From a virus: a DNA stretch of 64,000 nucleotides. The notes below the pieces were generated by a model. It worked only from the letters and a program-made list of their open reading frames with translations. It had not been told where the DNA came from and made no database searches. A program made the translations under genes and the position numbers. Every line of letters begins with the position of its first letter. The first letter of the stretch is position 1. The stretch covers positions 1 through 64,000 of IMG/VR virus record IMGVR_UViG_3300009146_000001; one strand, given 5' to 3'. Below are positions 1 through 64,000 of this stretch, in pieces.

Positions 1-94
1 CGCGGTCGTTGGTGACGCCATCGCCCGCCGCTCCTAGCTGACGGACGTTGATAACCAGCTTACTGGCCGCAGAGTAATCGCGGGTGATAACCAT
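1..94 (-). CDS. Pectate-lyase-like tail spike, N-terminus only (partial)
   Basis: The start codon is at 94 on the minus strand and the frame runs off the left edge. The visible residues begin MVITRDYSAASK, followed by a stretch reading NVRQLGAAGDGVTNDR. That pattern (N-V-x-x-x-G-A-x-G-D-G-V-T-x-D) is the typical opening of pectate-lyase-3 / right-handed beta-helix domains in phage tailspikes and depolymerases. The start overlaps the preceding gene's stop (TGATG), so it is the next cistron of the tail operon. Receptor binding or capsule degradation is an inference from the family; catalytic residues lie outside the window. Confidence 0.6.
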   Translation of the reverse strand, partial: MVITRDYSAASKLVINVRQLGAAGDGVTNDR

Positions 95-477
95 CAGGCA
101 CTTTCCTCGGAGACCTCGCCGTCGACCAGATCATGCTTGATCAGGATGGCCGACACCTCGGGCTCCAATTCCTCCCACGGAAGCCCGGCGGCCGGGAGTT
201 TCCGCAGGGCTGGGACTTCGGTTTCCTCTTCCTGAACCGTCTTCCAGATCTCGTTCTGGAGCTTGACGTGATCCTCTTGGGGCATCTCCCCGTTGCCGTT
301 CTGGGCGGCCTTCTCCTTCTCGACCACCGCCATGAAGGCGTTGCGCTGCTCCTCGGTGCGGGCTTGCAGGATCGCGGAGTTCTTGTGGGCGCGGTAGGCG
401 GCGGTGCGGTTGAGCCCCTTGTGCTTGATCAGCATGATGTGGGCTCCGTTAAGTTCGAGGAGGTCTTTGGTCTTCAT
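94..477 (-). CDS. Hypothetical 127-aa tail-region protein
   Basis: A 127-aa acidic, helical protein, MKTKDLLELNGAHIMLIKHK onward. It is rich in Glu, Lys and Gln, with a Pro-containing C-terminus and no signal peptide or membrane segment. It sits between a small lipoprotein gene and the pectate-lyase-like spike gene, with its stop joined to the spike start. A tail-fibre chaperone or assembly role is possible from position alone. I do not recognise the family. Confidence 0.65.
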   Translation of the reverse strand: MKTKDLLELNGAHIMLIKHKGLNRTAAYRAHKNSAILQARTEEQRNAFMAVVEKEKAAQNGNGEMPQEDHVKLQNEIWKTVQEEETEVPALRKLPAAGLPWEELEPEVSAILIKHDLVDGEVSEESA

Positions 478-501
478 GGTTCCTCGGAAATCAAAGCCAG
501 A

Positions 502-645
502 TCACTGGGGCACACGCAAGTCGATGTCCGTAAGCTTATTGGTCCCAGTCTGCATCGTGGTCTTGTTCGGCGCGTAAGTTCCGTGGCTTCCCACGTAGAC
601 GCAGCCGACGAACAGCGCGGCGATGATGAGGACAGCCCATCTCAC
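502..645 (-). CDS. Small predicted lipoprotein (47 aa)
   Basis: This short gene starts with GTG at 645; the start overlaps the upstream stop as GTGA, which supports both the start and translational coupling. The product opens MRWAVLIIAALFVGC, a short basic N-terminus, a hydrophobic run and a lipobox (L-F-V-G-C), giving a mature lipoprotein of about 33 residues. Very small lipoproteins beside tail genes can be Rz1-like outer-membrane spanins. No partner inner-membrane spanin was seen next to it, so that role is only a suggestion. Confidence 0.6.
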   Translation of the reverse strand: MRWAVLIIAALFVGCVYVGSHGTYAPNKTTMQTGTNKLTDIDLRVPQ

Positions 646-1082
646 GGGAATTCTTCCGGAGGAGGCGTGGGAGGGACGGGCAGTGTTCCGGCGCGGACCA
701 TATCCGCGAGGGCGGAAAGGGCGAGGATCGCCTGACCGACGGTGATCTCGATGGTTGGCCCCGGAGGTGTGGTCACCTTCGGCTCGCCACTGGACCAGTC
801 GATCTCCGGCACGGTCTCCAGCACGGTCTCGGTTCCGATCTTGCCGGGAACGTCCGACTCAATCGGCACGGCCACCTTGATGTTCCAAGAGTCGTAAAGG
901 TCCGCCATGAGGAAGCCGGAGGACGACAGGAACTGAGCCTCTGGAGCATCGGTGGTTGGCGTTGCTGGCTGGCTAAGCAGGAACGGCTGGTCGATGAATT
1001 CGATGTGCTCGCTCCCGATGAGGATGCGAGCGACGACAAGTCCATCGAGCCCGGACTTTGCGGAGAAGGTATTGAATTTCAT
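642..1082 (-). CDS. Hypothetical tail-region protein (146 aa)
   Basis: MKFNTFSAKSGLDGLVVARI onward. It looks beta-rich in its first 110 residues and ends in a helical stretch followed by a Pro-rich tail (P-V-P-P-T-P-P-P-E-E-F-P). It overlaps both neighbours by 4 bases (GTGA downstream, ATGA upstream) and so belongs to the tail-fibre operon. No catalytic or sorting motif was seen. A minor virion component or fibre adaptor is a guess from position. Confidence 0.7.
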   Translation of the reverse strand: MKFNTFSAKSGLDGLVVARILIGSEHIEFIDQPFLLSQPATPTTDAPEAQFLSSSGFLMADLYDSWNIKVAVPIESDVPGKIGTETVLETVPEIDWSSGEPKVTTPPGPTIEITVGQAILALSALADMVRAGTLPVPPTPPPEEFP

Positions 1083-1594
1083 GGTGGTGGGATCAGGTTG
1101 TAAATCTGCACGCGGATTCTCTCATCTTTGTTCGGGCGGATCGGATTCCTATTGATGTCCCGTATCGTGTAGGTGATTCCGGTTGAGTCTATCGTCCCTG
1201 CCGCACCCCCGACGAAATCTATGGACGCAACCTGAGTTCCCTGAAGGTTGAAAACGGCAACGTACTGAGTCGTCATGAATTCGATACTTGGTATGACTGG
1301 CCCCCAGATAACCCACTGGTCGACTGTTGGGCTGTACGCATAATCGTACCTTCCCTGCGGGGTTGCCGGGTTGAAGTTAGTCAGAGCCGCCGTCACGTAA
1401 CCTGAACCCGGCTCAATGTGGGTGAGCCCGAAGAATTCGATGTCGCACTCAAGCCAGAGAACCCCACGAGACACGCCGTGGACCGGCGCGGTGGCGCTGG
1501 CATTCGGCACCGTGACCTTCGACCGCTCGCTCGACACGACACCGGCTGCTGAAACCGTCACCCAACCTCCCTGCCTGTCGCGGATTCGTGGCAT
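1079..1594 (-). CDS. Hypothetical beta-rich tail-associated protein (171 aa)
   Basis: MPRIRDRQGGWVTVSAAGVV onward; Gly-, Thr-, Val- and aromatic-rich, consistent with a beta-sandwich. There is no signal peptide. It lies directly downstream of a fibre gene (2-base gap) and overlaps the next gene by 4 bases. The composition matches short phage fibre-tip or head-decoration proteins, but I do not recognise a family. Its place in a strict tail operon makes a virion role likely. Confidence 0.7.
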   Translation of the reverse strand: MPRIRDRQGGWVTVSAAGVVSSERSKVTVPNASATAPVHGVSRGVLWLECDIEFFGLTHIEPGSGYVTAALTNFNPATPQGRYDYAYSPTVDQWVIWGPVIPSIEFMTTQYVAVFNLQGTQVASIDFVGGAAGTIDSTGITYTIRDINRNPIRPNKDERIRVQIYNLIPPP

Positions 1595-1596
1595 GG

Positions 1597-3633
1597 TTAT
1601 TCCACGGCAAGGGTTCCCGTGCCGGTGAGTTCGCGCAGGACAACGGTATTATCGGAGAGCTTCACGAGGACGTAGGGCTTGTCCTGATTCATCAACGCTG
1701 GATCGACGAGTGGATTCCATGCGCCGTTGCGGCTGGAGTAGTATTTGTTGTCGCTGCTGTTCGCGTGGGAAATCCCTCCACCTCCCGGCGAGAACTTGGT
1801 CCAGATCCCGGTGTTCCCCTGCACGGCATAAAGGCTGTCATCCGTGCCAACCCCGGAGAACCGCAGAAGCGGGACCGCCAGCACCCCGATCAATGACCCA
1901 TCGGAAATCTTCCCGAGCATCTTCGCCGGAGTGCTATCCGTGAGCGCCGTCATCTGAATATATGGCGACGTGAAGGTCGTTGCCCCGCTGACTCCAAGGG
2001 AGCACTCGATGTCCACCTTCTGCGCGGGACTTGGGCCGGGGTAATACTTGATTGCGGTCTGGGCAAGATTGCCGGGGTTACTGGAACTGGTGAAGTAGGG
2101 CACCGTGCTCGCCGCCCCGGAACCGCTCACGCCGCCACCAGACGATTGAGCAACCCATTGCCGGGAACCCCCGACCAGCCCGAGCACCGCACCGCTGAAA
2201 GCCCCGCTGCCGAGGGCGGCATCCGTGATGTCGCTGATGTCGATGGCACGGAAGGTCGGGGATGTGGAACCCCCGGAAACAGGACCGCTGAGGAATGCGT
2301 GGGCCGACTGTGCAACGAACCCAATCGTGATCGTCCCTGAACTCGTGATCGGATTGCCGGTTGAGAACAGTGGCGTGCTCCCAGTAACCGTGACCGATGT
2401 CACCCCGCCACCGCCCCCCGTTGGAGCTGGCTTCCACGTCCGGTCACCGTACAGAACCGTGGTGTCGTTCGCCGTGCCGGAGCCCAGCGCGGCATTCAGG
2501 ATCTCCGGGCGCGTCGTGTGGATGTGGCCGAGAGGGCTGAACCCGGCGGTGACCCACTGCTGCGTGGCCACAGCAAGGCCCTGCCATGGCGGATTGAGCG
2601 ACGAATTGTACTGATAGACCCGGAAAGTCCCGTCCGTGAAACTGTACTCCAAGGCCGCGTGATCGTAGGTGTACGACTGGTCCCCGACGTACAGGAGCCA
2701 CGAAGTCCCCCCGGTCCAGTACCCGATTGAACTCCCGGTCGAAGTCTTCTGGGCGAAGGTGGGATCCCCGGCACTGATCAAAAGCCGACCGGAGAGCTGC
2801 CCCCCGGTGAGGGGAAGGTATCCCGTCAGAAGGTTCTGCACCTCGGTCTGAGAAAACACCTGAAGCCAAGCCCTTGTCCTCTGGGCATCCGCCCGTTTGA
2901 TCGCCGTGTTCTCATCCCAGAAGAGGGCGCGGCTGGCCGCCGATGGCGGAGTCGCCCCGTAGTCCGGCATGACCGCAGCGAGGATCTGCCATGCCGTGGC
3001 CGCAACCGCGAAGACATCAGCGCCGGATGGCCGGATCGAAAACGTCGAGAGGACCGTCGTGGAGTTCGTGCTGCATGTGATGAGGGAATTCCCAAGGGTC
3101 GTTCCCGCAGTCCACTTGGCGACGTAGTCCGCCGTGCCGGAGCCACCTACCCCGGTTGGGGTTCCCCCACCATCCGGCACGCCTTCGGTCCAGCTCAGCC
3201 CAGCGGCCGAGAGCTTGGGGTAGTAATTCTTCCCGGCGGAGAAGTCCGATGGCGGGGTGAGGAAGACGACAGTGTTCGTCTCCGTCATCATCAGGTACAG
3301 CTTCGATGGATCGCCACCGGGAGCCGTGCGCTTCGGGAAAAGGAGAAACTCCGAGACCGTGAAGCTGCCCGCCGTCGTCAGCATGGACGGCGCTCCGGTG
3401 CCAGTCTGCGTCACCACGGAATCGCCGAGAGAACTGCTGGCACCAAAGAGGGCCAGCTTGCCAGCCGTGCCGGAGATCCCGAGGAATACCTGAAGGTTGG
3501 ACGCAGGCACCCCACCCACAGCCAGCGAGGAACTGTACCCGAGGAGGGCCTCAGGGAACACCGCCGCCGGGGCCGTGAGGAAGCTCAAGACCCCGCCGAG
3601 ACTCGTGTCCGAAAAGATGTTGTGACTCGCCAT
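1597..3633 (-). CDS. Tail fibre protein (678 aa)
   Basis: MASHNIFSDTSLGGVLSFL onward. A long Gly/Ser/Thr-rich protein with phage-fibre signatures: a repeat of the type V-T-S-V-x-V-T-G-x-x-P-L-F-x-x-G-N-P-I-T-S-S-G-x-I-T-I around residues 400-430, G-D-R-T-W-K at about 395, and repeated G-G-x-S-G-S-G-A segments. Such repeats form trimeric beta-spiral shafts. It follows the 2122-aa fibre gene with a 6-base gap. Host-surface contact is inferred. The receptor-binding tip cannot be assigned. Confidence 0.75.
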   Translation of the reverse strand: MASHNIFSDTSLGGVLSFLTAPAAVFPEALLGYSSSLAVGGVPASNLQVFLGISGTAGKLALFGASSSLGDSVVTQTGTGAPSMLTTAGSFTVSEFLLFPKRTAPGGDPSKLYLMMTETNTVVFLTPPSDFSAGKNYYPKLSAAGLSWTEGVPDGGGTPTGVGGSGTADYVAKWTAGTTLGNSLITCSTNSTTVLSTFSIRPSGADVFAVAATAWQILAAVMPDYGATPPSAASRALFWDENTAIKRADAQRTRAWLQVFSQTEVQNLLTGYLPLTGGQLSGRLLISAGDPTFAQKTSTGSSIGYWTGGTSWLLYVGDQSYTYDHAALEYSFTDGTFRVYQYNSSLNPPWQGLAVATQQWVTAGFSPLGHIHTTRPEILNAALGSGTANDTTVLYGDRTWKPAPTGGGGGVTSVTVTGSTPLFSTGNPITSSGTITIGFVAQSAHAFLSGPVSGGSTSPTFRAIDISDITDAALGSGAFSGAVLGLVGGSRQWVAQSSGGGVSGSGAASTVPYFTSSSNPGNLAQTAIKYYPGPSPAQKVDIECSLGVSGATTFTSPYIQMTALTDSTPAKMLGKISDGSLIGVLAVPLLRFSGVGTDDSLYAVQGNTGIWTKFSPGGGGISHANSSDNKYYSSRNGAWNPLVDPALMNQDKPYVLVKLSDNTVVLRELTGTGTLAVE

Positions 3634-3639
3634 GTCAAA

Positions 3640-6600
3640 TCATCCCACGACAATCACGGTGGCCTTGGCCCCGACGGGAATGATGGTCGGCCAGATCTTG
3701 ATCGTGTTGTCGGATTCCACGGTGACGCCCAGCTCGATCTTGGCTGGGATCGCGATGTCATCCTGCCAGCACTGAACCTCCACGTACTTGGTCCCGAGGT
3801 TGTGGGTGATGATCGTGGCGGCAGTAAGGGCGACGCCCTTCTGGACGAACCGACGCAGACCGTAGGAAACTTCCCCGCCACCGGATGGCAAACCTATAGG
3901 GCAAGTCGGGATCAGGTGATACCACGTCGTTCCGTTAATCGCCCCGTGGTACCGACCCGATAGGTCGGGGATGGCAGAACCGCAGCCGATGGCTAAGTCT
4001 AAGTCAACCAGAGCGCCAAGGCGGGTAAGAATGATGTTTTTCAGGTACAACGATGAACCGGCGGCAATGTTTCCGGGCGTTATGGAGGACGACGTATTTC
4101 CGTATGCACTCAACAAAGTAGTGGTCGGAACGAATTCGTTTTCAATGATTGTCTCTGCACCGGCAACTAAAGCCGTTGAAGATTTCGCGCCAGCCGGAAG
4201 CAATCCAGAGAAAAATGCGTGGGTCATGACGCTTCCAACCGGAACAAAGCAAGACGCCTTCGCCCTGTATGTAGGACCGCCAATCAGGCCGGGGACAGAG
4301 GCCCTATAGGGTGAGTGCGTTCGAATGATGGAGTTGTTGGACCTAAGCCAATCATCTGAAGGGGGAACACCCGCCCCGTCCACCCCGGTGTCGATATTCC
4401 CGACGACCGTCATATTACTGTTTGGAACCCAAGAGTCCGCCCCAGCCGTGAAATTGCTAGTATAGGCCGCAATCTGACTTCCCCACATGTCCGAAGAGTG
4501 GGTTCCGTAAAGCGTCAAAGCGCGGGCATCGGCAGCCGAAAGATACCGATTGAACAGCGCAGCCCGGTAGATTCTGGGCACTGATCCCTGACCCGATGAT
4601 CCCTGCCCTACAATGAAGTAAACCGAGTTGAGGCTAAGGTTCCACGGGTTGCCAGCCCCGCCCGTGCTTGGCGTGATATTCTGAAGAACGCCGTCAACAT
4701 ATAGGCTTCCGGGGCTCGTCGTGCCATCTCGGGTAAAAATAAGGTCAACGACTTTTCCGCCATAGTTGGATATGAGGTTGGCGAGGATTAACCTGACGTG
4801 ATCCGTGCTGTTGATGGATACAAAGCAATAGAGATTTCCATTGGAGTGGAGAGCCATCGACATCGAGTTGCCGAGAAAATTTGTCGTGGTTGGACCGACA
4901 AAAGCGATACAGTCGTAACCCGGTCCACGCTGTACCTCCGGTACCATGATCCGGGCGTAGAGCGTGCATGGCCCGGTGCCGATTACCTGAGTATTTGTAG
5001 TCCCGTCCCACAGCCGGGAAGTGACATTGTCATTCGGCCCGAAGACAACAGCCCCAGCCCGCTCAGACGACGGATCGTTGCTGAAGTTGAGTTCATCAAC
5101 AAAGGCCAAACCCCGGCGCGTGGGCGTCGAAGTAGTGTACCATGGCCTGACCCCATTGTTCTCGATTGACCCAGAGGTCAATGCGCTAGTGAAGGTGCCA
5201 ACCCCGAGGCGCAACGGAGCGCGGGTCGTTGACCCCGCAGCGAGTTCAAGCCAAGCCACCGGAGTGGTCGGTACGGTTACACCGATAGCGGCGGCAGCCT
5301 GAATGTATGCCTGACCGAATACCGAGAATGTCGTGCCGTCGTATGACAGCTTAGTCGCATCGGCAATCATCCGGCCATTCGAGCCGAAATACGGAACTGC
5401 CGCAGCCTGACCGGCAATACTGGGAGAATCGTGGAAATGACCCGGAAGCTTATCGTAGGTGCCGTAAACCGTGGCGTTGTACCGGAGGGACGTATCCGGC
5501 GAGAAGATACTCGATCCGCTCTGGTAGGCCGCCCCAAGGTCAATGTCGATGATGCACCCGGCCACCGATGGCGAAGTAGTTCCCCAACGATCCGACATCC
5601 TGACACCAGAACGGGCGAGTTCGATGACCTCATCCAGCGAAAGAGAACGGTTGTAGAACCGGGCACGATAGATCGACTCTGGAAACGGAAGCACGCCCGT
5701 GTGCATGCTGCCGATGCGAATCTTGAGCGGGTTTCCCGTCAGGGAATTTGCCACCTGAGAGCTTCGGGTATAAGTCTGCTGCTCGCCGTTGATGTAGCAA
5801 TTCTCCACCCCAGCGGTCCGGGTCACCACGATGTCGATGACGCGACCAAACCACTTCGTCATCGGGATCGCCGTGGAGAGAATGAAGCCAGCACCAGAAT
5901 CCCGTGCGAAAAGAATGAGACTGGTAGGGTTCGTTAACGCAATGTAACCACCCATGTCGTTCGCTGCGGCCCCGTCCGCTGCATGGTTGCTCAAACACCA
6001 GACACCAGAATTGGCTGCAACTGGAACCGTTGGCCAGCGTAGGCGGATGGCGAACGAATAATCCCCCGTGCCAATGACACCCGGAATCTGAGACTCCGCC
6101 CAGTACTTGCCAGTCGATGGAGAATTAAACCGGAGACGTGTAGCCTCCGATGCACTGGCATCGTTGGTGAAGTCGATGTCGTCGAGGAAGGCAATACCGC
6201 GCCGGGTAGGAGTGGTGTTCGTAAAGTAGGGACGCAAGCCATCGTGCTCAACGTACCCGGCTACAGCCGCCGCCATCGTCGATGTGGCCAAGAACATCCG
6301 GTTGTTCGCCGCGTCCCACCCAAGCTCATTGGCCGCGCCGGTGAGAAGGTTCGATCCGTCGCCATATCCGATGGCCCCGGCAGCCAGCGTGGGCTGACCC
6401 ATCTGACCGCGAAGCGCCTGCACCGTCACCTGCCTCACATCTCTCGGAGTGGCACTCGCATCGAGATCGGTGATCATCACCTGAGACGTCGTGCTCAGGG
6501 TCGTGGTCGCCGCCTTGATCGTGATCCCGGCGTTGAACGTATGGAACCCGGTCCACGTCGCATTGATCGCCCGGTCGATGGTCAGCGGGAAGTTCGCCGC

Positions 6601-9600
6601 CGCACTGCCATCGAATGTCGCTACCCCGGACAACTCCGTCGTGGCAGTCAGCGTCATCGCCGCCGCCCACTTCGGCGCGGAGTTCACCGTGAAGGTCCAC
6701 GCCTGACTCGCCGAGAGCGGCATCGCCGTCCCGCTGTTCGTCACCGTGATATTCGGTGCCGTCCCCGTCATCGTCAGGGTGCGGGTCTCCGGTACGAACC
6801 CGCTCGTGGTATCGCCGACGAACACGAACTTCTTCCACGGGCTCCACGTTCCGACGTCGACGAACTTGCTGAACCAAAGCTCGGCCTTAGCCGGATCAGC
6901 AATCAACTGTGACCAAAGCTGGAAGGAACCGTAAGACGACGTCGTTGCCCCTCGCTCAAAGCGGACACCGCCACCGAAGGACGTAGGAAAATTGACCGAT
7001 GCCGTCGTATTCTGGAATACGAAGAACTGGAGCGCGGTCGGTAGAGTGAACCCATCAGTCACCGTGGACCCAGTCAACTTCGGCGCGGCGATGACCGTGT
7101 GCGTCCACGTCCGGTTCACCGTCAGGTCAGCCCCGGCAGGCGCAGCGGTGATCGTCAAATGAGCCGTACCTCCGGACGAGTGTGTGATCGTCCGGGTTAT
7201 CGGCGCGGCACCGGATAGGTCCGTCGCTGGCACCGTGATCGTCCAAGTCCGGTTGACGCTGAGGTCGGACCCGGCTGGTGCCGCCACGGCTGTTGCAATC
7301 CCGGCACCGACAATGGTCAGCGTCCGGGTCAGGGGCACATACTTCGTATCGAGCGTCGGGTAACTGTTCGCCCAAGCCACGGTCAGGGGAGTCGTGTAAT
7401 CCCCACTCCCATCAACGCTCGCCATCGAACCCGTGGCGTCTCCGGTCCAAGTAAAGCTGCGCGCCGTTGTCCACTTCGGGGCCGAAACCACCGCAAGCGT
7501 CTGGCTGGTGAGAGACAGGGTCGCCGCGCTGGCCGCGATCAGCTCCGCTGCCCCAGTGGCGGTGGTTGTCCGCCCAAGAAGCGCAGGCGGAATAATGCCG
7601 CCGACATCCGAGTAGGAATGCGGGTGGCTGGCCGGAACGGTGATCGTCCAAGCCCGGTTGACGCTGAGATCCGTCCCCACCGGAGCCGCCAATGTCGTCA
7701 CAAGCCCAGCCCCGGTCAGGGTCAGCGTCGTCGCCTTCAGGGCGTAGGTACTCAGGTTCAGGTAGGTCGTGAGATCCGAAGCCAAGACCTGAACCACATT
7801 CTGGGCATTGGTCGCCGCGTCTGCGGCCACCCCGAGGAACCGGGTCGCCGCCCCGATGGCAGTACCCAAGGGCTGGACCCTGACCGCAATGGAAGGAATC
7901 GCGGTGGCAGGCTGGAAGGTATGCTTCTGGGTCCAAGTGGGCGCGATGTCCGCCGCGAGGGAAATCGTCCACGACGGATTCGAAGAGAGATCCTGAGTCG
8001 GTGATACCGCAGTGAGGCTAAGATACCCACCGGCGCTGATCGTGATCTGGCGGCCAGTCGGAACCCCGCCGATGCCAGTCAGGAAGCTCGCGTTGGTAAT
8101 CGACTGGAGCTGAACCCGCGTGGTGGCCGGACTACTCGTCCACACCGCGACATGGGTGAATGGGACAGTCGGGAAGTTGAACGTCGGGGCAGCCAGCTTG
8201 AGCCCGTAGATCGAAAGCATCGCCGTCGACGCTGACGCATCCTGAATCAGTTCCCCGGCAACGCCACGGGACAGCTTCGCGTCCATCGCGCCACCACCAT
8301 CACCCCACCACAGTTCGCCCCCGGCCGTGATCGCGAACCTCGCCGTCCCTGACTCGTTGGTCTTGGTGGCAATGGCGTGGGCGGAAGGCGAGGAATTGAA
8401 CCAAGTGTGCAGCCCCTTCCAGAGCGGACTGATCGTCTGGTCAATCTCCAAGGTGGCATCGTGGGCGATATAAGCGGTGCCCTGCGCTGTCGATCCAACC
8501 GCCTTGGCGGCGATGCCCACGAGGTTGGCTGGGATCGCCGGGTTGGGAACCTTCAGAGAAGTCCTGACGGACGCCAGCGCGGTCCACCGCAAAGGCTGCG
8601 CAGAGCCAGACGGATCATCCTCGTAGGTCGCGAAGAAGCCGGGGGATGCCTTCTCTGTCGCCAGCGTGGACAGACCAGCTCCGAAAACATGAACGGAGGT
8701 CCAGCTCGGGGCGATGCCGACATCCAGTTGCAGGGTCGCATTGCTCCGCAACGACGTGTTGCCGGACCCGGCCGTCGGAGCACTGATGTTGACCGTGTTG
8801 GCCGGTGGCGTGCCGAACGACACCAAGGCATTCGCGTCAATCGTGTACGTCCACAGGAGTGGAGATGCCCCCTGCGTTTGAGGACCAGCGGGAAGAATCG
8901 TCAGCGCGGAGGAGGAACTCTTGTGCTCCAGAGTCGGCAGGACCACCGTCGGGAAGTCACCCCAGTAGGGCTTCGTGGCGTCGCTGCGGAGAACCTTGTT
9001 CGCGACGAACGTGAGCTGCTCGACAATCGTATTGGGAACGGTCGCCGTGTCCTTGGAGACGAAGAGGCTGGACCGGCCATACCCGGTGGAGTCGACGAAG
9101 GAAATCTTCGTCCCGTCGATCACGATGCCGGGACCGGCAATGAGGTCCGTGACCGAATCCAGAACCCAGACTTCCGGGTCCGTGTCGATGTTCGCAATCG
9201 GCTGGCTCTGGCGGTACTTCCGCCCCTTATTGATCGTGCCAAGGCCCACCGTGACCGTGGCCCCGGTGGTCACCTCTGCTGGCTCGTCCGCATCGAGCGT
9301 GCGCTTCAGGACGAATGGCGTGCCAGCCGACCCGACGTCCGAGACGTAGTAGACGCCATTGGCGAACTGGCTCGTCTGGTCCTTGCACAGAACCCGGTCG
9401 TTGAGGACCAAGGTCAGGCTGTCGAACACCGAGGCAAAGTTGGCGATGGCCCCATTCCCGGACGAAGTGATCGAGTCGGTGGCCGAGGAGTAGGAGCCAA
9501 CCACCGCAGAAGTCGTGGCGCACTTGACCGCCCCAATCGGCCGGTTGCCGGAACTCAGGTTGTCCGCATATGCCTTTGTGACCGCGTCATTGGCGGCGAC

Positions 9601-10008
9601 CGGGGTGCCCACGAGGAGCCTGCCCGCCGTGTACCGCACCGCCACCGAGTCCGCCCCGAAGGTGTCCCGCTCGGAGTTGAAGCCATCGAGAAGATCCGCG
9701 TTGAGGCCCGTGACCTTGGTCGTGTTGTTGTTAACCGAGAACGGAGAGCCGGACGACGTGTTGAAGGTCCAGAACCCCGTGATCGTTTCTGCCCCACCGA
9801 TGCGGGCGAACCACATCCACCCGGCCGGAGCGGTCGTGACATAAACCCCGGCATGGTCCGGCGACTGGCCAGAGACCTCGGAGAATCCGAACTGCCCCTT
9901 GAACGGCGCTGGCGGCAGGCCACTGGTGAAAAGCTCGAACCCGGCGTTGATGATCCGGTTCCTCTCCAGATCAAAATTGGTCAGGCTTCGGAAGTCTTGG
10001 GCGGGCAT
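3640..10008 (-). CDS. Giant tail fibre with two LamG-like domains (2122 aa)
   Basis: MPAQDFRSLTNFDLERNRI onward. Residues 1-100 resemble a fibre attachment region, ending in a motif (T-K-V-T-G-L-N-A-D-L-L-D-G-F) typical of phage fibres. Residues about 780-1110 contain four or more shaft repeats of the form L-S-V-N-R-x-W-T-I-T-V-P. Two concanavalin/LamG-like sandwiches follow, at about 1290-1460 and 1660-1830, both with motifs like Y-R-A-R-F-Y-N-R-S-L-S (second copy Y-R-A-A-L-F-N-R-Y-L-S). A short C-terminal beta domain closes the protein. LamG folds usually bind glycans, so this is probably the main receptor-binding fibre. It is unusually long for a single fibre. Confidence 0.8.
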   Translation of the reverse strand: MPAQDFRSLTNFDLERNRIINAGFELFTSGLPPAPFKGQFGFSEVSGQSPDHAGVYVTTAPAGWMWFARIGGAETITGFWTFNTSSGSPFSVNNNTTKVTGLNADLLDGFNSERDTFGADSVAVRYTAGRLLVGTPVAANDAVTKAYADNLSSGNRPIGAVKCATTSAVVGSYSSATDSITSSGNGAIANFASVFDSLTLVLNDRVLCKDQTSQFANGVYYVSDVGSAGTPFVLKRTLDADEPAEVTTGATVTVGLGTINKGRKYRQSQPIANIDTDPEVWVLDSVTDLIAGPGIVIDGTKISFVDSTGYGRSSLFVSKDTATVPNTIVEQLTFVANKVLRSDATKPYWGDFPTVVLPTLEHKSSSSALTILPAGPQTQGASPLLWTYTIDANALVSFGTPPANTVNISAPTAGSGNTSLRSNATLQLDVGIAPSWTSVHVFGAGLSTLATEKASPGFFATYEDDPSGSAQPLRWTALASVRTSLKVPNPAIPANLVGIAAKAVGSTAQGTAYIAHDATLEIDQTISPLWKGLHTWFNSSPSAHAIATKTNESGTARFAITAGGELWWGDGGGAMDAKLSRGVAGELIQDASASTAMLSIYGLKLAAPTFNFPTVPFTHVAVWTSSPATTRVQLQSITNASFLTGIGGVPTGRQITISAGGYLSLTAVSPTQDLSSNPSWTISLAADIAPTWTQKHTFQPATAIPSIAVRVQPLGTAIGAATRFLGVAADAATNAQNVVQVLASDLTTYLNLSTYALKATTLTLTGAGLVTTLAAPVGTDLSVNRAWTITVPASHPHSYSDVGGIIPPALLGRTTTATGAAELIAASAATLSLTSQTLAVVSAPKWTTARSFTWTGDATGSMASVDGSGDYTTPLTVAWANSYPTLDTKYVPLTRTLTIVGAGIATAVAAPAGSDLSVNRTWTITVPATDLSGAAPITRTITHSSGGTAHLTITAAPAGADLTVNRTWTHTVIAAPKLTGSTVTDGFTLPTALQFFVFQNTTASVNFPTSFGGGVRFERGATTSSYGSFQLWSQLIADPAKAELWFSKFVDVGTWSPWKKFVFVGDTTSGFVPETRTLTMTGTAPNITVTNSGTAMPLSASQAWTFTVNSAPKWAAAMTLTATTELSGVATFDGSAAANFPLTIDRAINATWTGFHTFNAGITIKAATTTLSTTSQVMITDLDASATPRDVRQVTVQALRGQMGQPTLAAGAIGYGDGSNLLTGAANELGWDAANNRMFLATSTMAAAVAGYVEHDGLRPYFTNTTPTRRGIAFLDDIDFTNDASASEATRLRFNSPSTGKYWAESQIPGVIGTGDYSFAIRLRWPTVPVAANSGVWCLSNHAADGAAANDMGGYIALTNPTSLILFARDSGAGFILSTAIPMTKWFGRVIDIVVTRTAGVENCYINGEQQTYTRSSQVANSLTGNPLKIRIGSMHTGVLPFPESIYRARFYNRSLSLDEVIELARSGVRMSDRWGTTSPSVAGCIIDIDLGAAYQSGSSIFSPDTSLRYNATVYGTYDKLPGHFHDSPSIAGQAAAVPYFGSNGRMIADATKLSYDGTTFSVFGQAYIQAAAAIGVTVPTTPVAWLELAAGSTTRAPLRLGVGTFTSALTSGSIENNGVRPWYTTSTPTRRGLAFVDELNFSNDPSSERAGAVVFGPNDNVTSRLWDGTTNTQVIGTGPCTLYARIMVPEVQRGPGYDCIAFVGPTTTNFLGNSMSMALHSNGNLYCFVSINSTDHVRLILANLISNYGGKVVDLIFTRDGTTSPGSLYVDGVLQNITPSTGGAGNPWNLSLNSVYFIVGQGSSGQGSVPRIYRAALFNRYLSAADARALTLYGTHSSDMWGSQIAAYTSNFTAGADSWVPNSNMTVVGNIDTGVDGAGVPPSDDWLRSNNSIIRTHSPYRASVPGLIGGPTYRAKASCFVPVGSVMTHAFFSGLLPAGAKSSTALVAGAETIIENEFVPTTTLLSAYGNTSSSITPGNIAAGSSLYLKNIILTRLGALVDLDLAIGCGSAIPDLSGRYHGAINGTTWYHLIPTCPIGLPSGGGEVSYGLRRFVQKGVALTAATIITHNLGTKYVEVQCWQDDIAIPAKIELGVTVESDNTIKIWPTIIPVGAKATVIVVG

Positions 10009-10011
10009 GGA

Positions 10012-10500
10012 TTATCCTCTCGAAAGAATCAGCACGGCTCTGGCTATGGTGGGGCTCAGGTGCGCCCCGATATAAGCGTAGAAGTACCCGTCCGGATCTT
10101 TGACGAGTCCCACCGCCACCTTGTTGTTGTCGCACCAGATGTCGACCGTGGAGGCGGCGTGGCCCGTGAACGGCCGGGGCACCTGAGCCCGCTTGTAGTT
10201 CGCGTCGAACGGGACGAAGGAGATGGTCTCCTCGTAGATATCCCCGGCCTGCGGTGAGGGAGCGACGATGTCCTCGACCCACGTCGTCAGGTCATCCTCT
10301 AAGCGGTAGCGGGTTTCATTCTCGACCACCCAGACCACCATCCCCGCCTCCCTGCGAAGCGAGGGGATGGCGTCCCGGCCAGCCAGCGTACCTACCGTCC
10401 GATACCCGCCCTTGCCCCAGATGGCGAGGTGGGTCGGGTACGAATCCAGATCGGACGTCGGCCCAATCGGTGCCGTGATGATCGTGAGGTCATCCCTCAT
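10012..10500 (-). CDS. Hypothetical tail-fibre-associated protein (162 aa)
   Basis: MRDDLTIITAPIGPTSDLD onward. A compact protein with a central segment (G-T-L-A-G-R-D-A-I-P-S-L-R-R-E-A-G-M-V-V-W-V) of a kind often found near the start of phage fibre or tip proteins. Its C-terminal half is beta-rich and ends S-P-T-I-A-R-A-V-L-I-L-S-R-G. It overlaps the upstream gene by 4 bases and ends three bases before the giant fibre start, so it is co-translated with it. A fibre base or adaptor role is plausible. Confidence 0.7.
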   Translation of the reverse strand: MRDDLTIITAPIGPTSDLDSYPTHLAIWGKGGYRTVGTLAGRDAIPSLRREAGMVVWVVENETRYRLEDDLTTWVEDIVAPSPQAGDIYEETISFVPFDANYKRAQVPRPFTGHAASTVDIWCDNNKVAVGLVKDPDGYFYAYIGAHLSPTIARAVLILSRG

Positions 10501-12794
10501 GCAGTGATCCGGAGCGTGCCGGGGTTGTTCAGGTCGTACAACGACCGGAAAACCATCCAGTTCCCGACCCTCATGAAGTTCCAGCCATCGGCCCCGGTGA
10601 GTTCCGTAAACCCTTCCGAGGAACCCGCTTCAATGAACGATTGATCAGAATCAACGATAGCAATGCCGTTGCCAGAACGAGGAACCTGAGAGGATGTGAT
10701 CGCGACATAGACGTAGTTACCTGAGTCTCCCTGCGCAGCAAATGGGAGGTCCGCGTTGATCGTCTCCTGCGTCTTGCTGAACGGCAGGGCGTTGATCGCG
10801 GCCTCGGTAAGCGAGGTGCTCTTGCTGTGACCCCACCGGAGATTGGAGATAACGACCGGCGGTCCGGGCGAGAAGCTGATGAGGATGTGGAAATCCCCGG
10901 AGGCGTTCCCGAATGCCCCGATGCTCGGAACGTCCTGCCAGTGCGCCCACCAGTTCTCGGTCGGGATCAACCCGCCCGCCTTCATCGCGGACTGACCGGC
11001 GAAGGAGAGGGTGATCTTGATCTGGCCGGATGCCCCCGGCCCAAGGGTGGAGAACTGCGGGGTAACCGACAGGATCATCCCGGTGGCAAGGAAACCAACA
11101 AAGGCCGACGTAAAGCCCAGAGCACTAGCCGAGTAAGTGGAACGGTTCGTGACCGTAATGAACACCGATGGATCAGCGTAATCGGCGACCTCCTTGGGGA
11201 TGGTGACGTAGGCTGGGTTTTCTGTGAACCCGAAGTCAGTGATGCGAGAACCATAATAGGTTGCCTCTGTCCGCTTGGTCACCTCGCATGCCGCCGAGAT
11301 AACCTCCAGCCCCACGGTGTGGTAATTCGCATCCGTGATCGTGATCGTCAGGTCCATCCCGGTGCGGGAGTAGGTGATCCCGAAGCCGGTGCCCGCACCC
11401 TCCGGGATGATGTCCTCGTCGACGCGCCAGTAGACCGTCTCGGAACCAGTGTCGATGCCAGCATTGCCTTGGATCACCGTGTCCGGACCGACCACGATCC
11501 GCTCCCCGATTCCGTCCTGAGTCCTGTACCATTCGGTCCCCGTCAGGATCAGCACCGGGTTCCAGTCCTCGCAATCAAAGCTTACGATGGCCGTGTTCGA
11601 ATAGATCGTCCCCGCCGAGTTCCAGACCTTGACCCGGTAGTCTCCACGGATTTCCGGGGTGACGTTCTCCACCGTGTAATTGGTCCCGGTCTCGCCCGCG
11701 ATGTCGGTCCAGACGTTGCTGATCCGCTTCTGCCACTGGTAGTTCGTGGCGTATTTGGCGACGACGTAGAGCTGGATGAAGTCGCCCGGCACCTTGGTCA
11801 CCGACTCCGGATGCTTCGTGATGATCGGCATCTGGAGCCTCGGCGGAGGCGGGACCACATGCAGAACCGGGGAGGTGATGGCCACGTCGCAGATCGTCAG
11901 CTCCACCTTGTAGTCGGCCTCGGTGCAGACCGTGATCGAGTCCCGGCCGAGGATCTCCTTGCACTGGTAGATCGGAGGGATGTCCTCATTGGCGCGCAGG
12001 ATGAGGGTCGCCACCTTGGTTGGCGTGTCGCATCCCTCCTGCCTCGCCTCGATTGAAATCTCGTGCTGCGCGATGTCGAAGAACTGGACGTCCACCCGCT
12101 TGTTGGCCGTATCAATCGCGACGATGCCGGTGCGGGTTGGGCTGCTCCTGACTCCGAGCCTGCCATCGAAGTAGAAGAAGGCTTCCAGCGGCACCGTGAC
12201 CTCTGGAGGGAACGTGCCTATGACCTCGTACTCCAAGGGGATGACCTCCCCGTATTTGGCGGAGACGACCGACTTCCATTGGATGCGCCAGTCGCATGTC
12301 GACGGACCGGGCGGCGGAGGGGGATCCGGCGGAGGATCGGTCGGCGGATCCGGGGGATCAACCGGGGGCTCCTCTTCGCTGGGCAGATCCGGCGGAGTAT
12401 CCGAGAGACAATATTCCACCCCGAGCATCCATGCATTCCCAAGCTGGGTCCAAGTCCTTGGGTAACCGGAGTCGCGCCACGCGGCCTCAAGCTGATCGGA
12501 ATCGCAGTTGTAGTCCTGAAGCCTGCCCGCGCTGAGCCCGCCAGCGGTCGATGCGTTGTAATCGAAATTCGTTGGGGTCCAGAACGGACCCTTCTTCGAG
12601 ACGACGTACTTCTTGGGAACGGCATCATCAAACCCCTGCTCGGCCTTCGCAGCGCGCTTGGCGAGAGCGGCATGGGCGCAGTCGAGTTCCGCCTGCGACA
12701 ACACCTCCTGCGGGTTGACCGAGTTGCTCAGAAAGAACCAACATCCGATGTCGGCTGATTCCGAATATCCGGGTGGGCAGGGCTCTTCAGGCAT
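10497..12794 (-). CDS. Virion protein with Ig-like domain (765 aa)
   Basis: MPEEPCPPGYSESADIGCW onward. Residues 1-135 are helical. A Pro/Asp/Glu-rich linker follows at about 140-165. Beta domains occupy the rest. Residues about 330-420 fit an immunoglobulin-like domain: H-P-E-S-V-T-x-x-x-G-D, then Y-Q-W-Q-K, then Y-T-V-E-N-V, then G-D-Y-R-V-K-V-W-N-S-A-G. Ig-like domains decorate many phage tails and capsids and bind surface carbohydrate weakly. The gene overlaps both neighbours by 4-8 bases. Confidence 0.7.
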   Translation of the reverse strand: MPEEPCPPGYSESADIGCWFFLSNSVNPQEVLSQAELDCAHAALAKRAAKAEQGFDDAVPKKYVVSKKGPFWTPTNFDYNASTAGGLSAGRLQDYNCDSDQLEAAWRDSGYPRTWTQLGNAWMLGVEYCLSDTPPDLPSEEEPPVDPPDPPTDPPPDPPPPPGPSTCDWRIQWKSVVSAKYGEVIPLEYEVIGTFPPEVTVPLEAFFYFDGRLGVRSSPTRTGIVAIDTANKRVDVQFFDIAQHEISIEARQEGCDTPTKVATLILRANEDIPPIYQCKEILGRDSITVCTEADYKVELTICDVAITSPVLHVVPPPPRLQMPIITKHPESVTKVPGDFIQLYVVAKYATNYQWQKRISNVWTDIAGETGTNYTVENVTPEIRGDYRVKVWNSAGTIYSNTAIVSFDCEDWNPVLILTGTEWYRTQDGIGERIVVGPDTVIQGNAGIDTGSETVYWRVDEDIIPEGAGTGFGITYSRTGMDLTITITDANYHTVGLEVISAACEVTKRTEATYYGSRITDFGFTENPAYVTIPKEVADYADPSVFITVTNRSTYSASALGFTSAFVGFLATGMILSVTPQFSTLGPGASGQIKITLSFAGQSAMKAGGLIPTENWWAHWQDVPSIGAFGNASGDFHILISFSPGPPVVISNLRWGHSKSTSLTEAAINALPFSKTQETINADLPFAAQGDSGNYVYVAITSSQVPRSGNGIAIVDSDQSFIEAGSSEGFTELTGADGWNFMRVGNWMVFRSLYDLNNPGTLRITA

Positions 12795-13188
12795 TGGAGT
12801 CGAAGATGACTACGCCGTCCCGGAACCAGCGGACACGGGTGGGCTCGTTGTTCTCTCCGCCCTTCTTCCGCCACGCCAAGGTCACCGCCCCGGACGGGGC
12901 AGCGCCGACCGTCTCGATCCAGACCGACTCCGGAGGCGTGCATACCGCAGGCACGGTGCCGATGGCCTCGTCGAGCTTGTCGTGAAGATCCTGATTAACG
13001 AAGGCGTCGTTCGCCACCGCCTGCCACCCGAACCGGCGGAACCCGCCGAGTCGACGCATGCGGCCGGAGATATCCGCGATGGCGTTGGCCACCAATGCCC
13101 ACTTCTGGCGGCCCAAGGATCCCGCCGGAGAGCGGGTATCCATCAGGTTGGCTAAGGTAGGTTGGTCGGTGCGCTTGTCGCATGCCAT
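12787..13188 (-). CDS. Hypothetical virion-region protein (133 aa)
   Basis: MACDKRTDQPTLANLMDTR onward. The N-terminal half is helical and Arg/Ala-rich; the C-terminal half looks beta-rich, with W-I-E-T-V and V-R-W-F-R-D-G-V-V. It overlaps the Ig-domain protein gene by 8 bases. No known motif was recognised. Its place between the collar-domain gene and the Ig-domain gene suggests a tail or neck component. Confidence 0.65.
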   Translation of the reverse strand: MACDKRTDQPTLANLMDTRSPAGSLGRQKWALVANAIADISGRMRRLGGFRRFGWQAVANDAFVNQDLHDKLDEAIGTVPAVCTPPESVWIETVGAAPSGAVTLAWRKKGGENNEPTRVRWFRDGVVIFDSNA

Positions 13189-13205
13189 TCTCTTGGATCT
13201 CCCCT

Positions 13206-13943
13206 TTAGGACATCCGGCCGGTCCGGTAGGCTACGATCACAACGAAGTAAGGCGGCATGTTGGAGTGAGGCTTTCCACCTCCAACGGGATCCGTTTCTC
13301 CACCAATGACGTTATTCTTGTGAGTATCGTCATCTATGTTGGGAACAAGCGGAAACGGGGAGTTCTCCAAGGCTGCATTGCCACCACCAGCAACCCGGCT
13401 ATGAGCCCATCGCGTCATGACTTCATCGCCAAGCTCATGGGCATGCTCCGGCAACTCCTCAACGGAGAGGGTGATCTCCTTGTCCCCACCGGGCGGGGCA
13501 ATACCCGTGAGGCCGGATGGGCTGTCTTCCTCCAGACCAAAGTCCGCCGCCAAGAGGAACCGGCCGGAAACATCTGGGCCGCCCTGCGCGTTCTCGGCGT
13601 TGGCGATCACCCAGAATGGCCGCACCGATGCGTGTACCGCAGGGTCACGGCTGTCGTAGCTGTCGATCTCCTCCTCGGTGAGCCAGATCGTTTCGATGGT
13701 CCGCGTGGCCTCCGCGAGGGACGTCCCCTCGGGGACGTGGAAGCTGGCGAGGAATCCCTGAGGGAAAGTGATGGCCCCAATCTCGCGGGCATGAACGATG
13801 GTGGGTAGACCCTCCTCGCCATAGAGGCTCTCGACCAGCATCGTGAGCTTCTCCACCGACTCAAGCAATGCCGACATGACGTCGCACGGCTCCATGGCCC
13901 CGCTGATCTTCGGGATGTCGTCGCCGGTTACTCCACTGGGCAT
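13206..13943 (-). CDS. Tail-collar-domain fibre protein (245 aa)
   Basis: MPSGVTGDDIPKISGAMEPC onward. The C-terminal half matches the phage tail-collar fold: G-R-F-L-L-A-A-D-F-G, G-G-D-K-E-I-T-L-S-V-E-E-L-P-E-H-A-H-E, and the closing H-S-N-M-P-P-Y-F-V-V-I-V-A-Y-R-T-G-R. In other phages this domain lies at the C-terminus of short tail fibres (His-rich, metal-containing). A structural fibre or collar role is well supported; the receptor is unknown. Confidence 0.85.
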   Translation of the reverse strand: MPSGVTGDDIPKISGAMEPCDVMSALLESVEKLTMLVESLYGEEGLPTIVHAREIGAITFPQGFLASFHVPEGTSLAEATRTIETIWLTEEEIDSYDSRDPAVHASVRPFWVIANAENAQGGPDVSGRFLLAADFGLEEDSPSGLTGIAPPGGDKEITLSVEELPEHAHELGDEVMTRWAHSRVAGGGNAALENSPFPLVPNIDDDTHKNNVIGGETDPVGGGKPHSNMPPYFVVIVAYRTGRMS

Positions 13944-13944
13944 A

Positions 13945-14148
13945 TCACTCCTTGGTCTTCCGGACTACGTAGTCGTTCCACCACCTCCGGAACTCCTCAT
14001 TGTACTTGCGGATGTTCTCAGCCTGCTGCCGGAAAGCCGACTCGAACCTCGGGTCGATCTCGATGGTCGGCGGGATCACGGAATCCTCCGCACGAGGAAG
14101 GTCCGGCCTACCCCTGATCCTGCTCGCCTGTAATTCGGCCGGTGTCAT
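13945..14148 (-). CDS. Small hypothetical protein (67 aa)
   Basis: MTPAELQASRIRGRPDLPR onward; a short charged protein whose C-terminal half (residues about 33-67) forms one amphipathic helix rich in Arg, Glu, Trp and Tyr. It overlaps the upstream gene by 4 bases (ATGA). It resembles small neck or fibre-chaperone proteins in size only; no family was recognised. Confidence 0.55.
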   Translation of the reverse strand: MTPAELQASRIRGRPDLPRAEDSVIPPTIEIDPRFESAFRQQAENIRKYNEEFRRWWNDYVVRKTKE

Positions 14149-15359
14149 GGAGGAGTCACGGCCGCCAAATACATTGCTATCCTCTGGGTCAGAAGAATAA
14201 CCCCGCTGTCGCTATGATAATCAACCGGGATGGCGTAGTAAGTATCCGAAACCAAAGTAGGCTGGCCCGACGTAATATATCTGACCCACCTCGTGGAATC
14301 GTTCCAGTCCTGTAGATAAACCAATGACCCGGTTGGAATCTTATTAAGGACTTTGGTGTTGTCTGATCCGCCATTGCCCAGCTTGTGAACCAGCAGGGCC
14401 TTGGCCAGCGTGCCGTCGGCGTTGTCCCTGCGAATCTGGCCAGAGGCAGGCGGCGGTGGGTTGGGGTTGAAGTTGTAATCCAGAAATATCCCCTCCGCGC
14501 TGCCGACGTCCTCAGGCCACGCCGCGATCCTCACCCCGCCAAGGGTGATTCCTCCTGTCACAGTCAGTTCGTTTACTTCCATATCTTCCACGGGTTCGGT
14601 TGGGGGCGGCTCTACTGGTGGCGGTTCTGTCGGTGGCGGCACAGGCGTGGTCGGCACCGGCATGCACCAGCCCTGACTGAGGATCTCGGCAATGTAGGTG
14701 GGCAGGGGTGAGGGGTTCCGGATCTGGAAGTCCTCGGTCTTGAGCTTGGCCGCCTCGTCGACGAAGTCCTGCTTCGCAATGCCGATCCGGTTCTGGTCGC
14801 AGTTATCGTCCACCGCCGACTTCCAGAGGACGTAAAGCCGCAGGGCCTCAATCGCGGACTCGCCCCACCAGACGTCATTCGTCTCGCCCCAGTCCCGGAC
14901 GATCCCGTTCCACCGGATCCCGATCTGCCACGGCGGCGGCACCCACGGGTAGATCATGATGTCGCCCCGGTCCCGCGCCCAGACGACGTGCGCCTGCGGG
15001 TAGCACGGCAGCACCTTGGTGGCGTCACCGCAGAGGTTGACACGCGCCCAGTCGGCCTGCCTCTGCTGCACCTTCGGGTACGGCTCGAAGACGCAGAAGG
15101 TCGTCATGCAGTTCAGATTGCCCACCGCGACCTGCTCGATAAATCCCTGAGGGGCCGAGACGAGGGTTGCCCCCGAGACCATATATTCTGCCGTGGCGTT
15201 GAAGATCGTGGTGTTGGCGACGCGGAATCCCTCCACCCGCCGCTGCACCTCCGTGAGCCCATGCCGGACATGGTGCTCCTTCAGGGCCAGCATCGAGTGC
15301 CCGAACTTCTTCGGGAACGCCAGCGAGAGTACCCTGTCGACGATCTCGGAAACGGTCAT
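14145..15359 (-). CDS. Head-tail adaptor-like protein with appended C-terminal domain (404 aa)
   Basis: MTVSEIVDRVLSLAFPKKF onward. Residues 1-230 resemble phage adaptor or tail-tubular proteins: an opening helix of the type S-E-I-V-D-R-V-L-S-L, a beta-rich middle, and a helix A-I-E-A-L-R-L-Y-V-L-W-K-S before the end. A Pro/Glu/Thr linker at about 235-260 joins it to a beta-rich C-terminal domain that opens V-N-E-L-T-V-T-G-G-I-T-L-G-G. The gene lies just after the capsid and portal genes, as expected for an adaptor. The linker plus extra domain suggests a fusion with a virion-surface module. Confidence 0.6.
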   Translation of the reverse strand: MTVSEIVDRVLSLAFPKKFGHSMLALKEHHVRHGLTEVQRRVEGFRVANTTIFNATAEYMVSGATLVSAPQGFIEQVAVGNLNCMTTFCVFEPYPKVQQRQADWARVNLCGDATKVLPCYPQAHVVWARDRGDIMIYPWVPPPWQIGIRWNGIVRDWGETNDVWWGESAIEALRLYVLWKSAVDDNCDQNRIGIAKQDFVDEAAKLKTEDFQIRNPSPLPTYIAEILSQGWCMPVPTTPVPPPTEPPPVEPPPTEPVEDMEVNELTVTGGITLGGVRIAAWPEDVGSAEGIFLDYNFNPNPPPPASGQIRRDNADGTLAKALLVHKLGNGGSDNTKVLNKIPTGSLVYLQDWNDSTRWVRYITSGQPTLVSDTYYAIPVDYHSDSGVILLTQRIAMYLAAVTPP

Positions 15360-15835
15360 GGAGGAACGTGCCCAATGGAACGCTTCGACTTCACCACCCC
15401 GGAAGGAAGGACTCCCTTCGTGCGTGCAGAGACCACGGTCTTACGCTTGGCGGGAGAACGCTTAGGTTCTTCTGCCGCAACAGGAACGGGTGGCCTTGAC
15501 GATCCGGGAGAGGATGGACTGTGTGGTCGGGTCTTTGGCCCCGGCGGGTCGTGCAGTGGATCGGTCCGCGTGTTGGCGCTGGGGAAGGTTGTCTTGGTTT
15601 TTTGAGGCGAATGGAACGCCGTGTTTTTTTTTGAATGAACCTCGTACTCCTTCTTATCGAGCACGGACACGGGCGCTCCCGGCTTTTTGGTCCACCCATC
15701 CAAGACCTCGATCTCCTCCTCCTTGTTCGTCGCATACATCCCCACCGATGTCCGGGCGATCCTCTCCCACTCGATGGGCTTCCCCCCAACCTCAATGGTC
15801 GGGAAGAAGATGTTCCGCTTGAGGTAGTACTTCAT
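15356..15835 (-). CDS. Hypothetical basic protein downstream of capsid (159 aa)
   Basis: The start at 15835 (MKYYLKRNIFFPTIEVGGK) was chosen because it follows the capsid-gene terminator; the frame upstream is the shadow of the capsid gene. The N-terminal 70 residues look folded. The rest is Lys/Pro/Ser/Arg-rich and probably disordered. Phages often have a small head-completion or decoration protein with a disordered basic tail at this position. It overlaps the adaptor-like gene by 4 bases. Confidence 0.6.
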   Translation of the reverse strand: MKYYLKRNIFFPTIEVGGKPIEWERIARTSVGMYATNKEEEIEVLDGWTKKPGAPVSVLDKKEYEVHSKKNTAFHSPQKTKTTFPSANTRTDPLHDPPGPKTRPHSPSSPGSSRPPVPVAAEEPKRSPAKRKTVVSARTKGVLPSGVVKSKRSIGHVPP

Positions 15836-15854
15836 CACGGGTCTCCTAACAAAA

Positions 15855-15883
15855 CGGGGCGTAACCGACAAGGTCACGCCCCG
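15855..15883 (-). terminator. Rho-independent terminator after capsid gene
   Basis: Read on the minus strand, CGGGGCGTGACC pairs with GGTTACGCCCCG across a 5-base loop and is followed by TTTTGTT. It lies 50 bases after the capsid stop, before the next gene. A terminator here would limit read-through and favour capsid expression. Confidence 0.75.
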
Positions 15884-15932
15884 TCCCATGGAACCATCCC
15901 GCACCTGTCCAGAGAACGGAGCGGGCCTTGTT

Positions 15933-17690
15933 TTACGGAACCGCCGGATCGCAGTCGATGTTGTCGTCGTAAGGAATGCGTCCCATACCAAAGAAGGTCT
16001 GAGGACCGACCACCGGCTCAAGATAGGGAATATTCCAGATCATGAGCGAGCCGCCGGGGCACTCGACCACGTTCGTAAACGTCGTCGAAGTATGGCGATA
16101 GGTGGTCTGCTTGGTCTTCATGATGCAGAGCAGCTCCGCCGAGACCCGCGCCATCTCCTGCACGTCGCCGGTCTTATTCGTGACCGAGTTCGAGGAGATA
16201 ATCGCCTGATAGATCGTGGACCAGTCGATCATCCAGATGATATTGCCCTGCTGGGTGATCGCCGCATCGGCCTGCCGGTGCGCGTCCGCCCAGTCGTCGA
16301 AGAAGGGGTGGGTCATCACCCGGAGGATGACACCCGCCGGGAAATCGAGGACGAAATCGCGGAAGTAGAACCCGAAGGGGCCTTGCTTCTGGGCACCCAA
16401 GTCCCAGTTCATCGCCAGCGTGTCGGCGGTCTGGGCCTTGTAATACTTGATCATCGCCAACTGGAACAGCCGGGCGAAGGTCGTGTTCATGCAGACTTCG
16501 AAGACGTTGGACTCAACGCCGTTCTCCGACCGCACGCGCTGCATCGCGTAGATCTCCTCGAAGAGGTCGGTGAGGTCGAAGGCGGCGTCGTTGTTCGTGC
16601 CGCCCCAGTCGCGCACCCGATTGCACTCGTTGAGCTGGGAAACGACACCCACCGGGTTGGCCTTGCGGCCGATGCAGGTGTCCTGACCAATCGTGTGCGG
16701 CCCGAGGAAGGTGCCGTAGTCCAAGGTGATCATGGGCAACTCGTCCCACTCGTCCTTGTTCTGCTTGTCCGAGAACGCCTTGCCGTAGAAGAACTGCTCC
16801 ACCATCCGGCGCTGGAAGTCCTCGGTCACCTGCCGGGTGTACTCAACGTCCGGGACGTGAATGTGCTGCCGGTAGAGCTTGTTGTCCTTGAGTACCCGCT
16901 GGATGAAATCGTTCTGGACCTCGGAGTCGCAGACCGAATACCGGGTCGTGCCCACCCAGAAGTACGCCTCCTGATTGGTGTTCAGAGCCGGGAGGATCGG
17001 GCAGTAGCTCTCGTAGTCCGAGACGTTGGGAACGCCACGGGTGAGGACGGTCTTCACATTGACCGCGCCCACGCCAGAGCTTGGAGCGGTATCCTCGGGG
17101 GACATCTCCACCCAGATCTTCAGGTCGGTCCCGACAATCTGGGCATCGCGCACCACGCCCGCCGCGATCACGGTCTTCTTGTTGTCGGCCCGGCCGGAGA
17201 AGAACACCTGAATCCCCGGAGGGAACCACTGGACATTTGCCGGGATGGAATCCGAGAGGGACTCGACAACATAAATATGCTGATCCTTCGCGGGAGGAGT
17301 GCCGGTGAGGACGCCGCCATATGTTGCAGTCCACCACTGGTTGTTGATCGGCCCCTTGCGGGACATCTTCACGAACGGCTCATATTCAAGGGAGCCATCC
17401 ATGCGTTTGCGGTTGCCTTGAAACCCACGGCTCCACTGGCGGCGGGTAGCGGAAATGAAATCGTACAGCCCGTTGGATTTGGGCAGGCATGACTTGCCAA
17501 CGAAGTCGGCCTCGGCGAGAGCCGAGTCCACACGGGGCATGCCGTTGTCGAGGTAGATCGTATCCCACTCGTCGGGCATGATCGGTTTGACACTGCAAAC
17601 CGAGATGCCGCCGCAGCGGTCGAAATCTTCAACGACGTGTGGGCAGCATTTCTTCCATGCGGTTTCTGGGATTGAGACTGTTAAGGCCAT
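15933..17690 (-). CDS. Putative major capsid protein (585 aa)
   Basis: MALTVSIPETAWKKCCPHV onward. Assigned from gene order (portal, small protein, scaffold-like protein, this gene), its size, the terminator directly after it, and even codon usage with no low-complexity segments. The sequence is a mix of helix and strand without enzyme motifs. It contains several Cys residues, including an early C-C pair. It is longer than the 300-400 aa of a typical HK97-fold capsid, so an insertion domain is likely. A structural search would settle the assignment. Confidence 0.65.
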   Translation of the reverse strand: MALTVSIPETAWKKCCPHVVEDFDRCGGISVCSVKPIMPDEWDTIYLDNGMPRVDSALAEADFVGKSCLPKSNGLYDFISATRRQWSRGFQGNRKRMDGSLEYEPFVKMSRKGPINNQWWTATYGGVLTGTPPAKDQHIYVVESLSDSIPANVQWFPPGIQVFFSGRADNKKTVIAAGVVRDAQIVGTDLKIWVEMSPEDTAPSSGVGAVNVKTVLTRGVPNVSDYESYCPILPALNTNQEAYFWVGTTRYSVCDSEVQNDFIQRVLKDNKLYRQHIHVPDVEYTRQVTEDFQRRMVEQFFYGKAFSDKQNKDEWDELPMITLDYGTFLGPHTIGQDTCIGRKANPVGVVSQLNECNRVRDWGGTNNDAAFDLTDLFEEIYAMQRVRSENGVESNVFEVCMNTTFARLFQLAMIKYYKAQTADTLAMNWDLGAQKQGPFGFYFRDFVLDFPAGVILRVMTHPFFDDWADAHRQADAAITQQGNIIWMIDWSTIYQAIISSNSVTNKTGDVQEMARVSAELLCIMKTKQTTYRHTSTTFTNVVECPGGSLMIWNIPYLEPVVGPQTFFGMGRIPYDDNIDCDPAVP

Positions 17691-17705
17691 GGTCAGGTTC
17701 GAGAT

Positions 17706-19271
17706 TTACTTCGGAACCTTAACCATCCCGATACTACGCATCAACGCACCTATCCCATGCTGTGCCGGATTGGACCGCACCTGTTCCCCATATCCGACGT
17801 GACCTCGGCCTGAATCCCCACCGCCCGGTCCTACAACACTGGACGAGAACGGGTTAGAAGAACCATTCTCCTCTGGCTGAGGTGTGGGTTTCCGCACAGA
17901 TACCGAGACCGTTCCCCCATTGCGGGACGAATACTTATCAAGCTGCGATTTTCTTTTTTCCCACTTCTTCACCGCAGTCTGCCGCGCCTCCTCGGCAATC
18001 CATGCCACCACCTCGTCGTGATTGATTGCCCAGAATCCCTGCTGCTCCTCGGGCTTCATCGCCACGAACTTCTCCAGCGGTACGAACCGCTTGCCGTCCC
18101 GGATCCGCTCATCCGCCGGGCGCGACTGGATGAATCGTTCGAGACGTTCAAGGCTTTCCACCAAGGTGGCGTGGATCGGTTCCTTGGGGTTATAGGGAAC
18201 GATCCGGTTGGCGATAAGCTGGTAGGTTCCGATCAGATCCGCAGCCGGTGTCGCCACCTCGTTGGCGATCTCCGCCTCCATCTCGAAATCCTCGGCGGTT
18301 TTCCGTAGGCTCTCCTTGTCCATCTTGAGGTCAGTGCCCTCGGGGAGAACGGCTTCGAACACGGTCTTGAGAAGGGATATCTCATCCTTCTCAATGGCGG
18401 GCAGGACGGTCGCCACCCGCGCCTCAACCTCCTTGCGCTCAAGCTGATCCCGGAGCGGCTTGACGTGCTCCTCGGCGACCCGCTTGGCCTCGGCTGAGAA
18501 CTTGGCCTTCTGGACTTCCTCCTCGGCCTCGTCCACGTCGTCGAGGTCGATGTCCGGGAAGTTCTTGTTGTAGAATTCCGCGTGGTCCTCGTCATCGGCA
18601 TCGAACTTCTCGCCCGGATTCTCCTCCTCCCACTTCGAAACGTACTCCCGATGCTTCTGGTCGAAGGCGACGAGCCGCTCCTTGATGTCCCCGTACTGGT
18701 CCGGCTTGGCGACCGAGAGGTAATCGAAAACCTGTGCGTTCTGCCGGTACTCCTCGGGGTACTCCTTGGTGGATGACTTCTTGGCCGCATCCTTCTTCTC
18801 GGGCGCGGGCTGGCTTGACCGGATCGCCTTCACCGCCGCAGCCGACGCCACCTCCGCCACCTGCTCCACCGACATTCCCTGCTTGGGCTCCAGCTTCTCC
18901 TCGGGCGCGGGCTCCTCCTTCTTGCCCTCCTCCCGCTTCTTGGGTTTGACCTTGAGGACCGCCTCGGCCGTGCGGTCGTCCGCCACCTTGCCGTCTTCAA
19001 CCTTCTTGGCCGCAGCCGCATCCCCACCCTCCGCACTCTCCTCCTTCTTGGGCTTGGCCGCAGGCGCTTCCTTCTTGCCGAGAAGCCGACCGATGAAGGG
19101 AACCGCCTCCGACATGCCCTGCCGCACCGCACCAAGATCACCATCCGCCTTCGGCTCTGGCCTCGGCTTGGGCTCGTCCGGGATCTCGATATTGATGACC
19201 TTCGGAGCCTCTGCCCCCTTCAGTTCAACCTTCGTTTCCTCCACCGTCGTCGTCTTTTTGTCGGAAGCCAT
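17706..19271 (-). CDS. Scaffolding-like protein (521 aa)
   Basis: MASDKKTTTVEETKVELKG onward. Highly charged. The first 190 residues are Lys/Glu/Pro/Ala-rich and disordered, residues 190-330 are acidic and helical with coiled-coil character, and residues 350-460 are more compact. The Ser/Gly/Pro-rich C-terminus ends in a basic P-K. This layout between portal and capsid genes is typical of phage scaffolds. I saw no serine-protease triad, so a fused prohead protease is not supported. Confidence 0.6.
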   Translation of the reverse strand: MASDKKTTTVEETKVELKGAEAPKVINIEIPDEPKPRPEPKADGDLGAVRQGMSEAVPFIGRLLGKKEAPAAKPKKEESAEGGDAAAAKKVEDGKVADDRTAEAVLKVKPKKREEGKKEEPAPEEKLEPKQGMSVEQVAEVASAAAVKAIRSSQPAPEKKDAAKKSSTKEYPEEYRQNAQVFDYLSVAKPDQYGDIKERLVAFDQKHREYVSKWEEENPGEKFDADDEDHAEFYNKNFPDIDLDDVDEAEEEVQKAKFSAEAKRVAEEHVKPLRDQLERKEVEARVATVLPAIEKDEISLLKTVFEAVLPEGTDLKMDKESLRKTAEDFEMEAEIANEVATPAADLIGTYQLIANRIVPYNPKEPIHATLVESLERLERFIQSRPADERIRDGKRFVPLEKFVAMKPEEQQGFWAINHDEVVAWIAEEARQTAVKKWEKRKSQLDKYSSRNGGTVSVSVRKPTPQPEENGSSNPFSSSVVGPGGGDSGRGHVGYGEQVRSNPAQHGIGALMRSIGMVKVPK

Positions 19272-19302
19272 ATTATGGATTTGGGACCACGGTCAGAATT
19301 AA

Positions 19303-19599
19303 TCAAGCTGAAGTGCGGATAACCACACTCACAATGCTCGTATGTTGGAGCATTCTTTTCCCGGAGGCGTACTCCCGCATAACCTCGGCGGCGGTCCGGA
19401 CTTTCTCGGAATCCCTGAGGAGACGCTTGATCTCGGACTCGTCGAGAGTCTCGGCCCGCATGCACCCGGCCTTGGCGGCCAGCCCATCCGCCTCCGAGTG
19501 CATCGCCTCGATCATGGCGTAGAACGGTGCCGAGCCGAAGAAGTCGTCTAACTCCCTCCGGACCGGGAGGGCCAAGTCTTTGCGGATGAGGTCGATCAT
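19303..19599 (-). CDS. Hypothetical helical protein between portal and scaffold (98 aa)
   Basis: MIDLIRKDLALPVRRELDDF onward; mostly helical and soluble. It overlaps the portal gene's stop by 4 bases (ATGA), so it is translated with it. Small proteins in this slot are often portal chaperones or head-morphogenesis factors, but I do not recognise this one. Confidence 0.65.
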   Translation of the reverse strand: MIDLIRKDLALPVRRELDDFFGSAPFYAMIEAMHSEADGLAAKAGCMRAETLDESEIKRLLRDSEKVRTAAEVMREYASGKRMLQHTSIVSVVIRTSA

Positions 19600-22103
19600 G
19601 CGCCCCCCATCGGGATCGGAGGCATCGGCATCTGGGGCAGCGCGGCGATGCGGCCCATGATCATCTCGATGGCCTGCATGAGCTGCTGGATCTGCTGGGT
19701 GTTGCCCTCGCCAGCCTGCTGAACCTGCTGGATCATCTCCTGTAGGGGCTCAATGACTTGCGTCTTGATGGTCTCGCCGAAGGCACCCATCTGCTGCTCC
19801 TGCATCTGGGCAACCATCTCCTGCACCCGCGCCATGATGTCGTCGGGTGAGGGGCCAGCCTGCTGCTGGGGAGGAGCGCCCTGAGGACCGGCCGGGGCAC
19901 CACCGCCCCCGCCACCACCCGCTGCTGCGGCTGCGGCTGCCATCTCCGGGGGAACGCCACCGGCCGCCGCTGCCTCCTGAAGCTGCTGACGCTCCTTCGA
20001 AGGGGGCCTGATCTTCACGTTCTTCGGCAGGCCGGAGAACTGGGCAATCGTGTTGAAGGCGTCGACGATGCCCTCCGTGCCCATCGCATCCACCACCTGC
20101 GGCACCGAGAAGACCGTCTGCGCGAACTGCATGAGGCCCATCGCGAGCTGGGCATCGTCACCCCGGCGAACCCCTTCCCGGTCGGAAGCGAACGCCGAAA
20201 CCGTGAGGGCCGACTTCGGGCCGATCACCCCGTAGGTCTTGCCGTCGCCCTCCTCGATCTCGAAGCCCATGTTGTCGAGAGCCTCCTTCGAAGCCCCATC
20301 GAGGTCAGCCACCTGCGCCATCACGAGGTCGTCGCCATAGGCCATGAACCCGGCGTAGATCTGTTCCTTCCAAGCCTGTATCGAGCTGTCGATGAAGGAG
20401 TCGGTCAGGGCCACCCGCTTGCTGGTGTAGGTCTGGTTGACCTTGATCTCCTCCGCCGTCTGGACGTGGCGGGCGGTGCTGCCGGTCTCCTGTGCGGTGA
20501 ACCCGAGGATCCGCTCGACCATATCGAGGGTCGTGCTGATCCCCTGCATGATGTCGCTGATGTTCCCGTAGGCGAAGGCGACCGGGCGGAAAAGGTTCTG
20601 CGGCTCCCCGGCCGTCGGCTCGTAGCTCATGTCCCGGAAGGAAATCGGGACGAAGTTCAAATCCGTATAAAGCTCCTTGCCCATCCGGTTCAGGCGCTCG
20701 ATCACATCCGGCCCGACCGCGTCCTTGTTGTACCAGATGATGTTGACGAGGTTCCGGCGGATCGTGAGGAGGAACTGGCTGAAGAGATTACTGAGCTGGT
20801 CTTGGTACGGAATGATGTCCGTGACCATCGAGCTGATGCGCCATAAGTTCTGGTCCGCATCGTAGGGGCAGGCCCGCACCGGCGTGTAGCAGAACGGCTC
20901 AACGAGGAGCGGCGTCCGGTCGTTGATCATGTGGAAGCAGAACCAGATCTGGGCGTCGTAATCGAAGAGGTCGAACTGCTTGGGGTTGATCTTCTGGTAG
21001 AGCTTCGCGACCACCGTGCCCTGATCGTGCTTGGTGTAGGTGTAACGGTACGCCTCCTGCGACCGATCCACCTCCGACCGCTGCGAGTTCGAATCCCAGA
21101 GGGCATCCGGCATCGCTATCGTGCACGGGTACATGGTCGAATAAAGATCCCATGCCGAGTGCTCGATCCACGACAGCGAGCCCACCGCCTTCCCCGACTC
21201 CTTCTCCTCTTTCGTGAACCAGTACCGCTTGTTCGTCAGGATGTCCCCGTAGCGGTAGATATCCCAGTAACCGGCGTACTGGACCCCGGTGTCGGTGTTA
21301 ACGCTGAGAACCCGGTGAGCGAGGTCGATGAAGGCCCGAGATGGATGCGGGATGTCGTTTCGGATTCCCTCGCGAACCACCACGGGATCGAGGGTCTTCT
21401 CCCCCTTGTCGTTCTGAATCTGCCTGAGCTGGACGTCTCGATAGTATGGCTCCTTGGCGAAAACAAGGGCCGTTCCATACTTGAGCATCGTAAGGATTTC
21501 CTGCCGGAAGTCAGCCCGGTATCCCATGTCCTGAGTCATCCGCTCCCCCCGCCAAGTGATGATCTGGGTGCGGAGGTGGTTCTCCCGCGAAGGCACCTGC
21601 GCCTCGTATTTGAGGAAGGGTGACTGGTCCCGCTGCTCCACCAAGGTTGCCCAGCGGATCTTCACGTACTGCGGACAGATCGGGACGTCGACGTTGAAGA
21701 AGGTCGGTAACTCCAGCTTCATCATCGGGCGGCCCGCCGAGTCCGTCATCGGCTGGCGGGTGATCGGATCCATCGCCGGGGTGAGCATCGAGGTGAGGCC
21801 CCAGTCCTTCACCACCGACATGAGGTTCGGCTGCTCGCGGCCACCGTTGGAGATGAGCCCCTTGGCCAAGGTCGTCGACACCTGCTGCTGCGAGACGTCG
21901 CAGGCTTGATCAATGCACCAGTACCACCGGGCGTTCCGTAGATTCCGATTAACCCCTTCCCGGACTCTGGACGAGGTGAGGTCGATCAACTCCTTGATCT
22001 TGGGATCCCACGCCGCCTCGCCGCCGTCTGGCTGGAACTTCTTTCTTAGCTTCTCGGGGTCATAGCCAGATGCCGCCAGAACCTTCGGGTCAATCATGGA
22101 CAC
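19596..22103 (-). CDS. Putative portal protein (835 aa)
   Basis: MSMIDPKVLAASGYDPEKL onward; the second Met (residue 3) could also be the start. Large alpha/beta core, residues about 1-680, with the position and composition of a portal: many Trp/Tyr, motifs such as P-Y-Q-D-Q-L-S-N-L-F-S-Q-F and E-T-G-S-T-A-R-H-V-Q-T-A-E-E-I. The C-terminal 150 residues carry a Gly/Ala-rich run, then Gln-rich coiled coil and a Met/Pro tail, probably facing the head interior. The terminase gene lies 0.85 kb away on the other strand. Confidence 0.7.
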   Translation of the reverse strand: MSMIDPKVLAASGYDPEKLRKKFQPDGGEAAWDPKIKELIDLTSSRVREGVNRNLRNARWYWCIDQACDVSQQQVSTTLAKGLISNGGREQPNLMSVVKDWGLTSMLTPAMDPITRQPMTDSAGRPMMKLELPTFFNVDVPICPQYVKIRWATLVEQRDQSPFLKYEAQVPSRENHLRTQIITWRGERMTQDMGYRADFRQEILTMLKYGTALVFAKEPYYRDVQLRQIQNDKGEKTLDPVVVREGIRNDIPHPSRAFIDLAHRVLSVNTDTGVQYAGYWDIYRYGDILTNKRYWFTKEEKESGKAVGSLSWIEHSAWDLYSTMYPCTIAMPDALWDSNSQRSEVDRSQEAYRYTYTKHDQGTVVAKLYQKINPKQFDLFDYDAQIWFCFHMINDRTPLLVEPFCYTPVRACPYDADQNLWRISSMVTDIIPYQDQLSNLFSQFLLTIRRNLVNIIWYNKDAVGPDVIERLNRMGKELYTDLNFVPISFRDMSYEPTAGEPQNLFRPVAFAYGNISDIMQGISTTLDMVERILGFTAQETGSTARHVQTAEEIKVNQTYTSKRVALTDSFIDSSIQAWKEQIYAGFMAYGDDLVMAQVADLDGASKEALDNMGFEIEEGDGKTYGVIGPKSALTVSAFASDREGVRRGDDAQLAMGLMQFAQTVFSVPQVVDAMGTEGIVDAFNTIAQFSGLPKNVKIRPPSKERQQLQEAAAAGGVPPEMAAAAAAAGGGGGGGAPAGPQGAPPQQQAGPSPDDIMARVQEMVAQMQEQQMGAFGETIKTQVIEPLQEMIQQVQQAGEGNTQQIQQLMQAIEMIMGRIAALPQMPMPPIPMGGA

Positions 22104-22129
22104 ATAGAATCAGCGACTGCGCAGGATCT

Positions 22130-22624
22130 TCAAGGGGGTTCAGGCATGGCCTCGGGCGGCAATCGGTTCACCCGGTCAATCGCCACCGTGGCGCGGAAGT
22201 CACATCCGGGAACGAACATCTTCACCTTGGGCTGCGGCATCGCCCCGTGCGTGACGTCGTAGTCATCCCCGGTGGTCCGCAGCCTGCGCTTGTGCTCGTC
22301 GACGAGGTTCTGCGCCCGGATCCGGCCGCGAAGCTGGACCTTCATCTTCTCGAACCGCAGGCGTCCCTCGCGGTGGAGCGTCAGCTCGAACCGGTTGTTG
22401 GCCTCATTGAGGAGCTGCAACGCCCTCGTCTTCTGGTTCATCAACCGCTCGAAGTCCTCCGCCGACAGGTCCGGCCGGGCGAGGCGCTTATCAAACTGAT
22501 CGAGGGTCTTGCGCAGATGTTCCCGAGTCCACTGCTGCATCCCCTCGATGCGGCCGTGCATCTGGTCGATGCGGGTGAAAACCTCATCTCTTCCAACCGA
22601 TAGAGAGCCCCCGGTTTCTTGCAT
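22130..22624 (-). CDS. Hypothetical helical protein upstream of portal (164 aa)
   Basis: The start at 22624 (MQETGGSLSVGRDEVFTRI) is preferred; the frame upstream shadows the neighbouring Cys-rich gene. Residues 15-115 form long charged helices (R-I-D-Q-M-H-G-R-I-E-G-M, E-D-F-E-R-L-M-N-Q-K), suggesting a coiled coil. It could be a small terminase or a portal accessory by position. No DNA-binding helix-turn-helix was recognised. Confidence 0.6.
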   Translation of the reverse strand: MQETGGSLSVGRDEVFTRIDQMHGRIEGMQQWTREHLRKTLDQFDKRLARPDLSAEDFERLMNQKTRALQLLNEANNRFELTLHREGRLRFEKMKVQLRGRIRAQNLVDEHKRRLRTTGDDYDVTHGAMPQPKVKMFVPGCDFRATVAIDRVNRLPPEAMPEPP

Positions 22625-22958
22625 AACAGGTCTTCTTTGGGTAACCGGCAACCAAGGGGAGGTAGCACCAACACCCCTCCTGATGCACCGCACTGTCGGG
22701 CTCCATCTTGCCGGGCGTCCCGCAGGTCTCGTACTCAGCGTCGTAGAACGGGCATTCGGTCCGGCAGGTGTTCAGCCGCTCGGCACCAAGCTCCTTGTCC
22801 GGGGAACTCCAGAGCGCCTTCGTCAGGCCCCAAGCCCCGCCAGCGATGTGGCCAATCGCCTCGGGAAGCGGCAGCGATTTGAACGCTCCGTGGATGGCCG
22901 CCCATGTGGAGACCACGGGTTGCCACCACTTTCTTGTGTGCCTAACCTCACTGGACAT
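22584..22958 (-). CDS. Cys-rich phage protein (124 aa)
   Basis: MSSEVRHTRKWWQPVVSTW onward. The C-terminal half has a cysteine pattern C-x3-C-P-F-Y-D-x5-C-G ... G-C-W-C-Y-L-P-L ... C, a pattern I recall from small proteins near phage portals that probably bind Zn or an Fe-S centre. Its ATG at 22956-22958 interlocks with the terminase ATG at 22957-22959 on the other strand. It overlaps the downstream gene by 41 bases. Confidence 0.6.
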   Translation of the reverse strand: MSSEVRHTRKWWQPVVSTWAAIHGAFKSLPLPEAIGHIAGGAWGLTKALWSSPDKELGAERLNTCRTECPFYDAEYETCGTPGKMEPDSAVHQEGCWCYLPLVAGYPKKTCYARNRGLSIGWKR

Positions 22959-24447
22959 GTTGATTCAGCACGACGCTTGGCAGCCACCACTCCACCCAAA
23001 GGGAGCGGAGATTGTCAACGACCGCCATAGGTTCCTCCTCGTGACCGGGGCCAAGCTGTCCACCAAGACTATCTCGATCTGCCACAAACTCACCAAGCAT
23101 CTCTACGAACAGCGCGGGGCGCATATCGGGATCATCGTCAAGCGTCAGGAGGTAGGTCGGCTGGGCGTCTGGCCGGACATCACTGAATTCGTCATCCCCA
23201 AAATCTGGCAGGCAGACGCCGGGGTTGTCCCGTGGATCATCCGGCCCAAGGTGCTCTCGGATACCAAGCGGCGAATCTTCTCGGTCATGAACCACTGCGC
23301 CGACATCGGGCGGTGCTCGCTCATCTCCGCGTACCGTTCCAGCGAGATCGAGCAGCTCCTCAAGAACACGCGCTTCTCGATGATCTACGTCAATGAGGCT
23401 GACCAGTTCCCCGCCTCGATCTTCAATGCCTGCGCGGACCAGCTACGAATGGAACATATGGGGGTTCCCTACGAAGCCCATCAGTTGATCCTCGATTGCA
23501 ACCCGCCCAACGAGGGGGAAAAGCACTGGCTCCACAAGATCTTCTTCGACCCGGCGGAAAAGGATCAGGTCTGGTATCGGGACTACAAGGTCATCACCGC
23601 CACCATCGAAGACAACCCGTGGCTCAACCAGAAGGATCTGGAGTCACTGATCCAGCGTTACCGCAATCACCCGCGACAGTACGCCCGGTACATTCTCTCC
23701 CAATGGGTTCCATCATCGGAGGGTTCAATCTTCGAGAACGTCTTCGAGGAGACAACCCACGTCGTCGGCGAGATCAATCCCGGCCAGCCACGCCACCTCT
23801 GGTCGGTCCTTATGCCGCCCATGGGAACCAACGAGATCATCCGGGGCTGGGACTTGGGCGACGTCAACCACTCCTGCGTCTTCATCACCAAGCGACTCTA
23901 CGAGAACGCTTACTGCTACGACGTGATCGACGACCTCACCCTCATCGACCGGCCAACCTCGATCCGCGAGTTCACCCGGCAAGTCATGGACAAGAGCGAT
24001 TTCTGGCAGGACGTCCTGACCAAGCGGGGAGCGGACGGGGTTCGCTGGGTTGACTGGGCGGATCCGACCGCCTTCATCTTCCGGTCGAGCGGACAGGGAT
24101 CGACTCACTCTGCGGAAGTCTATGCCGCATCCCGGAAACAAATCCGGCTGCGGCCAGTGAAGAAGGGACCGGGATCGGTCGCCGCCAGAGTCTCCCTCAT
24201 GATGCGGCTTCTCCTTGATGGTCGACTCTCGTTATCGGTCCTGTCCCGCGCCTGCATCAACGCGATGATCGGCCTCAAGCCATCGTCATCCGGCGGGGTG
24301 AAACGCTCCCCGGAAATCCATGCCTTCGATGCGATGTCCTACGGTATCGGCGGGGAAATCGGAGGCGACCTCCGGGATGAGGCCAACCAACCCGATGAGA
24401 TAACGACTACCGTGGAGAACAGCTCAGTCGTTTCGGTCCGGCTTTAA
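22957..24447 (+). CDS. terL: Terminase large subunit
   Basis: The start ATG at 22957 gives 496 aa. The ATPase domain has an atypical P-loop at about residues 31-38 (G-A-K-L-S-T-K-T, lacking the usual final Gly), a strand ending M-I-Y-V-N-E-A-D as Walker B/catalytic carboxylate, and N-P-P-N-E-G-E-K-H-W-L as a likely coupling motif. The RNase H-like nuclease domain has I-R-G-W-D-L-G-D, R-W-V-D-W-A-D-P-T and I-H-A-F-D-A-M-S-Y-G as its acidic clusters. Role: ATP-driven packaging and cutting of genome concatemers at the portal. It is the only plus-strand gene in the head-tail block. No clear Shine-Dalgarno was seen; its start overlaps a divergent gene. Confidence 0.88.
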   Translation: MLIQHDAWQPPLHPKGAEIVNDRHRFLLVTGAKLSTKTISICHKLTKHLYEQRGAHIGIIVKRQEVGRLGVWPDITEFVIPKIWQADAGVVPWIIRPKVLSDTKRRIFSVMNHCADIGRCSLISAYRSSEIEQLLKNTRFSMIYVNEADQFPASIFNACADQLRMEHMGVPYEAHQLILDCNPPNEGEKHWLHKIFFDPAEKDQVWYRDYKVITATIEDNPWLNQKDLESLIQRYRNHPRQYARYILSQWVPSSEGSIFENVFEETTHVVGEINPGQPRHLWSVLMPPMGTNEIIRGWDLGDVNHSCVFITKRLYENAYCYDVIDDLTLIDRPTSIREFTRQVMDKSDFWQDVLTKRGADGVRWVDWADPTAFIFRSSGQGSTHSAEVYAASRKQIRLRPVKKGPGSVAARVSLMMRLLLDGRLSLSVLSRACINAMIGLKPSSSGGVKRSPEIHAFDAMSYGIGGEIGGDLRDEANQPDEITTTVENSSVVSVRL

Positions 24448-24713
24448 TTCCACTCAACCCCGGCCATGCCCTTGAAGATCTTCTGCCAAATCCTGCGGTC
24501 GCGCCTGACCTTGTCGCGCATCGGCTTGGGCATCTGGGCCTCCTGCCTTTTTGACACCTTCACCAGTCCTCCATTTCCAACCGCGTAAAGGTTCCCGCAG
24601 CCCGCGCAGATCCCGCATACGCCCGGCCGAACCTGATGGAACTCCAGATGCCTCTCCTGTCCACAGTGGGGACACGGGGCCACTACCACCATTTGAATTG
24701 CGCAGCAGTTCAT
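24444..24713 (-). CDS. Small zinc-ribbon protein (89 aa)
   Basis: MNCCAIQMVVVAPCPHCGQ onward; the start may instead be Met8. C-P-H-C ... C-G-I-C-A-G-C forms a two-knuckle zinc ribbon, followed by a basic C-terminal helix (K-P-M-R-D-K-V-R-R-D-R-R-I-W). It overlaps the end of terL convergently by 4 bases. A nucleic-acid-binding role is likely from fold and charge. Confidence 0.6.
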   Translation of the reverse strand: MNCCAIQMVVVAPCPHCGQERHLEFHQVRPGVCGICAGCGNLYAVGNGGLVKVSKRQEAQMPKPMRDKVRRDRRIWQKIFKGMAGVEWN

Positions 24714-24876
24714 ACCTCACCCTCCGAAACCGGCTCGTGAATCCAGCCATGCACCAGACCAGCCATGCCACAGCGGGCACCGTCAGGAACCCAAGGAAGA
24801 ACCCAAAGCCAACAAGCCCAGCCAAGTATCCAAGGCGCATGAACGACATGGCCGCCTCGAAGCTGAGGGATCTCAT
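24454..24876 (-). CDS. Possible membrane peptide ORF overlapping the zinc-ribbon gene
   Basis: Residues 1-50 (MRSLSFEAAMSFMRLGYLA onward) contain one long hydrophobic segment (about 12-42) followed by a basic stretch, which looks like a real membrane anchor in the interval 24714-24876. The remaining 85 residues read in a second frame of the zinc-ribbon gene and look like non-coding shadow. Either a short membrane protein with a long overlapping tail or chance. Low confidence. Confidence 0.25.
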   Translation of the reverse strand: MRSLSFEAAMSFMRLGYLAGLVGFGFFLGFLTVPAVAWLVWCMAGFTSRFRRVRYELLRNSNGGSGPVSPLWTGEASGVPSGSAGRMRDLRGLREPLRGWKWRTGEGVKKAGGPDAQADARQGQARPQDLAEDLQGHGRG

Positions 24877-24891
24877 TCCGTGGCACGGATC

Positions 24892-25131
24892 TTACTTGGG
24901 CTCCAGCTCCACGATCTCACGCAGGATAGTCAGGGCGTCGCTCGCCTTCGCCAACCGCTTGAGCTGGGGTGACTCCTCGGGCGCGTTCTCGCATGTCATC
25001 CGCTCCCCATCCACGAGGGTCTCGAATAAGTCGACCGCCTCCATGAGGTCGTTGCCGTCACGGAAAGCTTCGGAATCCTCGCCAAATGGAGGCAACGGTT
25101 CGGCTTCAGCAGTCTTGGTTTTCTTTGCCAT
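24892..25131 (-). CDS. Small acidic hypothetical protein (79 aa)
   Basis: MAKKTKTAEAEPLPPFGED onward; basic first six residues, then acidic and helical (A-V-D-L-F-E-T-L-V-D-G, L-T-I-L-R-E-I-V-E-L). No recognised motif. It lies between the beta-helix operon and the zinc-ribbon gene, with a 34-base gap to the gene upstream. Confidence 0.55.
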   Translation of the reverse strand: MAKKTKTAEAEPLPPFGEDSEAFRDGNDLMEAVDLFETLVDGERMTCENAPEESPQLKRLAKASDALTILREIVELEPK

Positions 25132-25165
25132 TTGAAGTTCCTCGCACGTTACGTCGCCGCGTCAA

Positions 25166-25396
25166 TCACAGAAGACCCTTCCGGTCGGCCAGCGACTCCG
25201 GCATGGTGATGACAAGCTCGGGCCAAGCGCCCTCTGGCGTCGGCCCGTAGGTGGAGATGTGCTCCAGCGGAGACCTCGGGATCCATACCATGTCCGTTGA
25301 CGTAGGGTTGCGGTCGCGGGGCACGCGAGAGACCCGAATGGCTAGGAGGCTCTCCTCAACCTTCCAGCATCGCACCTTGGTAATCCCGTAGCTCAT
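25166..25396 (-). CDS. Hypothetical protein downstream of beta-helix gene (76 aa)
   Basis: The start at 25396 (MSYGITKVRCWKVEESLLA) overlaps the stop of the beta-helix gene by 4 bases (ATGA), which supports this start over the long upstream extension of the same frame. Compact mixed composition with no recognised motif. Translation coupling suggests a partner, chaperone or decoration protein for the beta-helix protein. Confidence 0.6.
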   Translation of the reverse strand: MSYGITKVRCWKVEESLLAIRVSRVPRDRNPTSTDMVWIPRSPLEHISTYGPTPEGAWPELVITMPESLADRKGLL

Positions 25397-26571
25397 GCTT
25401 CGAAAAGAACCTCGCCCGCAGGAGTCGGCGGATAAACCCCGGCGGTGGTCTGGCATCCATCCGGCAAGATGCACCCCCGGAACTTGATGTCCTCCACCTG
25501 CGTCCCCTTGATGCTGGCCGCGTAAAGATCCAGCGTGGCCGGTGGCGTGGGCGTTACCGCCGACCAGATGCAGTCCCGCACGATCACGTCCCCGAGATAG
25601 ACCGGAGCCCCTCCCGTTTCCTCGGACTTGTCCTGAAGCAGGACAAGAATCGCGTGGTTGGTCGTCGGGTTGACCGTCCTGAAGATGCAGTCCGAAATCT
25701 GAATCCGCGCCCGGTCGAAGCCCGCGCTCGGGGCCGGGACATCTACCCCGCAGTACCGGAAGTCCGCCTGACAACCAATGATCTGAACGTCCCGCACCGG
25801 CCCGGTGTCGCAGAAGAAGAAGCGGTCGGTGCCGCTGGACCGACAACCTTGGATGATCGTCTTCTCGTTGGCCGAGTACGCCGCGTGCGTCTGCTTCGGA
25901 GCCCCGGCGGCCTCCGGGCTCGTGACGACGCAGTCGACAATGGCCGACCCCATGATGGCCCCGGTGTCGCTCGTGATTCCCAGATAGATGCAGGTGGCGT
26001 AATTCCCGCCCTCGGACGAAACCTCGCAGCCGTCAATCCGGCAGTTCCCGTGGACCGGCGACGTGGGCGACTTGTTGCAGAGGATCCCGAACGCCTCGAT
26101 CATCGTGTTCCAGTCCCCGCCGATTCCGCGCACGGCCACGTCCTTGATCTGGGCGGACGTCGAATAGGTATGGAGCCCTGAGGATGGCAGCCCGCAGTCG
26201 CAGATGAAGCTGACCCCTTCGACCCGGACGTAGCTGCTCGCCCCGGAGCGCGACCCGGCGATGAAGGTCTCGATGTAGGTAGCTGGCTGGCCGCCCACCG
26301 TGTCCTCGTAGTCCGCCGCGAGCCTGATCTCGGTCACCTTCGACCCGGCCCCGATCAACTCACATCCCGGCCCGAGATTGCAGTAGTCCATCCCGTCGAA
26401 AGCCCACGCGCCACGGGTGTAATACGTACCGGGGTGAAGGATGAATCGGGTGTCATCCCGGTACTTCATGAAGATCTCGTCGAACTCTTCGGCGTTGGCG
26501 ATCCGCAGCGGGCTCGTCGAAGTGCCGTAGCCGAGCCCGTCGCCGGATTCCATTATGTGGATGATTCGCAT
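25393..26571 (-). CDS. Right-handed parallel beta-helix protein (392 aa), possible tailspike
   Basis: MRIIHIMESGDGLGYGTST onward. The N-terminal 60 residues resemble the entry to a pectin-lyase-like fold (F-I-L-H-P-G-T-Y-Y-T-R-G). Regular short repeats follow with inward V, I and C ladders (V-R-V-E-G-V-S-F-I-C, I-K-D-V-A-V-R-G, V-Q-I-I-G-C, I-Q-I-S-D-C-I-F, V-I-V-R-D-C-I-W, I-K-F-R-G-C-I-L). The cysteine stacking is striking. It has no signal peptide. Probably a virion spike or depolymerase; no catalytic pair can be named. Confidence 0.7.
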   Translation of the reverse strand: MRIIHIMESGDGLGYGTSTSPLRIANAEEFDEIFMKYRDDTRFILHPGTYYTRGAWAFDGMDYCNLGPGCELIGAGSKVTEIRLAADYEDTVGGQPATYIETFIAGSRSGASSYVRVEGVSFICDCGLPSSGLHTYSTSAQIKDVAVRGIGGDWNTMIEAFGILCNKSPTSPVHGNCRIDGCEVSSEGGNYATCIYLGITSDTGAIMGSAIVDCVVTSPEAAGAPKQTHAAYSANEKTIIQGCRSSGTDRFFFCDTGPVRDVQIIGCQADFRYCGVDVPAPSAGFDRARIQISDCIFRTVNPTTNHAILVLLQDKSEETGGAPVYLGDVIVRDCIWSAVTPTPPATLDLYAASIKGTQVEDIKFRGCILPDGCQTTAGVYPPTPAGEVLFEA

Positions 26572-26586
26572 GGAAGAAGATTAATC

Positions 26587-26710
26587 CCGCCGCCCGGCGA
26601 AGGCGCTGGTCTTGAGCCGCACCCGGCACACGCCGGACGGCGTCATCCCAGTGCATAACAGAGAACGCACGGGGACAGGTTGTGATGATTCGTTCTTCAC
26701 CGGGCGGCGG
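26587..26710. repeat. Long-range inverted repeat in intergenic gap
   Basis: CCGCCGCCCGG (26587-26597) and CCGGGCGGCGG (26700-26710) are perfect 11-base complements about 100 bases apart, between the beta-helix gene and the next minus-strand gene (whose stop is at 26725). No gene is evident in the 153-base gap. They could fold as an RNA with a large loop, or be a protein-binding pair. Confidence 0.4.
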
Positions 26711-26724
26711 AAAGATTGTGAGGG

Positions 26725-27105
26725 CTACTTCCTGTTTAGCCACTCCTTGCCGTGGGCAACGAATGTCGCGGAGATTCTGGACCGCTCGTCCACCGGCAAG
26801 TCGTCAAGGAACCGGAACGCCTGATCCTTCCCGGCCGTGCGCAGGATGTACTGCTTCCATCGCCATGGCTGACTGGCGAGCCCACATCCCTTCAGGAACC
26901 GGAACATGTCATCCACCAGTACGTCGTCCCATTGGCCCTTTGCGGCGATCTCCAGCACCTTGGGAAGCGGGAGCCCACTTCGTCTGGCGATCTCGGACTC
27001 GCGCAAAGGTCGGACATGGCGGCGGGGCTTTTGGATCGTGGTACGCGCCATCATTCGACAGATAAATGGCGGGAACTGGTTGAGGATTTGCCGGTTGATC
27101 CTCAT
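26725..27105 (-). CDS. Putative DNA-binding HTH protein (126 aa)
   Basis: MRINRQILNQFPPFICRMM onward, with the start overlapping the HNH stop (ATGA). Residues about 36-60 (R-E-S-E-I-A-R-R-S-G-L-P-L-P-K-V-L-E-I-A) fit a helix-turn-helix. The basic region before it (R-P-R-R-H-V-R-P-L-R) could contact DNA. The C-terminus is helical. A small regulator or small-terminase-like role is possible; no partner gene settles this. Confidence 0.55.
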   Translation of the reverse strand: MRINRQILNQFPPFICRMMARTTIQKPRRHVRPLRESEIARRSGLPLPKVLEIAAKGQWDDVLVDDMFRFLKGCGLASQPWRWKQYILRTAGKDQAFRFLDDLPVDERSRISATFVAHGKEWLNRK

Positions 27106-27338
27106 GGGTCCGTGCTGAATTTGAGATATCCATGCTCTCGGGCTTCCTTAGGGTGGCTCATCACCCAGTTGTGGCAGCTTCTGCATAAGGCGATAAGATT
27201 CCTCGGGTCCAGAATCTTTCCGGGAGCGACGCTGCGGGGGACGATATGATGGGGATCCACGGATGGTCTCTTGCCGCACCGTTCGCATACGGGGTGGTCT
27301 GAAAGGTACTTCGTCGCGATCAGGCTGAACTCCGCCAT
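27102..27338 (-). CDS. HNH endonuclease domain protein (about 78 aa)
   Basis: Starting at Met 27338 (MAEFSLIATKYLSDHPVCE), the protein is a compact HNH nuclease: C-E-R-C knuckle, D-P-H-H-I-V-P-R-S (catalytic His), D-P-R-N-L-I-A-L-C-R-S-C-H-N (Asn, second knuckle, metal His). HNH enzymes of this size work with phage packaging or nick DNA. The frame is open upstream to 27689 but looks non-coding there. Residues before Met 27338 overlap a SWIM zinc-finger ORF in another frame, so a frameshifted fusion is possible. Confidence 0.75.
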   Translation of the reverse strand: MAEFSLIATKYLSDHPVCERCGKRPSVDPHHIVPRSVAPGKILDPRNLIALCRSCHNWVMSHPKEAREHGYLKFSTDP

Positions 27339-27627
27339 CTGTGCCCGCCTTCGCGCCGAAACGCTCCGAACCCGCTTCCTCTTGCTGCTTGGTGTACGCC
27401 TCAATAACTCCATCGACGACAAGTTCACGGACGAAGGCGATGTGCTTGCAACGGACGGGCTGCTTGGTCTGCCCCTGAACCTGCTGCTTCCGAAACTCGA
27501 AGTCCTCGCAGGAGCACCAGCCATGCGGCGGATTCTCCGCGAGGTCCACCTCGTATGTGATGTTCCGGCCTCCAACGACATAGAACCTGAGCCCTTCCTT
27601 ATGCTTGACGGACTTCTTGAACAACAT
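27148..27627 (-). CDS. SWIM zinc-finger protein (up to 159 aa)
   Basis: MLFKKSVKHKEGLRFYVVG onward. Residues 38-65 match the SWIM pattern C-x-C-xn-C-x-H: W-C-S-C-E-D-F-E-F ... V-R-C-K-H-I-A-F-V. SWIM domains bind DNA or proteins. The last 60 or so residues overlap the HNH gene in another frame and are Arg/Pro-rich, suggesting the true product may stop earlier or switch frame. The start is three bases after the upstream gene's stop. Confidence 0.65.
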   Translation of the reverse strand: MLFKKSVKHKEGLRFYVVGGRNITYEVDLAENPPHGWCSCEDFEFRKQQVQGQTKQPVRCKHIAFVRELVVDGVIEAYTKQQEEAGSERFGAKAGTDGGVQPDRDEVPFRPPRMRTVRQETIRGSPSYRPPQRRSRKDSGPEESYRLMQKLPQLGDEPP

Positions 27628-27630
27628 CGG

Positions 27631-27960
27631 TTACGGGATCTCATCCCGATCCTGAATTTGTTCCAGCGCCGGGATCCGACTCGCCTCAACGTCGTCGTCC
27701 GCCAGCCCGTCCGGCGATTCCAGCTCGTCCTGCTCGATCACCCGCGTCTCCCGGATCCTGCCAAGTGGAATCGTTATCGCCACGGTGTGCGGCGTATTCG
27801 CGTGGACCGTGGAGATGGTGATCCCCATCGTGATCTTGGCCATCCCCTGCTCGTGGTCCTGACCCGCCTGAGTGATTTGCTCCCAGTAGTCGTTCAGGAA
27901 AGAGCGGACCTTCATCCCGATGGCCTTGGCCACCACGTCAGCTTCGGTTGCAGTGCTCAT
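27631..27960 (-). CDS. Hypothetical protein (109 aa)
   Basis: MSTATEADVVAKAIGMKVR onward; an N-terminal helix then strands (I-T-M-G-I-T-I-S-T-V, T-V-A-I-T-I-P-L-G-R-I) and an acidic C-terminus. It overlaps the nuclease gene by 4 bases. Its place between a PD-(D/E)XK nuclease and the SWIM/HNH pair suggests a recombination or replication partner. No family recognised. Confidence 0.6.
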   Translation of the reverse strand: MSTATEADVVAKAIGMKVRSFLNDYWEQITQAGQDHEQGMAKITMGITISTVHANTPHTVAITIPLGRIRETRVIEQDELESPDGLADDDVEASRIPALEQIQDRDEIP

Positions 27961-28847
27961 GGGGGGTCGTCGGAACCGAGTCTTTCAATCCGTCCGAACT
28001 CACAGAATTCCCACACGTCGCAGTAGTATTTGCAACGGATCGACTCTGCCTTCCGCTCCTGAATGTCGTAGACGTCGCTCGGCTTCCCGGCCGCGCTGAG
28101 CGCCTGCTTGCGCAGGTTCATCTGCTCGGTGGCTTCCTTGGCGGTCTTGTAGATGCCAGTGGCCCGCTTGCCACCCGCCTTCATGAGGGCGTACTCGTTC
28201 GGCTTGGCCCACCGCTCATCGTGCGTGCACAGGGGATAGCTCTCCTCGTGCTGCGTAAGCCGGTACGAGATGTAGGCGTCGAGACTGTCGTCGGACCAGA
28301 TCCTGATCGGGATCATCTTCACTGGACCCACCGGGTAGGTCGGATCCCGGTATCGCTCGACCGGGGTGTAATCCCGGATCGCGGCGATGATGAACATCTC
28401 GGCAATCTCGATCCCATTGTCCCGCGCCAGCCGCCGGTAGCAGTTAAGCTGCGCCTCCCACTCCGGCTTGATCGGCCCCTGCACGGCACCTGCCCGCAAC
28501 GTCTTGTAATCGTAAAGCTTGTGGTTCTCGATCAGGTCAAGAATCCCCGCCACTGACCACGTCCGATTGGTGCCAGTCCACTGGCTGAATAACTGGACCT
28601 CGGTGTGCGCCGTCGTCGACTTCGAGATGAACTCATGGAAGCCAGAGCCCCAGAGCGCGAAGAACCTGTCGATGACGTCGATGCTGATCTTGTCGCCGTA
28701 GGCATCGCGGAGCTGCTTGATCCGTGGCGGGCCGATCATCTCGGTGACCGAGATGTCCGCCCGTGATCGGCGCTCCTCCTGAGTCTGCCGGGGAACGACC
28801 GAATCGTAGATCGCCCCCGGCAGACCGAGTTGATTGGTGACCCTCAT
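27957..28847 (-). CDS. PD-(D/E)XK nuclease, RecB/Cas4-like (296 aa)
   Basis: The start at 28847 (MRVTNQLGLPGAIYDSVVP) gives an ATGA overlap with the upstream gene. The catalytic core reads V-A-G-I-L-D-L-I-E-N-H-K-L-Y-D-Y-K-T-L-R (acid, then D-x-K-type pair), followed by Q-L-N-C-Y-R-R-L in the RecB-family Q-x-x-x-Y position. A C-terminal C-x3-C-x5-C group (residues about 277-288) resembles the Fe-S-linked cysteines of Cas4/AddB-type nucleases, though an upstream fourth Cys is not obvious. Probable exonuclease in phage recombination. Confidence 0.75.
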   Translation of the reverse strand: MRVTNQLGLPGAIYDSVVPRQTQEERRSRADISVTEMIGPPRIKQLRDAYGDKISIDVIDRFFALWGSGFHEFISKSTTAHTEVQLFSQWTGTNRTWSVAGILDLIENHKLYDYKTLRAGAVQGPIKPEWEAQLNCYRRLARDNGIEIAEMFIIAAIRDYTPVERYRDPTYPVGPVKMIPIRIWSDDSLDAYISYRLTQHEESYPLCTHDERWAKPNEYALMKAGGKRATGIYKTAKEATEQMNLRKQALSAAGKPSDVYDIQERKAESIRCKYYCDVWEFCEFGRIERLGSDDPP

Positions 28848-29536
28848 GCTGCCGGTTCCGCCGTGGCTTCCGCAGGCATCTTCGCAAGCCAAGCCGTGGA
28901 CGCCGCCCGGAGGTCTCGGAACTGAGGCGTGTCGGTTTTCGGATGGCGGGAGAACCACTGGATCGTCTCGCGCTTGAGTTTGCGCAGGGGCTGCCCCTTG
29001 TAGTTGCAGACGTAGTCCACGATGAAGTCGCCGGGATCCGGACCATCTGTCGCGGCAGGCGGCTCAGGCTCCGGTTCTGGTTCAGGCTCAGGTTCAGGCG
29101 CTGGCGCGGGAGCGGGTTGAGCTGCTGCTGGCGCGGGCGCTGGTACTGGCGCGGGCGCTGGCGCGGAGACGGGCGGAACAGGCTTCATCGCACGCTTCGC
29201 AGGCGCAGAAGCAGGAGGAGCGGTCGCGGCAGCCGGGGTCTCCGGGACCGACGGGGGCGGAGCCTTGATCGACGGGGCAACCACCGATGCCGGGAAGTAG
29301 GTGGCGAACATAAGCTCGACCTCCTTGCGGGCAGTGTTGAATGCCGTCGAAGCATTGCCCGCAGAATCCACCGGCATCATGATCCGGCCGGTGATCGGCG
29401 TATCGCCCATCATGATTCCCCAATGAACCCCGCTCACAGCCTGCCCGGCCGCCGATGTGGGGCTGGCCTCGGACACCTCGGATATCGGGACAATGATCCG
29501 TCCCAATTTGCGTACCATCTCGTCGAATTCGTGCAT
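28844..29536 (-). CDS. Hypothetical protein with Ala/Pro/Glu-repeat linker (230 aa)
   Basis: The start at 29536 (MHEFDEMVRKLGRIIVPIS) lies just after the GTGTGG-N4-CCACAC dyad. Residues 1-95 are folded. Residues about 95-165 are low-complexity (A-P-x-P-A-P repeats, then an E-P repeat), and residues 170-225 form a compact helical domain with I-V-D-Y-V-C-N-Y-K-G-Q-P-L and T-I-Q-W-F-S-R-H-P. The two-domain, flexible-linker layout resembles recombination mediators, but no family is recognised. It overlaps the nuclease gene by 4 bases. Confidence 0.55.
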   Translation of the reverse strand: MHEFDEMVRKLGRIIVPISEVSEASPTSAAGQAVSGVHWGIMMGDTPITGRIMMPVDSAGNASTAFNTARKEVELMFATYFPASVVAPSIKAPPPSVPETPAAATAPPASAPAKRAMKPVPPVSAPAPAPVPAPAPAAAQPAPAPAPEPEPEPEPEPEPPAATDGPDPGDFIVDYVCNYKGQPLRKLKRETIQWFSRHPKTDTPQFRDLRAASTAWLAKMPAEATAEPAA

Positions 29537-29547
29537 AGATTTACTTG

Positions 29548-29563
29548 GTGTGGTTTCCCACAC
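29548..29563. promoter_or_regulatory. Dyad GTGTGG-N4-CCACAC (copy 1)
   Basis: GTGTGG TTTC CCACAC is a perfect 6+6 inverted repeat, 12 bases upstream of the start at 29536. The same arrangement recurs at 36481 and, with one mismatch, at 43078. Likely operator for a dimeric repressor. Confidence 0.5.
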
Positions 29564-29576
29564 ATGGTTGTTTGGG

Positions 29577-29825
29577 TCAAGGAACTTCGTCAGTGAGATC
29601 TGGTATTTCCTGCGGGCTTTCCCGGATGGCCCATTCGCAGGTAACTTCGCCCCGTGCGATGAGGCGGATAAGTGCCATGGTCTTGCGTCGGCCGGTCTTC
29701 GGGCCAGTCGGAGCGACCGGAACACCTAGCTCCCCGGCAATGATTTCAAGATTCTCCAGCTCCCTAAGGGACATCCCAATTTGTAAAACGGTAGTGTTGC
29801 TGTTGCTCATGTCTATCGCCTCCAT
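29577..29825 (-). CDS. Small putative DNA-binding protein (82 aa)
   Basis: Start at 29825 (MEAIDMSNSNTTVLQIGMS) or at 29810 (MSNSN). The core L-Q-I-G-M-S-L-R-E-L-E-N-L ... M-A-L-I-R-L-I-A-R-G-E-V looks like a strand-helix-helix unit with a basic linker (G-P-K-T-G-R-R-K). It aligns loosely with the divergently transcribed gene at 29862, including a similar C-terminal T-D-E-V-P. Perhaps a ribbon-helix-helix-like regulator. Function not established. Confidence 0.5.
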   Translation of the reverse strand: MEAIDMSNSNTTVLQIGMSLRELENLEIIAGELGVPVAPTGPKTGRRKTMALIRLIARGEVTCEWAIRESPQEIPDLTDEVP

Positions 29826-29861
29826 GGTTCTCCGCTGCGTCCGACTGGGTACAAATCCCCC

Positions 29862-30215
29862 ATGAAAAATGGCCACCGGCCCAAACCGGAGGAGAATGGG
29901 CTCCCACCTTGGGCGTTGCCTGATCCCATTCCGATAGGTGGCAGGCCGGTAGTAGTGCCCCTTGGGGAGCAACGGCTTTCCTTGGGCATCCAACTCTCGG
30001 CCGCCCAGAATAGGCAGCTCCACCAGATCGCCTATGATTTTGGCTATCTTTACGCCAACAGGCCCAGCCTTACCCAACTTATGAGGGCCATTGCCGACGG
30101 GGAGATGGTTGTCGTGCCGCGACATATGATCGTGAACCTTGACGAACTCTGGGTCATCAAGGCGGGGCGGCCTCCAGAAGATATCCCTCACCCGACTGAC
30201 GAATTCCCGCCTTGA
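29862..30215 (+). CDS. Small putative regulator, divergent partner (117 aa)
   Basis: MKNGHRPKPEENGLPPWAL onward; a Pro-rich first 40 residues, then a strand-helix-helix unit (L-G-I-Q-L-S-A-A-Q-N-R-Q-L-H-Q-I-A ... L-T-Q-L-M-R-A-I-A-D-G-E-M) similar to the minus-strand neighbour at 29577. The two starts are only 36 bases apart. Its 3' end overlaps the clamp gene convergently by 59 bases. One of only two plus-strand genes in 1-36.6 kb (the other is terL). Confidence 0.5.
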   Translation: MKNGHRPKPEENGLPPWALPDPIPIGGRPVVVPLGEQRLSLGIQLSAAQNRQLHQIAYDFGYLYANRPSLTQLMRAIADGEMVVVPRHMIVNLDELWVIKAGRPPEDIPHPTDEFPP

Positions 30216-31239
30216 CCCCGCCGGGAATCAAGGCCGCCGCCAGACCTTCCCCGATCCAGACGCAAGCGAGGTATCCGCCGGAGGGGCCGATCCGTGCGTG
30301 GCCGCGAACTCTGGCGAGAACCCGACTGGCGGGCTCGGTGCGGCAGACAACCCGCCACGGCTGAACCCCTTCCCTGCGGCGACCGACCGGAACGTGCGTA
30401 TCGAACGGGATCAGGCTCTGGTCACCAAGGTGAAGCCGGTCACCGTCGAAGCTGACCTCCACGCAGTCGCCAGCCGCCTTCGCCATCATCTCGCTGACGG
30501 CCTCGCCCTCCACCATCACCCAGTCCATGGCGTTGACGCTCTGCGAAACCTTGTCCCATGAGGACTTGTGCCCGTTTTCGCAATGACTGATGCGGTAGGC
30601 GCAGAAGCTGTCGCGCACCACGAGGTCATGGTCCTCGAACTGGATCCTCGGCTCCACGCACCGACCAAGTTCGGACAGGATCGCCGACTTGGTGATGCAA
30701 CTCAGCTTTTCCGGGCTCCGGTGACGATAGGCAATCTCAACCCCAGTGCCGCCAACCGTGCTGAAGCCCAGACTGGACCCGCCACAGAACACCTCCGTGA
30801 ATGGATCCTCCGCCTTGAGCACGACGGCGAGTCCCACGTAGTCGCGTGGGCTTATTTCGAAGATGCGGCGGTCCCCGGAGAACTTGATGAGGCCATGCCC
30901 GTGCTTCATCGGTCTAGCCTTGATTTCCGCCCTGATCCCGTTGCGCAAGACCGAGAGGACACCGGGCTTATCCTGCTCGATGAACAACTCCTCGCAGCTC
31001 CGGTCGCAGACCGTCAGAAATTCAAGCAGAGGCACTGTGCATTTACCGGATTCCGCTACCGCTACGAAATCCTTGGCTGCCTGAACGTCAACGCCATCGG
31101 CGGTGGCGGTGAAAACGACGCCACCCCCTTTTCTGGCTTCGATATCCACGACCGGAGCTGGAGAACCTGCCGCCCGCACGAAACGGAGCATCCCCTTGAG
31201 GGAGCTGACCAATTCCCGGCGGATGACCATAAACTTCAC
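30157..31239 (-). CDS. dnaN: DnaN-like sliding clamp (360 aa)
   Basis: A GTG start at 31239 overlaps the upstream stop (GTGA) and gives an N-terminus M-K-F-M-V-I-R-R-E-L-V-S-S-L-K-G-M-L, close in pattern to bacterial beta clamps (M-K-F-x-V-x-R-E-x-L). Other clamp-like features: V-V-F-T-A-T-A-D-G-V-D-V-Q at about 50-62 and G-K-C-T-V-P-L-L-E-F-L at about 75. Its length matches the usual 366 aa. Role: processivity ring for a phage or host DNA polymerase. The C-terminal third is more divergent. An ATG at 31230 is the alternative start. Confidence 0.65.
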   Translation of the reverse strand: MKFMVIRRELVSSLKGMLRFVRAAGSPAPVVDIEARKGGGVVFTATADGVDVQAAKDFVAVAESGKCTVPLLEFLTVCDRSCEELFIEQDKPGVLSVLRNGIRAEIKARPMKHGHGLIKFSGDRRIFEISPRDYVGLAVVLKAEDPFTEVFCGGSSLGFSTVGGTGVEIAYRHRSPEKLSCITKSAILSELGRCVEPRIQFEDHDLVVRDSFCAYRISHCENGHKSSWDKVSQSVNAMDWVMVEGEAVSEMMAKAAGDCVEVSFDGDRLHLGDQSLIPFDTHVPVGRRREGVQPWRVVCRTEPASRVLARVRGHARIGPSGGYLACVWIGEGLAAALIPGGVKAGIRQSGEGYLLEAAPP

Positions 31240-31670
31240 AGCGTTGTCTCCAAGCCGACCCGGACCAGCACCCCCTCCTCGCCGGAAGTCACCATCTGGC
31301 CATATTCCCACACGACCCTCGGGTCATTGTCCTTGATTCCGACAATCTCGGCGATGCCATCGACGAATGCCTTCAGGGAGGCTCGGAGGTTGTCATGATC
31401 GTCGAGGAGTCGGCGTCGGAGCTGGACGATGGTGACGACAAGACGTGCCGTGCCGCCTCTAGAATTGCCAGAAGACTTGTGTCGGGTTCGTGGACGATCC
31501 TTTGGACCGCCCTTTTGGCGTCGGACCACGCCCCGACCTTCGATTTGACCCCTTTGATCCGATTGGGGCTGCGCGGCTTCCACGGGACGAAGCCGACTCT
31601 TGTGAGTATAACCTTGCGGCCCGAGGACGTAGCCATTGTCGGTCAATTTCTTGATGAATTCCGGAATCAT
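31236..31670 (-). CDS. RusA-like Holliday junction resolvase (144 aa)
   Basis: The C-terminal half has the RusA pattern: R-R-R-L-L-D-D-H-D-N-L-R-A-S-L-K-A-F-V-D-G, then G-I-K-D-N-D-P-R-V-V-W-E. RusA enzymes use such Asp residues to bind Mg and cut four-way junctions. The middle (residues 25-70) is basic. The first 25 residues are also clamp-like to DNA in charge. It overlaps both neighbours by 4 bases. Role: resolving recombination intermediates before packaging. Fairly confident of the family, not of activity. Confidence 0.7.
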   Translation of the reverse strand: MIPEFIKKLTDNGYVLGPQGYTHKSRLRPVEAAQPQSDQRGQIEGRGVVRRQKGGPKDRPRTRHKSSGNSRGGTARLVVTIVQLRRRLLDDHDNLRASLKAFVDGIAEIVGIKDNDPRVVWEYGQMVTSGEEGVLVRVGLETTL

Positions 31671-31936
31671 GGAGGATCCTCACCCAGTTCGTCCTCCGGC
31701 CGCCACTCGCCCCGGAAAACCGGGACGGCAACGGTCGTATCCTCGAAGAGAAGCCCGATCATAGGGCCGCCAAGATCCCATCCGAGCGTGGCATGGTTAT
31801 GTTTGGCGTGATCGAGTAAGGTTTGCCTCACCATCCGGGTGCCGCTCTTGAGCCAAGTCCCGCCGGGGAAGTTTATCAGTGTTTCTTCCTTACTTGCTGA
31901 GGCATCGGGGTTTACTGCACGACTACGGGGGCGCAT
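31667..31936 (-). CDS. Hypothetical protein (89 aa)
   Basis: The start at 31936 (MRPRSRAVNPDASASKEET) is preferred over one at 32047: it has GGAG about 11 bases upstream and leaves only a 14-base overlap with the upstream gene. The middle contains M-V-R-Q-T-L-L-D-H-A-K-H-N-H and G-W-D-L-G-G-P-M-I-G-L-L. The tail is acidic (E-D-E-L-G-E-D-P-P). No family recognised. Confidence 0.5.
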   Translation of the reverse strand: MRPRSRAVNPDASASKEETLINFPGGTWLKSGTRMVRQTLLDHAKHNHATLGWDLGGPMIGLLFEDTTVAVPVFRGEWRPEDELGEDPP

Positions 31937-32516
31937 CTTCGGTGTTTCTCCAATGATTGTGAACGTGGACCCCGGAGCGGTCCAGATATCTCCGGAGGAT
32001 CGTTCTGGTTTCGTTGTACGGACGTAATTTTCGCACGGTCTGGCCATCCATCCGGCGCGTGGTCAGGAAAACCGACAGGAGTTCCTCTTTGAGTTCGAGG
32101 ATTTTGGCCCCGGAGCCCTTCTTGTGGGCGACCAGAGCCGCAAACCGGGCTGTGATGGGTCCAACCTTCTCGATTGCCACGGCTTGGAGCTTCGTAATCT
32201 CGGCAACCTCCTCCTTCTCCTCCATCGCCTTGCCGAAAAGTCGTTCCAGACGGCCACGGAAGCCAGAGATGAGCCGGTCGGCGTCACTTTCGAGATCCCG
32301 GAGGGTGTGCCGCCACTCCGCGCAGTCCTCGCAGACGATAATCCGGGACAGTTGCTCAATCGCCGGGTTCAACTTGAAGGCCCGGAGGTCAACTTCAGGC
32401 CGGATCGCCTTCCCGCAGTCCTTGCAGGTGTCCGGGTAGGAGTACATCTCCGGCTTGGTGGCCACGGGAACGGGGATCTGCGCGCCCCTGAGGGCTTCAG
32501 CAGCAGTTTTCACCAT
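31923..32516 (-). CDS. Zinc-binding helical protein (197 aa)
   Basis: The start at 32516 (MVKTAAEALRGAQIPVPVA) was chosen because the upstream part of this frame overlaps another gene. C-K-D-C at about residue 28 and C-E-D-C at about 62 form a likely zinc site. The remainder is helical with coiled-coil content (E-R-L-F-G-K-A-M-E-E-K-E-E-V-A-E-I), ending in a basic segment. Perhaps a replication or recombination accessory factor. Not recognised. Confidence 0.55.
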   Translation of the reverse strand: MVKTAAEALRGAQIPVPVATKPEMYSYPDTCKDCGKAIRPEVDLRAFKLNPAIEQLSRIIVCEDCAEWRHTLRDLESDADRLISGFRGRLERLFGKAMEEKEEVAEITKLQAVAIEKVGPITARFAALVAHKKGSGAKILELKEELLSVFLTTRRMDGQTVRKLRPYNETRTILRRYLDRSGVHVHNHWRNTEDAPP

Positions 32517-32995
32517 GCCCCCTGATCTTTTGCCCGCAGGTACGCCGCACGCGCCTGAGCGGTTGCGTCGGCGGGCAGTCGTCGGCTGAGGTCGGGCAGA
32601 ACCGCCCGCCTCCAGTGTTTGGCAAGAGCGTTTACGGTCATAGCATTCTTCGGCCAGTGGGTTAACAGGTTCCGCCAACGGTGGATGATGTCCTCCGGCA
32701 TGACGCCGGGCTCGATCTGGCGGATGTCCTTTAGGATTTTCGCGTACCGGGAAACTTCGGGGCCTCCAACCGAGCATACCTGCTCGCCAGCCTCACACGT
32801 CGCCAGCGCGCAGATGAGAGCGTCGTTGGCACGCTGGGCCTCGGTGCGCTTCTCGGGCTCAGGCGGATTGTCCGGCAACGGGAGGGACTTAAACGGACGG
32901 CCCTTCTTGTTGCGCAGAGACCTTTCGATGTCGTCCAGCCGTTGCTCGATCCTGACGAGGACAAAGAGGATTTGCTGGTAGGGCTCGGCTTCCAT
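32510..32995 (-). CDS. Putative replication-accessory protein (161 aa)
   Basis: The start at 32995 (MEAEPYQQILFVLVRIEQR) gives a coiled-coil N-terminus (I-E-Q-R-L-D-D-I-E-R-S-L-R), a Pro-rich linker at about 35-55, and a C-terminal helical unit with D-I-I-H-R-W-R-N-L-L-T-H-W-P and L-A-K-H-W-R-R-A. That last unit is like winged-helix or replisome-organiser tails in phages. It lies directly next to the SSB-tail protein. Inferred from context. Confidence 0.5.
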   Translation of the reverse strand: MEAEPYQQILFVLVRIEQRLDDIERSLRNKKGRPFKSLPLPDNPPEPEKRTEAQRANDALICALATCEAGEQVCSVGGPEVSRYAKILKDIRQIEPGVMPEDIIHRWRNLLTHWPKNAMTVNALAKHWRRAVLPDLSRRLPADATAQARAAYLRAKDQGAW

Positions 32996-32996
32996 A

Positions 32997-33593
32997 TCAG
33001 AAAGGCGGCTCGTCATCGTCCTCGTTGATCGCGCCACGCTGCTGCTCGGGCGGAGTCGCTCCCTCCTGATTGATGGCCCACGCCTTGATCGCCCCGTCCC
33101 AAAGGAAGTTGAGGAGGTCGGTGTCGTCCCAGACCTTGACCCCCTTCACCGTCAACTCCTTGAGCCGGGGAAGTTCCTCCTTCGTGTACGCGGCAGGAAT
33201 GCGGGCCTTCTGCTGCATCATCGTCCACCCGCGCCTGATCTTGTCCGGCTGATCCTCCGGCGTGAATGCGTAGGGCCGGAAAGCCACCGGCACCTCGGGA
33301 TCAAAGTTGGGATAGCAGGACAGGAACCCGGTCGTGTACCGGGACGACCACGGCACCTTAATGATGTCGCTGCCGTCCAGCTCAATCATGAGCTGCTTAC
33401 CGAACTTTGAATCCTGCGCCTCAAAGTGGGAGATCACCCCTTCGAGCTGGTCGTAGTATTTCTCCCAGACTTCCTTGCCGAGTTTGTTGGTCCGCCTGAA
33501 TGCGCCCAGCGCATTGGCTTGAGTCCGGGTGGCGAACCGTCCGGAATATATGGTCCAGTACGTCCGCCGTTCGTAATCACTTGCTGTTGCCAT
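32997..33593 (-). CDS. Putative single-stranded-DNA-binding protein (198 aa)
   Basis: The start at 33593 (MATASDYERRTYWTIYSGR) removes an upstream basic shadow. The C-terminus is acidic and ends N-E-D-D-D-E-P-P-F, like the D-D-D-I-P-F tip that bacterial and phage SSBs use to recruit replication proteins. The body carries K-V-P-W-S-S-R-Y-T-T-G-F and G-W-T-M-M-Q-Q-K-A-R. Neighbouring genes encode a resolvase, clamp and nuclease, which fits. An OB-fold cannot be shown by eye. Confidence 0.55.
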   Translation of the reverse strand: MATASDYERRTYWTIYSGRFATRTQANALGAFRRTNKLGKEVWEKYYDQLEGVISHFEAQDSKFGKQLMIELDGSDIIKVPWSSRYTTGFLSCYPNFDPEVPVAFRPYAFTPEDQPDKIRRGWTMMQQKARIPAAYTKEELPRLKELTVKGVKVWDDTDLLNFLWDGAIKAWAINQEGATPPEQQRGAINEDDDEPPF

Positions 33594-33972
33594 GTGGTGC
33601 TTTGGATGATGCTTTTGCCCAGTTGTAGAAAGTGGAGCGGGAGATCCCGGCCTCCCGGCAGTATGCGACCACGGTCTTCTTGCGTTCCGCGCCGGTCTTC
33701 CCATACCGGACTCCGTGGGCGCAGCCGCAGGACCGGGTGTTGCCAGTGCGCAGATTGTTCAGGCGAACCTCAACCGACCGGCCGCAAGCGCACAGGCACT
33801 TCGCCATCGACACGCGCCGATTCCCGGAAGACTGTCTTGGGAGGATACCCGTGACCGTGAGGCGACCGAAGACCGAGCCAGCCCACCTGTTCTCCTGCTT
33901 GCGCCAGTACCGCTTCCAATACTCCGCCATCGCCTTGCGACGCTTCCAGTGGATGGTTTTCTTTTCCGTCAT
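33577..33972 (-). CDS. Zinc-knuckle/HTH phage protein (131 aa)
   Basis: MTEKKTIHWKRRKAMAEYW onward. The middle F-G-R-L-T-V-T-G ... K-C-L-C-A-C-G-R-S-V-E-V-R-L-N-N-L-R-T-G-N-T-R-S-C-G-C is a zinc-binding module I associate with phage HNH/AP2-type proteins. A C-terminal helix-turn-helix follows (V-A-Y-C-R-E-A-G-I-S-R-S-T-F-Y-N-W). It overlaps the next gene by 17 bases. DNA binding is likely; nuclease activity is not shown. Confidence 0.65.
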   Translation of the reverse strand: MTEKKTIHWKRRKAMAEYWKRYWRKQENRWAGSVFGRLTVTGILPRQSSGNRRVSMAKCLCACGRSVEVRLNNLRTGNTRSCGCAHGVRYGKTGAERKKTVVAYCREAGISRSTFYNWAKASSKAPHGNSK

Positions 33973-34031
33973 AAGGTGCCGCGAGGATCGGACTCAACGG
34001 CCACCTTGTCAAGCGTAAGTTCACTAATACC

Positions 34032-35327
34032 TCAGGCGGGCACCTTCGTATTTCCGCATGCCTTTAGCGCGGTTTCCCACCGACTGATATTCCCCAGCTT
34101 CCCGGCACCGATAGTCTTGCCAAGGCCCTCAAGCATCTGACGCCGCGCTTGCCAGACCTCAGGATCATTCCATTGTTTCCCACGACTGCCGCAGAAATCG
34201 GAGAACGCAAGGATGTCGCGGATGAACCCGTAGATTTCCCTCCCCTCCGGATCGTTGCCAGTGAATACCTCCCATCCTGCCGCCGGGGTAATAATCCATC
34301 CACTCTGCTGAACTGCGTGCTTGGCCACGCCATCCCTATCCAGAGGGCGTCCATTGAGTAAGTCCTGCGCCTTGGACCGATGAAGAACCTGCTGGGGCTC
34401 CTCGGCGATTTTCCTCCACTTGGCGATTTCGAAGCACCCCTTCTCAACGAAGAACTCCACCGCATTGTCTGCCAGTTCCGGCACGAACTGACCAAGGTGA
34501 ATCGCATTCCTGTGGACATTATAGGCAACTCGCTTGCCATCCATGATCATACTATCTGCCTCGGCACGAAACTCCGGCGGAAGTACGGCATGCATTCGAG
34601 CGTAACGTGGCCAATCCTTCCCGATCACCTTTTTCATATTGTCAGTGAGATCAGATGGCAACTTATCCACAAGCCTACTGGCCTTGTTCTGTTCCCTCTT
34701 CTCTATTCTTCCCTTAGATATGGGTGGAGGTTGCTTGGCCACGTAGAGTTTTTTCTTGCCATCGGGCTCCGTCACAGACCGTACTCGTAATTCACCACTG
34801 ATTAGTTTGTCAGGGATACTTGGATCTTTCTCGGCAGCCTTGGCGGCAGCTTGTACGAGGTCTCTACTGGCCCCCACAACAGCGGCAGCTTGTTCGATGG
34901 CTTTGCCGGAATCGGGTAGTACTCCGGGAGTGCTACCCGATTCTTTGTATGACTCACTCTTCTTGTCCCCGCCGCCAGCCTTCATCCTCTCCGCCGCCTG
35001 TTTCTTATAGTAGGGAAGTATCTTAACTGCGACGCCTGCCTTCTGGCTGGCATTGAGATGCCTCCGACTGAGGTTGGCCCTTAGCGCGAAAGCAAAAATG
35101 GCTTCCTCGCTCTCGAAGTCGATGTTGTTCCATGCGGGCTCTATGCCGAGTCTCTGCGCCATCTCAAGGCGATTACGCCCATCCACAAGCACGGTCTCTC
35201 CGCCGATCTTGGTCGTGGTGATCGGGAACGCCGGGTCGAATCCATTCTTCTTCATGTCCTTCTCCATCTCAAGGAAGTCATCGCCTTCGATTGCCGGGAA
35301 CAATGTAACTACAGCGTGGTATTTCAT
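34032..35327 (-). CDS. ParB-like protein (431 aa)
   Basis: MKYHAVVTLFPAIEGDDFL onward. Residues 10-110 match a ParB/Spo0J N-terminal (CTPase/nuclease-like) fold: F-P-I-T-T-T-K, T-V-L-V-D-G-R-N-R-L-E-M-A-Q-R-L-G. A helical region with a possible HTH follows (E-Q-A-A-A-V-V-G-A-S-R-D-L-V), then a 200-residue C-terminal part of unknown fold. In phages such proteins may regulate transcription or modify DNA ends. A terminator lies just upstream. Confidence 0.7.
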   Translation of the reverse strand: MKYHAVVTLFPAIEGDDFLEMEKDMKKNGFDPAFPITTTKIGGETVLVDGRNRLEMAQRLGIEPAWNNIDFESEEAIFAFALRANLSRRHLNASQKAGVAVKILPYYKKQAAERMKAGGGDKKSESYKESGSTPGVLPDSGKAIEQAAAVVGASRDLVQAAAKAAEKDPSIPDKLISGELRVRSVTEPDGKKKLYVAKQPPPISKGRIEKREQNKASRLVDKLPSDLTDNMKKVIGKDWPRYARMHAVLPPEFRAEADSMIMDGKRVAYNVHRNAIHLGQFVPELADNAVEFFVEKGCFEIAKWRKIAEEPQQVLHRSKAQDLLNGRPLDRDGVAKHAVQQSGWIITPAAGWEVFTGNDPEGREIYGFIRDILAFSDFCGSRGKQWNDPEVWQARRQMLEGLGKTIGAGKLGNISRWETALKACGNTKVPA

Positions 35328-35336
35328 TTGGTGAAA

Positions 35337-35378
35337 AAAGGGGCGGCCCCCGTGAGGAAGCCGCCCGGTGCTAATCTC
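35337..35378 (-). terminator. Rho-independent terminator between ParB-like genes
   Basis: On the minus strand, GGGCGGC pairs with GCCGCCC across a 12-base loop and is followed by CTTTTTT. It lies 10 bases after the stop of the upstream ParB-like gene, so the two ParB-like genes are probably separate units. Confidence 0.7.
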
Positions 35379-35387
35379 AGGATCTAA

Positions 35388-36347
35388 TTAGGCGGCTGCG
35401 GCCAAAGGCGGAGGAACTGCAACCGCGCTGGGTTCGGTGCTCGGCCACGAAGGGACACTCACCTTGCCCTTCTTGTTCTTGCCCCTGACCAGAGCCTTGA
35501 TGGTCTTCGATCCGGGACCACCCTTCGCGAAGTGCGTGAAGCACTCGACGAGTGCGGCCCACCGATGGCGAGACGTATATCCCGATGACGCTTCCTCGCG
35601 TGCCTTGATGAGTTCGTTGCCAAGGCGGCTCGGAACTGAACCGTCGTCCTCATTGGCCACGAGCGCGTCAAGGAACGACTCGATGGTCGCCACGGGGCAT
35701 CCTGCACGGATCGCGCTGTAATGCCACGCCGCCACCTCGCGATTGGTGACGACATCGGAGTTGGGGTACTTGTTGAAGAGCGCCGTAGTAAACGCAACGC
35801 TCGCCTTGAGTTCTGCCTCATGCAGCGCCGAGTAGGTGACAACGTCGAATACCGAGACGTTCCCCTTCGATTCACCGATCCGAAGGATCAGCGTGACAGC
35901 ACCAGAGACGATGTCGCTGTTGCTGACCTTGCGAAGCGAGAGAGCCTCGCTCGGAGTTCGGCGGCGACCCGGACCGTCGATGAAGATGATCGCATCCTCC
36001 GGAAAATTCGGAATGATGACGACATCGAGGGTATAGCCCGCCTTCACGGCGGCGTCGAGCCGGTGCTGGCCATCAGCCAGACCTTTTCCCGGATAGAACC
36101 GGATCGCATCTCCGGTATAGGTCCACTCGCCGCGCTTCATGACATCGGCGTAGTGCGTTGAGGTGACAGCAAACAACGGCCGGTTGTGGCGGTTGTAATC
36201 CCGGAGGATGACCGCTGCCATCTCCGGCGTGATTTGAACCCGCTTCGGATCGTTGCCCGCAAGGATCGCGACGAGGAGTTCAGGGGTGAGGGTGGGAACA
36301 ACTGGAGCAGTCGGAACTGCAACCGACGGAACTGTGGATACACTCAT
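35388..36347 (-). CDS. Second ParB-like protein (about 319 aa)
   Basis: Start taken at 36347 (MSVSTVPSVAVPTAPVVPT); Met at 36359 or 36422 are alternatives, and 36422 has a GGTGG just before it. Residues about 80-130 hold the ParB-type strand-loop G-K-G-L-A-D-G-Q-H-R-L-D-A-A-V-K-A-G. The rest is helical and ends Pro/Ala-rich. It is read away from a divergent control region with a GTGTGG dyad, so it may be autoregulated. Confidence 0.65.
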   Translation of the reverse strand: MSVSTVPSVAVPTAPVVPTLTPELLVAILAGNDPKRVQITPEMAAVILRDYNRHNRPLFAVTSTHYADVMKRGEWTYTGDAIRFYPGKGLADGQHRLDAAVKAGYTLDVVIIPNFPEDAIIFIDGPGRRRTPSEALSLRKVSNSDIVSGAVTLILRIGESKGNVSVFDVVTYSALHEAELKASVAFTTALFNKYPNSDVVTNREVAAWHYSAIRAGCPVATIESFLDALVANEDDGSVPSRLGNELIKAREEASSGYTSRHRWAALVECFTHFAKGGPGSKTIKALVRGKNKKGKVSVPSWPSTEPSAVAVPPPLAAAA

Positions 36348-36480
36348 GATGTTCTGCATGCCGGGTATGGGGTTCGCGCTTTGCGCTCGGACAACGGGCA
36401 GCCTTAATTGGCGTTTCGTCATCCACCACACCTGACAGTGCGTAAGGAAACACTGGTGATTCACCGCGTCAACCACTTTC

Positions 36481-36496
36481 GTGTGGTAATCCACAC
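36481..36496. promoter_or_regulatory. Dyad GTGTGG-N4-CCACAC (copy 2)
   Basis: GTGTGG TAAT CCACAC, a perfect inverted repeat in the divergent gap. Same half-sites and 4-base spacer as 29548. Candidate operator; the adjacent ribbon-helix-helix protein is a candidate binder. Confidence 0.5.
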
Positions 36497-36590
36497 CAGC
36501 CTTTGGGATTCTTTTCTTGCGATGGAATGTGACCCCATGTACGCAGGTATCGCGCCTCCCGTGGCGCTCTTCATGGACCGGGGGCTGGTT

Positions 36591-36606
36591 CTCAGGGGTG
36601 CTTGCC
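36591..36606 (+). promoter_or_regulatory. GGGGTGCTTGCC element (variant leader box)
   Basis: CAGGGGTGCTTGCCAG differs from the boxes at 44-51 kb (TAGGGGTGACTTGCCATAG-type) by loss of one base in the centre and a changed first base. It lies 18 bases upstream of the ribbon-helix-helix gene. Confidence 0.4.
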
Positions 36607-36622
36607 AGCTCCCGGTTTATCT

Positions 36623-36808
36623 ATGAAACGGACCACCTGCAAGACACCCCAAGTCCGGCTCGATGAAGACATCGCGGCATGGATCCAGCAGCAGGCGGAC
36701 GCCGAACACCGCAGCTTGGGCCAGATGACGAACCTGCTCATCAGGAGGATGAGGAAGGTGCTCCACGAGAAGAAGGTCGAAGACCAGATGGACCAATTCC
36801 TGCCATGA
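36623..36808 (+). CDS. Ribbon-helix-helix (Arc/CopG-like) regulator (61 aa)
   Basis: MKRTTCKTPQVRLDEDIAA onward. The pattern P-Q-V-R-L-D-E-D-I-A-A-W-I-Q-Q-Q-A-D-A-E-H-R-S-L-G-Q-M-T-N-L-L-I-R-R-M-R is a standard ribbon-helix-helix: a DNA-contacting strand then two helices that dimerise. Length 61 aa is normal for the family. First gene of a plus-strand operon, next to divergent dyads, so an autoregulatory role is likely. Downstream genes overlap as ATGA. Confidence 0.75.
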   Translation: MKRTTCKTPQVRLDEDIAAWIQQQADAEHRSLGQMTNLLIRRMRKVLHEKKVEDQMDQFLP

Positions 36809-37050
36809 CCACCAGCGATCAGAAAAACCTCCTTGAGGCGAAGATGAAGGAGGCGATCCAGCTCATCTCCGATCACTGCGACGCCTGCGTGATCATCGCG
36901 TCGTGGGACGACGAGAACGACACCCTGCGGTTCACCAAGAGCCGGGGGAACCTCCATGCCTGCCGCTGGCTGGTCCACGAGGCGGCGATGGAACAAGAGG
37001 AACTCCAGCGGTCGATCACCCGGAAGGCATTCGAGAACCCCGAGGAATGA
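36805..37050 (+). CDS. Hypothetical protein (81 aa)
   Basis: The start at 36805 (MTTSDQKNLLEAKMKEAIQ) overlaps the previous stop by 4 bases. Compact mixed fold with C-D-A-C-V-I-I-A-S-W-D-D-E-N-D-T-L-R-F and an acidic C-terminal helix. No family recognised. Shares an operon with the ribbon-helix-helix regulator and the MazG-like gene. Confidence 0.65.
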   Translation: MTTSDQKNLLEAKMKEAIQLISDHCDACVIIASWDDENDTLRFTKSRGNLHACRWLVHEAAMEQEELQRSITRKAFENPEE

Positions 37051-37283
37051 ACGTGTACGACCTGAATGTTGGCGACGAGGTTGAGAAGATCAGCGGCGAC
37101 TACCGTTTCCGTGGCCACATCGTCTCGGTCTTCCTCAAGCGCAGCGGCCAGACCCGGTACGTCGTCGAGAACCCAGACGGCATCCTCCATATATTCTCAA
37201 GGGGGAATCTCACCCTCGTGAGCCGCAAGCAGCCCGCGACCTACGCCGAGGCGATGGCCAGCTTCCTACCACCCGTCCCATGA
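37047..37283 (+). CDS. Hypothetical small beta-rich protein (78 aa)
   Basis: MNVYDLNVGDEVEKISGDY onward. The strands V-G-D-E-V-E-K-I-S-G-D-Y-R-F-R-G-H-I-V-S-V-F and Y-V-V-E-N-P-D-G-I-L-H-I-F suggest an SH3-like barrel, similar in shape to small phage regulatory proteins. Overlaps both neighbours as ATGA. Confidence 0.65.
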   Translation: MNVYDLNVGDEVEKISGDYRFRGHIVSVFLKRSGQTRYVVENPDGILHIFSRGNLTLVSRKQPATYAEAMASFLPPVP

Positions 37284-37675
37284 ATCATATCTCCGACTAC
37301 GAAGCCTATTGCCTGAGGTGGTTCCGGGAGAATCCCGGACCCTGCGAGACCACGATCACGCCCATCCACATGGACCCCACCGAAAAAACCGAATACTACT
37401 ACGTCGCCCTGAAAATGACCTTCCCCGAGCTGGTAGAGGCCGAGCTGAAGAACGCCCGCGCCAAGCACCAACCCATCCAGTCGGCCCACGAAGGTTATGC
37501 AGTGATCGCCGAGGAAGTCGAAGAGTTCTGGGACGAGGTGAAGAAGAAGCGGCAGGACCGGGATAAGACCCTCATGCTCCACGAACTCGTCCAGCTCGCC
37601 GCGATGGCGCGTCGCACCGCCGAGGACTGCGGACTCGTCTCCATCGGCAATGCCTCAATGCCCCCGGTGCCATGA
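37280..37675 (+). CDS. MazG-like nucleotide pyrophosphohydrolase (131 aa)
   Basis: The C-terminal half carries H-E-G-Y-A-V-I-A-E-E-V-E-E-F-W-D-E-V-K-K-K and M-L-H-E-L-V-Q-L-A-A-M-A-R-R-T-A-E-D, the paired helices of MazG-like all-alpha NTP pyrophosphohydrolases (E-E-x-x-E plus a downstream E/D). Such phage enzymes adjust nucleotide or (p)ppGpp pools. The first 60 residues are less conserved. Operon with the ribbon-helix-helix gene. Confidence 0.7.
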   Translation: MNHISDYEAYCLRWFRENPGPCETTITPIHMDPTEKTEYYYVALKMTFPELVEAELKNARAKHQPIQSAHEGYAVIAEEVEEFWDEVKKKRQDRDKTLMLHELVQLAAMARRTAEDCGLVSIGNASMPPVP

Positions 37676-37953
37676 ACCGACGGGGCTTCATCCGCAACCT
37701 TGCCGGGATCGGTGTCTTCTCGATCCTGCCCGGCGCTGGCCGCATCTGGAAGGCCCGCAGGCCGCACAGCCTGTATGAGCTGATGTTCCTTCCTCAGTTT
37801 CCCCCGTCTCCGCTGCCGCTGGATCTGAAGAAAATCTTCGAAGAGCTGTATGCGCTCAAACGCAGGAGAGAGTTGGAGCGCACTGAGGACGAGATCCGCT
37901 GGTACGCGCCGCCCCTACCTCACCCTTGGGACACGGATATCGCCAGCGGGTAG
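37672..37953 (+). CDS. Small protein with Tat-type signal peptide (93 aa)
   Basis: MNRRGFIRNLAGIGVFSIL is a twin-arginine-like signal (N-R-R-G-F-I-R followed by a moderately hydrophobic run and A-G-R). The mature part is about 65 aa, helical and charged with a Trp-rich end. It overlaps the previous gene as ATGA, and its 3' end overlaps the opposite membrane-protein gene by 39 bases. Export of a folded or cofactor-bearing small protein would be unusual for a phage. Confidence 0.6.
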   Translation: MNRRGFIRNLAGIGVFSILPGAGRIWKARRPHSLYELMFLPQFPPSPLPLDLKKIFEELYALKRRRELERTEDEIRWYAPPLPHPWDTDIASG

Positions 37954-38115
37954 GACGCCGATCAGCCAGAGGATCCAGATCACAAGGAGCACGACGACGA
38001 CGATGTTCAGGAGCTTCTTGATGTTCGCCTGCATCGGGATGTAGGTGTTCACCGCCCACATCAGAACCCCGATGAGGACGATGATGACGATCAGGGAGAT
38101 GATGCTCACGCCCAT
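37915..38115 (-). CDS. Small two-TM membrane protein, Thivi_2564-like (66 aa)
   Basis: MGVSIISLIVIIVLIGVLM onward. Two hydrophobic segments are joined by N-T-Y-I-P-M-Q-A-N-I-K-K-L-L-N-I, a signature I recall from the small Thivi_2564-type membrane proteins of bacteria and phages. Its function is unknown. A holin-like role is possible. Likely inner-membrane. Confidence 0.65.
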   Translation of the reverse strand: MGVSIISLIVIIVLIGVLMWAVNTYIPMQANIKKLLNIVVVVLLVIWILWLIGVLPAGDIRVPRVR

Positions 38116-38144
38116 CGTTTACCACGGTGGTCCCTGAAAAGAAA

Positions 38145-38191
38145 TGACCCCGATCCCACTAGCGGAAAATCCGCTAGCAGAACCGGGGTCA
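38145..38191. promoter_or_regulatory. Nested hairpin containing TAGCGG-N5-CCGCTA dyad
   Basis: TGACCCCG (38145-38152) pairs with CGGGGTCA (38184-38191), enclosing a perfect TAGCGG-AAAAT-CCGCTA dyad at 38160-38176. It lies in the gap between two minus-strand genes (38212 end, 38115 start). Terminator-like but with no long T-tract. It is the leftmost copy of the dyad family. Confidence 0.55.
38160..38176. promoter_or_regulatory. TAGCGG-AAAAT-CCGCTA dyad
   Basis: Leftmost copy; it sits inside the TGACCCCG/CGGGGTCA hairpin between two minus-strand genes and is the only copy not in the plus-strand block. Confidence 0.55.
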
Positions 38192-38211
38192 CCCAAGGGC
38201 GGAGTTGTGAT

Positions 38212-38787
38212 CTACCGCTTAGGCTGTGCTCCGGGGGCGATGGGCTGGTCGGGCCGCACGGGGGGAGTAGGAAGAGGCTGGCCGCCAACTACCTGCTCGA
38301 CCCAAGCCCACTTGAAGTTGCCGGGGCCGATGGCGACCAGAGCCTTCGTGTAGGTCTTCACCGGGTCAGGCTTGTCTCCTTCGGGAGGAGGAGAAACCGA
38401 TTGCTGCCCAGTGGCAGGCGAGATAAGCCACGGCAGGAGCCAGAGAAGAGGATGGCGAGGACCGGGATGACCGACACCCCAGCCGGGATCAACCGGGCCT
38501 TCACCGAACGGAGGGGGAAGCTCATTATTCGGTCGGTCCGGGCGTCCCCCGCCCCACCAAGGATGACCGCCGCCACCGGGGAGTTCGTTGCTCGGTCGGT
38601 CGGGACGCTGGCCACCCCACCAAGGATGACCGCCGCCACCCTCTGGGCGACCATAGCCGGGATCAACCGGACCGCCGCCCCATCCGGGGAGGGCGTTACT
38701 GGGATAGTTGGGAGGACCGGGAGGAAGCCCTTGATCGGGACGACTGCCATCGGGAACTGGGACAAGATAATACGCTTGAGGAGGCAT
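38212..38787 (-). CDS. Pro/Gly-rich repeat protein (191 aa)
   Basis: MPPQAYYLVPVPDGSRPDQ onward. Residues 30-95 hold repeats G-G-G-G-H-P-W-W-G-G and R-P-D-R-P-S/N-N-E-L-P. A W-L-L-P-W-L segment follows, then a folded C-terminal part (F-K-W-A-W-V-E-Q-V-V-G-G). The DNA repeats in step, including a near-identical unit of about 60 bases. Similar repeat proteins occur in other phages but I know no function. No signal peptide seen. Confidence 0.6.
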   Translation of the reverse strand: MPPQAYYLVPVPDGSRPDQGLPPGPPNYPSNALPGWGGGPVDPGYGRPEGGGGHPWWGGQRPDRPSNELPGGGGHPWWGGGRPDRPNNELPPPFGEGPVDPGWGVGHPGPRHPLLWLLPWLISPATGQQSVSPPPEGDKPDPVKTYTKALVAIGPGNFKWAWVEQVVGGQPLPTPPVRPDQPIAPGAQPKR

Positions 38788-38849
38788 GGATTTCCTTTTG
38801 TTTTCTGAAATTGGCTGGAGTGAAGACTACATGATGTGGCTAAAAGCAA

Positions 38850-38882
38850 AAGCCCCGATCCCTTTCGAGACCGGGGCTCTTC
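38850..38882 (-). terminator. Terminator after first VPDSG-CTERM gene
   Basis: On the minus strand AGCCCCGG pairs with the downstream TCGGGGCT around a loop of about 12 bases, followed by TTTTGCTTTT. It lies downstream of the gene that ends at 38925. Confidence 0.65.
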
Positions 38883-38924
38883 CTGCGCCAGCACCCCCAA
38901 GCAGGTTAGGGGAGAAGAGGCAGC

Positions 38925-39638
38925 TCAGAAGCGCCGTCGCAGAATCGGAAGGCTGATCAGGCCAAGGCCCATGAGCCCGAGGGTCCAACCCCCATCGGGG
39001 CAGGAGATTTCCAGCTTGGAAACCCGGACATCGAGGTTCGCGAGGGCCGAGGCGTCCACGAAGATGGCGACTGCGCCGACGTTCGCGTAATCCACCGACC
39101 CGACAACCACCGAGGGGCTCGACAGATCCACCGAGTAGTCGGCCAGCCCGACAGCGAGGTTGATGTTGTAGAGGTTGTAGTTCCCGGCATCCGTCGCGAT
39201 TGCGATTTGCAGCACGGCGGTCGGGAGATCCGCAAAGGCGGACACCTCGATGGTGCCGTTCTGGCATTCGCTGATGTCGAGATCCAGACCGTAGTCCAGC
39301 TCGTTGGCGGTGATCCGGTTGTTGGCGTTCGCGTCCGTGATCCCGGCGACACCGTCCCAGACGATCCCACCCTCACCGCGACCGGCGAAGGAGGCGTAAC
39401 CGCCAGCGTTGAACGCGACACCCGTCGCGAAGATACCTGCCGAGGTGGACCAGACCGCCGCGTCACGGATACCGCCGACTGCACCGGGGTGGGCGAAGGT
39501 TCCCGTCGCGATCTGCGGCGGGGTGAGGGAGTTCAGCATGACGATATGGGGACCGCCCAAGAAGTCGTCGATGACGATGGTTGAGGCCGACGCGGACAAC
39601 GCCGCGCTGAGGCCGAGGACTGACAGGAGTCTCTTCAT
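38925..39638 (-). CDS. Secreted protein with VPDSG-CTERM-like sorting tail (237 aa)
   Basis: An N-terminal signal peptide MKRLLSVLGLSAALSASAS is followed by a beta-rich domain with D-A-N-A-N-N-R-I-T-A-N-E-L-D-Y-G and a segment before the tail ending V-S-K-L-E-I-S-C. The C-terminus has the sorting architecture: P-D-G-G-W-T, a hydrophobic helix L-G-L-M-G-L-G-L-I-S-L-P-I-L, then R-R-R-F. VPDSG-CTERM proteins are processed by a host exosortase and placed on or beyond the outer envelope. It is followed by a terminator. A host-derived cargo gene is likely. Confidence 0.75.
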   Translation of the reverse strand: MKRLLSVLGLSAALSASASTIVIDDFLGGPHIVMLNSLTPPQIATGTFAHPGAVGGIRDAAVWSTSAGIFATGVAFNAGGYASFAGRGEGGIVWDGVAGITDANANNRITANELDYGLDLDISECQNGTIEVSAFADLPTAVLQIAIATDAGNYNLYNINLAVGLADYSVDLSSPSVVVGSVDYANVGAVAIFVDASALANLDVRVSKLEISCPDGGWTLGLMGLGLISLPILRRRF

Positions 39639-39677
39639 ACTACGAGTGGGGACTATTCTGAGTTTGGGTTTACCGAA

Positions 39678-40373
39678 TTACCGGCGAAGGCGGCGGCCAG
39701 CGAAGCCGAGGCCGACGAGACCGCCACCGAGGAGCACCAAGGTCGAGCCAGCGTCAGGCGTCGGGATGATGACGGTCGGGTTGATGAACGGTCCGCCAAC
39801 CGGGCCAGCGATCCAGCCAGATCCGCCATTGGGCGTGTTCTGGATATGGGCCGCGCCAGCGAAGGGACCGTGGCCGCCCGCGTCGAGCGACAGGAACTGG
39901 AAGTCGGTCGGGCTCAGGCTGCCGTCAGAATCCGTGAAAAACAGCACGAGGGATTCATTTGCGCCGAAGGTCTTGGCGAGATTTCCGCCCTGCGCGAAGT
40001 CGATCAGGATGTCGAAGAATCCGTCGCCGTCCGCCTTGAAGGCATTCTCGGACAGGGACACCGTGGGATTATCGAACGTGCCGACCTTGGTCCCGAGCGA
40101 CACCGAGATCGTGGTCAGGTCGAGAAGGTCGTTGTAGTTGATCGAGGTCTCGTCGTTGTTCTCGCTGCCGAGGAGGCCGACGTTGTTGATCGTCAGCTTG
40201 ACCGTGCCCGCAGGCTGGGCGACATCGGTCAGGCTGAGCGTGACCCACGGAGCCGGGCCAGCGGGAGCGGTCCCGCCGGAGAACTCCGCGTTCATGTTGT
40301 AGTTCAGGGTGATGCCACTGGCCGACAGCGCGGAGGCGGCGGCGATGGCGGTAAGGATGGTTAGGGTTTTCAT
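39678..40373 (-). CDS. Second secreted VPDSG-CTERM-like protein (231 aa)
   Basis: Signal peptide MKTLTILTAIAAASALSAS, then a beta-rich ectodomain with no Cys. The tail is P-D-A-G-S-T, hydrophobic L-V-L-L-G-G-G-L-V-G-L-G-F-A-G, then R-R-L-R-R, an even better match to VPDSG-CTERM (P-D-x-G-S-T). Not obviously a duplicate of its neighbour, although the architecture is the same. Tandem arrangement suggests joint surface display. Confidence 0.78.
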   Translation of the reverse strand: MKTLTILTAIAAASALSASGITLNYNMNAEFSGGTAPAGPAPWVTLSLTDVAQPAGTVKLTINNVGLLGSENNDETSINYNDLLDLTTISVSLGTKVGTFDNPTVSLSENAFKADGDGFFDILIDFAQGGNLAKTFGANESLVLFFTDSDGSLSPTDFQFLSLDAGGHGPFAGAAHIQNTPNGGSGWIAGPVGGPFINPTVIIPTPDAGSTLVLLGGGLVGLGFAGRRLRR

Positions 40374-40436
40374 TCTGAGTCACAGAATAAGCAACCCCAA
40401 TACCACCGCAGTACAAACGACTTAGCTACCCGGAAT

Positions 40437-40472
40437 GTAAGAATTCCCTGAACTGCGGTCGGAATTCCTTAC
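40437..40472 (-). terminator. Hairpin at stop of lipoprotein gene
   Basis: On the minus strand GTAAGGAATTCC and GGAATTCTTAC pair over a 14-base loop (one bulge). The left arm overlaps the stop codon. No T-tract follows, so a transcript-stabilising hairpin or an operator near the next gene's promoter is also possible. Confidence 0.45.
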
Positions 40473-41044
40473 TGCTTGATGACTTCGAACTTCTCGGTAC
40501 GGACGGTGCCGGTGACCTGCTCGGTGACACAGTCCAAGGTCTTCCGGATACGCAAAGTCTCGTAGACTCGCGGAGTAATCACTGCCGTTGCGGTCTGGCG
40601 CGTCAGCGGAATGTCGATCACGACATCGCTCTCGCCCCACTGGGTCGTCGGTGCCCCGGAGCCGGGAATACGTTCCACAACGTAGTCTTCCCGGCAGACC
40701 TCGATGGGAACGGACTTCTGCTCGGAGACGACGTACTTCCGGATCCGGACCGATCCATTCGAGACCGTCTTCTTGTCGACAGTCAGATCCTCGGCCTTGA
40801 GTTCCAGAGTCTCCCCGGCGACCAGATTGGTCACGGTTTCCACGGGGTGGCTTTGGGGAACGGGCGGAGAATACAACGGCAGGGGCGTGTTGAGGACGGA
40901 ATCGCGGTCCCGCCCCTTTGTGCCTCCCCGGTGCTCAGAACACTCCAGCGGAGTCGTGGTGCGTTTGTGGCAGTGTTCCCGGTCATAGGTTCGACACCCG
41001 GCGGACAGGGAAGCGATGGCGAGGAGCAATAGGAGTTGCTTCAT
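40469..41044 (-). CDS. Lipoprotein with DUF2382 (YsnF/AvaK)-like domain (191 aa)
   Basis: The start at 41044 gives signal MKQLLLLLAIASLSAGC with a clear lipobox (L-S-A-G-C) and overlaps the next upstream gene's stop. The mature protein has paired repeats: D-K-K-T-V-S-N-G-S-V-R-I-R-K-Y-V-V ... R-E-D-Y-V-V-E-R, then V-Y-E-T-L-R-I-R-K-T-L-D ... V-R-T-E-K-F-E-V, the hallmark of DUF2382. That domain is found in bacterial stress proteins. Lipidated, so likely outer- or inner-membrane anchored. Confidence 0.7.
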   Translation of the reverse strand: MKQLLLLLAIASLSAGCRTYDREHCHKRTTTPLECSEHRGGTKGRDRDSVLNTPLPLYSPPVPQSHPVETVTNLVAGETLELKAEDLTVDKKTVSNGSVRIRKYVVSEQKSVPIEVCREDYVVERIPGSGAPTTQWGESDVVIDIPLTRQTATAVITPRVYETLRIRKTLDCVTEQVTGTVRTEKFEVIKQ

Positions 41045-41346
41045 AGGAAGGAAGGGTAGCTTTTCCCCCTGCGTGCGGCCAGTTCGCTTATGCACTGACG
41101 GATGCTGAGGAGGGTGCACTGGTTGGACGGGTGAAGCATCCTGAATTCCCCGGAGCGCAGGAGGCGAATGCCTCCACCCTCCGTGAAGGCAAGGAAGGTG
41201 CCGCACTCCCTGCAAACCGTGAGATCACCCGTCTTCGGCGCGCAGACCTCGCCCGGAGTGGCGTTGGTTGCCGCGCTGAGTTTCGCGTGGCAGACCGGGC
41301 AGGCGAAGGGATCAAGCAGGTGGGTGTTCACGGTGTTTCCTCGCAA
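41041..41346 (-). CDS. Zinc-ribbon protein (101 aa)
   Basis: A-C-P-V-C-H ... V-C-R-E-C-G-T-F-L-A-F form a zinc ribbon at about residues 15-50. A basic C-terminal helix follows. The start may be the GTG at 41331, which would shorten the overlap with the upstream gene. It overlaps the lipoprotein gene by 4 bases. Resembles small phage zinc-ribbon proteins; function unknown. Confidence 0.6.
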   Translation of the reverse strand: MRGNTVNTHLLDPFACPVCHAKLSAATNATPGEVCAPKTGDLTVCRECGTFLAFTEGGGIRLLRSGEFRMLHPSNQCTLLSIRQCISELAARRGKSYPSFL

Positions 41347-41494
41347 TCTCCAGTTCCATGTACCGCTTCAGTTCCTCCCACTGCGGGATGCTTAAGGTGA
41401 TGGTGTCGACGCCATACTCGTTCGCGGCCGTGACTTGAAGGAAGAACCCGTCGAATTCGGCGGTGATGTTCCCGCCAAGGAATGTCTCGGTCAT
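41312..41494 (-). CDS. Hypothetical protein (60 aa)
   Basis: MTETFLGGNITAEFDGFFL onward; strands then a helix (S-I-P-Q-W-E-E-L-K-R-Y-M-E-L-E-I). A short beta-beta-alpha pattern typical of small phage proteins. Overlaps its upstream gene by 4 bases and the downstream gene by 20-35. Confidence 0.55.
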   Translation of the reverse strand: MTETFLGGNITAEFDGFFLQVTAANEYGVDTITLSIPQWEELKRYMELEIARKHREHPPA

Positions 41495-41757
41495 GGCTCG
41501 GCCTTCGTCTGGTAGATATCCGGGATTGTCGCATGTGCCATAAGCTCTAGGCAGATGGCGTGGTGAACCTCCGGGCCGCCGGGCACCATCGTCAGCTTCT
41601 CCATGTTCGACGGGATGTAATCCTCGCCGAAGAGTTCCCAGACGATGGTCTTCATCGGCCCGGTCTCGGCACTGCGCTCGGGCCGCTCCTCGATGGTCGA
41701 GACCTTGAAGACCCGGTGCCCGCAGAACACCTTCGAGATCCAGATTGATTCAGTCAT
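41491..41757 (-). CDS. Hypothetical protein (88 aa)
   Basis: The start at 41757 (MTESIWISKVFCGHRVFKV) overlaps the upstream gene's stop by 4 bases. Beta-rich N-terminus, then P-M-K-T-I-V-W-E-L-F-G-E-D-Y. Not recognised. Same operon as the Acb2-like gene. Confidence 0.6.
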   Translation of the reverse strand: MTESIWISKVFCGHRVFKVSTIEERPERSAETGPMKTIVWELFGEDYIPSNMEKLTMVPGGPEVHHAICLELMAHATIPDIYQTKAEP

Positions 41758-42074
41758 GGCGGGAAGGCCGGGATCGGCGGTGGCTTTGGCTTTGTCATCG
41801 GCGGGATTGTTGTCGGGACGAAGGCGTTGACGTCCCACGCGATGGCGTCCTCGCCGGTTACCGTGCAGGTGCGGACGCCGGTGTTGTAGACGCAGCCGAT
41901 GCGTTCGAGTTCACTGCAACGCTTCCACATTCCGGCCGTGCGCGTGTTGCGTTCGAGTTCCTTCCCGGTGAGCGGGCCATTCAGGAAGAGTTCCCGGTAC
42001 GCCTCCCACCTCCGTTGCGACAGGATGCCGGAGGATTCGATCCGGTGGTATGCGTCGATGGATGTCTGACGCAT
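41754..42074 (-). CDS. Winged-helix DNA-binding protein (106 aa)
   Basis: MRQTSIDAYHRIESSGILS onward. The layout I-D-A-Y-H-R-I-x-x-S-G-I-L-S-Q-R-R-W-E-A-Y, L-T-G-K-E-L, K-R-C-S-E-L-E-R-I-G-C-V-Y-N-T-G-V-R-T-C-T-V-T-G is a winged helix seen in phage replication-associated proteins. The C-terminus is Pro-rich. Likely a local regulator or replication-initiation aid. Confidence 0.65.
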   Translation of the reverse strand: MRQTSIDAYHRIESSGILSQRRWEAYRELFLNGPLTGKELERNTRTAGMWKRCSELERIGCVYNTGVRTCTVTGEDAIAWDVNAFVPTTIPPMTKPKPPPIPAFPP

Positions 42075-42098
42075 GGCCTTAAAACTTCACCATTGGCT

Positions 42099-42512
42099 CT
42101 AGGACGAGGTTTTCGCCTGTTCCTGCTGCTGTTTAGCCAAGGCACCCTCCAAGGCTGACTTGAGGGAATCCAGAAGATGGCTGGGGCCAGTCTTGCATTC
42201 CTCGATCCGGAGAACCCAGCGGCTGTAGCCGCACTCGAAGGTGATCGACTCCGCCTTGATCGAGGTGGTGCTGATCAGGGGATCGCGTTCAATGTTCGAG
42301 GCGATGATGCCGAGGACGAAGGAGCGGTTGGCGAGGGCGCGGGCCTCGTCATGGGTCATCATCTTCTCGGGCGGCTTCTCCGTCTTGCGATTGGGATCAT
42401 CGGGGACTTTGTCCTTCATCTGGCCGTAGTCTTTGTCGGCTGCTTCGTCGGTGGGGGTGTTCATGGGTTTGATCATCTCTGCGATGCGCTCTTTGTACTC
42501 TTCGAGGGTCAT
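42099..42512 (-). CDS. Hypothetical protein (137 aa)
   Basis: MTLEEYKERIAEMIKPMNT onward. An acidic N-terminal half with a disordered segment, then A-N-R-S-F-V-L-G-I-I-A-S-N-I-E-R-D and a beta hairpin (F-E-C-G-Y-S-R-W-V-L-R-I-E-E-C). Gln/Ala-rich C-terminal helix. Overlaps the Acb2-like gene's stop by 4 bases, so translated with it. Confidence 0.6.
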   Translation of the reverse strand: MTLEEYKERIAEMIKPMNTPTDEAADKDYGQMKDKVPDDPNRKTEKPPEKMMTHDEARALANRSFVLGIIASNIERDPLISTTSIKAESITFECGYSRWVLRIEECKTGPSHLLDSLKSALEGALAKQQQEQAKTSS

Positions 42513-43066
42513 GGCTTGGGTTCGTTCCGCGCTATGGCGGCATTGGCCATCATCATGGCGTGGTCGAGGTGGGTGAGGCAGGTGTTGCGTTCACGGCTGT
42601 CCGGGGCATTCGAGCAGATGAGGACGGCGACCTTGAAGATTTCATCCCGGATCCTGCCATAGCGTTCGGGCTGGTCGCCGTGGGGAGCGTGGTACATGAA
42701 GCGGCTGACGAGGTCGGCTTTGAGTTTCTCCCCGATGGCGTACTTCGGCATGGTCAGGACCGGGGGAGTAACGACGGGCTCGGGCGGGATTTTGATCGGG
42801 GGGATTCCGGCGGCCAGCATCTGGCCTGCACCCATCCAAGTCCCGCCGGTCATGGTGCAGGCTCCGGGGGTGGAGCCGATGGTGGGGACGTACTGGTAAT
42901 CCCGCCCAATGTAGCCTGATTCGTCCAGCTTGCCGTAGAGGCAGGAATGCCCGGTGAAGTCGCCGGTGGGTGTTCCGTCGCGGAGGAGGACGTAGTGGCT
43001 GCCGGTGGTGTCGTAGGTGAATTCCGGCCAGCCGGACTTGGTCGTCGAAGGAGGGAAATTTGACAT
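42509..43066 (-). CDS. Protein with C-terminal Acb2/Tad1-like domain (185 aa)
   Basis: MSNFPPSTTKSGWPEFTYD onward. Residues 117-182 read D-L-V-S-R-F-M-Y-H-A-P-H-G-D-Q-P-E-R-Y-G, I-R-D-E-I-F-K-V-A-V-L-I, A-P-D-S-R-E-R-N-T-C-L-T-H-L and M-A-N-A-A-I-A-R-N-E. This pattern (Y-H-x-P, Q-x-x-R-Y, P-x-S-R-E-R, N-A-A-I-A-R) is the one I recall for Acb2/Tad1-type sponges, which sequester cyclic nucleotides or gcADPR to block CBASS or Thoeris. The first 110 residues are Gly/Pro-rich and separate. It is transcribed away from the dyad at 43078. Confidence 0.7.
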   Translation of the reverse strand: MSNFPPSTTKSGWPEFTYDTTGSHYVLLRDGTPTGDFTGHSCLYGKLDESGYIGRDYQYVPTIGSTPGACTMTGGTWMGAGQMLAAGIPPIKIPPEPVVTPPVLTMPKYAIGEKLKADLVSRFMYHAPHGDQPERYGRIRDEIFKVAVLICSNAPDSRERNTCLTHLDHAMMMANAAIARNEPKP

Positions 43067-43077
43067 CGAGACGTATA

Positions 43078-43093
43078 GTGTGGATTGTCACAC
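43078..43093. promoter_or_regulatory. Dyad GTGTGG-N4-TCACAC (copy 3)
   Basis: GTGTGG ATTG TCACAC within a longer symmetric TAGTGTG-N6-CACACTA; one base differs from copies 1 and 2. It lies between divergent starts at 43066 and 43098, 5-12 bases from each. Probable operator covering both promoters. Confidence 0.5.
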
Positions 43094-43097
43094 TACT

Positions 43098-43547
43098 ATG
43101 GCAAGCAGGAAAGTACATCCGTCCTTGGCGGGGTTGCAGATTCTGGGCCGGGCTCGGGATGTGACCTTGGATCCGGGGCCGACGCCTCAGGAGCGGCTCA
43201 GGGCCTTGAATGCCAAGATCGAGGCCAAGCAGGCGGAGAAGCTGAAAGCCTCGGAGGAACTTGGGCGGAAGTGGGCGGCAAATGCGGCCAAGTCCAAGGC
43301 GCGGATGGCGGAGCTGGAGCGGGAGTCGGCGGCGAAGCAGGCGGCCTTTGATCTGGACCGGAAGCGGCGGCCTTGGCGGTACTGGTTTCCCCCCGGCGGT
43401 GGTGGCGGTAGTGGTCCTTCCACCCAGTGGCCCCTCCAGCTTGCCATCCTGCTCAGTCTTTCCCTCTACGGGCTGGGTGCCCTCTTCCTCGTCATCAAGC
43501 TGGCCGGGAAGGTCTTCGGCTTGGATCTGCCCCTGTACCTTCAGTAG
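43098..43547 (+). CDS. Coiled-coil protein with C-terminal membrane segment (149 aa)
   Basis: The start at 43098 (MASRKVHPSLAGLQILGRA) is near the dyad. Residues about 35-90 are a Lys/Glu/Ala coiled coil (R-L-R-A-L-N-A-K-I-E-A-K-Q-A-E-K), followed by a Gly-rich linker and a hydrophobic helix at about 115-140 (L-A-I-L-L-S-L-S-L-Y-G-L-G-A-L-F-L). Type II-like or tail-anchored topology. Perhaps an inner-membrane exclusion or spanin-like protein; not recognised. Confidence 0.6.
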   Translation: MASRKVHPSLAGLQILGRARDVTLDPGPTPQERLRALNAKIEAKQAEKLKASEELGRKWAANAAKSKARMAELERESAAKQAAFDLDRKRRPWRYWFPPGGGGGSGPSTQWPLQLAILLSLSLYGLGALFLVIKLAGKVFGLDLPLYLQ

Positions 43548-43913
43548 GGGGACGATTAATCGGCCGTTCAGGACACGACGGCAAGGGACAGTCCACCCCG
43601 GTCAGGGTGAACTGCCCCCGGAACGAAGAATCGTCCGCTTCAGGTATCAGGCTTTAGGTGCAGTGCGGGGTTAACCGCGCAGGAACCACTTCAGTTCGAA
43701 GAGGCCGGGGTCATGCTGTCGGCCGTTCCTGTCCACTGGGATCATGACGGTGCCGGGCCGCTACCCGGTATCCTCCTGCCGCGCTTCGCGGTCCTCGCGG
43801 ACGCGCAGGTTTTTGTTGGGTTCCCCGGCACGGAGCATTACCGATTGGGGAGAACATAAAGTTGGGGTTGACTGTCCCGCCAAAGTCCGGCAAATTGAGG
43901 CCGTTATTACGTT

Positions 43914-43953
43914 GTTGGCCCACTGGTAAGCCGAAAGGCCCCAGTGGGTCAAC
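43914..43953 (+). repeat. Strong hairpin with GAAA tetraloop
   Basis: GTTGGCCCACTGG pairs with CCAGTGGGTCAAC (13 pairs, one G-U) and contains an inner GCC-GAAA-GGC stem-loop. No T-tract on either strand, so not a standard terminator. Compatible with a structured RNA end or an origin hairpin. Confidence 0.6.
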
Positions 43954-44187
43954 TCGTTTCTACGGATAGCTTCCTTCCCCCCTTCCCACTCCCCCAGTCA
44001 TACGTTCCTACCCGGCTTCGAGGCAAAGTACCCCCCGGTGACCCTCGTCACCCCCGCTTTATATTAGGCCAGAGAAGGGCGACATACCCCCAAACCCCCT
44101 TAAGCCAGAGGGGCTTGCGACCCGACCCGCCCCGTCAAAAGCCATGGTCTGAATTATTGCGCACAACAAGCATTATATTCACTTCCT

Positions 44188-44204
44188 TAGCGGTTTTTCC
44201 GCTA
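44188..44204 (+). promoter_or_regulatory. TAGCGG-N5-CCGCTA dyad
   Basis: TAGCGG-TTTTT-CCGCTA, extended by GC on the right. Here the dyad is upstream of the leader box rather than after it, unlike the other leaders. Confidence 0.6.
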
Positions 44205-44234
44205 GCGGGGAGTGGAAAGCATGAGCCGGAATTG

Positions 44235-44253
44235 TAGGGGTGACTTGCCATAG
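44235..44253 (+). promoter_or_regulatory. Leader box TAGGGGTGACTTGCC
   Basis: TAGGGGTGACTTGCCATAG, 78 bases upstream of the start at 44313. It shares at least 13 of 15 central bases with the boxes at 45224 and 46149. Likely promoter core or activator site. Confidence 0.55.
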
Positions 44254-44312
44254 TGGGGGAACCTCACAACGAGGCAACCCTGACACAATCAAACCTAGAT
44301 AGACTGGAAATT

Positions 44313-45065
44313 ATGAAGGAAGCAAAGTCGAAGAACGCCACTAAGGCGAACGTCGAAATCATTCAACCGGCAACTGAGCCCACCGTCATTCCGGCAACTG
44401 AGCCCACCGTAGAGATTGGCCCGTTGCCCCTTGTTGGCGGCGAATATTCACCCGAAACGTCGAAAGACTTTTCGCTGGATATCACCTACACGGAAGGAAC
44501 CGTATCGGATTTTGCCGCGCAATCGGAAAACCAATTGGCTGCACTGGAAAACCTTAAGACGGCCGTTAAGGGCATGGCGAATGGTCGCATTGCTATCATC
44601 GCGGCAGTTAAGGCTGCACTGGCAACAGGCTGTCCTGTCGCAATCGTGCGGCATACGTTCGTAGAGTGCTGGATTGCGAATGGGGGAACAAAAACCTACG
44701 CGAACGAAATCATGTTAGGTTGCGGGATTCGTTTGCGCGCCGTGCGCAAGGACGCTGGCAAGTCCAAGGGGACAACGCCTGCAACGCCTAATCCCGCAAC
44801 GCCGGGACAGCCTGCAACGCCTCAGACGCCTGCAACGCCGGGACAGCCTGCTAGCGGAAATGCCGCTAGCGTGGAAACGCCGGTTGCCGGGACGGCAACG
44901 GTGGAAACGCCAGTCCCGACAGTCAACCTTGAAACGGTCAAGGATTTGACTCCTGAGGAAATTGGCAAGGCAATCGGTGCCTCTATCCTTGCGCAGTATG
45001 GCAAGGACAAGGCTAAGGAAGTTGCCCGTCACGTCATGGCAACGATTCATCAGGCATCAGCCTGA
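44313..45065 (+). CDS. Pro/Ala/Thr-repeat protein (250 aa)
   Basis: The start at 44313 (MKEAKSKNATKANVEIIQP) has a weak TGGA before it; an upstream in-frame start exists at 44253. Residues 20-35 repeat P-A-T-E-P-T-V. Residues 70-150 are a folded alpha-helical domain (I-A-I-I-A-A-V-K-A-A-L-A-T-G-C-P). A long P-A-T-P-G-Q-P repeat at about 155-185 follows. A TAGCGG dyad is in frame at about residue 180. The final helix is acidic. Codon use is less GC-rich than neighbours. Function unknown. Confidence 0.6.
   Translation: MKEAKSKNATKANVEIIQPATEPTVIPATEPTVEIGPLPLVGGEYSPETSKDFSLDITYTEGTVSDFAAQSENQLAALENLKTAVKGMANGRIAIIAAVKAALATGCPVAIVRHTFVECWIANGGTKTYANEIMLGCGIRLRAVRKDAGKSKGTTPATPNPATPGQPATPQTPATPGQPASGNAASVETPVAGTATVETPVPTVNLETVKDLTPEEIGKAIGASILAQYGKDKAKEVARHVMATIHQASA
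44775..44852 (+). repeat. In-gene tandem repeat coding P-A-T-P-G-Q
   Basis: CCTGCAACGCC and CCGGGACAGCCTGCAACGCC recur several times with a period of about 33 bases. They encode the Pro/Ala/Thr linker of the preceding gene, ending at the in-frame dyad. Confidence 0.55.
44852..44868 (+). promoter_or_regulatory. TAGCGG dyad inside a coding sequence
   Basis: TAGCGG-AAATG-CCGCTA, in frame within the 44313 gene, coding part of S-G-N-A-A-S at the end of the low-complexity linker. Confidence 0.55.
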
Positions 45066-45071
45066 CAACGA

Positions 45072-45103
45072 AGAGATCACTCGCGAGAGTGGTCTCTTTT
45101 TTT
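45072..45103 (+). terminator. Rho-independent terminator
   Basis: AGAGATCACTC pairs with GAGTGGTCTCT around GCGA (one G-U) and is followed by a T-tract and then GTGCCC. It lies 7 bases after the stop at 45065. Strong canonical terminator. Confidence 0.9.
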
Positions 45104-45223
45104 GTGCCCTTATCCGGCATGGTCCCGCGACCCCGGTGCCGCCAGCATCCTGCCCCATCGGGGCATGGGGGCGGTGCGCGATAGCCGGGCCGCACACGCG
45201 GGATTGGGGGCGGTGCGGAATTC

Positions 45224-45242
45224 TAGGGGTGACTTGCATATA
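45224..45242 (+). promoter_or_regulatory. Leader box TAGGGGTGACTTGCATA
   Basis: TAGGGGTGACTTGCATATA, 117 bases before the start at 45341; the interval 45066-45340 otherwise holds only a terminator and the dyad at 45291. Preceded by CGGAATTC, as for the box at 44235. Confidence 0.6.
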
Positions 45243-45290
45243 TGTGGAGACGCTCACCGATATGTTTCGGCGGGGCGAACCACTAAACCT

Positions 45291-45307
45291 TAGCGGAAAT
45301 TCCGCTA
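45291..45307 (+). promoter_or_regulatory. TAGCGG-AAATT-CCGCTA dyad
   Basis: Consensus copy, 67 bases after the leader box and 34 bases before the start at 45341. Followed by AACTGACAGGAAG, a Shine-Dalgarno-bearing stretch common to the downstream leaders. Confidence 0.65.
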
Positions 45308-45340
45308 GCAAACACAACTGACAGGAAGAAAGCAGAACAT

Positions 45341-45556
45341 ATGGCAGCAATCGTAGCAGCACTGATCGGTAAGTTCGTTACCGTCAAGACCGCAGGCAAC
45401 ACGTCGATCTTCGGCAGCCTCAAGGAACTCCCCGATAACGGAGGCTTCGAGATCTGGTCGAACCCGGCAATGAGCACAAGCTTCGGCTTGCGCTTCGGGG
45501 TCAAGGCCATCGCCACGGTCACGGCCGGGGAAACCATCGTCATCAACCTCAAGTAA
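45341..45556 (+). CDS. Small beta-rich protein (71 aa)
   Basis: MAAIVAALIGKFVTVKTAG onward. Strands alternate with Gly/Asn turns (V-T-V-K-T-A-G-N-T-S-I, F-G-L-R-F-G-V-K-A-I-A-T-V-T-A-G). Possibly a small beta barrel. It is preceded by a full leader: box, dyad and AGGAAG ribosome-binding site. High expression seems likely; function unknown. Confidence 0.7.
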   Translation: MAAIVAALIGKFVTVKTAGNTSIFGSLKELPDNGGFEIWSNPAMSTSFGLRFGVKAIATVTAGETIVINLK

Positions 45557-45562
45557 CTGACC

Positions 45563-45700
45563 ATGGACGGGCAAGACGCGGAACACGCCGCCTTCATCGA
45601 AGGCATCATCGTCATCGAACTCCTCATCGCACTCGGCGAGATGCCTCCCACACGGGAGCGCGTCTCGGAGGAGGATCTCTCGATCTCAATAGCAGAATAA
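45563..45700 (+). CDS. Short protein (45 aa)
   Basis: MDGQDAEHAAFIEGIIVIE onward; an acidic N-terminus, one hydrophobic stretch (F-I-E-G-I-I-V-I-E-L-L-I-A-L) and an acidic tail. It starts 7 bases after the previous stop, and its stop lies in the next dyad. Probably a small membrane-associated or helical peptide. No family recognised. Confidence 0.5.
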   Translation: MDGQDAEHAAFIEGIIVIELLIALGEMPPTRERVSEEDLSISIAE

Positions 45701-45706
45701 CCGCTA
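45690..45706 (+). promoter_or_regulatory. TAGCAG-N5-CCGCTA dyad variant
   Basis: TAGCAG-AATAA-CCGCTA, one base from consensus, overlapping the stop of the 45-aa gene and ending 5 bases before the next ATG. Confidence 0.45.
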
Positions 45707-45710
45707 ACAT

Positions 45711-45926
45711 ATGAAGCAAATCCTGATCGTCATCCTCTCCGTGCTGTGCCTCCTCGGGTGCCGCACGCGACAGCCGCAGCCGACACCGGCCGCGCTCTAC
45801 GCCGAACTCGTCCGCGTCTACGGTGCGGCCGACGCTGCCTCCATCTGGGAGGAACGCGGCTTCGCTCCGGTTCATCCCCGTGACTGGGGCGACGTGACCG
45901 GGAAGACCGGCACAATCTCGGACTGA
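45711..45926 (+). CDS. Small lipoprotein (71 aa)
   Basis: MKQILIVILSVLCLLGCRT has a typical lipobox (L-L-G-C). The mature part is about 55 residues with Pro-rich start and a helix (A-L-Y-A-E-L-V-R-V-Y-G-A-A-D). Likely envelope-anchored. Could be a superinfection-exclusion or spanin-type lipoprotein; not recognised. Confidence 0.65.
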   Translation: MKQILIVILSVLCLLGCRTRQPQPTPAALYAELVRVYGAADAASIWEERGFAPVHPRDWGDVTGKTGTISD

Positions 45927-45931
45927 ACCTT

Positions 45932-46099
45932 ATGTATAAAACCACTGTCATCATAAGCACGGAGTTCAACGCGGCGGAGTTCACGCTGGATGAACTGGTG
46001 CATCATGTGAACATCAATGGCGCGCAGCTCCTCTCGATGACCACCGAGAGCGACCGACCACCGGAATCCTATCCGCCTATGTCGGAGCCGAACGACTGA
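45932..46099 (+). CDS. Small hypothetical protein (55 aa)
   Basis: MYKTTVIISTEFNAAEFTL onward; a beta strand then a helix and acidic, Pro-rich tail. It begins 5 bases after the lipoprotein stop and ends two bases before a terminator. Function unknown. Confidence 0.55.
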   Translation: MYKTTVIISTEFNAAEFTLDELVHHVNINGAQLLSMTTESDRPPESYPPMSEPND

Positions 46100-46100
46100 A

Positions 46101-46136
46101 CCAGCCCAGCCTCCTTCACCGGGGGCTGGGTTTTTT
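46101..46136 (+). terminator. Rho-independent terminator
   Basis: CCAGCCC pairs with GGGCTGG over a loop of about 15 bases and is followed by TTTTTT and then CGTGCCC. It directly follows the 55-aa gene's stop. Confidence 0.85.
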
Positions 46137-46148
46137 CGTGCCCAAATC

Positions 46149-46166
46149 TAGGGGTGACTTGCAATG
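46149..46166 (+). promoter_or_regulatory. Leader box TAGGGGTGACTTGCAA
   Basis: TAGGGGTGACTTGCAATG, 113 bases before the start at 46262. It follows a terminator directly, as expected for a promoter. Confidence 0.6.
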
Positions 46167-46227
46167 GTAGATGGGACTCGCTCGGGATTGATTCCGCAGG
46201 CGACCAGCCCGAAATGACAGCAACCAA

Positions 46228-46244
46228 TAGCGGAAATTCTGCTA
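46228..46244 (+). promoter_or_regulatory. TAGCGG-AAATT-CTGCTA dyad
   Basis: One mismatch in the right arm (CTGCTA). It lies 18 bases before the start at 46262, just before GACAGGAACAT. Confidence 0.55.
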
Positions 46245-46261
46245 GCAGATGACAGGAACAT

Positions 46262-47146
46262 ATGGACATCAACGGTAACATCATCGCCGGTCTACTCACC
46301 GGCCGGGTCGAATGCACCTTGGGGTGCGGCCAATCCAAGAAGCTGAAGGAAGCATCGCGGGATGCATCGGTCAGCCTCGGCGCGGTCGATCCCTTCGGCA
46401 AGCCGAACGGAAGCGTCGACGTCAGCGCCAAGCTCTGGAACACAGCGCCGAGGGTGAAGCGCCTGATCCTCGACATGGCGAACATCAGGCCAGCGGCTCA
46501 GGACATGGCTCTCCCGTGGGTGGAGAAGGCCATCATCTTCCGGGTCGCAAGGGCGCAGGAGATCAAGCGCAGGGTCGACGCGCTGATGGACGGGCTCACG
46601 CCTCGGATCGACGACATCGAACTCAACTTCGACGAGGAAGTGCGTGCCGCAATGGCCGGGTATCCGGGCGGGGCGGAGCGGGATTTCTACCCGTTAGACG
46701 GGCAGGATTTCCGCAGCGGCATCGTCCGCAAGTTCGTGGTGTCGGCGGTGCCGTCGTCGTCGGCGATCATCCAGCTCCTCGGGGAGGACGTGGGCACCAG
46801 CCTTGCAGCGGAGCGCGAGGATGACATGCGCCAGAACCTCGCCAAGTCGCAGGCCGTGGTCGTGGCCCGGCTGCACGCGGCGATGGAGCGCATCGTCGCA
46901 GCCTGCGATCCCGGCAAAGACCGGGTCAGGATCACGCAAGGTCTGCTCGGTGACATGAATGAGTTGATGGATACGGTTCCCAACTTGTTGCTCATCCCCG
47001 ATCCCAAGATCGAGGACTTGGCCAGCGATATCCGGCTGGCGTTCTCGGGGATATCCCGAGAGGACTTGGCGGAAGACAAGGGGGCACGGGCCTCCGCCCA
47101 CACACTGGCGAAATCCTTCGCCTCAACCCTCGCCGCCATAATCTAG
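46262..47146 (+). CDS. DUF3150-like helical protein (294 aa)
   Basis: MDINGNIIAGLLTGRVECT onward; largely helical with a conserved-looking middle (A-K-L-W-N-T-A-P-R-V-K-R-L-I-L, L-P-W-V-E-K-A-I-I-F-R-V-A, M-A-G-Y-P-G-G). DUF3150-type proteins are often coded next to a CobS/MoxR-like ATPase and a CobT-like VWA protein; the same three-gene order is seen here. Family assignment is from memory of this context and is tentative. Function unknown. Confidence 0.5.
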   Translation: MDINGNIIAGLLTGRVECTLGCGQSKKLKEASRDASVSLGAVDPFGKPNGSVDVSAKLWNTAPRVKRLILDMANIRPAAQDMALPWVEKAIIFRVARAQEIKRRVDALMDGLTPRIDDIELNFDEEVRAAMAGYPGGAERDFYPLDGQDFRSGIVRKFVVSAVPSSSAIIQLLGEDVGTSLAAEREDDMRQNLAKSQAVVVARLHAAMERIVAACDPGKDRVRITQGLLGDMNELMDTVPNLLLIPDPKIEDLASDIRLAFSGISREDLAEDKGARASAHTLAKSFASTLAAII

Positions 47147-47161
47147 GGGTGGGTTGCATAG
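47144..47161 (+). promoter_or_regulatory. Leader box TAGGGGTGGGTTGCATA
   Basis: TAGGGGTGGGTTGCATAG; its TAG is the stop codon of the preceding gene. A hairpin CCAAGGGA-CGGT-TCCCTTGG (47184-47203) and a dyad (47238) follow, before the start at 47291. Confidence 0.6.
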
Positions 47162-47183
47162 GTAGTAACCGATAGAGCGTGGC

Positions 47184-47203
47184 CCAAGGGACGGTTCCCT
47201 TGG
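47184..47203 (+). repeat. Leader hairpin CCAAGGGA/TCCCTTGG
   Basis: A perfect 8-bp stem with CGGT loop between the box and dyad of the AAA+ ATPase leader. No T-tract. Confidence 0.55.
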
Positions 47204-47237
47204 TTCCCACTCTGACGGTAACCAATCCTTCAGACGC

Positions 47238-47254
47238 TAACGGAAATTCCGCTA
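47238..47254 (+). promoter_or_regulatory. TAACGG-AAATT-CCGCTA dyad
   Basis: One base from perfect symmetry. Located 37 bases before the ATG at 47291, followed by ACTGACGGGAAAG. Confidence 0.6.
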
Positions 47255-47290
47255 GTGCAACTGACACACACTGACGGGAAAGCATTTGGT

Positions 47291-48391
47291 ATGATATTCG
47301 AAGTTAACTACGCGGAGTTGGGTGACCACATCGACAACAGCATCGACAGCGGCATGGCCGCAGCGGTCATCAGCCACCCCGGTGTCGGCAAGACCACGTT
47401 CATCAAGGCCGTGGCCAACAAGCGCAACATCGCCATGGGTGGCAAGCGCATCGGCGACACCTTCGGGCGGCGGGAGATGCTCGGCTTCCTCTATGAGCCG
47501 GTCGACTTCCGGGGACTCATGGTTCCGCAGCAGGATGGCAGCACCAAGGTGTTCCCCTTGGACAAGTGGCCGTTCGAATCCTTGGTGCAGAAGGGACTCA
47601 TCCCTGAGCACGGCGTGTTCGTTCTCGACGACATGCTCAACGCACCTCGCTCGGTGCTGGATGCATTCGCCGAGCCCTTGTGCGAGCACACGGTCAACGG
47701 GGAAAGGTTGGCTCCCGGCTGGACGATCATCGCAACCGGGAACCATATCGGTGGAGGCAGCTCGGCCAAGCCGATGCCCAACCACGTCACGAACCGGCTC
47801 GCAATCCTTGCGCTCAAGCCGGACTGGGAATCATGGGCTAGCTGGGCCGTCGGCAATATCGCGCCGGAGTTGCTGGGGTATTTCGAACTCCAGAAGGGGG
47901 CGGACCTCTTCGCATACGACCCCAAGCTGCGCGCTGAGCGGCCGAACGAGCCGTACCTCACGCCGAGATCATGCGAGCACCTGTCTCGACGCATCGAGGC
48001 GTGGCGTGCGAACCGGGGCGACAAGCCGCCGATGCATTTGTATGCATCCGTGGTCGGTGACTACGGAGCCAAGCTCTGGGCCACGCTGGATTACATTCAC
48101 GAGCTTGCACCTTGGGAAGAGGTGCTCGCGGATCACAAGGCAGCGCGTCTGCCGGTGTCCGCCGGGGCGAAGTTCGCCCAGATCAGCATCCTCTTGGGAG
48201 GCTTGCAGCAGAACTGCCCGGAAGGGATGAGCATCCCGCGTCCCATCGCCGCAGCGGTGGGCGGGTACATGAACCGCCTGCCCAACGAGGTGCAGGCCGT
48301 CGCCCATAACCGGGCGATGAGGCTGCGCAAGGAGTGGAGCCGGACGGACGAGTGCACGAAGTGGTTCGTGAAGAACCAATCGGAAATCTAG
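47291..48391 (+). CDS. MoxR/CobS-type AAA+ ATPase (366 aa)
   Basis: The start ATG at 47291 (MIFEVNYAELGDHIDNSID) follows GACGGGA; an in-frame GTG at 47255 lies at the dyad. P-loop H-P-G-V-G-K-T-T at 29-36; Walker B V-F-V-L-D-D at 109-114; sensor 1 A-T-G-N at 148-151; arginine finger T-N-R at 167-169. Typical MoxR family chaperone-like ATPase, which usually works with a VWA protein such as the one coded next. Substrate in this phage unknown. Confidence 0.8.
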   Translation: MIFEVNYAELGDHIDNSIDSGMAAAVISHPGVGKTTFIKAVANKRNIAMGGKRIGDTFGRREMLGFLYEPVDFRGLMVPQQDGSTKVFPLDKWPFESLVQKGLIPEHGVFVLDDMLNAPRSVLDAFAEPLCEHTVNGERLAPGWTIIATGNHIGGGSSAKPMPNHVTNRLAILALKPDWESWASWAVGNIAPELLGYFELQKGADLFAYDPKLRAERPNEPYLTPRSCEHLSRRIEAWRANRGDKPPMHLYASVVGDYGAKLWATLDYIHELAPWEEVLADHKAARLPVSAGAKFAQISILLGGLQQNCPEGMSIPRPIAAAVGGYMNRLPNEVQAVAHNRAMRLRKEWSRTDECTKWFVKNQSEI

Positions 48392-48406
48392 GGGTGAGTT
48401 ACACCT
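48389..48406 (+). promoter_or_regulatory. Leader box TAGGGGTGAGTTACAC
   Basis: TAGGGGTGAGTTACACCT; the TAG is the preceding gene's stop codon. The leader hairpin TATGGAGC/GCTCCATA (48406-48413 with 48429-48436) follows, then the dyad at 48463. Confidence 0.55.
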
Positions 48407-48436
48407 ATGGAGCGGGCGATCAGCGTCTGCTCCATA
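48406..48436 (+). repeat. Leader hairpin TATGGAGC/GCTCCATA
   Basis: A perfect 8-bp stem with a 15-base loop between box and dyad of the VWA-gene leader. Confidence 0.5.
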
Positions 48437-48462
48437 CGTGTGTCTCAACACTGAGATACTGC

Positions 48463-48479
48463 TAACGGAAATTCCGCTA
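48463..48479 (+). promoter_or_regulatory. TAACGG-AAATT-CCGCTA dyad
   Basis: Lies 30 bases before the ATG at 48509. Followed by AACTGACGG just before the start. Confidence 0.6.
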
Positions 48480-48508
48480 GCGAACCAACCAAGAAAGGGA
48501 ACTGACGG

Positions 48509-49903
48509 ATGGATAACACAACACCGGCTGTCTTGCGAAAGGCAGTCAACCAGATCTTCCTCAAGGCAATCTGGGTCACGGAGATCGGCTTCGAACGCTG
48601 CGTCTTCATCGAGATGCCGGAACTCATGGCCTCGAACGGGCAAGGCACGATGGCGACGGACGGAAGGGTAGTCTACTACCACCCGTCCTGCCTCAGGTGG
48701 CAGCCTGCGTTCATCGAAGGCGTGATCGTGCATGAGTGGCTTCACGGTGCACTGATGCATCCGGAGAGGTTCGCGGTGCTCCCGGAGAAGAACCACAAGG
48801 TGGCCAACATCGCGATGGACGCCATCGTCAACGCGATGTGCATCGAGTGGGGATTCAAGCTGCCGGAAGGTGCCATCGACATGCCCGAGGGGCGGACGCA
48901 TACGTTCGAGCAACTCTACGCCAAGCTCATGGGCAAGCAGAAGCAGCAGCCGGAGCCGCAGCGTGGCAAGGGCAAGGGCGGCGACCAGCAGGGTGAATCC
49001 GAGGGCGATCAGGGTGGAGACTCTGACGGGGATGGTGAGGGCGAGGGCTCCGGGTCAGGAGATCAGGAGGATTCCGATCAGGATCGGGAGGGCGATGGCG
49101 GAGGTGGCGACGAGGAGAAGGACGGGGACGGGGATAAGGAAGGCAAGGGCAAATCCGGTAACGGAAAATCCGCTAAGGATGCAAAGCCCGAGCCCGCCAA
49201 GGGTCCGCCCAAGCCGACGCTCGGCGAGAGGGACATCCACAAGGCTCCGTCTCGTGGATCCCAAGCCGAGGACAAGACAGCGGAGGAGCGGGCCAATGCC
49301 GCCATCGTCCGTGCCGTGGCCACAGCCAAGGCGCATGGCAAGGATCCGCTCGGGCTCGGCCTCGCCGTCGCAGGCTGGGGAGAGTCGAAGGTATCATGGC
49401 GCGAGCAGCTTGCTGCCTACGCCACGCAGCGGACCAACGAGGACTGGTCTTACATGAAGGCCAACGGTTCCTACGCTGCCATGAACGTGATCGTTCCGGG
49501 CAGGTACAGCAAAACAATCGGGGACGTGATCGTCGTCCGCGATACATCGGGCTCGCTCTATTCGAGGCAGAAGGAAGTCATGACCGAGGTGGCCGGGATC
49601 ATCACCCAGTGCACGCCAACCCGGATCATCCTCATCGACTGCGATGCAGAGGTGCACCGCGTCCTCGAACTCGAACCGTGGCAGCCCTTGCCCACGGATG
49701 CACTCGGCGGAGGCGGGACGGATTTCCGTCCGGTCTTCGAGGAGGTGGCCAAGCGTTATCCAGACGTGGGCCTGATGGTATTCATCACGGACCTCATGGG
49801 TTCGTTCCCGGATCAGGCTCCGCCCTACCCGGTGATCTGGTGCGGCATCGAGAACGGCAATCTCAAGCCGCCGTTCGGTGACTTCGTGGAAGTCGCAGAC
49901 TAA
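48509..49903 (+). CDS. DUF2201-like metallopeptidase/VWA protein (464 aa)
   Basis: N-terminal domain with an HExxH motif, H-E-W-L-H at 75-79, in the arrangement of DUF2201_N. A long disordered Gly/Asp/Glu/Lys linker spans about 145-235. A C-terminal VWA domain follows with the metal-ion motif D-T-S-G-S-L near 344 and T-D-L at about 430. In known pairs a MoxR ATPase powers a VWA partner that may insert metals or remodel a target. A TAGCGG dyad is in frame inside the linker at about residue 218. The stop is TAA, overlapping another dyad. Confidence 0.72.
   Translation: MDNTTPAVLRKAVNQIFLKAIWVTEIGFERCVFIEMPELMASNGQGTMATDGRVVYYHPSCLRWQPAFIEGVIVHEWLHGALMHPERFAVLPEKNHKVANIAMDAIVNAMCIEWGFKLPEGAIDMPEGRTHTFEQLYAKLMGKQKQQPEPQRGKGKGGDQQGESEGDQGGDSDGDGEGEGSGSGDQEDSDQDREGDGGGGDEEKDGDGDKEGKGKSGNGKSAKDAKPEPAKGPPKPTLGERDIHKAPSRGSQAEDKTAEERANAAIVRAVATAKAHGKDPLGLGLAVAGWGESKVSWREQLAAYATQRTNEDWSYMKANGSYAAMNVIVPGRYSKTIGDVIVVRDTSGSLYSRQKEVMTEVAGIITQCTPTRIILIDCDAEVHRVLELEPWQPLPTDALGGGGTDFRPVFEEVAKRYPDVGLMVFITDLMGSFPDQAPPYPVIWCGIENGNLKPPFGDFVEVAD
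49159..49175 (+). promoter_or_regulatory. TAACGG dyad inside the VWA-protein gene
   Basis: TAACGG-AAAAT-CCGCTA, in frame within the low-complexity linker, coding G-N-G-K-S-A-K. Confidence 0.5.
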
Positions 49904-49918
49904 GCGGAAATTCCGCTA
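49902..49918 (+). promoter_or_regulatory. AAGCGG-AAATT-CCGCTA dyad at gene end
   Basis: The first base is A instead of T. It overlaps the stop of the VWA gene, then a hairpin follows (49926-49966). Confidence 0.5.
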
Positions 49919-49925
49919 GTGGATA

Positions 49926-49966
49926 AGCCCGAGGGGCGGGCAGCGGTGTCTGCCCTTCAGGCTTAG
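49926..49966 (+). terminator. Hairpin AAGCC..GGGCAG/CTGCCC..GGCTT
   Basis: Two stacked stems (AAGCC with GGCTT, inner GGGCAG with CTGCCC) after the VWA gene. No T-tract, so weak terminator or RNA-stabilising hairpin. Confidence 0.45.
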
Positions 49967-50027
49967 CTACTTCCCATCATACCCGGTTGTCTCCGGGGAG
50001 GTGGGCTTCTGTCAGGTGGTTGTGTCC

Positions 50028-50053
50028 GAGGGGAGGGCAGGTGTCCTCCCCTC
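50028..50053 (+). repeat. Inverted repeat GAGGGGAGG/CCTCCCCTC
   Basis: A perfect 9-bp stem with an 8-base loop, 41 bases before the start at 50094. Could be a terminator, a leader hairpin or an operator. Confidence 0.5.
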
Positions 50054-50093
50054 TGACGTGTCCAAATGAATGGACCGAAACAAATGAGAAGCG

Positions 50094-50498
50094 ATGAACA
50101 AATATGACAAGGCGATAGAGACCTATCGTAAATTGCAGGAGCTTCACGCCAAGCGCGATGAACTCTTCCGGGAGTTGGGCTTCTGCCTTGAATGGGCACG
50201 GGCTCTCGATCTGCTGGCGCTCAAGCCAGAGCACGCATCGGGTATTCACCGGGCGCAGGACATGGCGAGCGTGGACGCGAACTCGCTGCCGCATGGCAGC
50301 GCACGATTCGTTTGGCAGAGGTACAAACTCAGGTATCCCAACGCTGTGGTTGGGGCGCACCTCAAGAGTGGTGGGATCGTCATCTTCCTCAACCCGATAC
50401 CGGCGCGCTCCGGACTCGGGGCCGGGCAAGGGGTGCCTACCTACGCAGAGTTCAGTGAGAAATTAAAACAACAACAAGAAAGGAATAGTCATGGCTAA
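50094..50498 (+). CDS. Hypothetical protein (134 aa)
   Basis: MNKYDKAIETYRKLQELHA onward. An N-terminal TPR-like helix pair (Y-D-K-A-I-E-T-Y-R-K-L), then a mixed middle (S-V-D-A-N-S-L-P-H-G-S-A-R-F-V-W-Q) and a Gly-rich tail. Overlaps the next gene by 8 bases. Unknown. Confidence 0.6.
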   Translation: MNKYDKAIETYRKLQELHAKRDELFRELGFCLEWARALDLLALKPEHASGIHRAQDMASVDANSLPHGSARFVWQRYKLRYPNAVVGAHLKSGGIVIFLNPIPARSGLGAGQGVPTYAEFSEKLKQQQERNSHG

Positions 50499-50748
50499 CT
50501 GTATTGCAAAGTGCTGCGGCATCGACAGCTCGCGGCGAAAGGAAGAACACCGGCTCGGCAGCGAGGCTGCACTGGTCGAGGCGAACACATGGCACACGTC
50601 CGCCGTCGCCTACGTGAAGAAGGACGGGAGCGGCCACGTCAATGTGACGCAGAACGGGAAGGAGATCCTTGGCTTCACGTTCGGGCCGGAGACCGTGCCG
50701 CATAAACCGGACGAGGACGACGACATCGAGCAGGAGGAAACCAAGTGA
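50491..50748 (+). CDS. Small Cys-containing hypothetical protein (85 aa)
   Basis: MANCIAKCCGIDSSRRKEE onward, with three early Cys (C-I-A-K-C-C), then a beta-rich middle (T-S-A-V-A-Y-V-K-K-D-G-S-G-H-V-N-V-T) and an acidic C-terminal tail (D-E-D-D-D-I-E-Q-E-E). Overlaps the next gene by 4 bases. Not recognised. Confidence 0.55.
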   Translation: MANCIAKCCGIDSSRRKEEHRLGSEAALVEANTWHTSAVAYVKKDGSGHVNVTQNGKEILGFTFGPETVPHKPDEDDDIEQEETK

Positions 50749-50951
50749 ACGAGATCACACTACATCTCCAGCCCGGAGAGATCCAGACCCTCATCGGATT
50801 GGTGCGGGTCGAAGCCGCCAAGTGGCGGGGCAGGATCTGGCGACACCCGGACAGGAACACGAGCGGCCCGCCTGCCGGGTGGCAGGAGCACGTCGATCAA
50901 CTCGACGCACTGAACGACCGGCTCGTGACACAGCTAACACTTAGCACTTGA
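50745..50951 (+). CDS. Hypothetical protein (68 aa)
   Basis: MNEITLHLQPGEIQTLIGL onward; predicted beta-alpha with L-V-R-V-E-A-A-K-W-R-G-R and a C-terminal amphipathic helix. ATGA overlap with the gene before. The next leader box begins 6 bases after its stop. Confidence 0.55.
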   Translation: MNEITLHLQPGEIQTLIGLVRVEAAKWRGRIWRHPDRNTSGPPAGWQEHVDQLDALNDRLVTQLTLST

Positions 50952-50956
50952 CAATC

Positions 50957-50974
50957 TAGGGGTGGGTTGGACTA
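50957..50974 (+). promoter_or_regulatory. Leader box TAGGGGTGGGTTGGAC
   Basis: TAGGGGTGGGTTGGACTA, 117 bases before the start at 51074. Followed by a hairpin and the dyad at 51013. Confidence 0.5.
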
Positions 50975-50975
50975 T

Positions 50976-51005
50976 CGTGACCACGGTTCACGCCGTGGGT
51001 TCACG
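50976..51005 (+). repeat. Leader hairpin CGTGACCACGG/CCGTGGGTTCACG
   Basis: The CCACGG/CCGTGG stem extends with CGTGA/TCACG across a 2-base bulge. Lies between box and dyad, as in the leaders at 47 and 48 kb. Confidence 0.5.
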
Positions 51006-51012
51006 TCTACGC

Positions 51013-51029
51013 TAACGGAATTTCCGCTA
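51013..51029 (+). promoter_or_regulatory. TAACGG-AATTT-CCGCTA dyad
   Basis: Lies 45 bases before the ATG at 51074, followed by ACAACTGACAGGAG, a strong ribosome-binding site. Confidence 0.6.
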
Positions 51030-51073
51030 GTGCAGACCTGAACCTTAACACACAACTGACAGGAGTAGTTATT

Positions 51074-51712
51074 ATGGGACGACGAAGAAGAAGGAAGCTG
51101 CTGTTCATCGACACGAATGCCTACCCAACGGCGACGCCGACGAACACGCTGGCCGGGATACAACGACGGGTATGGTGGAGCTACGCTGCCTACTTCAGGA
51201 AGTGGCCACGCGATCTGATCTGCTCGAACCCCGCCACACTGATGGGGAAGAACCCATTCGGCACGAACCCCGGATGGGCGGAGAGAAGCGATGACGTCCA
51301 GCGAGACCTCACCTGTCTCTACATGGACTACCTCGAAGCGCGGGACAACCCACGCTGGACCGAAGGGGTGGATGAATCCGTCCGGTCCGATCTGCCGTGC
51401 CGGGTCATGAACTGGCGGCGTACCGACCTCGAACTGCCGCCATGCATGGGCATCCTCTGGGGCTGGGGAACCCGGATGGCCACGGTCATGGCCGCACTGC
51501 GCAAGACAGGCATCCAGTATTACAAGGCACCAGCCTCCGTGAACTGGCTGCACTTCGTGGTGGATGGGCTGAACAAGCACACCATGAACTTCAGGAAGTC
51601 GACGACGGTCATCGTCTTCCCGTTATACAAGACGCGGGAAGTGGAGATTGCACTGACCACCTACTTCCCGTGGAAGGACATCGGGGAAGGGCAGCCGGAC
51701 TACTTCGAATAA
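51074..51712 (+). CDS. Hypothetical protein (212 aa)
   Basis: MGRRRRRKLLFIDTNAYPT begins with a polybasic stretch. The body is rich in Trp, Arg and Tyr (W-W-S-Y-A-A-Y-F, M-G-I-L-W-G-W-G-T-R-M-A-T-V-M-A-A-L), with Q-Y-Y-K-A-P-A-S near residue 155. Preceded by a full leader module with AGGAG. Perhaps an early host-takeover protein; no family recognised. Confidence 0.6.
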   Translation: MGRRRRRKLLFIDTNAYPTATPTNTLAGIQRRVWWSYAAYFRKWPRDLICSNPATLMGKNPFGTNPGWAERSDDVQRDLTCLYMDYLEARDNPRWTEGVDESVRSDLPCRVMNWRRTDLELPPCMGILWGWGTRMATVMAALRKTGIQYYKAPASVNWLHFVVDGLNKHTMNFRKSTTVIVFPLYKTREVEIALTTYFPWKDIGEGQPDYFE

Positions 51713-51713
51713 C

Positions 51714-52274
51714 ATGAGCACGAAGTATTCAGCGGCGGGCATCCGTAAGTTGGTATGGAAGAAGTTCTACATACTCTACGGATGCCTGCCCGGCTATACG
51801 CGGCACGACAAATGGACCGAGCCGTATCCCGATAATGCATTCCTGACCGATGAGGCTATGCAGAAGAAGCTCGTCGAGATCTACATGCATCACACGCTCA
51901 TCACCTCAGAGGGCAGGCCGCACATCTGGGACGAGCGCAACGACGAGTGGTCCTTGAGGGAAACCCTCACCATCGGGGGCCTTTACGAACACTCGGAGCG
52001 GGTATGGAAAGCGATGCAGAGCGAGGGCCTCGCGGCCGATTGGCCTGAGCACTTGGTCGCCCGCCGGATCCGGTACATCACGCATCACAAGCCGCACGGA
52101 CTCAACCTGCGCAGCGTCCGCACTACGCCACGTGGTGGGAAGGTGCCGACCCGCCGGATATTCCTGCCGTACCTGCCGTACAAACCCTACCAAGTGGAGA
52201 ATCTGTTAGCGCGGATGCTCCCGCTCCTGTCCACCAACCTCGATCCCAACAAGATCAATGAGCCAGCCGAATAA
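51714..52274 (+). CDS. Hypothetical protein (186 aa)
   Basis: MSTKYSAAGIRKLVWKKFY onward. Basic and aromatic-rich, helical N-terminus, with R-H-D-K-W-T-E-P-Y-P-D and H-L-V-A-R-R-I-R-Y-I-T-H-H. Starts one base after the previous stop and overlaps the next by 17 bases. Unknown. Confidence 0.6.
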   Translation: MSTKYSAAGIRKLVWKKFYILYGCLPGYTRHDKWTEPYPDNAFLTDEAMQKKLVEIYMHHTLITSEGRPHIWDERNDEWSLRETLTIGGLYEHSERVWKAMQSEGLAADWPEHLVARRIRYITHHKPHGLNLRSVRTTPRGGKVPTRRIFLPYLPYKPYQVENLLARMLPLLSTNLDPNKINEPAE

Positions 52275-53262
52275 GATTCATGAACTCATGGGCAACAGCG
52301 TTGCCTTGGAGATTCTCAAGCAACTCGCGCCGGAAACTAAGGAGACTTTCCGGATCAAGCGGTATCTCCCGGTGCCGGGATACCTCTCGCCCAACGTGGT
52401 CACGACCAACCTCGTGACCAATACACTTATCTCCCTGAGCCAAGGGCCGGAGACGATGGACGGGTCAGCCGCAGCACTGGCAGCGATGACGTGCTGGCAG
52501 ACCGCGCACTTCTGGCCGATGTACGCGGTGACGCAGGAGCTGACCGAAGCCATGCTCCAGACCGAGCCACCGGACGACGTGGTATGGAAGGATCTGTCGT
52601 GGCCCATCCCGGCCGCGACCTTCCTCCTGCCGGATACCAAGGAGGTGCGTGAGCATTTCCTAACCTCGGCACCGCTGGCGATTTCAGCGGGCCGGGTCAG
52701 CACCGCGCCGGTGAACCTCACCAAGGACGCGAGGCACCTGATGGATCTGATAAGGATGCCGCAGAACGAAACCGAGCGGGACATGATCGTCCTCACCTAC
52801 TTCGACGACAAGGTGGGGGTGCCGTGTTGCCACGACCTGACCGTGAAACCGACGTGGACCTTGGCGGAATCCACAATGATGGCGCACGACCGCAAGACGC
52901 AGCATCCCTATCAGTACCCGGTCGAGCCGATTGATCTGCAACGGATGCGCCGCTGTGCCCAGATGTTGATCAACCTCCTGTCCTTCTGCTCATCGGACTA
53001 CATGCCGAAGGTGGAAGAGCACGGCCCGATCATCCTCCGAAGAGAGAAGACAGCCAAGGACGGGAAGGTGAAGCAGGAAGGACTGGCCGGGGTGCGCTGG
53101 CTTGGCGTGGGCTACGTCCGCAAGCGCACTACCTTGGGCGGTCATCACGCCAGTCCGGAGGATCCGTTCTGGCGCAAGGGCCATCACCGATGGCAGCCCT
53201 ATGGTCCGGGGCGCACACTCAAGCGGCTCATCTGGATTGAGCCAGTCCTCTGCTGCGTATGA
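52258..53262 (+). CDS. AcrVA2-like candidate (334 aa)
   Basis: MSQPNKIHELMGNSVALEI onward. The C-terminal 45 residues read L-G-G-H-H-A-S-P ... W-R-K-G-H-H-R-W-Q-P-Y-G-P-G-R-T-L-K-R-L-I-W-I-E-P, a pattern (R-x-G-H-x-x-x-x-Y-G-x-G-x-x-x-x-R-x-I-W-I-x-P) that I recall from AcrVA2-family anti-CRISPR homologues on plasmids and phages. The middle segment (L-P-D-x...-P-F-L-L-P type) also fits loosely. The family was named for blocking Cas12a production; many homologues have no tested function. Confidence 0.45.
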   Translation: MSQPNKIHELMGNSVALEILKQLAPETKETFRIKRYLPVPGYLSPNVVTTNLVTNTLISLSQGPETMDGSAAALAAMTCWQTAHFWPMYAVTQELTEAMLQTEPPDDVVWKDLSWPIPAATFLLPDTKEVREHFLTSAPLAISAGRVSTAPVNLTKDARHLMDLIRMPQNETERDMIVLTYFDDKVGVPCCHDLTVKPTWTLAESTMMAHDRKTQHPYQYPVEPIDLQRMRRCAQMLINLLSFCSSDYMPKVEEHGPIILRREKTAKDGKVKQEGLAGVRWLGVGYVRKRTTLGGHHASPEDPFWRKGHHRWQPYGPGRTLKRLIWIEPVLCCV

Positions 53263-53696
53263 CGCACCGACACAAAGCTAACTGGCTTCCTGCCAATACC
53301 CTGAGTCGCCTGAGTTTCTATCGGTGGATGACGCCCACCGAGATGAGGAAATTCCACATCACCATCGGGGGCAACATCGTCGGCCGGTCAACGGACGTGC
53401 TCTGCCGGGGAATGAAGTGGCGGGTCATCCGCAGCGACAGCACACCCGACAAGGACTTCGTCGCCCACGTGGCGATGATCTCGTGGTTATTGCAACGGCC
53501 GCACCGGCAGCAGTTCGGACAAAGCATCAGGATCGTGCAGGTGCCGAAGGCGGGACGCATGGTCTACCATCCGCTCTTCATGGGCGGGACGCAGAAGGGC
53601 AGGGAGTTCGACTCGATGGCCGAAGCCATCGGGTGGACGAGTTACCTATTGGAACTGGCAAAGAATGAAGCACCTGATATTCAGCACGCTACTTAA
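53259..53696 (+). CDS. Hypothetical protein (145 aa)
   Basis: MTHRHKANWLPANTLSRLS onward; mixed fold with K-F-H-I-T-I-G-G-N-I-V-G-R-S and S-W-L-L-Q-R-P-H-R-Q-Q-F. ATGA overlap with the preceding AcrVA2-like gene. Unknown; may act with it. Confidence 0.6.
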   Translation: MTHRHKANWLPANTLSRLSFYRWMTPTEMRKFHITIGGNIVGRSTDVLCRGMKWRVIRSDSTPDKDFVAHVAMISWLLQRPHRQQFGQSIRIVQVPKAGRMVYHPLFMGGTQKGREFDSMAEAIGWTSYLLELAKNEAPDIQHAT

Positions 53697-53766
53697 CCTC
53701 ATCACCATCGCCGTGTTTCTCTACGCGATATGGTGGTTCGTCGTCCTCCTCTTCTCCTTGTGGTGA
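53665..53766 (+). CDS. Short membrane peptide (33 aa)
   Basis: MKHLIFSTLLNLITIAVFL onward, one hydrophobic helix with Trp pair near its end (W-W-F-V-V-L-L-F). It overlaps the previous gene by 32 bases in another frame and has GGAACTGG upstream. Small phage membrane peptides of this type are common and can block or activate membrane proteins. Confidence 0.45.
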   Translation: MKHLIFSTLLNLITIAVFLYAIWWFVVLLFSLW

Positions 53767-53806
53767 AGGCGGAGGCATCAACACAAAACCAAACTGACAG
53801 TGACAA

Positions 53807-54349
53807 ATGAAACTCGAAGGAATGCTAGGATACATTGAAGCAAGAAGACGGATGGACATCGAGTGCGAGCGGCCGGGGTACGGCACGCTCTTGGCGGAAC
53901 ACGGGGTGCTCTTCCCCAAGATCGGCAGGCGGCCGAAGGGGATGCGGAAGATGAAGCTGGGCATGTGCTATCGGAACGCCAGCACCATAACCAACTTCCC
54001 TTGGGGTGGCGTCGACCTCCTGTACTGCGAAGGATATTCAGCACGGGCCAGTCTGGGTATCCCGCTCCTCCATGCGTGGACCTTGAACCCGGTGACCATG
54101 GAGGTGATCGACCCGACGTGGGATGACGGTGCCGAATACTACGGCTGGGTCTACACGCGGGAGATCATCGCCGAGGCAATGGTCGGGACGATGGAGTACG
54201 GGATCATCGACTCCGATCATCCGAATGGGTGGGAACGGATCCGCCGGATGATCACCGGGGAAATCCCGGCCGCGCACTGGCGGCACGAGATCACCGACAT
54301 GGTGAAGGCACTAACGGAAAAACCGCTAGAGATATGCGAGTCAACCTGA
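53807..54349 (+). CDS. Transglutaminase/papain-like candidate (180 aa)
   Basis: MKLEGMLGYIEARRRMDIE onward. C-Y-R-N-A-S-T near residue 53 (candidate nucleophile Cys), L-Y-C-E-G-Y-S, then L-L-H-A-W-T-L-N and V-I-D-P-T-W-D-D give a Cys-His-Asp order like the transglutaminase fold (H-A-W and D-P-T-W are typical). The end contains a dyad in frame and overlaps the next gene. Preceded by ACTGACAGTGAC. A peptidase, transferase or inactive homologue are all possible. Confidence 0.5.
   Translation: MKLEGMLGYIEARRRMDIECERPGYGTLLAEHGVLFPKIGRRPKGMRKMKLGMCYRNASTITNFPWGGVDLLYCEGYSARASLGIPLLHAWTLNPVTMEVIDPTWDDGAEYYGWVYTREIIAEAMVGTMEYGIIDSDHPNGWERIRRMITGEIPAAHWRHEITDMVKALTEKPLEICEST
54312..54328 (+). promoter_or_regulatory. 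TAACGG-AAAAA-CCGCTA dyad at 3' end of gene
   Basis: In frame near the end of the preceding gene (coding L-T-E-K-P-L-E) and 5 bases before the next ATG at 54334. Confidence 0.5.
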
Positions 54350-54546
54350 CCAAGAACCAGATCGCCAACGCCAAGGTAGCGTTGGTCTACCGTTCGAACA
54401 GCATCCGCGAACGCCTCAATGACCTCAATGATTTCGGGGCATCAGCCTCGGTCATCCGCAGGGAATACACGCTGCTCAATGATTGCGAGGGCGCTATCGC
54501 AGCCTTGGATAAAGCACTGAGCACAGACTCGGACGTCATGCCATGA
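54334..54546 (+). CDS. Hypothetical helical protein (70 aa)
   Basis: The start at 54334 (MRVNLTKNQIANAKVALVY) lies right after the dyad. Helical with R-E-R-L-N-D-L-N-D-F-G-A-S and an acidic C-terminus. Overlaps both neighbours (16 and 4 bases). Unknown. Confidence 0.55.
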   Translation: MRVNLTKNQIANAKVALVYRSNSIRERLNDLNDFGASASVIRREYTLLNDCEGAIAALDKALSTDSDVMP

Positions 54547-54770
54547 ACCCGGAGCGACCGAGGACGTGCCCGAGATACAGGGGGCACTGGTGGGTCATCG
54601 TCTATCCGGACGGCGACTGCTACCGGGAGTTGATCGACAACGAGGAGGCCGCAGAGTTCATGCTGCAATGCCTCAGCAAAAGATGCCCCGGTGCGAAGCT
54701 GCTTCGGGTCCGCCTGATGTCGGCCGTAAGGCCACCGGGAAAGATCAACAAGCCGAAGATGAAACTATGA
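54543..54770 (+). CDS. Hypothetical basic protein (75 aa)
   Basis: MNPERPRTCPRYRGHWWVI onward; Trp/Tyr-rich N-terminus, a helix (E-A-A-E-F-M-L-Q-C-L) and a basic tail (R-P-P-G-K-I-N-K-P-K-M-K). Three Cys. ATGA overlaps on both sides. Unknown. Confidence 0.55.
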   Translation: MNPERPRTCPRYRGHWWVIVYPDGDCYRELIDNEEAAEFMLQCLSKRCPGAKLLRVRLMSAVRPPGKINKPKMKL

Positions 54771-54880
54771 AGCGATGCAGGCACAGATGGAGTGAGTGGA
54801 TGGTCAGCCAAGGCATTCGCTGGCGGTTCTGTTTCCGGTGCAGGCGATGCCAAAGAAAAGAATCTGAAGCTTGTACTTGA
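54767..54880 (+). CDS. Short Cys/Arg-rich protein (37 aa)
   Basis: MKRCRHRWSEWMVSQGIRW onward, with C-x-H in the N-terminus and C-F-R-C-R-R-C near the end, a possible zinc-finger mini-protein. ATGA overlap with the previous gene. Its stop lies at the edge of a terminator. Confidence 0.5.
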   Translation: MKRCRHRWSEWMVSQGIRWRFCFRCRRCQRKESEACT

Positions 54881-54893
54881 CAGTCACAGACGA

Positions 54894-54936
54894 CCGTGTT
54901 ACGCTGCTCACATGATCAGCGTGGCACGGTTTTTTT
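54894..54936 (+). terminator. Rho-independent terminator
   Basis: CCGTGTTACGCTG pairs with CAGCGTGGCACGG (13 pairs, two G-U) over a 10-base loop and is followed by seven T, then GTGCCC. It lies 14 bases after the stop at 54880. The same GTGCCC suffix follows the terminators at 45072 and 46101. Confidence 0.85.
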
Positions 54937-54962
54937 GTGCCCGGATATAACCACTGGAACCT

Positions 54963-55271
54963 ATGGGAATGGATCTTGAACCGGCGCGCCCGACGAAGGA
55001 CTTGCCGAAGGACACGATGGACGGCAAGCCCTACTGGCAGCACTACAACTGGGCAGGCTGGTCGTTCCTCTTGGATCACCTTGAGAAATGGGGCGTGAGC
55101 ATGGATGGATTCTCCGGGGTCAACGACGGCATCCTCATCCGGGCTGAGAAGTGCAGGGAGGTAGCCGACGCAATCGAGAAGCACCTGCCCGAGCTGAGCG
55201 AACGCCATCAGGAATGGCTGCAACCCCACATCATCTTCTGGAGAAACTGCGGCGGATGCCGCCAATGGTAA
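54963..55271 (+). CDS. Hypothetical protein (102 aa)
   Basis: MGMDLEPARPTKDLPKDTM onward. The opening M-G-M-D and later W-S-F-L-L-D-H-L-E-K-W-G-V-S, V-N-D-G-I-L-I resemble a family of short phage proteins that begin M-G-M-D-V-Y-G-x-x-P; their role is unknown to me. First gene after a terminator. Confidence 0.6.
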   Translation: MGMDLEPARPTKDLPKDTMDGKPYWQHYNWAGWSFLLDHLEKWGVSMDGFSGVNDGILIRAEKCREVADAIEKHLPELSERHQEWLQPHIIFWRNCGGCRQW

Positions 55272-55273
55272 CA

Positions 55274-55549
55274 ATGAAACCCAAGCGCAAGAAGCACGTA
55301 ACTCTGGACGAGATCTTCAGTGCCATCCCCCAGCCCACACGGCGGAAGATCGTCGCCCTCCTGAAGGAGCACTACCCGAACAGCTCCGGGGAAATCAACC
55401 GCCTGCTCAAGCCGGAGTTAAATTCCGTCGCGGATGAACTGAGGGAGATCGGACTCGTGCCGGACTATGCGGCCTACCTGATTCCTTACTCGGTCTACAT
55501 CGCCGCAGGAAGCGCGGACCACATCGACCTTCTGGATAGCACGACATAA
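55274..55549 (+). CDS. Hypothetical helical protein (91 aa)
   Basis: Start at 55274 (MKPKRKKHVTLDEIFSAIP), or MVT three codons earlier. Helical with T-R-R-K-I-V-A-L-L-K-E-H-Y-P-N-S-S-G-E-I-N-R-L-L. Might carry a helix-turn-helix. Unknown. Confidence 0.5.
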   Translation: MKPKRKKHVTLDEIFSAIPQPTRRKIVALLKEHYPNSSGEINRLLKPELNSVADELREIGLVPDYAAYLIPYSVYIAAGSADHIDLLDSTT

Positions 55550-55567
55550 AATCCCAACCAAACTGAT

Positions 55568-55783
55568 ATGGATCTACCTCACTTCGGACCCACTGGAAAA
55601 TTCCCCGACGGCAAGCTTGACCCGAGCGACGAAGGTGAACTCGCCATCGGCATCGCGACCGACAAGAAGAACGGCGTCATCCGCATTCACTTCGGCAAGC
55701 CGATAGCGTGGTTCGCGCTCAAGAAGGATGAGGCCATGCGCCTCTCCAAGTGGATCGCCGAACGCGCCGAGGATCTGCCATGA
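55568..55783 (+). CDS. Conserved small phage protein (71 aa)
   Basis: MDLPHFGPTGKFPDGKLDP onward. The pattern G-K-F-P-D-G-K-L-D-P-S-D-E-G-E-L-A-I-G-I-A-T-D, then V-I-R-I-H-F-G-K-P-I-A-W matches a short protein I recall from many phages. Fold likely beta-alpha. Function unknown. ATGA overlap with the next gene. Confidence 0.65.
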   Translation: MDLPHFGPTGKFPDGKLDPSDEGELAIGIATDKKNGVIRIHFGKPIAWFALKKDEAMRLSKWIAERAEDLP

Positions 55784-55944
55784 AAGACTACGTCATCGGC
55801 ATCCTCATAGGCACCGCGATATTCCTGCTCATCATACTCATCCCGTCCCCGGCGGAGGCGCGCAAGGACGAGATGAACCTGCAACTACGCCGCATCGCGG
55901 ATGCCCTTGAAGTCATCGTCGCCGAGACGAAGAGGAACCAATGA
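55780..55944 (+). CDS. Small membrane protein (54 aa)
   Basis: MKDYVIGILIGTAIFLLII onward: one hydrophobic helix (residues 4-22) that could be a signal anchor, then a charged helix. The next gene overlaps by 4 bases and is also membrane-bound. The pair looks like an i-spanin or antiholin pair in size; not shown. Confidence 0.55.
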   Translation: MKDYVIGILIGTAIFLLIILIPSPAEARKDEMNLQLRRIADALEVIVAETKRNQ

Positions 55945-56051
55945 AAAATCCGCGCTGGTTCACCATCGGCGAGAAGATCATCCACTCGCTGATGTGGATC
56001 ACCATCGCCGCCCTTATCTTCGTCGCTATCAAAGTTGTTTTTAATCTGTAA
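55941..56051 (+). CDS. Short membrane peptide (36 aa)
   Basis: MKNPRWFTIGEKIIHSLMW onward with one transmembrane helix (L-M-W-I-T-I-A-A-L-I-F-V-A-I-K-V-V-F). It overlaps the previous stop by 4 bases. Likely membrane partner of the preceding protein. Confidence 0.5.
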   Translation: MKNPRWFTIGEKIIHSLMWITIAALIFVAIKVVFNL

Positions 56052-56053
56052 CC

Positions 56054-56377
56054 ATGCAACGACCAACAATCCAAGCTGAGGGTGTGGTGTATATGGCACC
56101 GCAACTCAGGGACTTTCCCGGTCAGGAACCCTACGTCGAATTCGTTCTGGAGCTGGAGCCACGGACCAACAGCTTGGGCAGGGAATACCGTGAGCGAGTC
56201 TACGTCCGCCTCTTCGGGATACGCGGGATGAATGCGCTCGTCGAGATCAAGCTGGGCAACTACGTCAGCGTCGCCGGGGAAGCGGACAAGAAGATGTTCA
56301 CCGCACCGGACGGCCGCAACTTCGCCAACCTCGTCGTCATCACCAACGGCTACAAGGTTCTCTTCCGCCCGACATGA
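56054..56377 (+). CDS. OB-fold-like (SSB-type) protein (107 aa)
   Basis: MQRPTIQAEGVVYMAPQLR onward. Strands V-E-F-V-L-E-L-E-P-R-T, Y-R-E-R-V-Y-V-R-L-F-G, L-V-E-I-K-L-G-N-Y-V-S-V-A-G-E-A-D, and L-V-V-I-T-N-G-Y-K-V-L are in the order of an SSB/PriB-like OB-fold. It overlaps the helicase by 4 bases. Likely binds single-stranded nucleic acid beside the helicase. Confidence 0.5.
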   Translation: MQRPTIQAEGVVYMAPQLRDFPGQEPYVEFVLELEPRTNSLGREYRERVYVRLFGIRGMNALVEIKLGNYVSVAGEADKKMFTAPDGRNFANLVVITNGYKVLFRPT

Positions 56378-57753
56378 CAACCCCACATCCCGCCTACGCC
56401 CGGCTCGAAACCCTGCGGCCCAAGCTTCTGCCTTGGCAGCCGGAGGCGTGCGAGAAACTGATCGGGTCCATCCTCCGCCATGGCTCTGCCCTCGATAGCT
56501 CCGACACCGGGGTGGGCAAGACCGCGCACGCGATTGCCTGCGGCTACGCCCTCGGCATGCCGTTGGCCATCGTCTGCTCGAAGTGGGCCAAGCCGCAGTG
56601 GAAGTACATGGCATGGATGCTCGGCAATACGAACATCGCCGGGGTCCATCACTGGGAGGAGGTGCGGCTGGGCAAGACGCCCTTCGGCAACTGGGTCAAC
56701 CCGGATGCCAAGGAGAACTTCCAGTGGAAGCTGCCGCCCCATTCCCTCGTGGTCTTCGACGAGGTTCACAAGGCCGGGGGATTCAAGACGCAGAACTCGT
56801 GGATCATGATATCGGCCAAGCGCAACGGCCACTCCGTCCTCGGGCTGTCCGCCACGGTAGCGGATACGCCGCTAAGGATGTTCGCCCTGAGCTACGTGCT
56901 CGGGCTTGTACCAACGACTCGTGCCTACTGGCCGTGGCTCATGTGCAACGGGTGCCAGCGCAACCAGTGGAACGGGATGGAGTTCAGGGATCCATCGGGG
57001 CGGCACACGGCACGGATCCACGACATGATCTTCAAGGCGGGCAGAGGGGTGCGGGTGAAGAAGGATGAGATCCCCGGTTTCCCGGACATCCTCATCGACG
57101 TCGAGACGATGGACTGCTCCGACGCCACGGAGGAAATCGCCAAGGCGTACAAGGAAATCGAGGAAGCCTTGGGTGAGTACACGGCCAAGATCATCTCCGC
57201 CACGAGTGCGGCCGAGATCGTGATCCGGATGCGCCAGAAGATCGAGCTGCTCAAGATCCCGGCCACGGTCAGCATGGTCGAGGACATCGAGGATGACGGA
57301 GGTGCGGCCGTCATCTTCGTCAACTACCGGGAGACGGCGATCAAGCTATGGTCGGCACTCAACTTCAGCTCGAAGGGCGAGGTTGGTCTCATGATCGGAG
57401 GGATGAAGGAGTCGGATATCCAGAAGCACATCCAAGCCTTTCAGGATCAGGCGACCCACCGGCTCGTCGCCACCTACGGGTGCGGCTCGGAGTCCATCAA
57501 CCTTCAAGACCTGACCGGGCAACGGCCGCGCACGGAGTTACTCTTCCCGACGCACTCGTCGCGCCAGATCAGGCAGGCGCAAGGGAGGATCCACCGGGCT
57601 GGCGGCAAGAGCTTGGCCAACGTGCGCTTCGTCTTCGCGGCCGACACCATCGAGGAACACCTGATGCGGACGATCCGGGACAAACTCCTGCGCCTCGACA
57701 CGCTTCAGGACGGCGTCGCTTTGCCGATGCCCCTTCCTCCGGAGATAGAGTAG
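56374..57753 (+). CDS. SF2 helicase, SNF2-like (459 aa)
   Basis: MTTPHPAYARLETLRPKLL onward. P-loop S-D-T-G-V-G-K-T at 43-50; DEAD-box variant F-D-E-V-H near 127-131; motif III L-S-A-T-V-A-D-T-P-L-R near 158; motif VI Q-A-Q-G-R-I-H-R-A-G near 403. A C-x2-C (C-N-G-C) lies in the middle. Short for a SNF2 family protein, consistent with phage helicases that aid replication or transcription restart. A dyad TAGCGG-ATACG-CCGCTA (56858-56874) is in frame at motif III. Confidence 0.8.
   Translation: MTTPHPAYARLETLRPKLLPWQPEACEKLIGSILRHGSALDSSDTGVGKTAHAIACGYALGMPLAIVCSKWAKPQWKYMAWMLGNTNIAGVHHWEEVRLGKTPFGNWVNPDAKENFQWKLPPHSLVVFDEVHKAGGFKTQNSWIMISAKRNGHSVLGLSATVADTPLRMFALSYVLGLVPTTRAYWPWLMCNGCQRNQWNGMEFRDPSGRHTARIHDMIFKAGRGVRVKKDEIPGFPDILIDVETMDCSDATEEIAKAYKEIEEALGEYTAKIISATSAAEIVIRMRQKIELLKIPATVSMVEDIEDDGGAAVIFVNYRETAIKLWSALNFSSKGEVGLMIGGMKESDIQKHIQAFQDQATHRLVATYGCGSESINLQDLTGQRPRTELLFPTHSSRQIRQAQGRIHRAGGKSLANVRFVFAADTIEEHLMRTIRDKLLRLDTLQDGVALPMPLPPEIE
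56858..56874 (+). promoter_or_regulatory. TAGCGG dyad inside helicase motif III
   Basis: TAGCGG-ATACG-CCGCTA, in a conserved helicase motif, so it may be a chance match. Weakest family member. Confidence 0.3.
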
Positions 57754-58002
57754 AATGATTTACCGGCATGCTCGCTGCCCCACTGCCGCCGGTCTCCCGT
57801 GTGTTGCTTCACGGGCGGGGATCAGGTGCGACTTCGGCATGGACCTGAGCATTGCAACAGGGGAGGGGCCTGCCCTTGGTTTAATAGGGCCAAGGGATCC
57901 ATCCCTCAGCCTCGGTTGAAGGGGCGGCAACCGGGGTAACGCTCCCCGCCAATGCCGAAGACCGCCCCACTTTTCCTCACCATAAATTCAGTGAAGTGCT
58001 CA
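57754..58002 (+). ncRNA. Candidate structured RNA
   Basis: About 250 bases with no convincing gene and several strong stems: CCGGC/GCCGG, CCCGTG/CACGGG, CCCTTGG/CCAAGGG, GGTTG/CAACC, and an outer CTTCGGCAT/ATGCCGAAG pair enclosing the last part (about 57831 to 57963). Such nesting is more than expected by chance for a phage intergenic gap. No match to a known RNA family was recognised. It lies between the helicase stop and a promoter-like sequence. Confidence 0.45.
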
Positions 58003-58031
58003 TTGACTCTTGACATATATTCCCCTAGTTA
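58003..58031 (+). promoter_or_regulatory. Promoter-like sequence TTGACT-N17-TAGTTA
   Basis: TTGACT (58003-58008) and TAGTTA (58026-58031) are 17 bases apart, just upstream of the small gene at 58040. CCCCT-AGTTA-AGGGG forms a short hairpin around the -10. Sigma-70-like, low certainty. Confidence 0.45.
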
Positions 58032-58039
58032 AGGGGCAT

Positions 58040-58285
58040 ATGATCAAGTGGCTAGATGAACAACGTAGGATCCTCGCGGAACCTATGCGAAAGCCGCCGG
58101 GCGCATCTTCCGTCCCCGTGATCGGCCCACCGCATAACGTAAGAGTCCACGGTCGGAAGCGGAACGGCGTCGTCCGGCCCCTCGTCTTCCGAGCAAGGAG
58201 CGACGTGACGCTTGGCGGCCACCTTGAAGCTTTGGAACTGCGACAGCGGGTGCACGACGCAGTGCTCGAACGGCTGGCAGCTTAG
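58040..58285 (+). CDS. Hypothetical basic protein (81 aa)
   Basis: The start at 58040 (MIKWLDEQRRILAEPMRKP) has AAGGGG close upstream. Basic (H-G-R-K-R-N-G-V-V-R-P-L-V-F-R-A-R-S) with a final helix. The stop TAG is the TAG of the dyad at 58283. It overlaps the C-terminus of the giant minus-strand ORF by about 200 bases, so one of the two ends may not be coding. Its promoter and normal composition favour it. Confidence 0.5.
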   Translation: MIKWLDEQRRILAEPMRKPPGASSVPVIGPPHNVRVHGRKRNGVVRPLVFRARSDVTLGGHLEALELRQRVHDAVLERLAA

Positions 58286-61200
58286 CGGATTTTCCGCTAG
58301 CGGATGACGACTTGGCGAGGCGGATCCCACCTCCGCCTCCGCCACCCCCGCCTCCACCCCAGCTTGCGGCACGGCCACTGCCTCCGCCCTTGGAGAGGGC
58401 TTTAATCGCCGCCTCCCGGTGCTGTACCGCCGTAAATTGCTTCGGCGTCAGCCGCTTCAGCGTGTCCTCCTTCTCATCCTCCTCGGGCACGTTGTCATAC
58501 ATTCGCCAGACGGATCGGGAGGCCACCGCTTGGTTGACCCGCTTCGCCGCCGCCGACTGGTCGATCCCCTTCTTGTGCATGAGCTGGCGGATCCCCTCGG
58601 CCTTCTCCTCCTCCGACTTGCGCTTGGCCTCGGGGTCGCCGGTCCGCTCGTACTCAATCCCCCACTTGATCGCCCGCTCCACGTTGTCGGAAGCCGGGTT
58701 CTGGGACACCTGACCGAAGGGGCGATGCGCAATCTTGGTACCGTAGTCGATGCCGGGGATGGCTTCGACGAGCGTGCCGACTATGCCCGGAGGCGCGGAC
58801 ATGGCGCGGATCGAGGCGGCTGCCTCCCGGTACTCACGGTGCGCCGGGTCGTTCAGGTTCCAGAGGACACCAACGATGGGCAGACGACGGGCAAGGAACT
58901 TCCCCGTCTGCGTCATGATGACATCCTTGGTCGCCTTGATATCGGTGAAGTCCGCTCCACCAATGATCGCCTTGAAGGCATAGACGGCATCGGCCAAGAA
59001 GCCCAGCACGGGCGAGAAGGCACCAATCTCCAGCGTGCCTTCGCCGAACCCGGCGAAGAGGTCATCGTAGAATTGCCCGAGCGGGATCGAGGCGAGTAGC
59101 GCACCCGTGAAGACGATCAGCCCGGTGCGAAGGTCCGGGTTCCGAATGAAGTTCTCGACGGTCCACCCCGGAGTGCGCAACCCCAAGGCCCCCAAGCCCC
59201 ACGAAACCCCGAGCGTACCGATGGCTCCGCTGCCGAGCAGCAGGAAGAGGAGGCCAAGGATGTTCGCAATCTCCCTCGGGTAGCGGTAGTACCACGGCAT
59301 CTTGTGCCGGGGCATCTTGAAGATTTCCCCGGTGACGATGCTGTAGAAGTTCGCACTGTTCCACACCTTGAGGGCGGCGAACGACCGGGCCACCTTGCCC
59401 TTCCATCCCTTGATGAACGCCACGGGTGGACGTTCCCGCAGGGTCTGGACCTGACTCTCGGTCAGGTAGTTGTTCATCCATGCGGTAATCGCAGGTTTCG
59501 GCAGCTCGGTCTGGACCGCCTCCTCCATCGACTTGCCCGTGGCGATGGTCTGGTTGTAGAGGTTGATCATCACCGACTCCAAGGATCCACCGCCGGTCAG
59601 CCAGCGCCGGGCCATCCGGACATTCGCCCGGTTCATCCCGAGTTCCTTCTCGGTGAATGGGTAGAGCGGGTCCAAGGGATCGTCGGTCCACACCCCCTTC
59701 TTCTTCCGCTGGTCGAGTGCGCGCAACGCCTTCTGCTTGAGCCTGCGCAGATCGGCGACGGCCGTGTCCGCGAAGGTCATGTTGTTGATGTCCTCGGCGA
59801 TGGTCCGGCTTTCCCTCGTGGCCCAGATTACAGCCTTGCCGAACGGCACGCGGGTGATCGCCGTGCTGATCCAGCGTTCGACGCCCTTGAAGAATCCGGA
59901 CTGGCCGCGCTCGTACTCCAAGGCCCCGGTCACAGCCCATATGTTTCCCGAGGTCTTCTGGAGAAGGCGCTCATCGTAGAGCGTCATCCCACGGATGATG
60001 CCCCGGTCGCTCATCTCGACGATTGCACTGACCGACTTGTGGTAGGCCGGGGCAAGGATCGGGATGTGCCGGAGCATGGCGCGCAGCCACTTCGTCCTCC
60101 CAGCGCGGGTGTTGCTCAGATGGTAGACCGTGATCTTGGCGGCGTTCTTCATCCACCGCGCCACCGCCTTGGCCGTGCACAGCGGGAAGATGACGTGGCT
60201 CCAGAGAAGCTTCTGCTGGCGGTAGATGCCCGTGGTCAGGGTGAGTACCGTGTCCTTAATTACGGACAGGCTATTCCACAGGCCGGAAACCAAGGGTGCC
60301 ACGCCAAGCATGGAACCCCAGCGAAACGTATCGTGGATGTGCTGCTCTGGATCGAGTGAAGCCTTGGCAAATTCCTCCATCAACGCGACCGACTGGTGCA
60401 TGATCTTGTGAATCCGCTCCAGCTCTTCGAGATTGAGTGCCGTCTCCTCCTGAAACTTCTTCTGCACGAGTGTGTCGGCCTTCCCACCCGGAGTACCGAC
60501 CGCCTTGTTCGCCTCGGAAATCTGGGCGACGACCACCGCGTCGATCACCGACATCGCCTTGGCGAGGTTCGTCGAGTGATGATTCAGGACAACACCGTGC
60601 AGGGTGTTCATCGCCTGATGCGATGTGAGTCCGTACTCGTAGAAGCCCGACGGGGCTTCCATATCTCCACGCGGGGTAATGAAGCTGCTCTTGGTATCCG
60701 TCGATGTGCTGGACTTGGACTGCCGCTGCATGTCGAAGTCGTCCATCTTCTCCTGCGCCAAGAGGAGCTTGTCCGCGTACTCGTTCTCGATCTCCTGCCG
60801 GATCTCGGCCGGTGTCCCCGTGGCCTTGCCCGATGCGACGACGCGGGCGGTCAGGTCGTCGATGATCTCGTTGAACGAGGTCACCGTCTTCTTGCCCTTC
60901 TTCAGATCCCTCCTGAGTTCATTGTAGTAATCCTCCATCCCGAACCCGGCGTTGGCCCCCATGAGTTGTGAGTTCACCCGAGCGCGGTATCTCGGGTTCG
61001 AGGTCATGATGAATGAGTGGACCAGATGCTGGAAGGTCAGTGGCTTCGTCGCCTCATCGGTATGGCGGAGGACATTGTTGATATAGTCCGCACGGAACCC
61101 GGTCGGATCCGCAACCATCGTGCGCTTGTTCTTGTCGTCGCGCCTCTGCTGCTGCCCCTGCCTCGCCTTGCGGAAGTCTTCGAGGAGCATGCCCAGACGC

Positions 61201-64000
61201 TCCGGAACCACGAGGGACCGGGACATGATCATCGGCCCGCCACCAAAGGCCAGACGCTTGCGCTCCTTGTATGCCTCGGCCTTGCCCGGTGCCATCTCGT
61301 GCACCTCCAAGAGGTCGGCCGTCTCCGTCGTCAATTCCCCGGTCTGGCCGGAGACCTGCTTGCCAATCCCGCGCTCGTAAGCGGCCTGCGCATGGGCGGC
61401 GGCGATATCGGCGGGACTCACCGTGATCCAGCCCGTCGGGGAGATGTGCCGACCCGCGTCGTACAGCCTGTCCCCCGCCACAACCGGGTCATCGTATGCC
61501 TCCTGATACGAATCGAGGATTACCTCGGTGACGAGCCAGCGGTACGCATCCCGGTCTGCCTGCATCCTCGCCTGCGGATTGCGCATGTTCCGGATCAGGT
61601 CACCCCAGATCTCGGGCTCGACGTGCAGCTTATGGCCCTCCATCGCCTTGAATATCTTCTCGAAGACAATCCCCTGCTTGCGCTTGAGGCCCTGCTCGTG
61701 GATCCCCCAGTTGACGTAGGCCACCATCGCCTTGCTGTAGACGTGCCTGCCAAACCCCTTGATGGAATCCTCAACATCCTTGAGGACCGGGTTGAGAATT
61801 TCCCGGATGAAGTCGAGATTGATAAGCCCCTTGGCCCCCTGCCAGAAGAGACCCGCCTCGTCGATGGTGTGATTCGAGATCGCGTTCTGCGGATCGAGGA
61901 ACACGGAGAGTTCCCGGATCACCTGCTCGTAACTCTGGAGAACGACCGGGTCGGCCGTGTTGTAGTTGGCCGTGATCCAGTTGGTAATGTCCGTGATCGC
62001 CTGAATGATATCCACCCGAGCCTTCTCGGTCGGGAACTTCATCACGGAGATCGAGAAGTTGCGCACCTCCCGGTCCTCAATCGTCTGGCCAGTCGCCGGA
62101 TCCTTCCGCTCCATGAGGGGCATGACCAACGTGACGCTGCCGAAGGGTTCACCCTTGTGGGGTTCCTTCATCCGGATGATGTCGTTGGCCCGGCGGTGGA
62201 TGAGGGCGACCGCCTGATTGACCGCTGCCCGGTAGTCCTTCGAGGCGGCGACGGACTCCATCATCTTGATCGCATCGTCGGTGGCTTCCCTCCTCAGGGC
62301 CGCTACCTCGGACGCCTTACTCAACCGGCGCAACCGCTCCAGCTTCTTGCCGGAATTGGTGGCCACCATCCGGAAGTTATTGAGCGCCCGGCGCACCGAG
62401 AACTTGTCCGGGTTCTTCTTCGACAGTGGATCAAGGACCGTGGCCAACGCCTGCATCTCCGCCTTGTCCACGGCGAAGTTGGAGGCCAGTTCCTGAAGAT
62501 CGAGGATGATCGAGTACCCCGGACTCCATGCCTGAAGCGGAGGCAGCCCACCCGCCAGTGATGTCGTCGCCATCGCCACGGCCGCCGACTTCGTGAGGCC
62601 CGTCTTGGTGATGACGTCCGCCAAGATCCCGGTCTTGGAGATGTGATCAAAGAAGTCGTGCGTCGTTGGGATAAGCCCGTTGAAGGCTGCCTGAATACTG
62701 GCTGGGTCCAGCCTTGGATCCGCTGCCAGAGCGTTGAACAACGCCTTGAGGTCGGAGAGGGATTGGGCCTGTCCCAAGAGACTCGCTGCCCCTTCCAGTG
62801 CCCGCTTGTCCTCGGCCATCCCGGTTGAATCCCAGTCGATGGGATCGAATGCGGTGCTCGCCACCTTCGTACCCGTCCGGGCCTTGAGCCGAACGAGGTC
62901 GACGAGGGAATCGCGGATGCCGTCGATGCGGTTGGACACGCGCTGCCGGTACTGATCCTCGGTCGCTCCCTTGAGGAAGGTCTGCAACTCGCTGAGGGCG
63001 TCGGCCTCCGCTTGGGTGAGATTCTCTAACGAGGTCTTGGCCCCATTGAGGTCGGCCATGAGCCGCTCGTGCGCGGCCGTGACACCGGCGGAGGCGTGAA
63101 TGATCTCGGCAATCTCATCATCGGATAGCTCCGTCGCCTTGACCGTCCCGGCGAGGACGCGCTCCCAAGCCGAGAGCTTGGTCCCGGTCGGGGGTGGCGT
63201 TGCCGTCGCGATGTTCCTCGCCTCGGCAAGGCTGCGCAGGGTGTGGCCCGTACCCAATCCCGCCAAGGTCATGCGGGCTCTCCTCCGGTCCTTGGCCATC
63301 GCCCGGCGGGTAGCCAGTGGTGTGCCCTTGGGTGGCGGCGCGGCCGTGGCCCGTGCCTCAAGGTCGTTGATCATGGTCGTCACCGCCGGGTCGACCATCA
63401 ATCCCTGCGCCCGCGTATGCTCCTCCAAGATCCGCTGGCCGAGCGGACCGACGTTCGAGGACGCCTTGAACTTGTCGTACTGATCCTTGTTGAAGACCGT
63501 GGACTGGAGCCGCTGTGCCGCCTCCTGTGCCGCCGCCGACACCTCGGTCTTCCCGGCCGTGAGGACGCTGGGCTTGCCCTCCTTCACCTCGTCGACGAAT
63601 CCGGGTGCCGCCACCTTGGTGGCATCGCTTGCCCGGCGCTGGGTCTCCGTCCACTCCAAGAGGTTGTCGACCTGATCCCGCAGCCTGACGATGGCCTCGG
63701 GCATGAAGTGCTCGGTGACCCCCGTCTTCGGATCGGTGTACTTGTCCGCGAATGCCCGGTGCAGCCATGACTGGAACCGGCGGAAGAAGGTGATGAGGTT
63801 CTCCTTGATCGTCCCGATGAAGGTGACTTCCTCGGTGAGCCCGACGCCGCCGCCGACCGGCCGCTTCGACGCCATCCGCAGGAGTTCCATCATCCATGCG
63901 GCCGGGGTGACCAGTCCGGGGTACGCCTCTTCCATCCCCTTCTCCAAGGCGGAGAGCTTGTCCGCCGGGATAAGTGTGCGGAGTTCCCGGAGGTGACGGC
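58083..64000 (-). CDS. Giant virion/ejection-type protein, partial at right edge (at least 1970 aa)
   Basis: The frame is open past the right edge (R-H-L-R-E-L-R-T-L-I-P-A-D-K before the first Met). Long helical stretches with coiled coils make up most of it. Two hydrophobic segments lie near residues 1550-1600 (L-G-L-L-F-L-L-L-G-S-G-A-I-G-T-L and L-I-V-F-T-G-A-L-L-A-S-I-P-L). The C-terminus is a Gly-rich run then an Arg-rich tail that may be antisense to the gene at 58040. No polymerase or protease motif recognised. Size, membrane segments and position suggest an internal virion or ejection protein. Confidence 0.55.
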   Translation of the reverse strand, partial: RHLRELRTLIPADKLSALEKGMEEAYPGLVTPAAWMMELLRMASKRPVGGGVGLTEEVTFIGTIKENLITFFRRFQSWLHRAFADKYTDPKTGVTEHFMPEAIVRLRDQVDNLLEWTETQRRASDATKVAAPGFVDEVKEGKPSVLTAGKTEVSAAAQEAAQRLQSTVFNKDQYDKFKASSNVGPLGQRILEEHTRAQGLMVDPAVTTMINDLEARATAAPPPKGTPLATRRAMAKDRRRARMTLAGLGTGHTLRSLAEARNIATATPPPTGTKLSAWERVLAGTVKATELSDDEIAEIIHASAGVTAAHERLMADLNGAKTSLENLTQAEADALSELQTFLKGATEDQYRQRVSNRIDGIRDSLVDLVRLKARTGTKVASTAFDPIDWDSTGMAEDKRALEGAASLLGQAQSLSDLKALFNALAADPRLDPASIQAAFNGLIPTTHDFFDHISKTGILADVITKTGLTKSAAVAMATTSLAGGLPPLQAWSPGYSIILDLQELASNFAVDKAEMQALATVLDPLSKKNPDKFSVRRALNNFRMVATNSGKKLERLRRLSKASEVAALRREATDDAIKMMESVAASKDYRAAVNQAVALIHRRANDIIRMKEPHKGEPFGSVTLVMPLMERKDPATGQTIEDREVRNFSISVMKFPTEKARVDIIQAITDITNWITANYNTADPVVLQSYEQVIRELSVFLDPQNAISNHTIDEAGLFWQGAKGLINLDFIREILNPVLKDVEDSIKGFGRHVYSKAMVAYVNWGIHEQGLKRKQGIVFEKIFKAMEGHKLHVEPEIWGDLIRNMRNPQARMQADRDAYRWLVTEVILDSYQEAYDDPVVAGDRLYDAGRHISPTGWITVSPADIAAAHAQAAYERGIGKQVSGQTGELTTETADLLEVHEMAPGKAEAYKERKRLAFGGGPMIMSRSLVVPERLGMLLEDFRKARQGQQQRRDDKNKRTMVADPTGFRADYINNVLRHTDEATKPLTFQHLVHSFIMTSNPRYRARVNSQLMGANAGFGMEDYYNELRRDLKKGKKTVTSFNEIIDDLTARVVASGKATGTPAEIRQEIENEYADKLLLAQEKMDDFDMQRQSKSSTSTDTKSSFITPRGDMEAPSGFYEYGLTSHQAMNTLHGVVLNHHSTNLAKAMSVIDAVVVAQISEANKAVGTPGGKADTLVQKKFQEETALNLEELERIHKIMHQSVALMEEFAKASLDPEQHIHDTFRWGSMLGVAPLVSGLWNSLSVIKDTVLTLTTGIYRQQKLLWSHVIFPLCTAKAVARWMKNAAKITVYHLSNTRAGRTKWLRAMLRHIPILAPAYHKSVSAIVEMSDRGIIRGMTLYDERLLQKTSGNIWAVTGALEYERGQSGFFKGVERWISTAITRVPFGKAVIWATRESRTIAEDINNMTFADTAVADLRRLKQKALRALDQRKKKGVWTDDPLDPLYPFTEKELGMNRANVRMARRWLTGGGSLESVMINLYNQTIATGKSMEEAVQTELPKPAITAWMNNYLTESQVQTLRERPPVAFIKGWKGKVARSFAALKVWNSANFYSIVTGEIFKMPRHKMPWYYRYPREIANILGLLFLLLGSGAIGTLGVSWGLGALGLRTPGWTVENFIRNPDLRTGLIVFTGALLASIPLGQFYDDLFAGFGEGTLEIGAFSPVLGFLADAVYAFKAIIGGADFTDIKATKDVIMTQTGKFLARRLPIVGVLWNLNDPAHREYREAAASIRAMSAPPGIVGTLVEAIPGIDYGTKIAHRPFGQVSQNPASDNVERAIKWGIEYERTGDPEAKRKSEEEKAEGIRQLMHKKGIDQSAAAKRVNQAVASRSVWRMYDNVPEEDEKEDTLKRLTPKQFTAVQHREAAIKALSKGGGSGRAASWGGGGGGGGGGGIRLAKSSSASGKSAKLPAVRALRRAPAVAVPKLQGGRQASRRSLLGRRGAGRRRSASDRGLLRYAVGRSRGRKMRPAAFA
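58283..58299. promoter_or_regulatory. TAGCGG-ATTTT-CCGCTA dyad
   Basis: Rightmost copy. It includes the stop codon of the 58040 gene and lies inside the C-terminal coding region of the giant minus-strand ORF, which reads through it. Confidence 0.55.

What the first reader, a model, noticed from the sequence alone, without database searches (positions are those of the whole stretch)
44235..51074. Repeated leader module: box, hairpin, dyad, ribosome-binding site, ATG
In the leaders at 45224, 46149, 47144, 48389 and 50957 a TAGGGGTG(A/G)(C/G)TTGCATA-like box is followed by a hairpin in three cases, then the dyad 56-94 bases later, then ACTGAC(A/G)GGA and the start codon. The distance from box to start is 113-120 in four of five. 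This spacing suggests one functional unit regulating separate transcription units. It is the strongest candidate for an undescribed control system here.
Basis: partly seen in the sequence, partly recalled or inferred. Interest (0 to 1): 0.9.

Follow-up and report, generated by a model that had tools for sequence, protein, structure and literature searches.

The report
Repeated phage promoter-and-hairpin leader
An uncultured 76-kb phage places the same 19-bp DNA signal, followed by stem-loops, before six separate gene groups; it is probably a shared on/off switch (promoter/operator) for its early genes, a recognisable kind of phage design whose sequence and reader are new.

Summary
The box AATCTAGGGGTG(A/G)(C/G)TTGCA occurs six times in the probably complete 76-kb phage genome, all on the + strand at 44.2-51.0 kb, and nowhere else at this stringency; chance expectation is about zero. 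Each copy heads a gene or operon. Intrinsic terminators end the preceding transcript before two boxes, once about 7 bp before. A structured segment of unrelated sequence follows all six. The box does not pair with its leader.

Best reading: the box is a DNA-level promoter/operator core with transcription starting just downstream; stem-loops and dyad belong to the 5' untranslated RNA. No sigma-70 -10 element, sigma-54 spacing, phage RNA polymerase or sigma gene was found.

New lead: a ribbon-helix-helix-like gene (36623-36808) heading the only other + operon has two degenerate inverted box copies flanking its start codon: a candidate regulator.

Correction: the dyad is no fixed part of the module but a dispersed palindrome (12 sites in 44-58 kb, some inside genes), enriched just upstream of start codons.

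No relative carrying the leaders was found, so conservation is untested. The design resembles known phage leader cassettes (PeSL, SAS/ESAS, single-element phage promoters) without belonging to any.

The parts
44231..44249 (+). Box 1 (AATTGTAGGGGTGACTTGCC), 78 bp before ATG 44313; dyad upstream at 44188, none downstream
45220..45238 (+). Box 2, 117 bp before ATG 45341
46145..46163 (+). Box 3, about 7 bp after the T-run of terminator 46103-46132 and 113 bp before ATG 46262
47140..47158 (+). Box 4; its TAG is the stop codon of ORF 46262-47146; 147 bp before ATG 47291
48385..48403 (+). Box 5 (one mismatch, TTACA); its TAG is the stop codon of ORF 47255-48391; 120 bp before ATG 48509
50953..50971 (+). 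Box 6, directly after the stop codon of ORF 50745-50951; 117 bp before ATG 51074
44250..44300 (+). Post-box stem-loop 1 (z -2.6)
45239..45290 (+). Post-box stem-loop 2 (z -3.1)
46164..46227 (+). Post-box stem-loop 3, visible but not beyond its base composition (z -0.3)
47159..47237 (+). Post-box stem-loop 4 (z -2.7 over the whole spacer, -1.9 in the fixed window)
48404..48462 (+). Post-box stem-loops 5, two hairpins (z -5.4 over the whole spacer, -4.8 in the fixed window)
50972..51012 (+). Post-box stem-loop 6 (z -2.9 over the whole spacer, -3.0 in the fixed window)
45291..45307 (+). Dyad TAGCGG-N5-CCGCTA, 33 nt before ATG 45341
46228..46244 (+). Dyad, 17 nt before ATG 46262
47238..47254 (+). 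Dyad, 36 nt before ATG 47291
48463..48479 (+). Dyad, 29 nt before ATG 48509
51013..51029 (+). Dyad, 44 nt before ATG 51074
45690..45706 (+). Dyad without a box, 4 nt before ATG 45711
54312..54328 (+). Dyad without a box, 5 nt before ATG 54334
45070..45099 (+). Intrinsic terminator of the first unit
46103..46132 (+). Intrinsic terminator (12 pairs, then a T-run) just before box 3
36594..36605 (+). Degenerate box AGGGGTG-CTTGC, in the loop of inverted repeat 36577-36616, upstream of ATG 36623
36638..36650 (-). Degenerate box GGGGTGTCTTGC on the minus strand, inside the first codons of the RHH-like gene
36623..36808 (+). RHH-like 61-aa protein (P0001), candidate reader of the box
   Evidence: RHH_5 E=0.02, FitA-like_RHH 0.12, RHH_1 0.13; Arc-like repressor PHROG 0.082; CopG family PDB chain E=1.9; all below curated cut-offs
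47291..48391 (+). MoxR-type AAA ATPase behind box 4
   Evidence: phrog_1297 E=1.6e-39
48509..49903 (+). Metallopeptidase-like/VWA protein behind box 5
   Evidence: PF13203 2.2e-27, PF09967 1.3e-21

Best explanation
The box is a DNA-level transcription-control site: a single-element promoter core, possibly fused with an operator. It starts six co-regulated transcription units of the early/middle region, with transcription beginning within roughly the first 10 bp after the box. The RNA then begins with a stem-loop, carries in five of six a second stem-loop (the dyad), and reaches the start codon. Shown here: copies, strand, positions, terminators between units, structure of the segment after the box, no pairing between box and leader. 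Inferred: that the box is a promoter, and where transcription starts.
For: Six copies on one strand, each heading a gene or operon, chance about zero. Terminator 46103-46132 ends about 7 bp before box 3 and the next gene starts at 46262, so a promoter is needed in between; the box is the strongest element there that is conserved across the leaders. Box sequence is conserved while the following segment is not similar in sequence but is structured. The structure starts 16-23 nt from the box start, so a transcription start far inside it would destroy it. The box does not pair with its leader better than with shuffled leaders (z +0.5 to -1.0), against an RNA-structure role. Two degenerate inverted boxes flank the start codon of the RHH-like gene; 0 of 200 Markov genomes contained such a pair. 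Precedent: phiEco32 single-element promoters with starts 6-8 bp downstream (PMC8948821).
Against: No transcription data. No sigma factor, T7-like or N4-like RNA polymerase was detected; a very divergent one may escape. No -10 element at any spacing of 12-23. The RHH assignment is below every curated cut-off, and the single-sequence AlphaFold monomer is one helix. The RHH-side boxes each carry an indel or mismatch and were found after the fact. No relative shows conservation.
Confidence: 0.55

Rival explanations
1. The box is a transcribed RNA element (protein- or RNA-binding site in the leader) that controls translation or stability, and transcription starts upstream of it.
For: The leaders are strongly structured and lie just before start codons; the dyad is enriched within 50 nt upstream of starts (7 of 12 in 44-58 kb, P = 6e-6).
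Against: The terminator directly before box 3 leaves little room for a separate upstream promoter. The box does not pair with its leader. No Rfam family reaches its gathering score.
Confidence: 0.17
2. The leaders are mobile regulatory cassettes, like the PeSLs of T4-type phages, kept mainly because they let gene modules be shuffled by recombination.
For: Repeated intergenic box plus stem-loop between unrelated genes; boxes abut or overlap the preceding stop codon in three cases.
Against: Apart from box, dyad and start motif the leaders share no sequence, so they are not recent copies and offer little homology for recombination. No early sigma-70 promoter and no terminator-type stem-loop after the box. 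Not exclusive of a promoter role.
Confidence: 0.1
3. The box is a leftward (antisense) sigma-70 promoter: its reverse complement reads TAGATT/TAGAAT/TACAAT, a good -10.
For: Near-consensus -10 in all six on the minus strand; T+19 (5 of 6) matches the last A of a -35 at 17-bp spacing.
Against: The -35 hexamers are poor (CCCCCA, TCCACA, CATCTA, TTACTA, GCTCCA, GTCACG). The most conserved part, CACCCC, would be spacer. The near-constant distance to the downstream start would be unexplained. The six -10s are copies of one sequence, so they count as one coincidence.
Confidence: 0.06
4. The box is a strand-specific nicking or replication site, like the localized single-strand interruptions of T5, phiKMV-like and tf phages.
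For: All copies on one strand, as for tf nick sites (PMC3517423).
Against: Confined to 6.7 kb and always in front of a gene; 19 bp is longer than the tf consensus site.
Confidence: 0.05

Closest known systems
phiEco32 middle/late promoters (phage sigma phi32_gp36; PMC8948821)
   Same: One single conserved element upstream of phage genes; start sites a few bp downstream would fit the stem-loop positions here.
   Different: Consensus tAATGTAtA, unrelated; a phage sigma factor is known there and none was detected here.
Cluster K mycobacteriophage SAS/ESAS (PMC3203893)
   Same: Short repeated sequence plus inverted repeat upstream of start codons of non-structural genes, one orientation, unknown reader.
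   Different: SAS lies 3-7 bp from the start codon and contains AGGAG; the box lies 78-147 bp away and has no Shine-Dalgarno. The inverted repeat there sits directly beside the SAS.
PeSL cassettes of T4-like phages; HGTV-1 archaeal virus motif (as cited in PMC4503421, PMC3950731)
   Same: Promoter-like box followed by a stem-loop, repeated between genes.
   Different: No sigma-70 early promoter and no terminator-type stem-loop here. The original PeSL papers were not held, so the definition is second-hand.
N4-like phages (Schitoviridae)
   Same: MoxR ATPase + metallopeptidase/VWA gene pair; early and late genes on opposite strands.
   Different: No virion RNA polymerase found. The N4 hairpin promoter (P1 template GTTGC-GAA-GCAAC; PMC12633501) is not the dyad here.
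Contig IMGVR_UViG_3300021478_000019 (117 kb; G001/L013)
   Same: Four exact copies of CTAGGGGTGACTTGCA, each shortly before a start codon.
   Different: There TTGCA is part of an evident sigma-70 promoter (TTGCAN-N17-TAGNNT in three of four, N16 in the other); here no -10 follows. No genes shown to be shared.

Membership tests
Sigma-70 promoter (forward) | -10 hexamer 16-18 bp after a -35 | tested here: not met
   summed -10 scores not above the null's 95th percentile at any spacing 12-23
Sigma-54 promoter | GG-N10-GC spacing of -24/-12 | tested here: not met
   sequence: GG-N8-GC at most; the TTGCA half alone matches
T7-like phage promoter | single-subunit RNA polymerase gene in the genome | tested here: inconclusive
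   no PF00940 hit (that search had no positive control) and no motif set
N4-like vRNAP hairpin promoter | virion RNA polymerase encoded | tested here: not met
   profile of nine vRNAPs: best E 5.6; hhalign to the 4231-aa protein 0.1% probability
phiEco32-type single-element promoter | one conserved element, no second element | tested here: met
phiEco32-type single-element promoter | phage sigma factor | tested here: inconclusive
   no PF04542 or PF08281 hit, but such sigmas diverge to 15% identity (PMC8948821)
phiEco32-type single-element promoter | transcription start 6-8 bp downstream | not testable with these tools
   no RNA data; stem-loop positions are compatible
PeSL cassette | early sigma-70 promoter plus terminator stem-loop | tested here: not met
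SAS/ESAS | repeat within 3-7 bp of the start codon with AGGAG | tested here: not met
   box 78-147 bp away
Operator of an RHH regulator | binding of the box by the RHH protein | not testable with these tools
   only circumstantial: inverted degenerate boxes at the RHH-like gene

The most novel reading that the evidence does not exclude
The box is the recognition site of an unrecognised phage-encoded transcription initiator (a very divergent RNA polymerase or sigma/activator, perhaps working with the RHH-like protein). It would define a new promoter class whose transcripts always begin with a structured 5' end, in a phage lineage without known relatives.
Probability: 0.2. Interest if true: 0.7.

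Novelty: new variant of a known kind. Interest (0 to 1): 0.42.

Why it matters
If right, one short DNA signal and perhaps one small regulator would explain how this unstudied phage switches on its early genes, and would give a concrete sequence with which to find the unknown reader. The side observation that several phages carrying the MoxR-VWA pair have their own start-proximal palindromes suggests a wider, little-charted class of phage leader elements.

Tried and rejected
Relatives of the leaders: blastn in phages, protein scans of IMG/VR and pattern scans of IMG/VR and bacterial genomes gave no other genome with a multi-copy box, except the unrelated-looking G001. One 98% identical fragment (L181, 4 kb) was found through a late gene and does not reach the leaders. 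Forward sigma-70 and sigma-54 promoters rejected (spacing). N4-type early promoters rejected because no vRNAP was found. Box-leader RNA pairing rejected. Known RNA families: none at gathering score. The 4231-aa protein as an RNA polymerase: no support. The idea of one fixed module box-hairpin-dyad-start was dropped because the dyad and the start motif occur without the box. AlphaFold of the RHH-like protein alone was uninformative.

Full report
The window is part of a 76,045-bp virus record whose ends share an exact 123-bp direct repeat, so the genome is probably complete. Late, structural-type genes lie on the minus strand on both sides; a + strand block at 44.3-57.8 kb carries the leaders. 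The phage has almost no recognisable relatives: only a MoxR-type ATPase and a metallopeptidase/VWA protein, a helicase and a few virion proteins are assignable. The MoxR-VWA pair is shared, at about 20-36% identity, with N4-like and other phages.

The box. Six copies of AATCTAGGGGTG(A/G)(C/G)TTGCA stand on the + strand at 44235, 45224, 46149, 47144, 48389 and 50957. They are the only copies in the genome at this stringency and are far beyond chance. Two boxes contain the stop codon of the preceding gene, and a third lies directly after one. The box-to-start distance is 78, 117, 113, 147, 120 and 117 bp.

Transcription units. Intrinsic terminators close the units before the boxes at 45224 and 46149. 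The second ends about 7 bp before the conserved AATC of the box, so a new transcript must begin between there and the next start codon at 46262. The box is the one element at the head of that gap that is conserved across all six leaders. This is the strongest argument that it is a promoter element rather than a transcribed one.

The leader after the box. Apart from T at +19, the sequence between box and dyad is not conserved. Yet it is structured in every leader, on average 2.6 sd below its shuffles against -0.45 for 523 neighbouring windows. The stem-loops begin 16-23 nt from the box start. A start site much further downstream, as a sigma-70 reading of TTGCAT would need, would cut them. Structure kept without sequence points to a role in RNA. 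The box itself does not pair with the leader.

Known promoter types. No -10 follows at any spacing; sigma-54 spacing is off by two; no sigma factor or phage RNA polymerase was detected, although the PF00940 search had no positive control and very divergent proteins could escape. The nearest mechanism on record is the single-element promoter of phiEco32, read by a divergent phage sigma with starts 6-8 bp downstream (PMC8948821).

A candidate reader. The only other + strand operon examined starts with a 61-aa protein that several libraries rank as ribbon-helix-helix, always below cut-off; its single-sequence AlphaFold monomer is one helix and does not help. Its start codon lies between two degenerate box copies in inverted orientation, the first in the loop of a 12-bp inverted repeat. 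Only two other GGGGTG-N0-4-TTGC sites exist outside the boxes, and no such inverted pair arose in 200 Markov genomes. This suggests an autoregulated regulator whose operator is the box. It was found after the fact and is offered as a testable lead.

The dyad. TAGCGG-N5-CCGCTA is a dispersed palindrome (17 sites with at most 2 mismatches). Seven of the 12 sites in 44-58 kb lie 4-44 nt upstream of a start codon (P = 6e-6), five of them in boxed leaders. Others lie in protein linkers (44852, 49159), in the loop of a terminator-like hairpin (38160) and in a distant gene (69219). It is better seen as a separate, start-associated and possibly mobile hairpin element than as part of the box unit. Other viruses with the MoxR-VWA pair have their own repeated, often start-proximal palindromes: 19 of 84 loci against 4 of 72 control loci, with some duplicate viruses among the 19 and shorter control loci.

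An independent echo. An otherwise unrelated-looking 117-kb virus contig has four copies of CTAGGGGTGACTTGCA before genes, there as part of an evident sigma-70 promoter. Whether this is coincidence or a shared factor is open.

Verdict. The repeated leader is real, and most likely a set of phage promoters/operators with structured 5' leaders. The kind is known; the signal and its reader are not. Conservation, start sites and binding are untested.

Noticed in passing
L017, L038, L040, L041, L042, L055, L070, L081, L086, L106: Viruses with a MoxR-VWA pair often carry their own repeated palindrome close to start codons (e.g. GTTACTCAGGTGAGTAAC x6 in L040, TTTGTGACATGATGTCACAAA x7 in L081, a TTACCT...AGGTAACACCATG family x5 in L055); 19 of 84 loci vs 4 of 72 controls.
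   Followed up: partly
window 44852-44868, 49159-49175, 58283-58299: Copies of the dyad palindrome inside coding linkers, in the same reading frame (AGC/AAC GGA AAN NCC GCT), as if inserted in-frame.
   Followed up: partly
window 38151-38193 vs 38856-38884: Two similar terminator-like hairpins (CCCCGATCCC...ACCGGGG), one with the dyad in its loop: looks like an insertion of the palindrome.
   Followed up: no
L013/L134 (contig IMGVR_UViG_3300021478_000019): Four copies of CTAGGGGTGACTTGCA before start codons in an otherwise unrelated-looking 117-kb virus, there within a clear sigma-70 promoter.
   Followed up: partly
G000 58083-70778 (minus): A 4231-aa ORF without any database match; not an N4-type RNA polymerase. 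Its C-terminus overlaps a plausible + strand ORF at 58041-58285.
   Followed up: partly
window 54882-54930: TTGACA-N17-TACGCT overlapping a long hairpin followed by TTTTTTT, before gene 54963: a possible overlapped promoter/terminator of another type.
   Followed up: no
whole window: Most genes, above all the late ones, lack a Shine-Dalgarno sequence; AACTGA-type motifs precede several starts. The host may initiate translation largely without SD.
   Followed up: no
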